Source of the DNA: a virus
Strand: one strand, 5' to 3'
Virus record (IMG/VR): IMGVR_UViG_3300042310_000426
Span: 1 to 33,795 of that record
Length of the DNA stretch: 33,795 nucleotides
Positions 1-33,795 of this stretch are shown here, piece after piece. Made by a program: the position numbers and the translations under genes. Positions within the stretch are counted from its first letter, which is position 1; each line of letters starts with the position of its first letter. Under the pieces are notes generated by a model, which made no database searches, was not told the DNA's origin, and saw nothing but the letters and a program-made list of their open reading frames with translations.

Positions 1-126
1 CAGCCGCTGGCGCGGCGCTGATCGTCACAACGAGCTTGGTCGCGGGCGCGGCAACGGGCGCTGCAGCTGCAGGCGGTCAGGTATTCAGCGCCGCCCTGTC
101 GTTCGACGCAGGCGCAGCCACCGGCG
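1..126. repeat. Terminal direct repeat, left copy (contig overlap)
   Basis: Bases 1-126 are identical to 33663-33788, and the coding frame is kept across the overlap. The simplest reading is that a circular or circularly permuted genome was assembled and cut here, not that the phage has a biological 126-bp terminal repeat. The GpA-type terminase predicts cohesive ends near 27.8 kb instead. Confidence 0.95.
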
Positions 127-344
127 TCGGCCCTGGTGCGGCGCCGGGGGTGCAGCTCACGGTGGTTACGACGCTGATCTCTGGTGCGGCGGTGACGTTC
201 GCGACGACCGAGAACAGCTCTCGAGTGCGCATCGGATCTCCGGATATGCGTGATGCCACACGAATCGGGTCTGCGGCAATGCGCGACGTCAAGCGTATTG
301 GGGGCAGCGTGCTGAAGAAAAACAACCGACCCACCCGGCACTGA
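1..344 (+). CDS. Ala/Gly-rich tandem-repeat structural protein, 3' part (continues from the right edge)
   Basis: This is the C-terminal part of the gene that starts at 33272; the reading frame enters at base 3. Joining the two ends through the 126-bp overlap gives a protein of 244 residues. This part holds the last three of about eight degenerate 22-25 residue repeats (pattern GVTLTxTxSLxPGAAxG, then an Ala/Gly stretch). A different, basic tail follows, with three copies of an 11-residue unit (RIGSxxMRDxx) ending in KKNNRPTRH. The stop at 342-344 lies 7 bases before the next start. Low-complexity repeats of this kind occur in phage fibre-like or surface proteins. Its place among structural genes upstream of gpW and portal suggests a virion component, but no enzymatic or binding function can be assigned. 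A TTG at 36 is not the true start. Confidence 0.8.
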   Translation, partial: AAGAALIVTTSLVAGAATGAAAAGGQVFSAALSFDAGAATGVGPGAAPGVQLTVVTTLISGAAVTFATTENSSRVRIGSPDMRDATRIGSAAMRDVKRIGGSVLKKNNRPTRH

Positions 345-351
345 GGCGACG

Positions 352-912
352 ATGCAGTCAAAGCTGATCGCAGGCGATAGCCTGACTTTCTCATCGTCGG
401 TGCCGGACTACCCGGCATCCGACGGCTACACGCTCACCTACAAGCTCGTCCGGCGCGATGCCGCCGGCGGGCCAATCACGATCGTCGCTGCTGCCGATGG
501 CGACGGCTACCTCGTCACGGTGCTGCCGGCGACGACCGCTAGCTGGACGCCGGGCAAGTACACCTGGGCGGCCTACGTCACGAAGACTGGCGAGCGGTAC
601 ACGGTCGAGACGGGCGAGGTCGAGATCCTGCCCGACCCGGCAGTGTCCGGCGCCCCGCTCGACATGCGCAGCCAGGCGCGCAAGGCGCTCGACGATCTCA
701 ACGCTGCCCGGGCGACCTGGGTGGCCACCGGTGGCCGCGTGAAGCGGTACTCGATCGCGGGTCGTGACATCGAATACAAGGACGCGGCCGAGATCGACAT
801 GGAGATCAACTACTGGACGAAGCAGGTCGGCGAAGAGCAGACGTCTGCAGACCTCGAGGCCGGCCGCCGGCCGAAAAACCGCATCTTGACGCGCTTCGTG
901 CGCCCGAGCTGA
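352..912 (+). CDS. Ig-like domain fused to a gpW-like head-tail joining domain
   Basis: The product is 186 residues. Residues 1-95 look like a beta-sandwich (alternating hydrophobics, 'SWTPGKYTWAAYV', 'RYTVETGEVEI'), similar to Ig-like domains on phage structural proteins. Residues about 105-165 match the style of lambda gpW: a helix 'RSQARKALDDLNAARATW', a beta hairpin 'GRVKRYSIAGRDIEY', then a second helix 'AAEIDMEINYWTKQV'. gpW (about 68 residues in lambda) sits at the portal vertex and is needed to attach the tail connector. Position directly before the portal gene agrees, because lambda W also precedes portal gene B. The Ig-like N-terminus is extra. The gpW call is by pattern and context, not by alignment. 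Confidence 0.7.
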   Translation: MQSKLIAGDSLTFSSSVPDYPASDGYTLTYKLVRRDAAGGPITIVAAADGDGYLVTVLPATTASWTPGKYTWAAYVTKTGERYTVETGEVEILPDPAVSGAPLDMRSQARKALDDLNAARATWVATGGRVKRYSIAGRDIEYKDAAEIDMEINYWTKQVGEEQTSADLEAGRRPKNRILTRFVRPS

Positions 913-914
913 CG

Positions 915-2549
915 ATGGGCTTCCGGGACTGGTTCACCGGCCTGCGGCGCGAGGCGGCGCCCTCGCGCGCGTCCGCGCGTGCCGAGCCGTCGTTGCGCGG
1001 CTCGACCAGCCTGGGCGCGCCGCCCAACCGCGCGCTGCGCTCGTTCATGGCGGCGAGCAACGACAGGCTCGTGGCCGACCTGTTGTCGATCGGCGGCCTG
1101 GTGTCGGGCAACAGCGAGATCCGGCAGTCGCTGCGCACGATGCGCATGCGGTCGCGTCAGCTGGCCAACGACAACGAGTACGCGAAGCGGTTCTTCCAGC
1201 TGCTGCGAAACAACGTCGTCGGGGCGAAGGGCTTCGACCTGCAGATGAAAATCTACAAGCCGCGCGGTCAGCTTGACGTGGCGGCGAACAACACGATCGA
1301 AGAGGCGCACGCCGCATTCTCGAAGATCGGCGTCTTCTCGGCCTGCGGCACGATGAGCCGGCGCGCGTTCGATCGCGCCGCCGTGACCCAGTGGGCACGC
1401 GACGGCGAGGTGCTGGTCGAGGTCCTGTACGGGCAGCGTTTCAACCGGTTCGGCATCGCGTTCAGCTTGCTCGACCCGGACTTGATCGATGAGGCCCTGA
1501 ACATCGGCAGCGGCGGGGCGATGCCCGGCTACGGGCGCATCCAGGGCGTTGAGATCCGCATGGGCATCGAGCGCGACCAGTACGGCCGACCGCTGGCCTA
1601 CTGGATGCACAACACGCACCCGAACGATGACGTGGTCAACGTCGGGTTTCAGCGGCACCGCCGCGTGCCGGCGGATCGCATCATCCATCGCTTCCTGCGC
1701 GATGAGCAGCGCGCCGGTACCAGCCGCGGCGTGCCGTGGCTGTTCGTGGCGATGCGCCGCCTGGCGATGCTCGGGGGCTATGAGGAGGCCGCGCTGGTCA
1801 ACGCGCGCCAGGGCGCTTCGAAGATGGGCTTCTACACCCAGCCGAACGACGATGCGGCGCTGGTGGGCGATGGCAGCAAGCTCGCAGACGTGAAGGACCA
1901 GAACGGCAACCTGATCACTGAGGCCGAGCCCGGCGTGTTCGGCGTGCTGCCGAAGGGCTGGGGCTTCGAGACCTACGACCCGACCTACCCGTCGGACGCA
2001 ATGGACGGGTTCGTCAAGTCGATGCTGCGCGCGTTCGCCGCCGGCGTGGGCATCAACTACAACGTGCTGGCCAGCGACCTGGAGAACGTCAACTACTCCT
2101 CGCTGCGGCAGGGCGCGCTGGAAGATCGCGACACCTACGAGTCGATCCAGCACACGTACATCGATGAGGTTGCGCTGCCGATGTTCGAGGCGTGGCTGCG
2201 CATGGCGCTCGACCTCGGCCAGATCGGCCGCTTGCCGATGGACGGCTTCGATCGGTTCAACAAGCCGGTGATGATCCCGCGCACCTGGCGCTGGGTCGAT
2301 CCGCTCAAGGAAGTCAGCGGCAAAGAGAAGGAACTGCAGCTCGGCATCACCACGCGCACGCGCCTGTGTGCCGAGCAGGGCATCGACTTCGAGCAGCTGG
2401 TCGATGAGCGCAAGCGCGAGGAAGACATCCTGCGCGCGGCCGGTATCACGCTGGGCGCACCCGCGCCGGCAGCCCCCGCGGCCCCGGCCGCAGCACAGAC
2501 CCCCGCAGAGCCTGCGGACGACGACGAAGACGAGGTAGCAGATGCCTGA
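915..2549 (+). CDS. Portal protein, lambda gpB family
   Basis: The product is 544 residues, the usual length for lambda-type portals (Phage_portal_2). Recognisable blocks include 'SRQLANDNEYAKRFFQLLRN' in the N-terminal third, 'WARDGEVLVEVLYG', 'SLLDPDLIDE', 'AYWMHNTHPND', 'VPADRIIHRF' and 'NYSSLRQGALEDRD' before the C-terminal helices. The last 40 residues are an Ala/Pro then acidic tail ending DDDEDEVADA. Portal forms the dodecameric channel at one capsid vertex through which terminase pumps DNA and to which the tail connector binds. The ATG at 915 lies 2 bases after the preceding stop. The 3' end overlaps the protease-capsid gene by 8 bases, indicating translational coupling. Confidence 0.96.
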   Translation: MGFRDWFTGLRREAAPSRASARAEPSLRGSTSLGAPPNRALRSFMAASNDRLVADLLSIGGLVSGNSEIRQSLRTMRMRSRQLANDNEYAKRFFQLLRNNVVGAKGFDLQMKIYKPRGQLDVAANNTIEEAHAAFSKIGVFSACGTMSRRAFDRAAVTQWARDGEVLVEVLYGQRFNRFGIAFSLLDPDLIDEALNIGSGGAMPGYGRIQGVEIRMGIERDQYGRPLAYWMHNTHPNDDVVNVGFQRHRRVPADRIIHRFLRDEQRAGTSRGVPWLFVAMRRLAMLGGYEEAALVNARQGASKMGFYTQPNDDAALVGDGSKLADVKDQNGNLITEAEPGVFGVLPKGWGFETYDPTYPSDAMDGFVKSMLRAFAAGVGINYNVLASDLENVNYSSLRQGALEDRDTYESIQHTYIDEVALPMFEAWLRMALDLGQIGRLPMDGFDRFNKPVMIPRTWRWVDPLKEVSGKEKELQLGITTRTRLCAEQGIDFEQLVDERKREEDILRAAGITLGAPAPAAPAAPAAAQTPAEPADDDEDEVADA

Positions 2550-4662
2550 TCGAGCGATGAACCTGGACCGCGCGAGCGAGACCTTCCGCACGGAGTTCCG
2601 TGCGGCGCTGGAGCAGCTGCAGGTCGGCGAGCGGATCCGCGTCGGCGACGTGGTCGGCGCGCTGCCCTCAAGCCAGCCGGCGCAGGGCGAGCGGGCCGAG
2701 CAGCCCGCGGTCGTGCAGTTCCTCGGCAGCCGCATCGGCCGCGAGGCGATCGACGAAGAGGGCCGCACCGTCGCGCTGTCGTTCTCCAGCGAAGAGCCGT
2801 ACGAACGCTGGTGGGGCATCGAGGTGCTCGGCCACCAGCGTGGCGAAGTGGACATCAACTGGGTCGGGTCAGGGCGGGCACCGCTGCTGGCCGACCATGA
2901 CACGAGGCAGCAGATCGGCGTGGTCCTGAGCGCCGAGCTGGGGACAGACCGGCGAGGTCTGGCAAGCGTGCGATTCGGAAAGAACGCGCGTGCTCAGCAG
3001 GAATGGCAGGACGTGCTGGATGGCGTGCGCGTCAACGTGAGCGTCGGTTACGAAATCCGCGAACTCGAGCTGGTGAAGCAAGAGGGCGAGGTGAACACGT
3101 ACCGCGTGACCGACTGGCAGCCGCTCGAAGTGAGCCTGGTCTCGATCCCGGCCGACATGACCGTCGGTGTGGGGCGCGAGGGTGGGCTGGAACTCAATCC
3201 GCCGGCCGTCGTTCCGGCCGCAGCGAAACCCGTGAAATTCAAGGAGAAAGCAATGCCCGAAATCACCGCAGGCGACATCGTCGTCGCCGAAACCGCAGCC
3301 CGCGAAGCGGCCCAGAAAACCGAACGCGAGCGCGCGGCCGGCATCCTCGAGCTCGGCACCCGGCACAACATGCGCCAGGTCGCCGAGGAGCACATCCACA
3401 AGGGCACCAGCCTCGAGCTGTTCCGCGGCCTGATGCTTGACGAGCTGCACAAGCGCGGCAGCGACAAGCCGCTGCAGAACCCGGCCGCCCAGATCGACCT
3501 GTCGGCGAACGAGGTCCGCCAGTTCTCCGTCGCGCGCTACTACCGCAGCCTCATCGACAAGGACGCAAGCGTCGCCCCGTTCGAGCACGAGTGCGCGAAA
3601 GCCGTGCGCGAGGCGCTGGAGCGTGCCGGCCAGCATGCGCGCGGCAAGGGCAACTTCCTGCCCTACGACGTGCTTGCCTCGCAGGTGCCCGGCGTGCGCT
3701 CGGTGGATGGCCGCCTGATGATCGGTGACCGCGTGATCGGCGCCCAGCGGGATCTGTCCTCGTCGAGCACCGCTGCCGGTGGCGCGATGGTCGCCACCGA
3801 CCTGCTCGCGGCCGACTTCATCACGCTGCTGCGCAACGCCTCGCTCGTGCGCCGCATGGGCGCCCGTGTCCTGGGCGGCCTGGTGGGCAACGTCGCGATC
3901 CCGCGGCAGACCGCCAGCATCACCCTCAACTGGGTGGCGCAGGCCGGTGCATCCACCGAGTCGGACGCGACCTTCGCGCAGGTGACCCTGTCGCCGAAGA
4001 CCGCCCACGGCATCCAGGACGTGACGCGCGACCTGCTGCTGCAGGGCACCCCGGCGGTCGAGGGCCTGGTGCGGATGGACCTGATCGAGTCGATGGCCAC
4101 CCAGCTCGACGCGATCGCGCTGCACGGCACCGGTGCATCGAACCAGCCGACGGGCCTCGCAGCCACGGCGGGTATCGGCTCGGTGGCCGGTGGCACCAAC
4201 GGTCTCGCGCCGACCTGGGACAACATCGTCGACCTCGAGTCGGCGGTGGCCAACAACAACGCGGCCGTGAACGCCGTCGGTTACCTCACGAACACCCGCG
4301 TGCGCGGTCGCCTGAAGCGCACGCAGAAGTTCGCGAGCACCAACGGGCAGGAGATCTGGATGCCCCCGATGGCCGGCGACGATGCGGCGCTGTACGGCTC
4401 GCTCAACGGCTACCGGGCCGGTGTGTCGAACAACGTCAGCAACACGCTCGTGAAGGGCTCCTCGGGCGCGGTCTGCTCGGCGATCTTCTTCGGCAACTGG
4501 AACGATCTGCTGATCGGCGAGTGGGGCACGGCGGAGATCCTGCCGGACGAAGTTACCCAGGCCGCGAACCGGATCGTGCGGATGCACGTGTACCAGACGC
4601 TCGACATCGCGGTGCGTCGTGCGCAGTCGTTCGCGGCGATGCTCGACGCGCTGACGGTCTAA
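2542..4662 (+). CDS. Prohead protease fused to HK97-fold major capsid protein
   Basis: The product is 706 residues with two parts. Residues 1-215 are an HK97-type prohead protease (U35/S78 family), with catalytic residues in the family motifs: His119 in 'LLADHD', Ser167 in 'VNVSVGY' and Glu196 in 'LEVSLVSIPAD'. Residues 238-400 form a charged helical region like the delta/scaffold domain, and from about 404 ('RDLSSSSTAAGGAMVATDLL') the HK97-type capsid fold follows. The protease would cut scaffold from capsid during maturation. Protease and capsid are usually separate genes in this family; here they share one frame. An internal Shine-Dalgarno and ATG at 3241-3255 could also give capsid alone (469 residues), so that protease need not be made in equal number. 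Confidence 0.95.
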   Translation: MPDRAMNLDRASETFRTEFRAALEQLQVGERIRVGDVVGALPSSQPAQGERAEQPAVVQFLGSRIGREAIDEEGRTVALSFSSEEPYERWWGIEVLGHQRGEVDINWVGSGRAPLLADHDTRQQIGVVLSAELGTDRRGLASVRFGKNARAQQEWQDVLDGVRVNVSVGYEIRELELVKQEGEVNTYRVTDWQPLEVSLVSIPADMTVGVGREGGLELNPPAVVPAAAKPVKFKEKAMPEITAGDIVVAETAAREAAQKTERERAAGILELGTRHNMRQVAEEHIHKGTSLELFRGLMLDELHKRGSDKPLQNPAAQIDLSANEVRQFSVARYYRSLIDKDASVAPFEHECAKAVREALERAGQHARGKGNFLPYDVLASQVPGVRSVDGRLMIGDRVIGAQRDLSSSSTAAGGAMVATDLLAADFITLLRNASLVRRMGARVLGGLVGNVAIPRQTASITLNWVAQAGASTESDATFAQVTLSPKTAHGIQDVTRDLLLQGTPAVEGLVRMDLIESMATQLDAIALHGTGASNQPTGLAATAGIGSVAGGTNGLAPTWDNIVDLESAVANNNAAVNAVGYLTNTRVRGRLKRTQKFASTNGQEIWMPPMAGDDAALYGSLNGYRAGVSNNVSNTLVKGSSGAVCSAIFFGNWNDLLIGEWGTAEILPDEVTQAANRIVRMHVYQTLDIAVRRAQSFAAMLDALTV
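3241..3255 (+). promoter_or_regulatory. Internal ribosome-binding site and in-frame ATG for free major capsid protein
   Basis: AAGGAG at 3241-3246, a 6-base spacer, then ATG at 3253 in the frame of the protease-capsid gene, codon 238. The new product would begin MPEITAGDIVV and hold the scaffold-like delta region plus the full capsid fold. An accurate Shine-Dalgarno at a domain border inside a coding region is unlikely by chance. It parallels the internal start of lambda Nu3 within gene C. Confidence 0.75.
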
Positions 4663-4695
4663 CCGGCCGGCGGGTCTCACGGTAGTGCTGCAGTA

Positions 4696-4726
4696 CTCCG
4701 GCGCTGCGTTCCCAGTAGCGCCGGAG
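4696..4726 (+). other. GC-rich RNA hairpin after the capsid gene
   Basis: CTCCGGCGCT at 4696-4705 is the exact reverse complement of AGCGCCGGAG at 4717-4726, with an 11-base loop. It lies in the 97-base gap between the capsid stop (4662) and the next start (4760), the longest intergenic gap in the structural part of the late operon. No T-run follows, so it is more likely a stabilising or processing hairpin that keeps capsid mRNA abundant than a full terminator. Confidence 0.6.
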
Positions 4727-4759
4727 GTTGTGCCCACCCATCAACGAGGACACCCGAAC

Positions 4760-5008
4760 ATGAAACGCATCCTGATCAACGACAACGTGCTGGTCCCCTC
4801 CGACATCGAGGGCCAGATGATGACCCTGTTCGTCGGCACCGTCGCCGACCTCGACGACAACACCGCAGGGCTCGTGGTGGCATCCGGCCGCGGCGCGTAC
4901 GTGAAAAAGGACGACGCCGGCAAGTACGAGCGGGCGGTGAAAGACACCACTCCGGTGGAGTCGGAGGCGGCGCCGGCCGAGAAGGCCGAGAAGCAGCCCG
5001 GCAAGTAG
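4760..5008 (+). CDS. Small head protein in the gpFI position
   Basis: The product is 82 residues, starting at ATG 4760 with a weak GAGG about 10 bases upstream. It has a compact N-terminal half ('MKRILINDNVLVPSDIEG', 'LFVGTVADLDDNTAGLVVASGRGAYV') and a charged Glu/Lys/Ala tail ending AEKAEKQPGK. No family is recognised with certainty. It lies between the major capsid gene and an FII-like joining gene, the place taken in lambda by FI, which helps terminase dock on proheads. That role is suggested by gene order only. Capsid decoration or completion is another possibility. Confidence 0.75.
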   Translation: MKRILINDNVLVPSDIEGQMMTLFVGTVADLDDNTAGLVVASGRGAYVKKDDAGKYERAVKDTTPVESEAAPAEKAEKQPGK

Positions 5009-5018
5009 GCGCTGACCG

Positions 5019-5297
5019 ATGCCCTACACGGACGACGCCTCGGAGTTCTTCGCCGAGGATGACTTTGCCGAGGTGGTGACCATCGCTGGCGCGTCCGTGC
5101 GGGCGATCTTCGACAGTACCTACGCTCGCGCGGGCGGCATCGTGGCCTCCAGCGACCCGGCACTCTGGGTGCCAAGTGCAGACGTATCCACGGTCGCCCG
5201 AGGGGCGGCTGTGGTGGTGCGCGGTGTGGCCTACACCGTGCGCGACATCGAGGCCGATGGCACCGGCGTCACGGTGCTGCAGCTGGAGCGCAGCTAA
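5019..5297 (+). CDS. Head-tail joining protein, gpFII-like
   Basis: The product is 92 residues. The acidic N-terminus 'DDASEFFAEDDFAEVVTIAG' followed by 'VRAIFDSTYARAGG' and the ending 'VVRGVAYTVRDIEADGTGVTVLQLER' is typical of the lambda gpFII / ATP-binding sugar transporter-like head-tail joining family. This protein forms the connector surface that the tail binds after DNA packaging. It begins 10 bases after the preceding stop, and its stop overlaps the next start as TAATG, matching the lambda order FI-FII. Confidence 0.8.
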   Translation: MPYTDDASEFFAEDDFAEVVTIAGASVRAIFDSTYARAGGIVASSDPALWVPSADVSTVARGAAVVVRGVAYTVRDIEADGTGVTVLQLERS

Positions 5298-5758
5298 TGC
5301 CGCACTTCACGATCGCAGCGCGCGATGCGCTGCGCACCGCAGTTACCGGCCTAGCCACCACCGGCGGTCGGGTGTACACCGCGCACACGCGCGACGACGC
5401 GCTGCTGTTCAGCGGCCAGCTGCCCGGGCTGGTGCTGCTCACCCCGCGCGAGGAGATCGCGCCGGCCGTGCTCGGGCAGTCGATCTACGAGCGCACCGCG
5501 ACCTTCGAGTTGATCGCGTGCGTCGAGAAAACCGCAGCGGCGGCCGACCTCGGCCTGGCTGTCTACCAGATCGTGCAGGAAATCGAGATCGCGCTGGCCG
5601 GGCCGTTGACGGTGGCCGGTCGGCAGGTGCCGTTCTACCTGGGCGGCTCGATCGAGACCGAGAGTTCTGAGCAGGGTGATCGCCTGGTGGCGATGCTCAT
5701 CCTGCCGGTGCAGGCGATGTTCTACACAACCGCAGGCGTCCCCGACGCTCACGCATAG
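5297..5758 (+). CDS. Tail terminator-like protein, gpU position
   Basis: The product is 153 residues. It starts with 'MPHFTIAARDALRTAVTGLATTGGRVYTAHTR', a common opening of phage minor tail/terminator proteins (an amphipathic helix followed by 'v.~r' strands). Its middle has 'ATFELIACVEKTA', and the C-terminus has 'GDRLVAMLILPVQAMFYT'. Tail terminators form the hexamer that caps the tail tube at the correct length and joins it to the head connector. The position between an FII-like gene and the tail-tube gene supports this. The start overlaps the FII stop. Assignment rests on fold-like pattern and synteny. Confidence 0.7.
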   Translation: MPHFTIAARDALRTAVTGLATTGGRVYTAHTRDDALLFSGQLPGLVLLTPREEIAPAVLGQSIYERTATFELIACVEKTAAAADLGLAVYQIVQEIEIALAGPLTVAGRQVPFYLGGSIETESSEQGDRLVAMLILPVQAMFYTTAGVPDAHA

Positions 5759-5767
5759 GAGAGTCAC

Positions 5768-6421
5768 ATGGCAATCAGCATTTCCACGGGGGCGACCGTA
5801 GCGATCGCCTCGACCTACGGCACGGCGGTCAACATGACCGCAATCACCAATGCCAACCCGGCGGTGGCCACCCTGGCCGCCGGGCACGGTGTGGTGGTCG
5901 GCGACTTCATCGAGGTCACCACCTCGGGCTGGGGCCGGATTCAGGGCCGTCTGTTCCGCGTGTCGGCCGTCGCGACCAACGACGTGACGCTCGAGGGGCT
6001 CAACACCACCAGCACCACCGCATACCCGGCGCTGGGTGGCACCGGTACCGTGCGTCGCATCACGGCCTGGACGAACCTGTCGCAGCTGCAGTCCATCGCG
6101 ATCAGCGGTGGCGATCAGCAGTACGCCGACAGCACCGCGATCGACGATTTGGTCCAGAAGCAGATCCCGACCACGCGCAACCCCTACGTCGTGGCGATGA
6201 CCGCGTTCTTCGATCCGGCGCTGTCCTGGTGGACGGCGGTGCGTGCCGCGCAGGCCGGCGGCATCCCGGTCGGCTTTCGGGTCGTACTGCCGTCTGGCAA
6301 CCGCACGGTCTGCAACGGCTACTGGACGCTCGCCGAGGTGCCGAACGTTGCGCGCGATGCGCCGGTCACGCACGCGATCGACGTGGCCTTCAGCGTCGAC
6401 GCTACGCCGTACGCGACCTGA
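5768..6421 (+). CDS. Major tail tube protein
   Basis: The product is 217 residues, starting at ATG 5768 after 'aggagagtcac', a good Shine-Dalgarno. The N-terminus 'ISISTGATVAIASTYG' and the internal 'VVVGDFIEVTTSGWGRIQGRLFRVSA' are typical of siphophage tail-tube subunits. A 'FFDPALSWWTAVRAAQAGG' segment lies in the second half and the chain ends with a beta strand 'AIDVAFSVDATPY'. The subunits stack as hexameric rings around the tape measure. It is placed directly upstream of the tail chaperones, as expected. The stop overlaps the next start (TGATG at 6419-6423). Confidence 0.88.
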   Translation: MAISISTGATVAIASTYGTAVNMTAITNANPAVATLAAGHGVVVGDFIEVTTSGWGRIQGRLFRVSAVATNDVTLEGLNTTSTTAYPALGGTGTVRRITAWTNLSQLQSIAISGGDQQYADSTAIDDLVQKQIPTTRNPYVVAMTAFFDPALSWWTAVRAAQAGGIPVGFRVVLPSGNRTVCNGYWTLAEVPNVARDAPVTHAIDVAFSVDATPYAT

Positions 6422-6813
6422 TGGACGTCGCGGACATTCAGCGGCGGGCGGCCGCGGCCCGCGAGTTCGAGCAGGCGGTCGGGGAGCGCAGCTTCCGTTT
6501 GCGTATCCCGACCCAGCACGAGACGCAGGTCGAGATCCTGCGCGCCGGCGGCGGCGAGGAGCGCACGCAGCATGTGGCGCTCGCGCTCATGCAGCGTGCG
6601 GTAATCGAGCGGGCCATCATCGGCTGGCGGGGCGTGACCACCGGCGACCTGTTGCCCGATGAGTCGGTCGAGTACGAGACGGTCGACTACGTGCCGGTGC
6701 TGGTGCCGCTGCTGCTCGACGCCCAGCCAGAGATTGGCCGGGCGCTGACCGAGGCGCTGGTTTCGCGGGTGGCCGAGCGCAACGCGAAGATCGAGGCCGC
6801 TCGAAAAAACTAG
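6421..6813 (+). CDS. Tail assembly chaperone, gpG-like (0-frame product)
   Basis: The product is 130 residues, ending just past a slippery heptamer. It begins 'MDVADIQRRAAAAREFEQAVGERSFRLRIPTQHETQVE' and includes 'ALALMQRAVIERAIIGWRGVTTGDLL', like gpG-type chaperones that coat the tape measure before tube assembly. The TAG at 6811-6813 is bypassed when ribosomes slip back one base at A-AAA-AAC (6804-6810), giving a 213-residue fusion. Location between tail tube and tape measure is the classic one for the G/GT pair. Confidence 0.88.
   Translation: MDVADIQRRAAAAREFEQAVGERSFRLRIPTQHETQVEILRAGGGEERTQHVALALMQRAVIERAIIGWRGVTTGDLLPDESVEYETVDYVPVLVPLLLDAQPEIGRALTEALVSRVAERNAKIEAARKN
6804..6810 (+). 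other. Programmed -1 ribosomal frameshift site (A-AAA-AAC)
   Basis: The heptamer A AAA AAC is in the correct register: the zero-frame codons are AAA and AAC, followed at once by TAG. Slipping back one base gives AAA-AAA-CTA and continues to 7059-7061. The motif, its place at the end of the first chaperone and the open -1 frame together fit a lambda G/GT-type programmed frameshift. Confidence 0.9.
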
Positions 6814-7061
6814 CGGCGCGCGTCGAGTGGAACCGGTCCCGCCGAGAGGCGGCCCGGTTCGCGGTGGGCGGGTTCGGGGACCTGGTCGAGGCCCCTGGCA
6901 CTCCCGACGAGCTCGAGGCGCGCGCACTGCACTGCTGGAACTTCATGGGCGGCTGGCATCCGGAGCGGCTGCCGGTGTACGCCGCCCTGTACGAGATCGA
7001 CGACATCGGCGCAGTCGTCGAGGCTACCGTCGCCATTCGCGACGCACAGGAATCGGGCTGA
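6810..7061 (+). CDS. Tail assembly chaperone, T-like extension reached by -1 frameshift
   Basis: This is an 83-residue segment translated only as the C-terminal part of the frameshift product. It contains 'AARFAVGGFGDLVEAPG', 'LELEAR'-like acidic helices around 'DELEARALHCWNFMGGW' and 'LPVYAALYEIDDIGAVVEATVAIRD'. The Trp/Leu-rich compact character resembles the DUF1799-type second component of tail chaperones. No ribosome-binding site suggests independent translation; ATG 6864 has no good Shine-Dalgarno. Its TGA overlaps the next start as TGATG. In the lambda model the extension recruits tail-tube subunits to the tape-measure complex. Confidence 0.85.
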   Translation, partial: LAARVEWNRSRREAARFAVGGFGDLVEAPGTPDELEARALHCWNFMGGWHPERLPVYAALYEIDDIGAVVEATVAIRDAQESG

Positions 7062-7660
7062 TGCTGACGGTCTCGGTCAACGATAACCTGTCGCTGGCCG
7101 CTGTCCGGCTGGCCGGCATTCGCGCGCAGATCACGAACACCGCGATCACGCGGGCGCTCAATCGCACGGCCACGACCGTGCGGGCCAGCGCAGCACGAGA
7201 GATCAGCCGCGAGCTGGGCGGCGCCATCAAGGTCGGGCAGGTGCGAAAGGCGATCCGCCAGACCAACGCCAGGCGCGATTCGCTCAGGGCGGTGCTGCAG
7301 GCCAATGGCCGCCGGCGGATCCCGCTGTCGGCATTCCGGCCGCGGCAGACTGCAACCGGCGTGACCTTCCGCATGGGGGCGCGGTCAATTCAAGTGCCGG
7401 GGGCCTTCATCACGCGGTCGGGCGCGGTGCGCATGCGCACGCCCGACTGGCGCGCAGCGATGTATGACCAAGTGCAGCGGCGGCGCAACCGCCTGAAGCG
7501 TGGCGACGTGCCTGACCTGCCCATCGCCCAGCTGTTCGCTCCGGGTGTCCCGGCGCTGTTCGTGCAGCCGCGCATCCTGAACGCTCAGGAGCGCCTGGCC
7601 CGCGAGCGGTTCGCCGTTGAGTTCGAGCGGCAGATCCGCTTCGCGTTGTCGAAAGGCTGA
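7061..7660 (+). CDS. Minor tail protein Z (GPZ) family
   Basis: The product is 199 residues, very basic. 'VRLAGIRAQITNTAITRALNRTATTVRASAAREISRELG' followed by 'IKVGQVRKAIRQTNA' is the hallmark of the prophage minor tail protein Z family. Its middle holds 'IPLSAFRPRQTATGVTFRMG' and 'GAFITR', and its C-terminus 'FVQPRILNAQERLARERFAVEFERQ'. Lambda gpZ acts at the head-tail joint. Here the gene lies between the tail chaperones and the tape measure, not before U as in lambda, so gene order is rearranged. The ATG at 7061 overlaps the frameshift product stop; any start further upstream would overlap the chaperone. Confidence 0.88.
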   Translation: MLTVSVNDNLSLAAVRLAGIRAQITNTAITRALNRTATTVRASAAREISRELGGAIKVGQVRKAIRQTNARRDSLRAVLQANGRRRIPLSAFRPRQTATGVTFRMGARSIQVPGAFITRSGAVRMRTPDWRAAMYDQVQRRRNRLKRGDVPDLPIAQLFAPGVPALFVQPRILNAQERLARERFAVEFERQIRFALSKG

Positions 7661-7662
7661 GC

Positions 7663-9525
7663 ATGGCTACCGAAGCATCGATCGTCATTTCCGCGCAGGA
7701 CAAGTTCAGCGCGGTCTTCGGCCAGGCCACGTCCGGGCTGGGCAAGCTCCAGCAGTCGGCCAGCCAGCTGTCGACTGTCCTCGGCGGTATTGCGGCCGGC
7801 GGCTTTGTTGCGTCCGTCACGTCCATGGTGCGGTCGGCTATTCAGTTGGCCGACGAGCTCGGAGACCTGTCGCAACGCACGGGCATTGCCGTCGAGTCAC
7901 TGTCCGCCTTCCAGCAGTCGGCAGAGGTCAATGGGGTTGCGACCGAGGAGTTTGCTTCAGGCATCCGACGGCTGAATCTTGCGCTGGTCGATGCTCAGGA
8001 CAGCGGCAGCAAGGCCGCGCAGATCTTCCGGGCGCTCGGCGTTGACGTTACGCAAGGCACTGAAGTCGCACTGCGCGGCGTGGTCGATGCGTTTGCGCAA
8101 TTGCCGGACGGCGCAACGAAGGCCGCCCTGGCGAACGAGCTTCTGGGTCGGGCTGGCGAACGGCTTATTCCGCTGCTGAACGAAGGGGCCGCTGGTCTCG
8201 ACCGGGCGCGTGCTGCAGCTGAGCGGTTTGGAACTCTCATCTCGGCGCAGGTGTCGGCGGATGCGCAGCGGTTCAACGACAACCTGACCAAGCTGAAGCA
8301 ATCCACGGACGTGCTGGCCGTCAGTATCGGCAACGCGCTCGTGCCAGCATTTGCCACGATCAGCGATAACCTGGTAGTTGCCCGCAGCCGCGGCGACACG
8401 TTCATCCAGACCCTGCGCGAGATCGACAAGCTGGTGATCTCCGCTTTCGGCGGGGTGGAGAACCTGTTCACCGGCGGGGGCGGGTTCTTCGACCGTCGGG
8501 CGGCGGCGCAGTTCCAGTTCTACGCGAACCGCGAGAGCCCCGGCAACACGGCCTCGGGCACGATCGGTCGGCCCGGCATGGGCCCGGACCTGCCCGCCGG
8601 CCGTGCGCCAGACCCGGCCGCCCTGCTGCGCGCCCTGGCGCCGCCTCGCGCTGCCGGTGCGGGTGCGGGTAGCCGGGGCGCTGGTGGCTTGTCTTTCGAC
8701 GATCTGATGGCGCAGGCCGCAGCGCGGCGTACCGCCCTGCAGGACGCGAACGAATCGACATTCAACGCCGACGCCGATCGCCAGCAGCAGGCGCTGCTCG
8801 ACTTCTACGCCGACCTCGCGATGGCGCAGCAGCTGCGCATCGAGCTCGCCGAGCAGGAGGGAGAGCGCGCCGCCGACAGCCTGCAACGCGAGGCCGAGGC
8901 GATCAAGGACCGGCTGGACCCCACGCGCGAGTACATCCGCGCGCTCGAGCGCGTGGCCGAGCTGCAGGAGCGCGGGCTGCTGAACGATCGAGAGGCGATC
9001 GCCGAGACGAACCGGCTAGCCGAGGCTCTGAAGAACAATGGCCAGGTCGCGCAGGAATCCGAGCGCGTCGCGCGCGATATCGGGCTCACGTTTACCTCGG
9101 CGTTCGAAGCGGCGATCGGCGGGTCGAAATCCTTCCGCGACATCCTCAAGGGGCTGGAGTCGGACTTGCTGAAGCTGGGCACGCGCAAGCTGATCACCGA
9201 GCCGTTGTTCGACGGCATCCAGGGGCTGCTCGGCGGAATGATGGGCGGCGGCGGTGGCGGCGCATATTCTGGCATCGGCAGCTTCCTGGCTGGTCTCATC
9301 CCCAGCTTTGCCGTGGGCACCGACTATGTGCCGCGTACTGGCCTGGCGATGATTCACAAGGGCGAGCGCATCATCCCGGCCGCTGAGAACCGAGCAGGCA
9401 TGGGCGGCGGGCCGAGCATCGTCTTTAACATCAGCACGCCGGACGCGAACAGCTTCCGATCGTCGTCCGGGCAGATCGCGGCCAAGATGGCGATGGCGAT
9501 CGCATCCGGCCAGAGGAACATGTGA
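7663..9525 (+). CDS. Tail tape measure protein
   Basis: The product is 620 residues. The N-terminal 'IVISAQDKFSAVFGQATSGLGKL' and a hydrophobic stretch near 40-60 are typical. A long helical region follows ('DELGDLSQRTGIAVESLSAFQQSA', 'LGVDVTQG', 'LLGRAGERLIPLLN'), then a Gly/Ala/Pro-rich hinge near 325-345, a second heptad-like helical region (about 355-480), and a Gly-rich C-terminus with 'FAVGTDYVPRTGLAMIHKGERIIPA', a common end motif of tape measures. By the rule of about 0.15 nm per residue the tail would be roughly 90 nm. The protein sets tail length, then leaves with the DNA. It begins 2 bases after the GPZ stop. Confidence 0.95.
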   Translation: MATEASIVISAQDKFSAVFGQATSGLGKLQQSASQLSTVLGGIAAGGFVASVTSMVRSAIQLADELGDLSQRTGIAVESLSAFQQSAEVNGVATEEFASGIRRLNLALVDAQDSGSKAAQIFRALGVDVTQGTEVALRGVVDAFAQLPDGATKAALANELLGRAGERLIPLLNEGAAGLDRARAAAERFGTLISAQVSADAQRFNDNLTKLKQSTDVLAVSIGNALVPAFATISDNLVVARSRGDTFIQTLREIDKLVISAFGGVENLFTGGGGFFDRRAAAQFQFYANRESPGNTASGTIGRPGMGPDLPAGRAPDPAALLRALAPPRAAGAGAGSRGAGGLSFDDLMAQAAARRTALQDANESTFNADADRQQQALLDFYADLAMAQQLRIELAEQEGERAADSLQREAEAIKDRLDPTREYIRALERVAELQERGLLNDREAIAETNRLAEALKNNGQVAQESERVARDIGLTFTSAFEAAIGGSKSFRDILKGLESDLLKLGTRKLITEPLFDGIQGLLGGMMGGGGGGAYSGIGSFLAGLIPSFAVGTDYVPRTGLAMIHKGERIIPAAENRAGMGGGPSIVFNISTPDANSFRSSSGQIAAKMAMAIASGQRNM

Positions 9526-9526
9526 C

Positions 9527-10405
9527 ATGGCTTTTCTGGACGCTCGATTTCCCGACCGCATAGCTTATGGTGCGCAGTTCGGCCCGCTGTTCCAGACCGA
9601 TCTGGTTGTTGTCAATAGCGGCCACGAGTCGCGAAACCGCGTCTGGCAGCACGCCCGGATCTCGGCCGACGTAGCGCAGAATGTGAAGACGCCAGAAGAC
9701 TTCGAAGCGGTTCAAGCGTTTTTCTACCTGGCTGCCGGTCGCGCGAATGCGTTTAGGGTCAAGGACTGGACCGACTTTCGCGTGCCGGCCGCCGCGGGCC
9801 GCCTGGGTACCGGGGCGGGCGATGGCGGCCCCACTTACCAGCTCGTCAAGCGGTACGTGACTGCAGGCCAGAACTACGACCGGCCCATCACGCGGCCGGT
9901 GTCCGGACAGGTGGAAGTGACCCGCAACGGCTCGCCGGTCGCGTTCGGTGTGAGCGCAGGCAATATCGCGGTCAACCTCGCGACCGGCATCGTGACCTTC
10001 GTGCCGGACGCGTCGGCCCTGGTGACGGCGTTCACCCTTGGGGCGACGACCAGCGTGACGCTCGCGAGCAATCCGGGCACGCTCGTCGCAGGGCAGCGGC
10101 TCTACCTCGACAACTTCACCGGCGTCGATGCGAATCTGCTGAACAGCCGCTCGCATCTCATCAACAGCGTGGTCGGCTCGGCGTTCGTGTTGGCCACCAA
10201 CACCGCCGGCAGGACGATCGCAAACGCTGGGGGCAGCGCAACCGGCCGAAAGTTCGCGCAGTCCACCGACACGCTTGCCTGGTCGGGCCAGTTCGATGTC
10301 CCGATGCGGTTCGACACTGACCAGCTGGTCGGTCAGATCATCGCGCCTAACCTCTACTCGTGGTCGAGTGTCCCGCTCGTAGAGGTGCGCAATGAAGACA
10401 ATTAG
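9527..10405 (+). CDS. Distal tail protein, DUF2460 family (gene transfer agent g12-like)
   Basis: The product is 292 residues. The start 'MAFLDARFPDRIAYGAQFGPLFQTDLVVVNSGHESRN' and 'FYLAAGRANAFRVKDWTDF' are clear DUF2460 signatures. The C-terminus has 'WSGQFDVPMRFDTDQL'. This family forms the distal tail ring next to the tape measure tip. Members are usually about 210 residues; here about 75 extra residues lie at about 165-240 ('TAFTLGATTSVTLASNPG', 'AGQRLYLDNFTGVDANLLN', 'NSVVGSAFVLATNTAGR'), resembling a small beta-rich insertion. The gene is preceded by 1 base of spacing and overlaps the next gene by 14 bases. Confidence 0.92.
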   Translation: MAFLDARFPDRIAYGAQFGPLFQTDLVVVNSGHESRNRVWQHARISADVAQNVKTPEDFEAVQAFFYLAAGRANAFRVKDWTDFRVPAAAGRLGTGAGDGGPTYQLVKRYVTAGQNYDRPITRPVSGQVEVTRNGSPVAFGVSAGNIAVNLATGIVTFVPDASALVTAFTLGATTSVTLASNPGTLVAGQRLYLDNFTGVDANLLNSRSHLINSVVGSAFVLATNTAGRTIANAGGSATGRKFAQSTDTLAWSGQFDVPMRFDTDQLVGQIIAPNLYSWSSVPLVEVRNEDN

Positions 10406-11237
10406 CCCCGCGCTGGACGCGCATCTCGCGCAGCAGCAGACCAGCCTTGCGACCTTGTGGCGCGCAGAGCTGACCGACGGCTCGATCCTCGGCTTCACCT
10501 CGCACGATCGCGATATCGTGCTGGACGGTCTCACCTATGAGGCTTCGGCGGGGTTCTCGCCGACCGCAATCGCAAGCAACGCGGATCTCGCGGCCGACAA
10601 CCTCGAGCTGGACGGCGTGCTGGCGTCGCCGTCGATCACCGAGACGGACCTGCAATCGGGGCGGTGGGACTTCGCGCGCATCACGATCCAGATGGTTAAC
10701 TGGGCAGACCTGTCGCAAGGGTCGCTGGTGCAGCAGGTCGGCACGATCGGAGAGGTGCGCGTGCAGCGCGGGCAATTCACCGCCGAGCTGCGCGGCCTGG
10801 CGCAACAGGTGCAGCAACAGGTCGGGCAGATCTACTCGGCGACCTGCCGCGCCAAGTTCGGCGACGCCCGGTGTGGGGTCGCACTCGGCCCGTTGACCGT
10901 TTCGGCCACCGTCACAAGCGTGCAGACCGATCGCCAGTTCACGGCGACCGCACTGACGCAGGCCGAGAACTACTTTCGCCTCGGGCTTGTCACCTTTACC
11001 AGCGGCGACAACAGCGGCCGGGCGTTCGAAATCTCGACATTCGCGAGCGGCGGCGTCGTGTCGCTTGAGCTGCCTGCACCGTTCGTGATCCAAGTCGGCA
11101 ACACGTTCACCATCTCGCCGGGCTGTGGAAAGCGGTTCGTCGAGGACTGCGTCGGGCGCTGGACGAACGCGATCAACTTCCGGGGCGAGCCTTACGTCCC
11201 CGGCGTCGATGAGATGGTGCGGGCGGGCGGCTCATGA
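10392..11237 (+). CDS. Tail hub protein, DUF2163 family (gene transfer agent g13-like)
   Basis: The product is 281 residues. It has the family opening 'ISPALDAHLAQQQTSLATLWRAELTDGSILGFTSHDRDI' and the C-terminal cysteine-bearing blocks 'YSATCRAKFGDARCGVAL' and 'FTISPGCGKRFVEDCVGRW...NFRGEPYVPG', which are diagnostic. These proteins form part of the tail-tip hub in phages with the gene transfer agent-type tip, and the four conserved cysteines may bind metal. It overlaps the preceding gene by 14 bases and the NlpC/P60 gene by 4 (ATGA), so the three tip genes are translationally coupled. Confidence 0.93.
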   Translation: MKTISPALDAHLAQQQTSLATLWRAELTDGSILGFTSHDRDIVLDGLTYEASAGFSPTAIASNADLAADNLELDGVLASPSITETDLQSGRWDFARITIQMVNWADLSQGSLVQQVGTIGEVRVQRGQFTAELRGLAQQVQQQVGQIYSATCRAKFGDARCGVALGPLTVSATVTSVQTDRQFTATALTQAENYFRLGLVTFTSGDNSGRAFEISTFASGGVVSLELPAPFVIQVGNTFTISPGCGKRFVEDCVGRWTNAINFRGEPYVPGVDEMVRAGGS

Positions 11238-11650
11238 TTCGCGCCAGGATCATCGCAGAGGCGCGCAACTGGATCGGGACACCCTTCCATCACCAGGGCC
11301 GGGTGCGGGGCGTGGGCGTCGATTGCGCCGGCCTGGTGATCCGGGTAGCGCAAGAGGTCGGGCTACCCATGCGCGAGGAAACCGGCTACTCGCCGATCCC
11401 GGACGGCGTGGGCATCATGCGCTCGTGCGATGAGCAGATGACCCGCATCGATGGCTACACGCTGGGGGACGTCGTCCTGTTCTCGTTCGGCCCGCACCCG
11501 CAGCACCTGGGCATCGTCGGGGACTATCCCGGCGGCGGTCTGTCGCTCATCCACGCCTACGCGCCGGTCGGCCGCGTGGTCGAAACCGGCTTCGATGCGA
11601 TCTGGCAGCGGCGCACCGTGCAGGCCTATCGCTATCCGGGGGTCGAGTAG
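11234..11650 (+). CDS. NlpC/P60 tail-tip peptidoglycan hydrolase
   Basis: The product is 138 residues. 'GVDCAGLVIRVAQEVG' carries the catalytic Cys, and 'HPQHLGIVGDY' carries the expected His in the second half. The opening 'IIAEARNWIGTPFHHQGRVRGVGVDC' is typical of phage NlpC/P60 cell-wall peptidases (gene transfer agent g14-like). The enzyme probably cuts stem peptides of peptidoglycan locally as the tail tip penetrates the envelope. There is no signal peptide, which fits a virion-carried enzyme. It sits between two tail-tip genes, overlapping the first by ATGA and abutting the next start. Confidence 0.94.
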   Translation: MIRARIIAEARNWIGTPFHHQGRVRGVGVDCAGLVIRVAQEVGLPMREETGYSPIPDGVGIMRSCDEQMTRIDGYTLGDVVLFSFGPHPQHLGIVGDYPGGGLSLIHAYAPVGRVVETGFDAIWQRRTVQAYRYPGVE

Positions 11651-14600
11651 ATGGCATCGCTTGTACTCGGCGCGGTCGGCTTCGTCGTCGGCGGCGCGAT
11701 CGGCGGCCCGTGGGGCGCGCGCATCGGCTACGCAGTCGGCACGGCTGTCGGCTCCCGGCTCGATCAGCCGAAAACCAACGTATCCGGCCCGCGCCTCAAC
11801 GACCGCCGCGTGCAAGCTTCGACATGGGGCGAGCGGATACCGATCGTGTACGGCAGCTACCGGCTGGCCGGCAATCTGATCTGGACCGCAGGCATCCGCG
11901 AGGTCGTGAGCCAAACCCGTAACCGGGGCAAGGGCGGCGGCGGGCAGACCACGACGAGCTACACCTACTTCTCGAACTTCGCGGTCGCGATCTGCGAAGG
12001 CCCGATCATCGGCGTCAAGCGCATCTGGGCCAACGGCAAGCTGTATTACAACGCGGGCGACAACGCCGATCCGGCAACGCTGATCGAGAGCGAACAGCGG
12101 GCCGGTCTGTTCACCGTCTACACCGGGACAGAGACGCAGACGCCGTCCTCGGTCATCGAGGCGGACAAGGGCGTGGGCAACGTGCCCGCGCACCGCGGGC
12201 TGGCCTATATCGTGTTTGAGAATCTGCCGCTGGCCGACTACGGCAACGCGCTGCCGAACCTCGAGTTCGAGGTCGTGACGGCGGGCAGCATCAGCGCGAG
12301 CGTGTGGGAAGTCTCATCAATCGCGTCGTTTGGCCCGTTTCTTGGTGTGTTGGGCTTTGGCAGCGACGGCAGCCGGTTGATCGTGTGCGCGGGCACCAGC
12401 GGCGGGTCCGACAGCCGCATTTTGTACAGCGACGATCGTGGGCTGACGTGGACCTTGGTGAGAACCGGCGGCGCGAACGGGCGTCCCTTCTACAATAACG
12501 GCGTCTGGATCACGCCAACGGGTGCCGTCTCAAATACGGTTCTGCGATCAACCAACGGCGGCTTGACGTGGACGAGTCAATCAATAACCGGCAGCGCGCA
12601 AAGTAACAAATTCGGAGCATTTGGCAACGGCGTATACGTCATGGCAGGCTCAGGCGCGGGGACCAGTAATGTTGCGCGCTCGGCCGACAACGGTCTGACG
12701 TGGACGAGTCAATCGGTTCCGTCGCGGACACGATCCGACGTTGTGTTCGCTGGCGATCGGTTTGCCGTTTTCACGACCGGCACCCAAGTGGGTCTGTCGG
12801 TCGACGGCCTTACCTGGACCGAAGTCAACACGACAACGGGCCAGAAAAAAGCCGCATACGGCAACGGCGTGCTGGTGGCGCTTATTGTCGAAACCCTGTC
12901 GGCAACTTCAAGCTACGTCTACTCGCTCGACAACGGCCAGACATTTACCGCAGCAGTAATGCCTGTTTCGTCGAGATGGGGCAGCATCACCTTCGGCGTC
13001 GACCGCTTTATGGCGACCGGCACCGTCGGTGACGGCTCGGGCGTCAACAGGTCGTACTTCTCGTTTGACGGCATCAACTGGACAGAAACCACGAGAATAA
13101 CGTCGGTGTACAGCGCGCAAACCGCATACGCGTTCCCGTACTTTGTGAACCTTCCCCGCGTTTTCAACGAGTTGTTTCTGCGGCGCTGGGCCAACTACTC
13201 GGTCCTGACCGCAAACACCATCCCCGTCGCCAGCATCGTGGCCGACCAGTTCGCACGCTCGGGCCTGACCAGCGGCGAGTACGACACCGCAGGCGTAACC
13301 GACTCGGTAACCGGCTATCTGGTCTCGCGCGTGGCTTCGGCTCGCGACAACGTGGCACCGCTGCAGCGCGCCTTCTTCTTCGACGTCATCGAGTCGGGCG
13401 CCGAGCTCAAGCTGGTCAAGCGCGGCGGGGCTGTGGCGGTGACGATTCCCCAAGCGGATCTGGGCGCGCATTCGTTCGGTGCAGAGTCTCCGGCATCGAT
13501 CACGATCCAGCGCGCGCAAGAGGTCGAGCTGCCGAGTCGGGTAACGGTGCAGTACGCCAACGCGGGCGGGGACTACCTGCCAGCGGTGGAGGCGTCCCGG
13601 CGCATCGTCGGCAGCTCGCGGCAGGAGGACGTTATCGAGCTCCCGATCGCCATCTCGCCGGATCAGGCCGCGAAGGTCGCGGACGTGTCGATGTACAACG
13701 CCTACATCGCGCGCACGACCTACACGTTCTCGACCACGGTCAAGTACGCGAAGTACGAGCCCGGCGACGTGCTGACGCTGCCGCTGGAGTTCGGCACCGC
13801 GCGCGCTCGGGTCGTGCGCAAAGAGGAGTCGGGGCCGCAGATCAACTGGGAGGCGATCGGAGACGACGCGCTGGTCTACGCATCGGACGCGACCGGGGGC
13901 ACGCAGCAGGCGTCCCAGACGCAGATCATCCTGCCGTCGCTCACCGAGATCACCGCGTTCGATATCCCGATCGTGCGCGACCAGGACGACGACGCGAGCC
14001 TGTATCTCGTGCTGACGGCTGAGACCGACAACGACACCTGGCGCGGCGCGGAGCTGTTCGTGTCGCCGGATGACGCCGAGTTTGAGCAGATCGGCCAGGC
14101 GTTCCAGCCCGCGGCTGTCGGGCAATGCTCGACGACGCTGGGCACCTTCCTCGGCGGCAACATCAACGACGAGGGCAGCAGCATCACCGTCGTCCTGACC
14201 TCGGGCACGCTCGACACCGTGACGTTCTCGCAGTTCCTCAACGGCGCGCTGACGTGCCTAGTCGGCAACGAGATCGTATTCGCGCGCGTGGCGACCCTGA
14301 CCGCTGCGAACACCTACACGCTCTCGGGGCTGCTGCGCGGCCGGTTCGGCACCGAGCAGCACATCGGCACGCATGCCGCGGGTGAGCGGTTTGTTCGCCT
14401 GTCGCCGGCCGGCACGGTTCGACCGCCGCTCGAGCAATCCGACATCGGCGTCGGCTACTTCTACCGGGCTGTGTCGATCGGTCGCAGATTCGACTCATCC
14501 CCCAGCGACGTGATCGCCTCGACTGCCGTGGGGCTGCGGCCGCTGTCCGGCGTCAACGTCCGTGGTGGGCGGCAGCCCAACGACAACTACCGCGTCTCGT

Positions 14601-14863
14601 GGGATCGCCGCAGCCGGATCGATGGCGGCTGGCGCTCGGGCGTCGATGTGCCGGTGGGCGAGACCACGGAAGCATACGAGGTCGATGTACTCAACGGTGC
14701 CGCTGTCGTGCGGACGTTCCAAGTGACGACGCCGAGCATCGAATACACGGCCGCGCAACAGGCCACCGATTTCGGCAGCAATCAAGCGTCGATCTCGATC
14801 GTGATCTATCAAATTTCCAGTGCGGTCGGTCGAGGCTTTCCGCGCGCCGCGACCCTGACATAG
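11651..14863 (+). CDS. Central tail hub/host-specificity protein with an inserted Asp-box beta-propeller
   Basis: The product is 1070 residues. Residues 1-210 are a tail-hub N-terminus (Gly-rich hydrophobic start, 'RIPIVYGSYRLAGNLIWTAG', 'FAVAICEGPIIGVKRIWANG', 'NLPLADYGNALPNLEFEVV'). Residues about 522-1070 continue the hub (Phage-tail_3 style: 'ASIVADQFARSGLTSGEYD', 'GYLVSRVASARD', 'AFFFDVIESG', 'LSGLLRGRFGTE'). Between them lie about 310 residues with six Asp-box motifs of the S-x-D-x-G-x-x-W type (at about 260, 300, 344, 383, 425 and 471), as in sialidase/BNR propellers. The protein likely forms the tail tip and binds or processes a surface glycan. The insert is AT-richer than its flanks, pointing to separate acquisition. 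Confidence 0.93.
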   Translation: MASLVLGAVGFVVGGAIGGPWGARIGYAVGTAVGSRLDQPKTNVSGPRLNDRRVQASTWGERIPIVYGSYRLAGNLIWTAGIREVVSQTRNRGKGGGGQTTTSYTYFSNFAVAICEGPIIGVKRIWANGKLYYNAGDNADPATLIESEQRAGLFTVYTGTETQTPSSVIEADKGVGNVPAHRGLAYIVFENLPLADYGNALPNLEFEVVTAGSISASVWEVSSIASFGPFLGVLGFGSDGSRLIVCAGTSGGSDSRILYSDDRGLTWTLVRTGGANGRPFYNNGVWITPTGAVSNTVLRSTNGGLTWTSQSITGSAQSNKFGAFGNGVYVMAGSGAGTSNVARSADNGLTWTSQSVPSRTRSDVVFAGDRFAVFTTGTQVGLSVDGLTWTEVNTTTGQKKAAYGNGVLVALIVETLSATSSYVYSLDNGQTFTAAVMPVSSRWGSITFGVDRFMATGTVGDGSGVNRSYFSFDGINWTETTRITSVYSAQTAYAFPYFVNLPRVFNELFLRRWANYSVLTANTIPVASIVADQFARSGLTSGEYDTAGVTDSVTGYLVSRVASARDNVAPLQRAFFFDVIESGAELKLVKRGGAVAVTIPQADLGAHSFGAESPASITIQRAQEVELPSRVTVQYANAGGDYLPAVEASRRIVGSSRQEDVIELPIAISPDQAAKVADVSMYNAYIARTTYTFSTTVKYAKYEPGDVLTLPLEFGTARARVVRKEESGPQINWEAIGDDALVYASDATGGTQQASQTQIILPSLTEITAFDIPIVRDQDDDASLYLVLTAETDNDTWRGAELFVSPDDAEFEQIGQAFQPAAVGQCSTTLGTFLGGNINDEGSSITVVLTSGTLDTVTFSQFLNGALTCLVGNEIVFARVATLTAANTYTLSGLLRGRFGTEQHIGTHAAGERFVRLSPAGTVRPPLEQSDIGVGYFYRAVSIGRRFDSSPSDVIASTAVGLRPLSGVNVRGGRQPNDNYRVSWDRRSRIDGGWRSGVDVPVGETTEAYEVDVLNGAAVVRTFQVTTPSIEYTAAQQATDFGSNQASISIVIYQISSAVGRGFPRAATLT

Positions 14864-14871
14864 AGGTACAC

Positions 14872-15519
14872 ATGGCAGACCTGGCAACGAACCTTCCACA
14901 GATGTCCCAGTCGCAGGCGAGCAAGGAGGCGACGTTCAACGCGCTGCTCGATGCGACCAGTCAGGGCCTGCTGTACGGCCGAAACTTCATCACCACGACC
15001 GGCCTGACCTGGGGCTTCCTCGGCGGCATGATCTTGCTCGACGGTGTGCTGACCCGGATCGCGAACGGCACCGTCACGCTGACGAACGCGGCGACGAACT
15101 ACGTCGAGGCGACGCGCGCGGGTGTCGTGAGCGTGAACACGAGCGCATTCACCGCGGGCCGCATCCCGCTCTACCAGATCACGACCGCCGGCAGCGTGGT
15201 GACCAACTATCTGGACGTGCGACTGCCGCCCACACATACCGGCCGGCTGCAGCTGGCGATGGGCGACGCCAACACGACGCTGACCGCAGCGCAGGCGCGA
15301 AACCGCATCCTGCGATTCACCGGCACGTTGACGGCGCAGCGAAACATCGTGCTGCCGCTCGCCGAGCAAGAATGGATCGTCAACAACGCCACCACGGGCG
15401 GCTTCGGCCTGCAGTTTATCGGCGCGACCGGTGCAGGGGTCATTGTGGCGGCTGCTCGACACGCGATCATCTACAGCGACGCCACCAACATCGTCCGAGT
15501 CACGGCTGATCAAGCATGA
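14872..15519 (+). CDS. Tail fibre-like protein with DUF2793-type N-terminal motif
   Basis: The product is 215 residues, starting at ATG 14872 eight bases after 'agaggtac'. The N-terminal 'LPQMSQSQASKEATFNALLDA' recalls the DUF2793 motif (QAQKxVTxNEAxxxLDA) that opens many tail-fibre proteins in phages with this type of tail tip. The rest is beta-rich with Thr/Ala/Val repeats ('TVTLTNAATNYVEATRAGVVSVN', 'LTAAQARNRILRFTGTLTAQRNIVLP', 'NATTGGFGLQFIGATGAGV'). It is short for a full receptor-binding fibre, so it may be an adaptor or a reduced fibre. A longer open frame upstream overlaps the hub gene and is not the start. The 3' end overlaps the first lysis gene by 4 bases. Confidence 0.85.
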   Translation: MADLATNLPQMSQSQASKEATFNALLDATSQGLLYGRNFITTTGLTWGFLGGMILLDGVLTRIANGTVTLTNAATNYVEATRAGVVSVNTSAFTAGRIPLYQITTAGSVVTNYLDVRLPPTHTGRLQLAMGDANTTLTAAQARNRILRFTGTLTAQRNIVLPLAEQEWIVNNATTGGFGLQFIGATGAGVIVAAARHAIIYSDATNIVRVTADQA

Positions 15520-15893
15520 GCGCGGGCCAGACCTTCAACGAGACGGCTGCAGCAGTCGCGGCTACCTCCGGCCTGTCTGGCATGTGGCTCTCCGGCGTCT
15601 CGCTCGCCTGGCTCGGCGTGCCGCTGCCCGTGCTGCTTCTCGGGCTCTCGGGCGCGATGTGCGCCCGGTCGTTCCTGCCGCATCTTCCGCTGCCGCGCCT
15701 GCTGGTGTCGGTGGTAATCGGCACGCTGGCTGCTTCGGCCGGCACGCCGCTGGCGGGGCACTATCTCGGGCTGCCTGCGTCGCTGCATCTGGGCCTGGCG
15801 TTCTTCCTCGGCCTGTTCGCCGAGCTGGCAATAAGCTGGGCATTTCAACGCTTGCCGGAGATCGCCGACCGGCGCATCGGGGGGCGTGAGTGA
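15516..15893 (+). CDS. Putative holin, three membrane segments
   Basis: The product is 125 residues with about three hydrophobic segments: 'GMWLSGVSLAWLGVPLPVLLLGLSGAM' (near 22-48), 'LLVSVVIGTLAASAG' (near 62-76) and 'LHLGLAFFLGLFAELAISWAF' (near 90-110). The C-terminus is charged ('LPEIADRRIGGRE'). It is the first gene of a tightly packed lysis block followed by a second small membrane protein, a peptidase M15 endolysin and Rz/Rz1. Holins of this topology form the inner-membrane lesion that times lysis. Which of the two adjacent membrane proteins is the holin and which an antiholin or second holin cannot be told from sequence. Confidence 0.72.
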   Translation: MSAGQTFNETAAAVAATSGLSGMWLSGVSLAWLGVPLPVLLLGLSGAMCARSFLPHLPLPRLLVSVVIGTLAASAGTPLAGHYLGLPASLHLGLAFFLGLFAELAISWAFQRLPEIADRRIGGRE

Positions 15894-16138
15894 TGACGGA
15901 CGTCGTGCAGATCGTGGTCGGTCTCGCTGTAGGCTGGCGCGCCCTGGTGGTGATTAACGACATGACGCAGGCGACGCCGCACTGCATGCGCTGCCTGCAC
16001 GTCGCGCTCGGGACGATGGGCGCGTGGATCGCCCTGGCCCCGTTTTTCCCTGATCAACCGGGCGACACGCCGAAGCTGGTCGCGCTGGCGATCTACCTGA
16101 TGATCGAGCTGCTCAACCGCCGGGGAATCACCGCATGA
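15893..16138 (+). CDS. Second small membrane protein of the lysis block (holin or antiholin)
   Basis: The product is 81 residues, starting at ATG 15893, which overlaps the preceding stop as TGATG; a GTG three bases earlier is less likely. Two to three hydrophobic stretches are visible: 'VVQIVVGLAVGWRALVVI', 'HVALGTMGAWIALAPFF' and 'LVALAIYLMIELL'. The C-terminus is short and basic (NRRGITA). Two cysteines lie in the first loop ('HCMRC'). Context, directly before the endolysin with an ATGA overlap, points to a holin or regulator of holin. No specific family is recognised. Confidence 0.72.
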   Translation: MTDVVQIVVGLAVGWRALVVINDMTQATPHCMRCLHVALGTMGAWIALAPFFPDQPGDTPKLVALAIYLMIELLNRRGITA

Positions 16139-16593
16139 ACCTGTCGCCGAATTTCACTTTGCGCGAGTTCACCGACTCCGCCACGGCGATCGCCCGTGGC
16201 ATCGAGAACGTTCCGCCGCCAGAAGTGATGCCTGCACTGCGCGCAACCGCAGCGGGCCTCGAGGAGGTTCGCGCGCTGCTGTCGAACATTGTCGGCCACG
16301 CGGTGCCAGTGATCGTAACCAGCGGCTACCGATCGTTGCGCCTCAACCGCATGATCGGCAGCCGGGACACCAGCCAGCACGTGCTGGGCGAAGCGGCAGA
16401 CTTCCGGGCGCCGCAGTTCGGCACGCCGGCGCAGATCGTCGCAACGATAGCGCGCTCGTCGATCGCATTCGACCAGGTGATCAGCGAGTCGACTATGTCG
16501 GGCGCGAAGTGGGTGCACATCTCGTTCGGGCCGCGCAACCGCCGCGCTGTGCTGGAGATCGACGCGAACGGAACGCGGAGGTTCGGAGGATGA
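16135..16593 (+). CDS. Endolysin, peptidase M15 family (D,D/L,D-peptidase type)
   Basis: The product is 152 residues. The zinc-site motif 'SQHVLGEAADF' (S-x-H-x-x-G-x-A-x-D) and the C-terminal His in 'WVHISFG' are those of Peptidase_M15_3, with 'VIVTSGYRSLRLN' upstream. The N-terminal 'NLSPNFTLREFTDSATAIARGI' is a common start of this group. The enzyme cuts peptide bonds in peptidoglycan from the periplasmic side. No signal peptide is seen, so release through the holin is expected. It overlaps both neighbours by 4 bases. Confidence 0.94.
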   Translation: MNLSPNFTLREFTDSATAIARGIENVPPPEVMPALRATAAGLEEVRALLSNIVGHAVPVIVTSGYRSLRLNRMIGSRDTSQHVLGEAADFRAPQFGTPAQIVATIARSSIAFDQVISESTMSGAKWVHISFGPRNRRAVLEIDANGTRRFGG

Positions 16594-16952
16594 TCGCGGC
16601 CTGGCTGGCGGCCACCCCGGCGCGGGCGATGATGCTGGCGCTGGTGCTCGCCCTGCTGGCCGGGCTCGGCATCAGCCGCCTGCAGCTCGCTCACGCGCGC
16701 GCCCAGTTGGTCGCGGCGGTGGCCGAGCGAGACCAAGTGCAGGCCGCGGCGCTGGCCTGCTCGGCAGGCGTGGCAGACATGGAGCGGGCGGCCGCGCAGG
16801 CAGCTCAGAACGCGCGCAGGGCGATCGAGGCGGCTCGTGCAGCTTCAGCTACGCGCCAGCCCCAGATCGAGGCGCTGGCGACGGCTGAGCAAGCCGGCGG
16901 GGTGTTGACGTGCAGCGATGCGGTCGAGCGGGTGCGCGATGCGCTCCAGTAG
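16590..16952 (+). CDS. Rz: Rz-like inner-membrane spanin
   Basis: The product is 120 residues, starting at ATG 16590 right after 'ttcggagg'. An N-terminal membrane anchor ('MMLALVLALLAGLGI', about 14-28) is followed by a long Ala/Arg/Gln/Glu coiled-coil region ('LQLAHARAQLVAAVAERDQVQ', 'AAAQAAQNARRAIEAARAA'). This is the layout of i-spanins, which join the outer-membrane partner and fuse the two membranes in the last step of lysis. The next gene starts inside its 3' end in another frame and encodes a lipoprotein, as for Rz/Rz1. Confidence 0.85.
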   Translation: MIAAWLAATPARAMMLALVLALLAGLGISRLQLAHARAQLVAAVAERDQVQAAALACSAGVADMERAAAQAAQNARRAIEAARAASATRQPQIEALATAEQAGGVLTCSDAVERVRDALQ

Positions 16953-17181
16953 CCTGCTGGCAGTGCTGTTGCTGGCTGGCTGCGGCACGACGACGCAGGT
17001 CGTGCGGGTGCCCGTCCCTGCGCCGTGCGTCGTCGAGCTCCCGGCTGCCCCGCAGATCTCGACCGACCTGGAGCTCCGGGCGATGTCGGACTACCGGCTG
17101 GTGCTCACGATTGCCCGGGAGCGGCTGCAGTTGCTAGGGTACTCGGGAGAGCTTCGAGCAGCCGCGGAGGGGTGCCGGTAG
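16939..17181 (+). CDS. Rz1: Rz1-like outer-membrane spanin lipoprotein
   Basis: The product is 80 residues from ATG 16939, overlapping the Rz-like gene by 14 bases. It has a clear lipoprotein signal, 'MRSSSLLAVLLLAGC', with Cys15 as the lipidated residue. The mature part is short, with 'VRVPVPAPCVVELPAAP' (Pro-rich, as in Rz1) then 'LRAMSDYRLVLTIARERLQLLGY', and a second Cys near the end. It is the last gene of the late operon. It is longer than lambda Rz1 because its coding region extends past the Rz gene. Confidence 0.85.
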   Translation: MRSSSLLAVLLLAGCGTTTQVVRVPVPAPCVVELPAAPQISTDLELRAMSDYRLVLTIARERLQLLGYSGELRAAAEGCR

Positions 17182-17393
17182 CTGTCTAATACTCAACTCG
17201 CCGCAACGGCTGGCTGCGGCTTCCAGCGGTGCGCATGAGGCCGGAAGTATTGGACACAGGTGATTGCATTGCCCTTGCGCGTCAGTGCGTTACGGACAGT
17301 TGCTGTACGTAGTGCTGCATCATCGGCGTGTGGCCTAACCTACTGATTTTGCGCTCGCTTTTGTCCAACGTCTAAAGTCTGTCCAATACTCGG
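17182..17393. other. Probable attP region with repeated integrase arm-type sites
   Basis: The 158-base gap between convergent Rz1 and integrase genes, plus the 3' end of the integrase gene, holds four related sites: TGTCTAATACTC at 17183-17194 (+), the reverse complement of TGTCCAATACT at 17246-17256, TGTCCAACGTCT at 17362-17373 (+) and TGTCCAATACT at 17380-17390 (+). Clustered, mixed-orientation short repeats next to a tyrosine recombinase gene are typical of attP arm sites. I cannot locate the crossover core from this sequence alone. I see no other gene and no clear T-tailed terminator in the gap. Confidence 0.65.
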
Positions 17394-18338
17394 CCCGTCA
17401 ACGACAGGCACGGTGCGGTCGCGTAGGTAGCGGGTCGTCTGCGCCTGGCTCGTGTGCCCAAGCAGGTCCTGCGGGTTCAGGCCCTGCGCATCGGCCATCG
17501 TCGCGGACATCGCCCGCAGGTCGTGCAGCCTCGCGTCCTCGACTTTGGCGCGTGTGCAGGCCAGCGCGAACTGGTCCCGCACGGTGCGGTAGTCCGGCGC
17601 CTTCCCGGTGCGTCCGTGCAGCAGCGTGAAAGCCCGCACGTTGCCGTGCAGTGTCTTCGCGCGCTCGACAGCCGCCCGCAGCTCCGGCGTCCAGCGCACC
17701 ACCAGCTGCGCGCCGGTCTTCTGCTGCCGGAAGTAAATCCCATCCTCCCGAAGCGCGTCCCTGCGCAACGCGAGCACGTCACCGACCCGCTGCCCGGTCA
17801 AGGCCAGCAGGTCGAGCAGGCACTGCAGGCGCGGTCCGGCCTGCGCCCTGATTGCCTCGAACTCGGCCAGCGTAAGCAGGCGCCCGCGCTTGGCCTCACG
17901 GTACGGCTTGATGCCGATCGCCGGGTTCGACGCCACCAGCTGGCGCTCGACCGCGTACGTGAACACCTGGCGCAGCACCGACAGGCACCGGTTTGCCATG
18001 TTGGGCGTCTCGGCCAGCGCCTGGCGGAACTGCGCGATATGCCGCTGCTCGACCTGCTCAGGCGAGAACTCAGCGAACGTTTCGGCCAGCATGCGGCCGG
18101 CAAGGGCGTACTGCTTCCGGGTGCTCACCGCCAGATCGGGCAGGGCAGCGATCGCCTCAGTGATCAGGCCCGGCATGCTGCCGGTTGCCGGTGGCGCTAT
18201 CCGGCGGGCGTACTCGGCCAGCATCGTGGCCATGTCGGAGCCGAGGCGCGTCCACTTACCGCGCTTGACCAGCCAGAACGCGCCGTGCCGCAGGTAGACG
18301 CAGGGCGGGAGATGTCGGTCTCGGGTTCGGGGTCGCAT
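17340..18338 (-). CDS. int: Tyrosine recombinase (phage integrase)
   Basis: The product is 332 residues from ATG at 18338. The N-terminal 'LPPCVYLRHGAFWLVKRGKWTRLG' is an arm-binding-type domain, the core-binding domain follows (about 55-150), and the catalytic domain has Arg184 ('TGQRVGDVL'), Lys207 ('RQQKTGA'), His272 and Arg275 ('LHDLRAMSAT'), His295 ('LLGHTS') and the nucleophile Tyr304 ('TTRYLRDR'). It integrates the circular genome at a host attachment site. It is the last gene of the leftward early operon and overlaps the excisionase-like gene by 83 bases; the longer upstream frame has an N-terminus unlike integrases. The likely attP overlaps its 3' end. Confidence 0.96.
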   Translation of the reverse strand: MRPRTRDRHLPPCVYLRHGAFWLVKRGKWTRLGSDMATMLAEYARRIAPPATGSMPGLITEAIAALPDLAVSTRKQYALAGRMLAETFAEFSPEQVEQRHIAQFRQALAETPNMANRCLSVLRQVFTYAVERQLVASNPAIGIKPYREAKRGRLLTLAEFEAIRAQAGPRLQCLLDLLALTGQRVGDVLALRRDALREDGIYFRQQKTGAQLVVRWTPELRAAVERAKTLHGNVRAFTLLHGRTGKAPDYRTVRDQFALACTRAKVEDARLHDLRAMSATMADAQGLNPQDLLGHTSQAQTTRYLRDRTVPVVDGPSIGQTLDVGQKRAQNQ

Positions 18339-18480
18339 GGAGATCAGCTCGAAAGACCAGGACGGTGCCGTCCGGGCGCAGGCGGTAGGGTATGCCAAGT
18401 GCGGCGAGCGTGCGGGCCTGTGCGGTCGAGCGCACTCGGCCGGTCACCTCGAGCAGCTCGTCGGGGGTGAGCGTCAGCAT
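18256..18480 (-). CDS. DUF4224-type protein, probable excisionase
   Basis: The product is 74 residues. 'LTPDELLEVTGRVRSTAQARTLAALGIPYRLRPDGTVLVFRADL' fits DUF4224 (pattern LTxxELxxLTGxxRxxxQxxxLxxxGIPFxxxxDGxxxVxR), a family found next to phage integrases. The fold resembles winged-helix directionality factors, so a role in excision is the best inference. It overlaps the upstream gene by 7 bases and the integrase by 83. The C-terminal third (NPRPTSPALRLPAARR) is basic and lies in the overlap. Confidence 0.85.
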   Translation of the reverse strand: MLTLTPDELLEVTGRVRSTAQARTLAALGIPYRLRPDGTVLVFRADLHATPNPRPTSPALRLPAARRVLAGQAR

Positions 18481-18677
18481 GACGCGACCGTGATCGCGAG
18501 AAACGAGACCAGGCAGGCAGCGATCAGAATCGTCGCGGCGCGATCGGCCCACGGGCCGAGGCGCCGGCAGGTCACCGCGCCGAGCCAGACGGTCTGCGCA
18601 ATGCACCAGACGATGAGCAGCCCGGTAAAAAGGCACCACCAGGCGAAGGTCTCCAAGTGCCACGATAGGCGGCTCAC
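18474..18677 (-). CDS. Small two-helix membrane protein
   Basis: The product is 67 residues, starting at GTG 18677 inside a GTGA overlap with the upstream gene. It has two hydrophobic segments: 'FAWWCLFTGLLIVWCIAQTVWL' and 'AATILIAACLVSFLAITVA'. Between them lies a basic loop 'CRRLGPWADR'. No family is recognised. Small membrane proteins in early phage operons are sometimes superinfection-exclusion factors, but nothing specific supports that here. Translational coupling to both neighbours argues that it is real. Confidence 0.75.
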   Translation of the reverse strand: MSRLSWHLETFAWWCLFTGLLIVWCIAQTVWLGAVTCRRLGPWADRAATILIAACLVSFLAITVASC

Positions 18678-18976
18678 GGGATCTCTCTCGCACTCGACGC
18701 TGTCCGCGTGAGGTGGGCGCGGGCCAGTGCGTCCAGTTTTGTCTCTGCGGCGTTGGCCCGTTCCGTCGCCAGGTCGAGGCCTCTAAGCCGCGCATCACTT
18801 TCGCGCATGAGGTGAGAGAGGTGCGAAATGCGCACGTTCTGATCGGCCAGCTGGATCTGCATCAAATTCATCCGGGTTCGCTGCTGGGCCAGCTCGTAAC
18901 GAAGTTGCGCCAAGTCGGGAGCGAGCGCCTCGTGCACCCGGCCGCGCAGCTCGATAATCCACGCGCGCAGGGTCAT
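18674..18976 (-). CDS. Small coiled-coil protein of unknown function
   Basis: The product is 100 residues from ATG 18976, overlapping the upstream stop by 4 bases; an upstream extension would run far into the previous gene. Predicted almost wholly helical: 'LRAWIIELRGRVHEALAPDLAQLRYELAQQRTRM', 'LMQIQLADQNVRISHLSHLMRES', 'LDLATERANAAETKLDALARAHL', with heptad-like spacing. No enzyme motif is visible. It may form oligomers or bind another product of the operon. Confidence 0.75.
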   Translation of the reverse strand: MTLRAWIIELRGRVHEALAPDLAQLRYELAQQRTRMNLMQIQLADQNVRISHLSHLMRESDARLRGLDLATERANAAETKLDALARAHLTRTASSAREIP

Positions 18977-19251
18977 GATGTCCGCTCCGGCACGCCCCAC
19001 GTGACCGATACCAGGCCAACATCGTTGCGCACGATCTCCGCCCGAACCAGCGGAAGCTGCCACCCGGCTTTCTGCGGCCAGCCAGCGCCGCGCACGCGAA
19101 GCAGCAGCACTCCGGGCCGATCAAACGGCGTCCATGCCGCGTCAACGTGCGAGCCGGCGGGCAGTTGAAGCAGGGTGGTCAACGTCTCATGAGTAGCTTC
19201 GAAAATGGCTCCGAGACCGATGTCGTCGGAGTGTTGCGTGCTGTGGGTCAT
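18973..19251 (-). CDS. Small protein of unknown function
   Basis: The product is 92 residues from ATG 19251 (ATGA overlap with the upstream gene). It has a helical first half ('LGAIFEATHETLTTLLQLPAG') and a beta-rich second half with several Trp ('AAWTPFDRPGVLLLRVRGAGW', 'GWQLPLVRAEIVRNDVGLVSVTWG'). I do not recognise the family. The overlap with both neighbours and a start in register with the operon support it as a true gene. Confidence 0.75.
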   Translation of the reverse strand: MTHSTQHSDDIGLGAIFEATHETLTTLLQLPAGSHVDAAWTPFDRPGVLLLRVRGAGWPQKAGWQLPLVRAEIVRNDVGLVSVTWGVPERTS

Positions 19252-19403
19252 CGCCGCACCTCATCATCTTCGTCCTGGTCATACGGCGCCTGCGCCATCC
19301 GTTCCAGCGCCTCGAGGTCTTCCGACATCGCGGCCATCAGGTGCAGCAGGCATCCCACCGCCAGTAGAGCCACGCTGCCGTACAGCAGCCAGTCAGTCCA
19401 CAT
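19248..19403 (-). CDS. Small single-pass membrane protein with acidic tail
   Basis: The product is 51 residues from ATG 19403. A GGAGG Shine-Dalgarno lies 5 bases upstream on the minus strand. It has one hydrophobic helix, 'WLLYGSVALLAVGCLLHLMAAM', then a helical stretch and an acidic end 'YDQDEDDEVRR'. It overlaps the upstream gene by 11 bases and the downstream one by 4 (ATGA). No family is recognised. Confidence 0.75.
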   Translation of the reverse strand: MWTDWLLYGSVALLAVGCLLHLMAAMSEDLEALERMAQAPYDQDEDDEVRR

Positions 19404-19605
19404 CGCGACCTCCCCGTTTCCGAGCTGCCTCCAGGCGCTCGAAGTCGTCCAAGCAGTCCCTGTCGCAGAACTTCCGCCCCTCGGGCACGTCCTCGTCGCA
19501 GCTGTAGCAGCGGCCGGTCGCCGTAAGGGTCGTGTGCCGCTGCAGGAGCGCGAGCGCGAGATCTCGCGCCTCTATGAACTGCGCCTGATCCGCTTCATCG
19601 GCCAT
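19393..19605 (-). CDS. Small zinc-ribbon protein
   Basis: The product is 70 residues. The centre holds 'CYSCDEDVPEGRKFCDRDCLDDFE', a C-x2-C...C-x3-C treble-clef-like ribbon resembling DUF2116-type or TraR/DksA-like small zinc proteins. The N-terminal 'MADEADQAQFIEARDLALALLQRH' is a helix, as in phage TraR-like proteins, but the DksA acidic tip is not obvious, so I do not call it a polymerase regulator. It overlaps the ParB-like gene by 11 bases and the next gene by 11. Confidence 0.8.
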   Translation of the reverse strand: MADEADQAQFIEARDLALALLQRHTTLTATGRCYSCDEDVPEGRKFCDRDCLDDFERLEAARKRGGRDVD

Positions 19606-21412
19606 GCGTCACCTCGGCGCCCTCGTCCACGCCGGCGGAGCCGGCCTGTTTCGCTTTGTGTTCGGCAATGAGTTGCTTGCCTTTGGCAATCCGTGGGTCT
19701 TCAACGTCGTCACCGGCTTGTTCCTGGGTTTCTTCCGGGACGACCTTCGGCGCTTTCGCCTTCCGCGCCCTTTTCGGCTTCGCCGGCGCAGCCGGCTCCG
19801 CGATCTGATCCGCCGCCTGCGCAGCCTCAGAGGGGTCGGGGACCGGTTCGGCTGCTGGAGCAGCGAGGATCCGCGCGCGCATCCCAGGCGCGTCAATGCC
19901 TGCCTGAGCGCACGCGACGTCGAAATCCGGCGACCGAAACACGTACTGCTGGGCGTCGTCGTCGCTGTCCTCCTGGTCATGCTCGCCGGTCGCCTTGTCG
20001 ATCAGCGCCGCCGCTGCGATCAGCCGCCGGAGCATCCTCGGGTCCTGTACGGCCTCGACCATCTCCCGGGCGCCGGTCTGCCAGCCGGTCGCGTACTCCA
20101 CGACTTCGGGCAGGCAGGCCATGTGTGCGATCACCATCTGCTCGCGGGCATGGACTACCAGCATTTTCTCGGCGACTGCAGCCCACACGGCCGGGCTGTC
20201 GATGAGCTTGTCGATCCATGCAGCCGCGATCGAGCGATTCGCGCGCTCGTATGCGTCGAACTGGGTGTCGAAGGGCGTATCGGCTTCGTCATCGTCCCGG
20301 TCGAGCGGATCCACCGCCGGCACGCCTGCGGCCCGCAGCGCCTCCTTGAGCTGCTCGCCGCGCGCCACGATCAGGTTCTTCCCGTTGACCTTGTCGACGA
20401 TGACCTCGCGCTCGACCTCGATGCCGGCCGACTTGGCCAGCTGCGCCCAGGTCCGATCGCCACCAGGGGCTTTCGCGCTCAGCTCCACGAAGTCGCTGTT
20501 GTAGACCAGACCGCTGTAGCCGAGGTTGCGTTGCGCAACCGTCTCGGCGACCACCTTGCCCTTCTTCTCGGCCTGCTCCAGTAGCCGGGCCAGCTGCGCC
20601 TCGCGCTTGACGCTGTAGCAGGTCGGGTTCATGCACATGCGCTCATCCTCGACATCGGCGTACAGCTCGCGGTTGTTTCCCGATCGCGTGGGGCACGCCT
20701 CGCACGAGCCGACATCGGCGACCAGGCGCTCGTCGTCGAGCTTCCAGATGGCTTTCCGCAGGTCCGTCGTGAATGATTGCCGCAGCACACGCTGCGCGTC
20801 CCGAAACGACATCGACTCGCTGTCGGCGTCGCGCTGGTACGTCTGCTCGGTCAATCTGTCGACCGCCTTCGCCTGCAGGTCCTCGCCGGGAATCCGCGCC
20901 ACAAGCAGCGCGATCGACTCGGTGATATGCCCTGCGGCCAGCGCATCGCGGCCGGCCTGGTGCAGCGCCAGCAGCTTGAGCTTCGCGTACACGTAGGCTC
21001 GCGACTTGCCCACGCGGCCGGCAATCTGCTCGGCCGAGTGGCCAAACTCGCTCTGCAGGCGCTCATACCCGCGCGCCTCCTCCATGGGCGAGAGGTCCTT
21101 CCGCTGCAGGTTCTCGACAATCTGGATCTCGGCGACCTGTTCGTCGTTGACCTCGCACAGGCGGCAGGGCACCTGCTCGAGGCCAGCCTCGGCTGCGGCC
21201 ACCAGGCGGCGGTGGCCGCTGATCACTTCGTACTCGCCCGCCGTGCGCGCCGGGCGGATCAGGATCGGCTGCAGCACGCCCATTCGGGCGATGGACGTGG
21301 CCAGCTCGCTCACGTCGCCGATCGCATCGCGTGGGTTCGTGGGGCTGGGGTGCAGCGCGTCGATCGGAAAATAGTCCACCAGGCTCTGCTGCAGGGGTTC
21401 GGGGGCGTTCAT
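19595..21412 (-). CDS. ParB-like protein with internal Cys4 motif
   Basis: The product is 605 residues. The ParB/Spo0J N-terminal domain is clear: 'YFPIDALHPSPTNPR', 'LATSIARMGVLQPILIRP', the phosphate-binding box 'GHRRLVAA' (66-73), and 'ENLQRKDLSPMEEARGYERL' (100-119). A KorB-type HTH follows ('HSAEQIAGRVGKSRAYVYAKLKLL'). A Cys4 module then appears (Cys237, 240, 260, 265), as in long ParB homologues of mobile elements, and the C-terminus is Lys/Ala/Pro-rich. ParB domains bind DNA, and many bind CTP; some phage versions are nucleases. No ParA is encoded, so plasmid-style partition is unlikely. It is the largest gene of the leftward early operon, and a regulatory or DNA-replication-linked role is possible. 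Confidence 0.92.
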   Translation of the reverse strand: MNAPEPLQQSLVDYFPIDALHPSPTNPRDAIGDVSELATSIARMGVLQPILIRPARTAGEYEVISGHRRLVAAAEAGLEQVPCRLCEVNDEQVAEIQIVENLQRKDLSPMEEARGYERLQSEFGHSAEQIAGRVGKSRAYVYAKLKLLALHQAGRDALAAGHITESIALLVARIPGEDLQAKAVDRLTEQTYQRDADSESMSFRDAQRVLRQSFTTDLRKAIWKLDDERLVADVGSCEACPTRSGNNRELYADVEDERMCMNPTCYSVKREAQLARLLEQAEKKGKVVAETVAQRNLGYSGLVYNSDFVELSAKAPGGDRTWAQLAKSAGIEVEREVIVDKVNGKNLIVARGEQLKEALRAAGVPAVDPLDRDDDEADTPFDTQFDAYERANRSIAAAWIDKLIDSPAVWAAVAEKMLVVHAREQMVIAHMACLPEVVEYATGWQTGAREMVEAVQDPRMLRRLIAAAALIDKATGEHDQEDSDDDAQQYVFRSPDFDVACAQAGIDAPGMRARILAAPAAEPVPDPSEAAQAADQIAEPAAPAKPKRARKAKAPKVVPEETQEQAGDDVEDPRIAKGKQLIAEHKAKQAGSAGVDEGAEVTHGR

Positions 21413-21885
21413 TCGCGTGCTCCATCGTTGGTCTGGGCAGCACTGCGCTGCCGGTTGACGCGGCGGTTGCGCAGCCGCCGCTGCTCGGGTGTCATGGCCG
21501 CATACCGGGCGCGCATCGCGGCCTTGCGGGCTTCGGCGTGGAGCAGGTATCCCTCGGCATTGCGCTGCCGGTACTTCTCCGGGTCGGCCTCCCGCTGCCG
21601 GCGCATCCGCTCACGCGCGGCTGCGCGCGCCTTGTCTTGATTCCGCGCGTGCCAGTCTCGTTGGTACTTGGCTTTCTTCTCGCGCCGAAGCTTCTCGGCA
21701 GCGGTTCGGTCGGTCGGTGGCTTCGGGCCGCGGCGCGCCTTGATTGCCGCGCGTGCCTTCTCCAGCGCTTCGACCTGCTGGCGATACATCGCTTCTTCAC
21801 TGGTCTCGACGTCGACCAGCGTCACGCGCCGAGCGCGCGCCGGTATGCGCACCTTCGGCGGGGCGAAAAGGTCCATCAGGCTCAT
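21409..21885 (-). CDS. Basic helical protein of unknown function
   Basis: The product is 158 residues from ATG 21885 (TGATG overlap upstream; ATGA overlap with the ParB-like gene). It is extremely rich in Arg, Lys and Ala: 'EALEKARAAIKARRGPKPPTD', 'KLRREKKAKYQRDWHARN', 'RERMRRQREADPEKYRQRN', 'MTPEQRRLRNRRVNRQRSA'. The repeating R-x3-Y-R-D-W/N pattern is like proteins seen beside HNH nucleases, but no catalytic His/Asn set is present. It probably binds nucleic acid. Earlier starts in the same frame overlap the upstream gene deeply and lack a Shine-Dalgarno. Confidence 0.8.
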   Translation of the reverse strand: MSLMDLFAPPKVRIPARARRVTLVDVETSEEAMYRQQVEALEKARAAIKARRGPKPPTDRTAAEKLRREKKAKYQRDWHARNQDKARAAARERMRRQREADPEKYRQRNAEGYLLHAEARKAAMRARYAAMTPEQRRLRNRRVNRQRSAAQTNDGARE

Positions 21886-22073
21886 CAATGCCTCCGCGCC
21901 GCGCGCCGCGCCATGTCCCGCGCGCAGCAGCGCAGCAGGGCTGGCATCCAGAGCGTCTGGATGCAGTCCTCGAAGGGGCGTTTGATGCGCAGGTGCGCAT
22001 GTGCTTCGCGCAGCTGCTGCTCGGTGAACTCGGGCTCGCGCAGGTCGAGCTTCAGCGTGTCGCCGCGGCGCAT
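21885..22073 (-). CDS. Small basic protein of unknown function
   Basis: The product is 62 residues. ATG 22073 is preceded on the minus strand by AGGAGG with a 7-base spacer, one of the best ribosome sites in the operon. The sequence is helical and basic: 'DTLKLDLREPEFTEQQLREAHAHLRIKRPFEDCIQ', then 'ALLRCCARDMARRAARRH'. Three Cys are clustered in the C-terminal half. No family is recognised. It overlaps the upstream gene by 22 bases. Confidence 0.78.
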   Translation of the reverse strand: MRRGDTLKLDLREPEFTEQQLREAHAHLRIKRPFEDCIQTLWMPALLRCCARDMARRAARRH

Positions 22074-22252
22074 TCTCGGGCCTCCTCAAGCTGGTCTCGG
22101 TAGTCGATCGCGGCGATCAGCAGGAGGAACGCCGCGCACACGGCGATCGCAGCTGCCCACGTCAACGGGTCGCGCAGTTCAGACGTATGCACGGGCGCGT
22201 CGAGGTTCGCGCGCAGGCCGCGCTGCAGGTGGTATCGCTGGCGAAGGTTCAT
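22052..22252 (-). CDS. Small single-pass membrane protein
   Basis: The product is 66 residues from ATG 22252 (TGATG overlap). A basic N-terminus 'MNLRQRYHLQRGLRANLDAP' is followed by one clear membrane segment 'PLTWAAAIAVCAAFLLLIAAI' and a charged end 'DYRDQLEEARECAAATR'. No family is recognised. The longer open frame reaching 22312 would overlap the upstream gene and is not supported. Confidence 0.78.
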   Translation of the reverse strand: MNLRQRYHLQRGLRANLDAPVHTSELRDPLTWAAAIAVCAAFLLLIAAIDYRDQLEEARECAAATR

Positions 22253-22425
22253 CAGCTCGCCCTCCGCGTCGGCGTACCTTTCTCGCGCACCAGCTCGATG
22301 AGCAGGTACCACCGCCGGCGGGGCGTGCGCCCCTGGATCGGCCGCGGCTGCAGCCCATGCGTGGCGTGCAGCTGGTGCAGGTCGCGGTTGGTCAGCTGCG
22401 GGTGCGCGTAGATGCGGGCGCTCAT
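22252..22425 (-). CDS. Small Arg-rich protein of unknown function
   Basis: The product is 57 residues from ATG 22425 (ATGA overlap with the upstream gene). 'AHPQLTNRDLHQLHATHG' looks like a short helix-turn-helix-like segment, followed by 'LQPRPIQGRTPRRRWYLLIELVREKGTPTRR'. The Arg-rich patch near the promoter-proximal end of the PL operon is where lambda encodes antiterminator N, but no nut-like site was identified, so that role is only a speculation. Confidence 0.75.
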   Translation of the reverse strand: MSARIYAHPQLTNRDLHQLHATHGLQPRPIQGRTPRRRWYLLIELVREKGTPTRRAS

Positions 22426-22577
22426 GAGGCTTGCCTGCGCATCAGGATGGGCAGGTTTTCCTCGGCCAGCAACGCGAGCATCGCGGCGGCGGTGTCGTGC
22501 GGGTGGGTGTCTACCTGGTGCGTCAGGTCAGCCGTCGAGCATGCCTGGCATTCAGACGGTGCGGCGGGGTCTTCCAT
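22422..22577 (-). CDS. First gene of the leftward operon, small unknown protein
   Basis: The product is 51 residues from ATG 22577. GGAGGA lies 6 bases upstream on the minus strand. It begins 'MEDPAAPSECQACSTADLTHQ' (C-x2-C) and ends in an amphipathic helix 'AAAMLALLAEENLPILMRR'. It is the first gene after the PL promoter (-10 at 22615-22620), with a leader of about 30 bases, and overlaps the next by 4 bases. No function can be assigned. Confidence 0.75.
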   Translation of the reverse strand: MEDPAAPSECQACSTADLTHQVDTHPHDTAAAMLALLAEENLPILMRRQAS

Positions 22578-22614
22578 CGCTTCCTCCGTAGCGCCGGGAT
22601 GGCGCGCGGAGAAG

Positions 22615-22644
22615 AGAATACGGAACGTATGCGCTACATGTCAA
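22615..22644 (-). promoter_or_regulatory. PL-like early leftward promoter
   Basis: On the minus strand: -35 TTGACA (perfect, 22639-22644), 18-base spacer, -10 TATTCT (22615-22620). It points into the 13-gene leftward operon. Operator 22618-22630 covers the -10 and operator 22643-22657 touches the -35, so repressor would block it. Confidence 0.82.
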
Positions 22645-22657
22645 TACGTTTCGTATT
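22618..22657. promoter_or_regulatory. OL-like operator pair
   Basis: Two palindromes share one code: ATACG-GAA-CGTAT (22618-22630) and AATACG-TTT-CGTATT (22643-22657). Their centres are 26 bases apart, nearly 2.5 helical turns. The same arms recur at 23054-23066 in the cI-cro gap, and I did not find them elsewhere in the window by eye. Confidence 0.85.
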
Positions 22658-22685
22658 CAAACGGCCGAAGGAAGGGGCGAGTCTG

Positions 22686-23018
22686 TTACCGAATGGGCTT
22701 TTTCTTCAAGGATCGCGACACGGCCGAATAGTTTTCGTTCTCGGTCGGGTCTGAGTCGAGTGACGCCGCCAGCGTGCGCGCTGCTGCCCGTGCCTCTGGC
22801 GGCACATGCCAGCGCCCGACGAGCACAAACGCAGGATCAGCACCTGCGCCCTCGCACATCCGCAAGAAATCGCTTACCGCTGGCTCTCTGGTTCCGTTTA
22901 GCCAATGCCCAACGGTGGCGCTGCTAAGCATCAACTTGGCGCTCAACGAGCGCGCCGAAATGTCGTGTTCGGCCATGTGTTGCCTTAGGCGTCGAGCCCA
23001 GGAGGGAATAGTAGGCAT
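22686..23018 (-). CDS. CI-like prophage repressor, short form
   Basis: The product is 110 residues from ATG 23018 ('MPTIPSWARRLRQHMAEHD'). An upstream open frame reaches 23147 but would run through the operator and cro, so it is rejected. An XRE-type HTH is visible: 'ISARSLSAKLMLSSATVGHWLNGTREPAVSDFLRMCEGAGADP'. The C-terminus 'SLDSDPTENENYSAVSRSLKKKPIR' lacks any S24 autocleavage domain, so induction cannot follow the RecA self-cleavage route of lambda CI. It is transcribed divergently from the Cro-like gene and toward the PL operon, with no evident terminator between. Confidence 0.88.
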   Translation of the reverse strand: MPTIPSWARRLRQHMAEHDISARSLSAKLMLSSATVGHWLNGTREPAVSDFLRMCEGAGADPAFVLVGRWHVPPEARAAARTLAASLDSDPTENENYSAVSRSLKKKPIR

Positions 23019-23024
23019 GTTGAA

Positions 23025-23053
23025 ACTGTAACGGGTCACGCCGAACGAGTGGC
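23025..23053 (-). promoter_or_regulatory. Possible PRM-like promoter for the repressor
   Basis: On the minus strand a TACAGT -10 (23025-23030) lies 6 bases before the repressor ATG; the matching -35 (GCCACT, 23048-23053) is poor and directly abuts operator 23054-23066. A weak promoter next to an operator is what a repressor-activated maintenance promoter looks like. Its message would start at or within 2 bases of the ATG, as for lambda cI. Confidence 0.45.
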
Positions 23054-23100
23054 ATACGTTACGTATTGACTCCGGAGGATCAAATGAATACACTGCGTAG
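23054..23100. promoter_or_regulatory. OR-like operators in the cI-cro gap
   Basis: ATACG-TTA-CGTAT (23054-23066) is a perfect site of the same code as the OL pair. A degenerate copy, ATACA-CTG-CGTAG (23088-23100), matches 8 of 10 arm bases with the same 3-base centre. The first abuts the PR -35 and the possible PRM -35; the second covers the PR -10. Confidence 0.78.
23066..23094 (+). promoter_or_regulatory. PR-like early rightward promoter
   Basis: -35 TTGACT (23066-23071), 17-base spacer, -10 TACACT (23089-23094). Transcription would begin near 23101-23103, which is at the cro start codon, giving an almost leaderless message. Both operator sites of this gap overlap it. Confidence 0.78.
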
Positions 23101-23102
23101 TC

Positions 23103-23324
23103 ATGAGCATTCATCCAATCACCACTTATCGTGAGGCGCGCAATCAAAGCCGCGCGGAATTCGCTGCGCTACTAGGTGTCAAGCGCGCGATGTTGGACCA
23201 CGTAGAGCGTGGGATCCGCAAGTTTTCGGCTGAGCGTGCAGTCCAAATCGAACTAGCGACGGGGGTGCCCCGGACCGTGTTGCGCCCTGATTTGTGGGCG
23301 TACACGGAAACCGAGGCGACCTGA
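23103..23324 (+). CDS. Cro-like/YdaS-type regulator
   Basis: The product is 73 residues. The compact HTH 'EARNQSRAEFAALLGVKRAMLDHVERG' is followed by 'SAERAVQIELATGVPRTVLRPDLWAY', the ending typical of Cro/YdaS-type regulators. It lies opposite the CI-like gene across an 84-base operator region and is first in the rightward operon. No Shine-Dalgarno fits: the region between the -10 and ATG is only 8 bases, suggesting leaderless translation. It should bind the same operators and favour the lytic path. Confidence 0.88.
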   Translation: MSIHPITTYREARNQSRAEFAALLGVKRAMLDHVERGIRKFSAERAVQIELATGVPRTVLRPDLWAYTETEAT

Positions 23325-23328
23325 TGGG

Positions 23329-23547
23329 TTACTTGCTGGGTTCGTTCGAGGCCGGCATGCACGCGAAGGCCACGCTGGACCGTTCCAGTCGCGCCTGTTC
23401 GGCGACGCGAACGCTGGCCTTGCCGGCTTCTTCGCAGGCTGCTCGGTCTGCGAATGTCGCGGTGAGCGCGGCTGGCATGCGGGTGGTGTGCATGCCGGCG
23501 GTCATCGAAAAGCTGCTCATCACCACGATCAGTATCCACTGCGTCAT
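23329..23547 (-). CDS. Antisense small secreted or membrane protein between cro and cII
   Basis: The product is 72 residues from ATG 23547, with GGAGG 5 bases upstream on the minus strand. The hydrophobic N-terminus 'MTQWILIVVMSSFSMTAGM' is followed by 'ATFADRAACEEAGKASVRVAEQARL' and 'SSVAFACMPASN'. The F-x-D-x-x-A-C-E-x-A...C-x-P pattern recurs in small phage membrane/periplasmic proteins, and two Cys may form a disulfide. It lies opposite to the surrounding rightward operon and fills the 249-base gap between cro and the CII-like gene. An earlier ATG in frame (23586) overlaps the CII start and lacks a ribosome site. Confidence 0.65.
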   Translation of the reverse strand: MTQWILIVVMSSFSMTAGMHTTRMPAALTATFADRAACEEAGKASVRVAEQARLERSSVAFACMPASNEPSK

Positions 23548-23573
23548 CTGAACCTCCGAGGTAAGGGGAAAAC

Positions 23574-23990
23574 ATGTCCGCATCATCGCGCGCTGGTACC
23601 GGGATTAAGCGGGATCAATCATCCCGGTACGTGCAGATGCCTCTGGAATTCGCACCCGGGCTGACTGAGCGTCATCCTACCCTGCTGGCCTGCTGCCACG
23701 AATCGGCGGTGCGCTGCGATCGTCCGATGAAGGCGCTGGCCGCCGACATGGACATGAGCAGCTCGGATCTCGGGCGCAAGCTCGCACCGGCGGACGGCGA
23801 TCCGCGCCGGTTGTCGGTCGACGACCTTGTGCGCTTGATCGACGCTACCGGCGACCTGTCTCCGATCTACTGGCTGATCGAGAAGTTTGCCATCGACGAT
23901 GAAGCGCGCCAGCGTCGCGCCCAGGCCGAGCTGGCGAAGCAGCTGCCGGGCTTGATCGCGCTGCTCAAGCAGGTGGGGGTCGGGTCGTGA
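23574..23990 (+). CDS. CII-like regulator (Phage_CP76 family)
   Basis: The product is 138 residues, with ATG 23574 preceded by 'aaggggaaaac'. After about 45 residues comes 'RPMKALAADMDMSSSDLGRKLAPADGDPRRLSVDDLVRLIDATGD', the HTH arrangement of the CP76/CII family, then 'YWLIEKFAIDDEARQRRAQAELAKQLPGLIALLKQ', a helical C-terminus suited to oligomerisation. Such proteins activate establishment promoters in the lysis-lysogeny decision. Its place after cro fits. It overlaps the next gene by 4 bases (GTGA). The target promoter is not identified. Confidence 0.82.
   Translation: MSASSRAGTGIKRDQSSRYVQMPLEFAPGLTERHPTLLACCHESAVRCDRPMKALAADMDMSSSDLGRKLAPADGDPRRLSVDDLVRLIDATGDLSPIYWLIEKFAIDDEARQRRAQAELAKQLPGLIALLKQVGVGS
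23596..23630 (+). other. Perfect 10-bp inverted repeat within the CII-like gene start
   Basis: GTACCGGGAT (23596-23605) and ATCCCGGTAC (23621-23630) flank a 15-base loop, 22 bases after the ATG. No T-run follows, so it is not an intrinsic terminator. It could be an RNA hairpin that tempers CII translation or a protein-binding site. Confidence 0.55.
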
Positions 23991-24322
23991 TCGCCGGTGC
24001 GCCGCCGCCCGGCACCCTGCAGAAACGCCCGCGACCGGCGAACGACTGGCAGCGGCGAGTTGAATGGGCGCGCCAGCCTGCCGGGGGATGGAAACAGGAC
24101 GACTTTTGCATGACGCCCAGCGGCCGCCTGGCCCGAGTGTTGTTTGTGTCCGAACAGGGTTTGGCGCTGGCGTATATCCATGAGTCGCCGAGACGCCGCG
24201 CGCATGCGGACGTGAGCCTGAAGCCGCACTTGTGCCGGTGGATCTCGCCACGCGAGGCGCGTGCGCTCAAGCAGCCCAATGGGGGAGTGAAAAGCGAAGG
24301 AGGTGCCGATGCTGCTGCGTGA
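23987..24322 (+). CDS. Small protein of unknown function
   Basis: The product is 111 residues from GTG 23987, inside the GTGA overlap with the CII-like gene. It has a basic, Pro-rich start ('PPPGTLQKRPRPANDWQRRVEW'), then a possible small beta-barrel ('CMTPSGRLARVLFVSEQGLALAYIHE', 'SLKPHLCRWISPREARAL'). The family is not recognised. It overlaps the next gene by 14 bases. Position between cII and the primase is where phages often carry replication accessories. Confidence 0.75.
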   Translation: MIAGAPPPGTLQKRPRPANDWQRRVEWARQPAGGWKQDDFCMTPSGRLARVLFVSEQGLALAYIHESPRRRAHADVSLKPHLCRWISPREARALKQPNGGVKSEGGADAAA

Positions 24323-24494
24323 CCTGTCCGTGCGGGTGGTGTCCTTTTCCAGCGAGCCGATCCGCAGCGTGGCCGGCGATCGCACCGATTACTTCCGCGA
24401 CTACGATCAGATGCGGGCCAACGACCCGATGCGCCGCCAGCAGATCCGCACCGCGATGAAGCGGTATCGCCAGCGGCGGAAAGCCACGAAGTGA
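24309..24494 (+). CDS. Small basic protein of unknown function
   Basis: The product is 61 residues from ATG 24309, preceded by AGGAGG at 24298-24303 with a 5-base spacer; a GTG two codons earlier overlaps the ribosome site and is not used. 'LSVRVVSFSSEPIRSVAGDRTDYFRDYDQMRANDPMRRQQ' is followed by a basic tail 'IRTAMKRYRQRRKATK' that probably binds nucleic acid. It overlaps the next gene by 4 bases (GTGA). Confidence 0.78.
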   Translation: MLLRDLSVRVVSFSSEPIRSVAGDRTDYFRDYDQMRANDPMRRQQIRTAMKRYRQRRKATK

Positions 24495-24727
24495 CCCTGG
24501 CCGTGCGGAAGACTCGCGACGAACTGCGTGCCGAGCTGCCCGATGTGGCGGCATTCGTCGACGCCGTGCGCGACGCCTTCGGCGACCAGGTGCGCGTGCT
24601 CGGCATCCGTACGCCTGAATGGACGATGGGAAACCCCGACCAGCCTGCCGGCATCCGCCTTTCCGACTGTGTCTGGGATACGCGCCCTACGCCGGTCGCC
24701 CCTGCTGCTCACCGCCGACGAGCCTGA
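24491..24727 (+). CDS. Small protein of unknown function upstream of primase
   Basis: The product is 78 residues from GTG 24491 (GTGA overlap). It shows a helix 'TRDELRAELPDVAAFVDAVRDAFGDQVRVLGIRTPEW', then a loop-rich end 'NPDQPAGIRLSDCVWDTRPTP'. It ends 6 bases before the primase start. No family is recognised; its start and coupling support it as a true gene. Confidence 0.72.
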   Translation: MTLAVRKTRDELRAELPDVAAFVDAVRDAFGDQVRVLGIRTPEWTMGNPDQPAGIRLSDCVWDTRPTPVAPAAHRRRA

Positions 24728-24733
24728 CCCTTC

Positions 24734-27148
24734 ATGGCACCCACGAACAAGCCGCCGATCGACTTCGGCCGGATAGCTGCCGCCGCGCTCCAGCAGGCCG
24801 ACACCCTCGTCGAGCGGTGGTTGCCCGGCGGGAAGCGGGTCGGTCATGAATGGCAGTGCGGATCGCTGGCCGGGGATGCGGGCAGCAGCTGCTCGGTCAA
24901 CCTCAACACCGGCGCCTGGGCCGATTTCGCGACCGACGAGGCCGGCGGCGACCTGATCTCGCTGTACGGTGCGGTGTACCAGCTGCGAAACGGCCCGGCG
25001 GCCCGCGAGCTGGCCGAGCAGCTGGGCATGGCTGCGAGCGATGCCCAGCAGCCCGAGCGTGCGCGCCGCGCGCCTGAGCCGAAGGCCGAGCCCGCGCCCG
25101 ATGACGATCGCTGGAGCGATGCCGGCGAGTGGCCCGAGGATGGCCCGCCTGCACCGGTGGCGCATGTCGTGCGCGGCCGGCCGGTGCTCTCCTGGTGCTA
25201 CCGCACCGCCGCTGGTGGCATCACCGGCTACGTGCACCGGTTCGTCACCAGCGACGGCGGAAAAGAGATCCTGCCCTGCGTGTGGTCGCAGCACCCTACG
25301 AAGGGCAAGGCGTGGAAGTGGCGGCAGTGGGATCAGCCGCGCCCGCTGTACCACCTCGATTTGCAGGCCGACGATCGCCCGGTGCTGGTGGTCGAGGGCG
25401 AGAAGTGCGTCGACGCCGCGGCATCGGTGCTCGGTGCGTCGCACTGGGTAACCTGCTGGTCGGGTGGCGGCAATGCGGTGCACAAGGCCGACTTCGGGCC
25501 GCTGGCTGGCCGGCGCGTGATCCTCTGGCCCGACTGCGACGCGAAGCGTGACAAGGCCGGCACGGCCCTGCTGCCCGAGGACAAGCAGCCAGGCGTGAAG
25601 GCGATGGAGAAGGCCGCGCAGATCCTGCTCGTGGGCGACTGCGACGTGTCGATCGTGGCCATCCCGCGCCCCGGCGATCGGCCAGACGGCTGGGACATTG
25701 CCGACCTGATCGCCGAGGCTGGCGACAACGCCAGCGCAGCCGTGCACGCATGGCTGCAGGCCGACAAGCTGCGCCGCCCCCGAGCTGCCCCAGCGGGTGC
25801 AGGCGCGCCGCCACCGCCGCCGGATGCGCCCAGCGCACCGCCGCCCTGGCCTGAGCCGGAAGACGACTGGGGCGCCCAGCTCGTACGCATCAAGGGCGGC
25901 AACCTCGCCTCGCACCCGGTCAACGTGTCGACGATCCTGCGCAACGATTCGAGGTGGCGCGGGGTCGTAAGCTTCGACGAGTTCTCGAACCGCGTCGTGA
26001 AGCGTGCGCCGCCCCCGTACGCGCATGGCCGCGCCGGCGAGTGGGTGTCGGACGATGACAGCCGCACCGCCGCGTGGCTTGCGCAGGTGTACGGGCTGGT
26101 GGTGTCGAGCATTCAAGTGCTCGAGGCCGTCGAGATGGTGGCTCGAGAGTCGCCAGTGCACCCGGTCCGTGAGTACCTGCAGGGCATCACCTGGGACGGC
26201 ACGCCGCGCCTCGCGCACTGGCTGATCGATCACGCAGGCGTCGAGGACACCGAGTACATCCGCGCGGTAAGCCAGTTCTTCCTTCGCGCGATGGTCAAGC
26301 GGGTGATGGAGCCCGGCTGCAAGTTCGACTACTGCCTGGTGCTGGAGGGCAGCGAGGGCCTGCGGAAGTCATCGCTGGCGTTGCTGCTTGGCGGCCCGTG
26401 GTTTTCCGACACCGACCTCGACCTGACGCACAAGGATTCGATGGCTGCCCTTCAGGGCAAGTGGCTGCACGAGTTCAGCGAGATGGACTCGGTGACCCGC
26501 GCAGAGGCGGCGAAGCAGAAGAGCTTCCTGTCGAGGCAGGTCGACGAGTTCCGCCCGGTGTACGGCCGGCGGCAGATCAGCTGCCCGCGGCAATCGGTGT
26601 TCGTGGGTACCACGAACGAGGATGAGTACATCAAGGCCGGGCAGGGTGCCAGGCGTTTCTGGCCCGTGCGCGTGCCGCGCGAGATCGACATCAACGCACT
26701 GCGGGAGGCTCGCGATCAACTGTTCGCCGAGGCCATGCAGGACTACCTGGCCGGCCTGCCGTGCGCGCCAGACAGCGAGATGCAGCGCGAGCTGTTCCGC
26801 CCCGTGCAGGCGCGCCGGGTGGTGCAGGAATCGATGATCGATGCGCTGCACGACTGGGTGCTCGAGCCAGGGGCCGATGAGATCACGCGCCGCGTGGCGA
26901 ACGCCAGCTGCTTCTCGCTGGCCGACGCGGCACTGCGAGGATTGCACATCAGCCCGGCGCAGCTTACTCGGGATCTGGAAACCCGCATCGGCAAAGCCCT
27001 ACGCGCGCTCGGCTGCGAGCGCATTGAGAAACGCAACGGCATGAGTCGCTTCTGGTACAAGCCCCCCGCTCGAAATGGGGCCACGTCAGAGGAAGCGACC
27101 GCACCGGGGCACAACCCGTTCGCCGGGGATAGTCATGTAGATATCTGA
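24734..27148 (+). CDS. Primase-helicase: Toprim domain plus VirE/SF3-like helicase
   Basis: The product is 804 residues. The N-terminus 'HEWQCGSLAGDAGSSCSVNLNTGAWADFATDEAGGDLISL' (39-77) is a primase-type DNA-binding region. A Toprim core follows: Glu221 in 'VLVVEGEKC', Asp267 and Asp269 in 'ILWPDCDA'. After a Pro/Ala linker (350-375) comes a VirE-family AAA+ helicase: 'YLQGITWDGTPRLAHWL', Walker A 'GSEGLRKSS' (539-547, Lys545), 'KWLHEFSEMD', the sensor 'VFVGTTNED' and the arginine 'GARRFWPV'. It should unwind and prime at the phage origin, and likely starts replication without a host DnaB loader. It is the largest gene of the rightward early operon. Confidence 0.94.
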   Translation: MAPTNKPPIDFGRIAAAALQQADTLVERWLPGGKRVGHEWQCGSLAGDAGSSCSVNLNTGAWADFATDEAGGDLISLYGAVYQLRNGPAARELAEQLGMAASDAQQPERARRAPEPKAEPAPDDDRWSDAGEWPEDGPPAPVAHVVRGRPVLSWCYRTAAGGITGYVHRFVTSDGGKEILPCVWSQHPTKGKAWKWRQWDQPRPLYHLDLQADDRPVLVVEGEKCVDAAASVLGASHWVTCWSGGGNAVHKADFGPLAGRRVILWPDCDAKRDKAGTALLPEDKQPGVKAMEKAAQILLVGDCDVSIVAIPRPGDRPDGWDIADLIAEAGDNASAAVHAWLQADKLRRPRAAPAGAGAPPPPPDAPSAPPPWPEPEDDWGAQLVRIKGGNLASHPVNVSTILRNDSRWRGVVSFDEFSNRVVKRAPPPYAHGRAGEWVSDDDSRTAAWLAQVYGLVVSSIQVLEAVEMVARESPVHPVREYLQGITWDGTPRLAHWLIDHAGVEDTEYIRAVSQFFLRAMVKRVMEPGCKFDYCLVLEGSEGLRKSSLALLLGGPWFSDTDLDLTHKDSMAALQGKWLHEFSEMDSVTRAEAAKQKSFLSRQVDEFRPVYGRRQISCPRQSVFVGTTNEDEYIKAGQGARRFWPVRVPREIDINALREARDQLFAEAMQDYLAGLPCAPDSEMQRELFRPVQARRVVQESMIDALHDWVLEPGADEITRRVANASCFSLADAALRGLHISPAQLTRDLETRIGKALRALGCERIEKRNGMSRFWYKPPARNGATSEEATAPGHNPFAGDSHVDI

Positions 27149-27156
27149 AACAGGGA

Positions 27157-27270
27157 GGGTTCCATACCTTCCACACTGAAATCAGAACCCCCGCGTGAGG
27201 CGGGGGGGGGCCCCCCCCCGCCCCCACGCCGCACGTAACACACCCATCAGGTATGGAAGGTATGGAACCC
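27157..27270. repeat. 17-bp inverted repeat flanking a G9C9 palindrome; possible replication origin or RNA switch
   Basis: GGGTTCCATACCTTCCA (27157-27173) is the exact reverse complement of 27254-27270, with 80 bases between. The right arm includes a tandem 9-base direct repeat GGTATGGAA (27250-27258 and 27259-27267), and covers two candidate starts of the Q-like gene. It lies just after the primase-helicase gene, where phage origins are common; the tandem repeats could be iterons. In RNA the arms would pair and hide the Q start. Confidence 0.75.
27193..27229. repeat. G9C9 palindrome with longer stem
   Basis: Nine G (27202-27210) meet nine C (27211-27219), inside a 24-base perfect palindrome (27199-27222). 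GCGTG (27193-27197) and CACGC (27225-27229) extend the stem after a small bulge. Such a tract hinders polymerases and could be a replication or transcription barrier. The exact run length may also be a sequencing error. Confidence 0.7.
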
Positions 27271-27639
27271 ATGATCAACCGACACCCGATGCACCTGAGA
27301 CTCACCGACTGGGCCTACTGGGTAACCGCCCGCGGTGAGGGCAAGGTCGGCGCGATGGGCTACAGCAAGTGCACGCTCGCCGATTGGCGGTCGGGCGACG
27401 GCTATGACGGATCCGCGCACTCGGCCGTGCCCGTCAATGCGATCCAGTGCAGACGTACGCACGATGCGATTCAAGCGTGCGAGCCGTGGCAGCGCGAGGT
27501 GCTGACCTGGTACTACGTGCAGGCCCTGACCCTGCGTACGATCGCGCAACGTCTGACCGTGGCCAGCCCCGAGACCGCACAACGCCGCGTGCTGGCGTCG
27601 CTCGACGCGGTCGAAAGCGTTATCCACACGCCCGCTTGA
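27253..27639 (+). CDS. Q-like late antiterminator
   Basis: The product is 128 residues if the ATG at 27253 is used; ATGs at 27262 and 27271 are equally possible. 'MHLRLTDWAYWVTARG' opens it, and the C-terminal half 'CEPWQREVLTWYYVQALTLRTIAQRLTVASPETAQRRVLASLDAVESV' has the sigma region 4-like HTH seen in phage antitermination and ArpU-type proteins. It is the last early gene. A promoter starts at its stop codon and a strong terminator follows before the terminase genes, so a role as Q, letting polymerase read into late genes, is well supported by context. Confidence 0.82.
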   Translation: MEGMEPMINRHPMHLRLTDWAYWVTARGEGKVGAMGYSKCTLADWRSGDGYDGSAHSAVPVNAIQCRRTHDAIQACEPWQREVLTWYYVQALTLRTIAQRLTVASPETAQRRVLASLDAVESVIHTPA

Positions 27640-27663
27640 TTGGATCGAACAGATGGCGATAAT
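27636..27663 (+). promoter_or_regulatory. Late promoter, pR'-like
   Basis: -35 TTGATT (27636-27641, overlapping the Q-like stop), 16-base spacer, -10 GATAAT (27658-27663, 5 of 6 matches). It would start a leader of about 125 bases that ends at the terminator 27753-27795, ahead of terminase. This is the lambda pR' plan. Confidence 0.75.
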
Positions 27664-27752
27664 CCAGCTAACCTCGGCAGCAGTACCGGCGGGGGATCGG
27701 ACGACGGCGATGCAGTTCCCAGCGTGTGACCTCCTCCCATGTGCTGGCCTTA

Positions 27753-27795
27753 GAGGCCCCGCGACCTGCATGTCAGGCTCGGGGCCTCGTTTTTT
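27753..27795 (+). terminator. Strong intrinsic terminator, tR'-like
   Basis: GAGGCCCCG (27753-27761) pairs perfectly with CGGGGCCTC (27780-27788); an inner CCTG/CAGG pair strengthens the stem, and TTTTTT follows at 27790-27795. It separates the Q-like gene and its promoter from the late operon, so late expression would need antitermination. Confidence 0.92.
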
Positions 27796-27942
27796 CTCGG
27801 TCATGGGGGCGACGGGGCGGCAGGGTCGGCCGAGTGACGGGTCCTTCCAGAGCCTTTTTACCTGCGAGCGAAAAGCCCGCGTTTTTCGCGCAGTGTCGGT
27901 GACTGGTCGGACTGGTCGGAGGGCTGGTCATGGGTGACCAGT
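27796..27942 (+). other. Candidate cos/terminase-binding region
   Basis: This gene-free stretch between the terminator and the small terminase start holds a palindrome TCGGCCGA (27826-27833), a hairpin GCGAAAA/TTTTCGC (27868-27889), and tandem 9-base repeats GACTGGTCG (27901-27909, 27910-27918) with a third partial copy (27922-27930) and an inverted copy TGACCAGT (27934-27941). cos and its terminase-binding repeats sit just upstream of the small terminase gene in lambda-type phages. I cannot name the cut site. A GGAGGG ribosome site lies at 27918-27923. Confidence 0.5.
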
Positions 27943-28520
27943 ACATCAGCCTTCGGGCCTACAGCCGGATGCGGGGCGTGTCGCTGTACGCGGTACAGAC
28001 TGCGATCGCGAGCGGCCGCGTGACGGCCGTGCGGCGCGATGCCAAGGGCAAGATCACCGGCATCGATCCGGTGAAAGCGGATGCGCAGTGGGCGGCGAAC
28101 ACGGATGCGACCGAGGCGGCGCGCACCGGTGCCGATCCGTTCCGCGGTGCGGTGGTGCAGCCTGACCTGGTGGATCGTGCCAGCGTAGAGCCGCCGCCGG
28201 CCGGGCCGAGTGACACCGCCGAGTATCAGGCGTCTCGAGCGAAGCGGGAGGAATACCAGGCGGAGATGGCCCGGCTCACGCTGCTCGAGCGGCTCGGGCA
28301 AGTCGGCTCGATCGAGGGGTTCCTGCGGGCGGTGACCGACGCGGCCCAGCTCACGCAGGACAGGATCCTGCAGGTGCCCAGCCGGATCTCGACGTCGCTG
28401 GCGGTCGAGACCGATCCGATCAAGATCGAAACGCTGCTCACGCGCGAGCTCAAGGACGCACTCGATGGGATCGCTCAACGAGCCGCCGAGCTTGCACAGC
28501 CTGCCCCAGGGCCTGGCTGA
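27930..28520 (+). CDS. Terminase small subunit, Nu1-like
   Basis: The product is 196 residues. The N-terminal winged-helix-like 'YISLRAYSRMRGVSLYAVQTAIASGRVTAVRRDAKGKITGIDPVKADAQW' is the Nu1-type DNA-binding motif that recognises cos-proximal repeats. After a linker, 'EYQASRAKREEYQAEMARLTLLERLGQVGSIEGFLRAVTDAAQLTQDRILQVP' and 'LLTRELKDALDGIAQRAAELA' form the helical part that oligomerises and binds the large subunit. GACTGGTCG repeats directly upstream may be its site. It is the first late gene and overlaps the large subunit gene by 56 bases. Confidence 0.88.
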   Translation: MGDQYISLRAYSRMRGVSLYAVQTAIASGRVTAVRRDAKGKITGIDPVKADAQWAANTDATEAARTGADPFRGAVVQPDLVDRASVEPPPAGPSDTAEYQASRAKREEYQAEMARLTLLERLGQVGSIEGFLRAVTDAAQLTQDRILQVPSRISTSLAVETDPIKIETLLTRELKDALDGIAQRAAELAQPAPGPG

Positions 28521-30738
28521 TTCCTACGCGGCCACGCTGGCCGCATACGCCCGGGCGATCGCGCCTGAGCGGGACATGACGGTGTCGCAGTGGGCCGATG
28601 CGCACCGCAAGCTCACCACCACCTCGAGCGCCGAGCCGGGCCCCTGGCGCACCAGCCGCACGCCGTACCTGCAGGAGATCATGGATGCGCTGACCCCCAG
28701 CCATCCGATGACCGACGGCGTGTTCATCAAAGGGACGCAGCTCGGGGGGAGCGAGGCGCTCTACAACTGGATCGGCTTCGTTATCGACCGATCGCCTGGG
28801 CCGGCGATGCTGGTGATGCCCACCAGCGACACGGCGAAGCGGATCTCGAAGCAGCGCCTGGCGCCGATGATTGCCGAGTCGCCGGTGCTGCGGGCGAAGG
28901 TGGCCGAAGCGCGTGCGCGCGATAGCGGCAACACGACGTTGATGAAAGAGTTTCCCGGCGGGATGCTGGCCCTGGTGGGCGCGAACAGCGCGCCCGGCCT
29001 GCGGTCGCTGCCGGTGAAGTACCTGCTGATGGACGAGATCGACGCCTACCCGGCGGACGTCGGCGGCGAGGGCGACCCGGAAGAAGTCGCCGAGAAGCGC
29101 ACCGACACGTTCGGTGCCCGCGCGAAGCGGATGCGGGTGTCGACCCCGAAGATCAAAGGCAGCAGCCGGATCGACCGGCGCTACAAGGAAGGGACACAAG
29201 CGAAGTTCCACCTGCCGTGTCCGCACTGCGCGCACGAGCAGGTGCTGCGCTGGTCGCAGATGCGCTGGACGGTCGTGCAGAAGCACGAGCTGGTGTGCCA
29301 GAGCTGCGGCACGGTGAGCGAGGTCGAGGCTGGCGCGGCGACTTCCTGCGGCGCATGCGGGCACGCAAACCCGGCCGAAGCCGTGCGGGCGCTGCCCACC
29401 GACGATGTCAGCAGCGTGCACTACGAGTGCGAGGCGTGCGGATTCGAGATCGCCGAGCATCACAAGGCCGAGCTGCTCGGCCGCGGCCGGTGGATTCACG
29501 CAGCACCAGGGCGAGGGGAGGTGATCGCAGACGACGACCCGCACCCGTGGGCGATCTGGGCGCGGATCGGCGGGGCGGTGAAGCGGTTCGTGCCGGCGTT
29601 CGTCAAGCCGCTGAGCTGGCACCTGCCGGCACTGTACTCGCCACTCGGGTGGTTCAGCTGGACGAAGGCGGTGCGCCAGTACCTGCGGGCGCAGGCCGGC
29701 GGCTACGATGAAGAGACCGAAGAGCCGCTGCTGCAGGTGTTCCACAACACGGTGCTCGGTGAAGCGTTCGAGGTCGAGGGCGAGCAGCCCCAGTCGGAGA
29801 TCCTGAGCCAGCGCGCCGAGCCGTACCGGCTGCAGACCGTGCCGCGCGAGGCGCTGATCCTGACGGCCGGCGTCGACGTGCAGGGCGATCGCCTCGAGTA
29901 CCTAGTGCAGGGCTGGGGGCGCAACGAACAGCAGTGGACGATCGACTACGGGCGGATCCACGGCGAGCCGCTGGACCTCGGCCCTGAAGGTCCGTGGGCG
30001 CAGCTCGAGCTGTTGCTGGAAAAGGCGTACCCGCACGCGGGCGGCTCGACGCTGCGGATCACGGCGATGGCGGTGGACTCGGGGTTCCTGACCTCGACGG
30101 TCTACCTGTGGACCCGGAAGTGGCAGCACCGGCATGTGTTTGCGACGAAGGGCCAGAGCGAGCCCGGCAAGCCGATTCTCGGCAGGCCGACGCTGCAGGA
30201 CATCAGCCACCGCGGTTCCGTGATCAAGGGCGGCATCAAGGTCTGGCCAATGGGCTCGGACATCGCGAAAGAAAACATCTACCGCGCACTCGAGCAAGAG
30301 GCCGGCGGCTTCGCCCAGGTGCACTTTCCGGCAAACCTGCCGAATGAGTTCTACGAGCAGCTGACTGCAGAGAAGCTGCTGCGCAAGCGCACCGCGCGCG
30401 GTGAGCGGCGCGAGTGGGTCCTGGCGAACGGCAAACGCAACGAGGTGCTCGACCTGTTCGTGATGGCGCGCGCGTCGGCAGAGTACGCCGGCATCCGGCG
30501 CGTGAACTGGGACGCGCTCGATCGCGTCGTCAATCCGCTGCAGCAGGATCTGTTTTCAGGCAAGGAAACCCCCGAGGCGAGCGCCTCAGAGACCGCGCGG
30601 GACGGTCTGGCTGGCGCAAGCGAGCCGAAGGCGCCGCTGGTGGGGGCGGCGTCATCCCGCACCCCTGCAGTGGCAGCACCCGCGGGGCGACCGGGCGGTC
30701 GCCGGCCTGGTGGGTTCATCAATGGATGGCGGCGCTGA
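28465..30738 (+). CDS. terL: Terminase large subunit, GpA family, with expanded zinc region
   Basis: The product is 757 residues, longer than lambda gpA (641). The ATPase part has 'MTVSQWADAHRKLTTTSSAEPGPWRTSRTPYL', a Walker A variant near 89-97 ('KGTQLGGSE') and Walker B 'YLLMDEIDAYP' (186-196). A Cys-rich region has four CxxC pairs (252/255, 278/281, 295/298, 322/325). The nuclease part includes 'TAGVDVQGDRLE', 'AVDSGFLT' and 'KRNEVLDLFVMARAS'. The last 60 residues are Pro/Gly/Ala-rich. It cuts at cos and packages DNA through the portal. The start overlaps the small-subunit gene by 56 bases; no later ATG would keep the family N-terminus. Confidence 0.95.
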   Translation: MGSLNEPPSLHSLPQGLADSYAATLAAYARAIAPERDMTVSQWADAHRKLTTTSSAEPGPWRTSRTPYLQEIMDALTPSHPMTDGVFIKGTQLGGSEALYNWIGFVIDRSPGPAMLVMPTSDTAKRISKQRLAPMIAESPVLRAKVAEARARDSGNTTLMKEFPGGMLALVGANSAPGLRSLPVKYLLMDEIDAYPADVGGEGDPEEVAEKRTDTFGARAKRMRVSTPKIKGSSRIDRRYKEGTQAKFHLPCPHCAHEQVLRWSQMRWTVVQKHELVCQSCGTVSEVEAGAATSCGACGHANPAEAVRALPTDDVSSVHYECEACGFEIAEHHKAELLGRGRWIHAAPGRGEVIADDDPHPWAIWARIGGAVKRFVPAFVKPLSWHLPALYSPLGWFSWTKAVRQYLRAQAGGYDEETEEPLLQVFHNTVLGEAFEVEGEQPQSEILSQRAEPYRLQTVPREALILTAGVDVQGDRLEYLVQGWGRNEQQWTIDYGRIHGEPLDLGPEGPWAQLELLLEKAYPHAGGSTLRITAMAVDSGFLTSTVYLWTRKWQHRHVFATKGQSEPGKPILGRPTLQDISHRGSVIKGGIKVWPMGSDIAKENIYRALEQEAGGFAQVHFPANLPNEFYEQLTAEKLLRKRTARGERREWVLANGKRNEVLDLFVMARASAEYAGIRRVNWDALDRVVNPLQQDLFSGKETPEASASETARDGLAGASEPKAPLVGAASSRTPAVAAPAGRPGGRRPGGFINGWRR

Positions 30739-30771
30739 GCCGTCGCAAATGTCTGCATTGAGGAGTATCGA

Positions 30772-31188
30772 ATGGCATCCCTGATCTTTACCAGCTTCCT
30801 CGAAGACCTGGCGCGCGGTGCCATCGACATGGACACCGACACGTTCAAGGTGATGCTGACGACCTCGGCCTACACCGAAAACAAGGACACGCACACCAAG
30901 CGGTCCGACGTGACGAACGAAGTTACCGGCAGCGGGTACACGGCCGGGGGCGTGACGTGCACGGTCACAGTCACGAAAGACACGGCGAACGATCGTCTGG
31001 ACATCACGCTCGGTGCAGTGTCCTGGCCGAGCTCCACGATCACCGCGCGCAAGGCGGCGTACTACAAGAGCCGCGGCGGCGCATCCAGCGCCGACGAGCT
31101 GGTGGCTGTGAATGACTTCGGGTCCGATGTGATCTCGACGGGCGCGACGTTTTCGCTGGCGCTGTCGACCGTGCGTTTCCAGAACTGA
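30772..31188 (+). CDS. Conserved phage structural protein of unknown role
   Basis: The product is 138 residues from ATG 30772, after 'gaggagtatcga'. 'SLIFTSFLEDLARGAIDMDTDTFKVMLTTSAYTENKDTHTKRSDVTNEVTGSGYTAGG' is a pattern I recognise from many tailed phages, usually annotated only as a virion-associated or hypothetical protein. The C-terminus 'LTLGAVSWPSST'-like strand, 'RKAAYYKSRGG' and 'GATFSLALSTVRFQN' suggest a beta-sandwich. It is first in the accessory block between terminase and gpW/portal. Capsid decoration or neck placement are both possible. Confidence 0.8.
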   Translation: MASLIFTSFLEDLARGAIDMDTDTFKVMLTTSAYTENKDTHTKRSDVTNEVTGSGYTAGGVTCTVTVTKDTANDRLDITLGAVSWPSSTITARKAAYYKSRGGASSADELVAVNDFGSDVISTGATFSLALSTVRFQN

Positions 31189-31197
31189 TCGACGATC

Positions 31198-31671
31198 ATG
31201 GGAGCCGACAACGTAGGGTACACACCGGGTTCCGGCGCAAAAGTCGCTACGCGCGAGGTCTCGTATTCCGGTGAGCTGGCGCATTTGCAAGTCGCCGGGC
31301 TTGCCACCCTGAGCGGGCCTGACGACGACAAGATTGCGGTCGATGTCTCGGAAGCCAACCCGATGCCGGTGGCCGCATACGGTGAACTGATCGAGGCCAT
31401 CGAGTCAATGCGATTCGCCATCGGCGCGCTGACCAAGACCATCGGCTATGCGATGCCCAACACGCTGGGCCAGCCGATCATGGAGGCGCGGCAGGCAACA
31501 GCGGCGAACTTGGTCATGACGGTCGGCTCGATTGCAGGCGGTCAAACGATCGCCACGGTTTCGACTCTCACGAATCAGACGCAGATCGGCGGCTTTGCCG
31601 CGAACGATGAAATCCCCGCGCTGATGCACATGCAGGCGGACTCCCTTCGACGCAACATCGCGGTGACCTGA
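31198..31671 (+). CDS. Conserved phage structural protein of unknown role
   Basis: The product is 157 residues. 'MGADNVGYTPGSGAKVATREVSYSGELAHLQVAGLATLSG' and the middle 'VAAYGELIEAIESMRFAIGALTKTIGYAMPNTLG' (a helix) are followed by 'TVGSIAGGQTIATVSTLTNQTQIGGFAANDEIPALMHMQADSLRRNI', a beta-rich end. The opening is common among phage virion proteins associated with fibres or the head surface. Its stop overlaps the next start as TGATG. No enzymatic motif is present. Confidence 0.78.
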   Translation: MGADNVGYTPGSGAKVATREVSYSGELAHLQVAGLATLSGPDDDKIAVDVSEANPMPVAAYGELIEAIESMRFAIGALTKTIGYAMPNTLGQPIMEARQATAANLVMTVGSIAGGQTIATVSTLTNQTQIGGFAANDEIPALMHMQADSLRRNIAVT

Positions 31672-33101
31672 TGGCTACGACAAACGGCAATCGCAAAATC
31701 CTCGACCTCAAGCGGTGGGAGTTCTGTGCGCCATCGCCTGTTGCATCGGTGGCCGGATCGTTCATCGTGTCGTCGCGGCACTTCCGCCAGCAGCAGATGC
31801 TGATTACCAGCAACACGGCGGCTGCGGTCTATAACCCGTCCGAAGACGGTTGGGTCAACCTTCCCTCGCCTGCGCTGGCGGGCACCTTCGGAGCCGGGGC
31901 CAGTGGCACGGCAGGCGCATGGTCCACCGGGGCAACTGTGGGCGTGGCATCGCTGACCGCGACCGCTGGCACGACCAGCACGATCACGACCAACCAGACG
32001 CTGGCGCGTGATCTGCGCGGCTACAAGATTCTGATCATGGCAGGCCCGAACAACGGCCTGGCGCTCGACATCGTGAGCAACACCATCGGCACGAACGCCG
32101 TGATCACCGTTGCCACGCAGGCCAGCGCGTTCTCTGCATCGACGGTCTACCGGCTGCTGACGCCGCGATTCTATGTCGTCGGTGCAGGCACGCTGGCGGC
32201 GGGCAGTTTCCGGGCCTACGACTACGCGACGAACACGTGGACGACGCTGTCGCAGACCGGCCTGCCTGCATCACTCGCAACGGACGGCAAGTTGATCTCC
32301 ACCCCGTCGATTGTCGATGGCGCGTTCAAGTCGTTTGCCAGCGGCACGGCGACCTCGGCGACCGCGACCACGCTTGTGCAGACGGGCAAGACATGGACTG
32401 CGAGTCAGTGGATCAACTCGCAGGTGCGAATCACGGGCGGTACGGGCGCGGGCCAGATTCGCACGATCACGGCGAACACCGCCGACTCGCTGACCGTCGC
32501 GACTTGGACGACGACGCCGGACGCGACCTCGACCTACGACATCTCGGGCAACGACAACTTCCTGTACTACATCGGCAACAACGCGGTGGCGATGTACCGC
32601 TACGACATCGCGGCGAACACTTGGTCTACGCTGTCGCCGGGTGTTGCGCGAGGCGGAGCGCCGACCACGGGCATGTCGGGGCATTGGGTGCATTCCGCGC
32701 CTGAAACTGACTGGACGAACGAAAGCCTTATCCTGAACGGGCGCTACATCTACTCGTTCCGGGGCGCTGCTGGCGCGCTGCTCGACCGCTACGACATTGC
32801 GGGCAACGCATGGGCGGCGATCACCTACAGCCCCAGCACCGAGACGTTCACGACCGGTACGAAGTACTCGCTGCACGACGGCACGCTGTACATCCAGAAG
32901 GAAGCGACGGGACGCTGGTTTGCCTTCAACTTCGCCCGCTCGGAGATGTTCCCGTGGTCAACCATGCTCTACCCGCAGGGCGCGGCGCTGCTCGGCGATA
33001 CGGCGTTCGATGTGATCTACAAAGACGGGGCGACGGAAATCTACTACGTCTACATGCTGCTCAACACCTCAACCGTGCTGCTGCGGCAAATGGTGATCTG
33101 A
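31671..33101 (+). CDS. Kelch-like beta-propeller structural protein
   Basis: The product is 476 residues. Blade-like motifs recur: 'AAVYNPSEDGWVNLPSP', 'FRAYDYATNTWTTLSQTGLP', 'MYRYDIAANTWSTLSPG' and 'LDRYDIAGNAWAAITYS', the Y-D-x-x-x-N-x-W pattern of kelch/galactose-oxidase propellers. Between blades, Thr/Ala/Gly-rich segments ('GTFGAGASGTAGAW', 'TATSATATTLVQTGKTWTASQWINSQVRITGGTGAGQIRTI') may form small inserted beta domains. It likely binds glycan or acts as a surface protein of the virion; its place upstream of the portal suggests head or neck rather than tail tip. It overlaps both neighbours by 1 base. Confidence 0.75.
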   Translation: MATTNGNRKILDLKRWEFCAPSPVASVAGSFIVSSRHFRQQQMLITSNTAAAVYNPSEDGWVNLPSPALAGTFGAGASGTAGAWSTGATVGVASLTATAGTTSTITTNQTLARDLRGYKILIMAGPNNGLALDIVSNTIGTNAVITVATQASAFSASTVYRLLTPRFYVVGAGTLAAGSFRAYDYATNTWTTLSQTGLPASLATDGKLISTPSIVDGAFKSFASGTATSATATTLVQTGKTWTASQWINSQVRITGGTGAGQIRTITANTADSLTVATWTTTPDATSTYDISGNDNFLYYIGNNAVAMYRYDIAANTWSTLSPGVARGGAPTTGMSGHWVHSAPETDWTNESLILNGRYIYSFRGAAGALLDRYDIAGNAWAAITYSPSTETFTTGTKYSLHDGTLYIQKEATGRWFAFNFARSEMFPWSTMLYPQGAALLGDTAFDVIYKDGATEIYYVYMLLNTSTVLLRQMVI

Positions 33102-33268
33102 TGACAATCGCGGAACTGATACTGATGTGCGAGCGGCGGCTGACCCATCTCCAGAGCGTGCGAGGTTCTGCCGTCGCGTTGGGCGACATGCAACAAGCCG
33201 CTCGGATCGACGCGGACATCGCCGAGACGCAGACGACGCTGAACCAGCTTCAAACCCTCGGGGAGTAA
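33101..33268 (+). CDS. Small helical-hairpin protein
   Basis: The product is 55 residues: 'MTIAELILMCERRLTHLQSVRGSAVALGDMQQAARIDADIAETQTTLNQLQTLGE'-like two-helix sequence with a turn near 'VALGD'. Proteins with the same layout (L-x-x-L...GD-x-x-x...D-x-D-I-A-E-T) lie beside structural genes in many phages and are of unknown role. The start overlaps the previous stop by 1 base (TGATG). It ends 3 bases before the repeat protein gene. Confidence 0.8.
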   Translation: MTIAELILMCERRLTHLQSVRGSAVALGDMQQAARIDADIAETQTTLNQLQTLGE

Positions 33269-33271
33269 ACC

Positions 33272-33795
33272 ATGCTGCTCACGCTGCTCTCGCAGCAGGG
33301 CGGCGCTGGAGGCGCTAACGCGCCAGGTGCAACGCTGACGGCGACGCTGTCGCTCCTGGCCGGCGCTGGAACGGGCGAAGCCGCCGCGGGCGGCGTCACC
33401 AGTACGGCGGTTCTGAGTTTCATCCCCGGCGCTGCGACCTCGGGCGGCGTTGCAGGTAACGCATCCGGCGTCACGCTGACGGCGACGCTGTCGCTGCTCT
33501 CGGGCACGGCGACGGGTGCGGCATCAGCAGCCGGCGTAACGCTTACCGATACGCTGGCATTCCTGCCGGGCGTCGCTTCGGGCGGCTCGACGGCTAATGC
33601 GCCAGGCGTAACGCTGACAACCAGCGCCGCGCTGGTTCCGGGTTCGGCAAGTGGCGCGGCCGCAGCCGCTGGCGCGGCGCTGATCGTCACAACGAGCTTG
33701 GTCGCGGGCGCGGCAACGGGCGCTGCAGCTGCAGGCGGTCAGGTATTCAGCGCCGCCCTGTCGTTCGACGCAGGCGCAGCCACCGGCGAACGACA
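33272..33795 (+). CDS. Ala/Gly-rich tandem-repeat structural protein, 5' part (continues at base 1)
   Basis: ATG 33272 follows 'cggggagtaaacc', a usable ribosome site. After 'MLLTLLSQQGGAGG' come repeats of 22-25 residues: 'GATLTATLSLLAGAGTG', 'GVTSTAVLSFIPGAATSG', 'GVTLTATLSLLSGTATG', 'GVTLTDTLAFLPGVASG', 'GVTLTTSAALVPGSASG', continuing past the contig end into base 3. Two 23-base stretches (33332-33354 and 33473-33495) are identical, so copy number may change by recombination. A fibrous or brush-like virion component is likely. The last 7 bases of the window (33789-33795) do not match bases 127-133 and probably come from a repeat variant. Confidence 0.8.
   Translation, partial: MLLTLLSQQGGAGGANAPGATLTATLSLLAGAGTGEAAAGGVTSTAVLSFIPGAATSGGVAGNASGVTLTATLSLLSGTATGAASAAGVTLTDTLAFLPGVASGGSTANAPGVTLTTSAALVPGSASGAAAAAGAALIVTTSLVAGAATGAAAAGGQVFSAALSFDAGAATGER
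33663..33788. repeat. Terminal direct repeat, right copy (contig overlap)
   Basis: This is identical to bases 1-126, giving a unique circle of 33662 bases. The final 7 bases after it diverge from the left copy. Confidence 0.95.

Follow-up and report, generated by a model that had tools for sequence, protein, structure and literature searches.

A facing iteron element directly 3′ of VapE-family helicase genes is most likely a phage replication origin bound by VapE

Facing arrays of 9-bp iterons were located directly 3′ of the VapE-family helicase gene in a viral DNA of 33,795 nucleotides (IMG/VR record IMGVR_UViG_3300042310_000426, positions 1 to 33,795; the whole stretch is hereafter called the window). 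Judged from the sequences and from analogous systems, this element is most likely a phage replication origin bound by VapE. Beyond the window, more than 60 phages and prophages have the same element directly after a VapE-family helicase gene, and sequence comparison identifies the window element as a reduced form of this widespread phage control-site family. The initial annotation had suggested an origin after the primase-helicase, and this suggestion is now well supported by the constant position 3′ of VapE, the iteron arrays, the covariation of protein and DNA, and the precedents of SaPI and P4. GC skew, a check proposed at the same time, showed no switch at the element and thus speaks neither for nor against an origin.

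The features of the window are listed in Table 1. The exact 17-bp outer arms described in the initial annotation were confirmed at positions 27157-27173 and 27254-27270, and the extended arms are 20 nt long (95%) with a spacer of 74 nt. By our own estimate, the chance expectation for such a pair no more than about 100 nt apart in 34 kb is about 2 × 10−4. Each arm was resolved into two tandem 9-bp iterons (TTCCATACC in the left arm, GGTATGGAA in the right arm). The tandem 9-base repeats previously noted over the candidate starts of the Q-like gene were likewise recovered as two copies of GGTATGGAA, which contain the ATGs at 27253 and 27262 and precede a further ATG at 27271.

Table 1. Positions of the VapE gene, the iteron element and the following gene in the window.
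Feature	Position	Strand	Basis or content
VapE-family primase/helicase, proposed initiator	24734..27148	+	Pfam PF05272, E 2.8e-70; PHROG DNA primase/helicase
C-terminal winged helix, proposed iteron reader (residues ~699-780)	26828..27073	+	AF2 model, PriRep1 match, covariation
Left iteron array	27160..27177	-	TTCCATACC at 27160-27168 and TTCCACACT at 27169-27177
Core between arrays, 72 bp	27178..27249	.	Alternating purine-pyrimidine in relatives; G9C9 in window assembly
G9C9 run, probable two-colour sequencing artefact	27202..27219	.	Alignment with L003, L004 and L153
Right iteron array	27250..27267	+	Two tandem GGTATGGAA at 27250-27258 and 27259-27267
Sigma-70 region-4-like small protein (Q gene of the initial annotation)	27253..27639	+	Sigma70_r4 and TIGR02937 matches, both below cut-off

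The strong GC palindrome reported in the loop is present in the assembly as a G9C9 run, but is probably a sequencing artefact that is absent from the real genome. The loci L003 and L153, whose VapE proteins are 98% and 95% identical to that of the window, carry mutually identical alternating CG cores at this site, the core of L004 is similar, and the window core is 10 nt shorter here than those of L003 and L153. When the alignment was read by eye inward from both shared flanks, 8 of 8 mismatches were changes to G in the 5′ to 3′ direction of the respective strand (three on the left side and five on the right side). On two-colour sequencers, loss of signal from both sides yields a G-run followed by a C-run at the junction. 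The run was judged a probable artefact because the kin carry alternating CG and all inward mismatches are G. No excess of G9C9 over C9G9 was detected across all viral contigs (40 vs 43 contigs), and the claim is therefore made from the local alignment only.

The usual layout of the element is three iterons, a core of 64-102 bp and three inverted iterons, with three iterons per array being typical (40 of 58 resolved loci). The 18-mer GGTATGGAAGGTATGGAA was present in 59 viral contigs, mostly as a facing pair, and a stricter paired pattern was found in 39 viral and 11 bacterial contigs. All named hosts are Betaproteobacteria (Nitrosomonas, Dechloromonas, Methylovorus, Methylophilaceae and Burkholderiales). 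All facing iteron pairs of the fetched loci lie directly 3′ of a VapE gene, the exception being L092, the contig of which ends about 0.2 kb upstream of the element. Between the VapE stop codon and the left array there are 5-119 bp, with a median of 74. The middle triplet of the iteron differs from phage to phage, and VapE phages without GGTATGGAA keep the architecture with GGTTGGGAA, GGTTAGGAA, GGCTGGGAA or other iterons. BLAST of the window region against the phage collection returned no match, BLAST of a 201-bp relative against the same collection returned a trivial 19-nt match only, and a search of the literature on the iteron sequence yielded nothing relevant. Iteron matches in E. coli were coding repeats in cyoA and were set aside as irrelevant.

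Additional repeats were recorded around some of the elements. Palindromic TTCCATACCT-N-AGGTATGGAA units flank the inner arrays on the outside, at a distance of about 64 bp, in L011, L014, L103 and others, and are missing from the window family; DnaA-box-like TTATCCACA sequences lie beside the elements of L092 and L104. A second clade (L018-L082, VapE ~32-39% identical) has TGTCCA/TGGACA-type repeats after the VapE gene, a shorter stretch of alternation (about +250 to +330), and the ATG of the next gene within the right repeats. Within this clade, L047 carries TGTTCA/TGAACA repeats, and its GGTGAACAG matches the P4 type-1 iteron.

The cores between the facing arrays are alternating rather than AT-rich. 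Core segments of the relatives are on average 89% alternating purine-pyrimidine, with a GC content of 44-88% (mean 71%), and an AT-rich unwinding region was looked for between the iteron sets and not found in this family. When whole loci were compared, the strongest alternating segment fell no more than 300 bp from the VapE stop codon in 62 of 66 close relatives, compared with 3.0 expected. The window core as assembled is not alternating; those of its kin are. A rival to the Z-DNA part of our explanation, which leaves the origin part untouched, is an origin that works as a DNA cruciform or single-strand hairpin, with selection acting on the self-complementarity of the core. Consistent with this, predicted folding is stronger for the cores than for fully shuffled sequence (mean z −3.4). 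However, alternation gives hairpins in any register, and compared with shuffles that preserve purines and pyrimidines the cores gained neither pairing (z +0.22 ± 0.14, n = 57) nor palindromicity (z +0.14 ± 0.12, n = 57), which is no more than alternation already gives, indicating that alternation itself and not a particular hairpin is kept. The two arms also vary independently, and a cruciform or hairpin origin is considered unlikely.

Z-DNA is the leading reading of the alternating core as far as its sequence suggests. TA avoidance was sought in the cores and was absent (144 steps vs 129 expected), and the dinucleotide steps were without a clean Z-DNA preference; the lack of TA avoidance counts against strict Z-DNA optimisation. 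Flexible pyrimidine-purine steps are an alternative to Z-DNA for the core. A literature search for Z-DNA in iteron origins returned nothing close.

The VapE protein offers a candidate reader of the iterons. Residues 377-650 match PriRep1 (PDB 7pds; E 1.6e-42, phmmer), an entry annotated as 'similar to D. nodosus vapE'. The AF2 model of the C-terminal winged helix (alignment A1) exceeds pLDDT 90 for most of its length, shows helices and a beta-hairpin, and places residue 773, a Phe encoded at 27050-27052, in the second wing strand. Comparison of this predicted domain with the PriRep1 C-terminal domain, which was solved with dsDNA, gave Z 6.4 and rmsd 3.0 over 75 residues, a middling match among a crowd of other winged helices. 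Foldseek alone found nothing significant. The fold list also includes Zalpha domains (Z 5.4-5.8); since they sit among many winged helices, VapE is not claimed to bind Z-DNA. In many VapE homologues (e.g. L019, L021, L055 and L136) the C-terminus is an acidic tail that closes with PF, a form resembling the SSB C-terminal tail. Among 134 VapE proteins, 86 place an acid no more than six residues away from a final PF. By analogy, such tails may recruit SSB partner proteins; the window VapE ends in ...NPFAGDSHVDI and is without an acidic PF tail.

The third base of the iteron triplet covaries with the residue aligned to VapE 773. A T at this base goes with F, H or S (53 of 53 loci) and a non-T base with Y or R (15 of 15 loci), with the residue classes grouped after the data were seen and with L006 and L016, 2 of the 68 loci, classed by hand for their mixed repeats. 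Among the last 150 VapE residues, 773 is the only column without error across the 68 loci. On a tree built from the helicase part only, about six changes were placed in each trait and no row mismatched. Four independent contrasts fall on well-supported (starred) branches, all in the same direction; on these branches alone the sign test gives 4 of 4 (P = 0.125), a sample size at which significance is unattainable. The covariation at residue 773 and the predicted winged helix together lead us to propose the C-terminal domain as the iteron reader.

A different role was weighed for the arms as transcribed RNA, in which the left arm would mask the ribosome site and starts of the Q-like gene and delay late expression. 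The Q-like protein matched Pfam Sigma70_r4 (E 8.6e-4) and TIGR02937 (E 9e-4), both below cut-off, and its true start is likely the ATG at 27271, with GGAAGGT of the iteron as the likely ribosome site. The right arm overlaps the start codons and the predicted fold is strong, with z −5.5 for the single-stranded window element (0 of 200 shuffles folded as well) and z −5.8 for L153. However, mirror units of the two arms were identical in 34 of 72 cases vs 34.1 expected by shuffling (27 informative loci), and thus the arms vary independently of pairing. The gain in core pairing over the shuffles described above was likewise nil, many relatives carry extra iteron units outside the arms, and among the element-bearing loci searched the Q-like gene is limited to the window, L003, L004 and L153. 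Because the arm units match at chance level and the gene is confined to the closest kin, sequestration of the Q starts, as initially annotated, is unsupported as a conserved role, and this RNA explanation is very unlikely. In this phage the right arm can nevertheless form a pairing that covers the ribosome site, and a local side effect may result.

Two further explanations keep the element in DNA without making it an origin. As an operator, the iterons would mainly control the genes that follow, with VapE or some other DNA-binding protein as the regulator; the right array indeed overlaps the start of the next gene in both the window family and the distant TGGACA clade. Yet facing arrays around a core of 64-102 bp exceed the needs of an operator, and both precedents, SaPI and P4, serve replication; an operator function is very improbable. 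As a cos or pac site, the element would be bound by the small terminase for DNA packaging, and the small terminase gene of the window starts about 780 bp downstream. This is disfavoured because the gap to the terminase ranges from about 0.8 to 5 kb, whereas VapE adjoins the element in every case; the specificity of the iterons moreover follows a VapE residue, and a packaging site appears very unlikely.

In the explanation we prefer, the element is a cis-acting replication site, either an origin or a required region like P4 crr, of a temperate-type phage; a CII-like regulator encoded at 23574-23990, upstream of the replication genes, suggests that the phage is temperate. The VapE helicase encoded just upstream would use its C-terminal winged helix to bind the GGNNNGGAA iterons of 9 bp, and within the variable triplet the third base would be read by the wing residue that aligns with 773 of the window protein. 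At the facing arrays, two helicase hexamers would be loaded so that they face each other with the core between them, a step modelled on proposals for origins of the SaPI and SV40 types. With no AT-rich melting zone at hand, the alternating core would probably relieve torsion or open by flipping to Z-DNA, driven by the helicase or by superhelical strain. VapE binding, double-hexamer loading, origin activity and the Z-form are what we infer from the observed position, arrays, iteron variation, protein-DNA covariation and core alternation. We regard the explanation as a whole, a VapE-bound cis replication site with an alternating core, as quite probable. More tentatively, and with somewhat less than even confidence, the family may represent a class of phage origins in which the conserved core forms Z-DNA and, in place of an AT-rich element, takes up torsion and opens between two facing initiator helicases, and in which a one-residue code in the wing sets iteron specificity.

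On the preferred reading, the VapE proteins, which were named for their association with virulence, would gain, in many phages, a defined role and a target in cis. With more than 60 initiators and their matched iterons, the family would provide natural material for studying how the specificity of winged-helix initiators changes, and a candidate origin with a conserved GC-rich alternating middle would make a role of Z-DNA in replication initiation directly testable.

Several known systems share parts of this arrangement. The putative origin of SCCmec Cch2 consists of intergenic repeats 3′ of the helicase gene that are bound specifically by the C-terminal domain (PMC7581432); the repeats likewise follow the helicase gene, but both the helicase family and the repeats are different. 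The SV40 T-antigen origin, with paired sites for two facing hexamers, is proposed as an analogue only, and the origin-binding domain of T-antigen is N-terminal (PMC7581432), unlike the C-terminal reader proposed for VapE. The crr region of P4, located 45 bp 3′ of the alpha gene, contains inverted type-1 iterons, is required in cis and resembles the element in position. Its middle is AT-rich, unlike the cores described here, and the P4 ori is a separate site; by this analogy a site directly 3′ of a helicase gene can be a required region distinct from the origin. The C-terminus of alpha, compared as a single sequence with the VapE C-terminal profile, gave no detected homology (hhalign probability 0.4%), and a structure of P4 alpha was absent from the fold matches listed.

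The SaPI system resembles the element in both protein and DNA. In SaPI Rep, the C-terminal domain recognises iterons that directly follow the gene of the protein itself (PMC7581432). The window helicase is a sequence homologue of PriRep1 (7pds, E 1.6e-42) with a matching C-terminal winged helix, and several short iterons lie directly downstream of the helicase gene here too; the differences are that the present phages are Betaproteobacterial and that their GGNNNGGAA iterons are arranged in facing arrays. The iterons of SaPI origins flank an AT-rich region, whereas the middle of the present element is GC-rich and alternating purine-pyrimidine. By analogy, the element most likely belongs with the SaPI/P4 kind, as a variant whose core is unusual; since this core is not AT-rich, the element is placed as a variant that would work like the SaPI PriRep type and not as a plain member.
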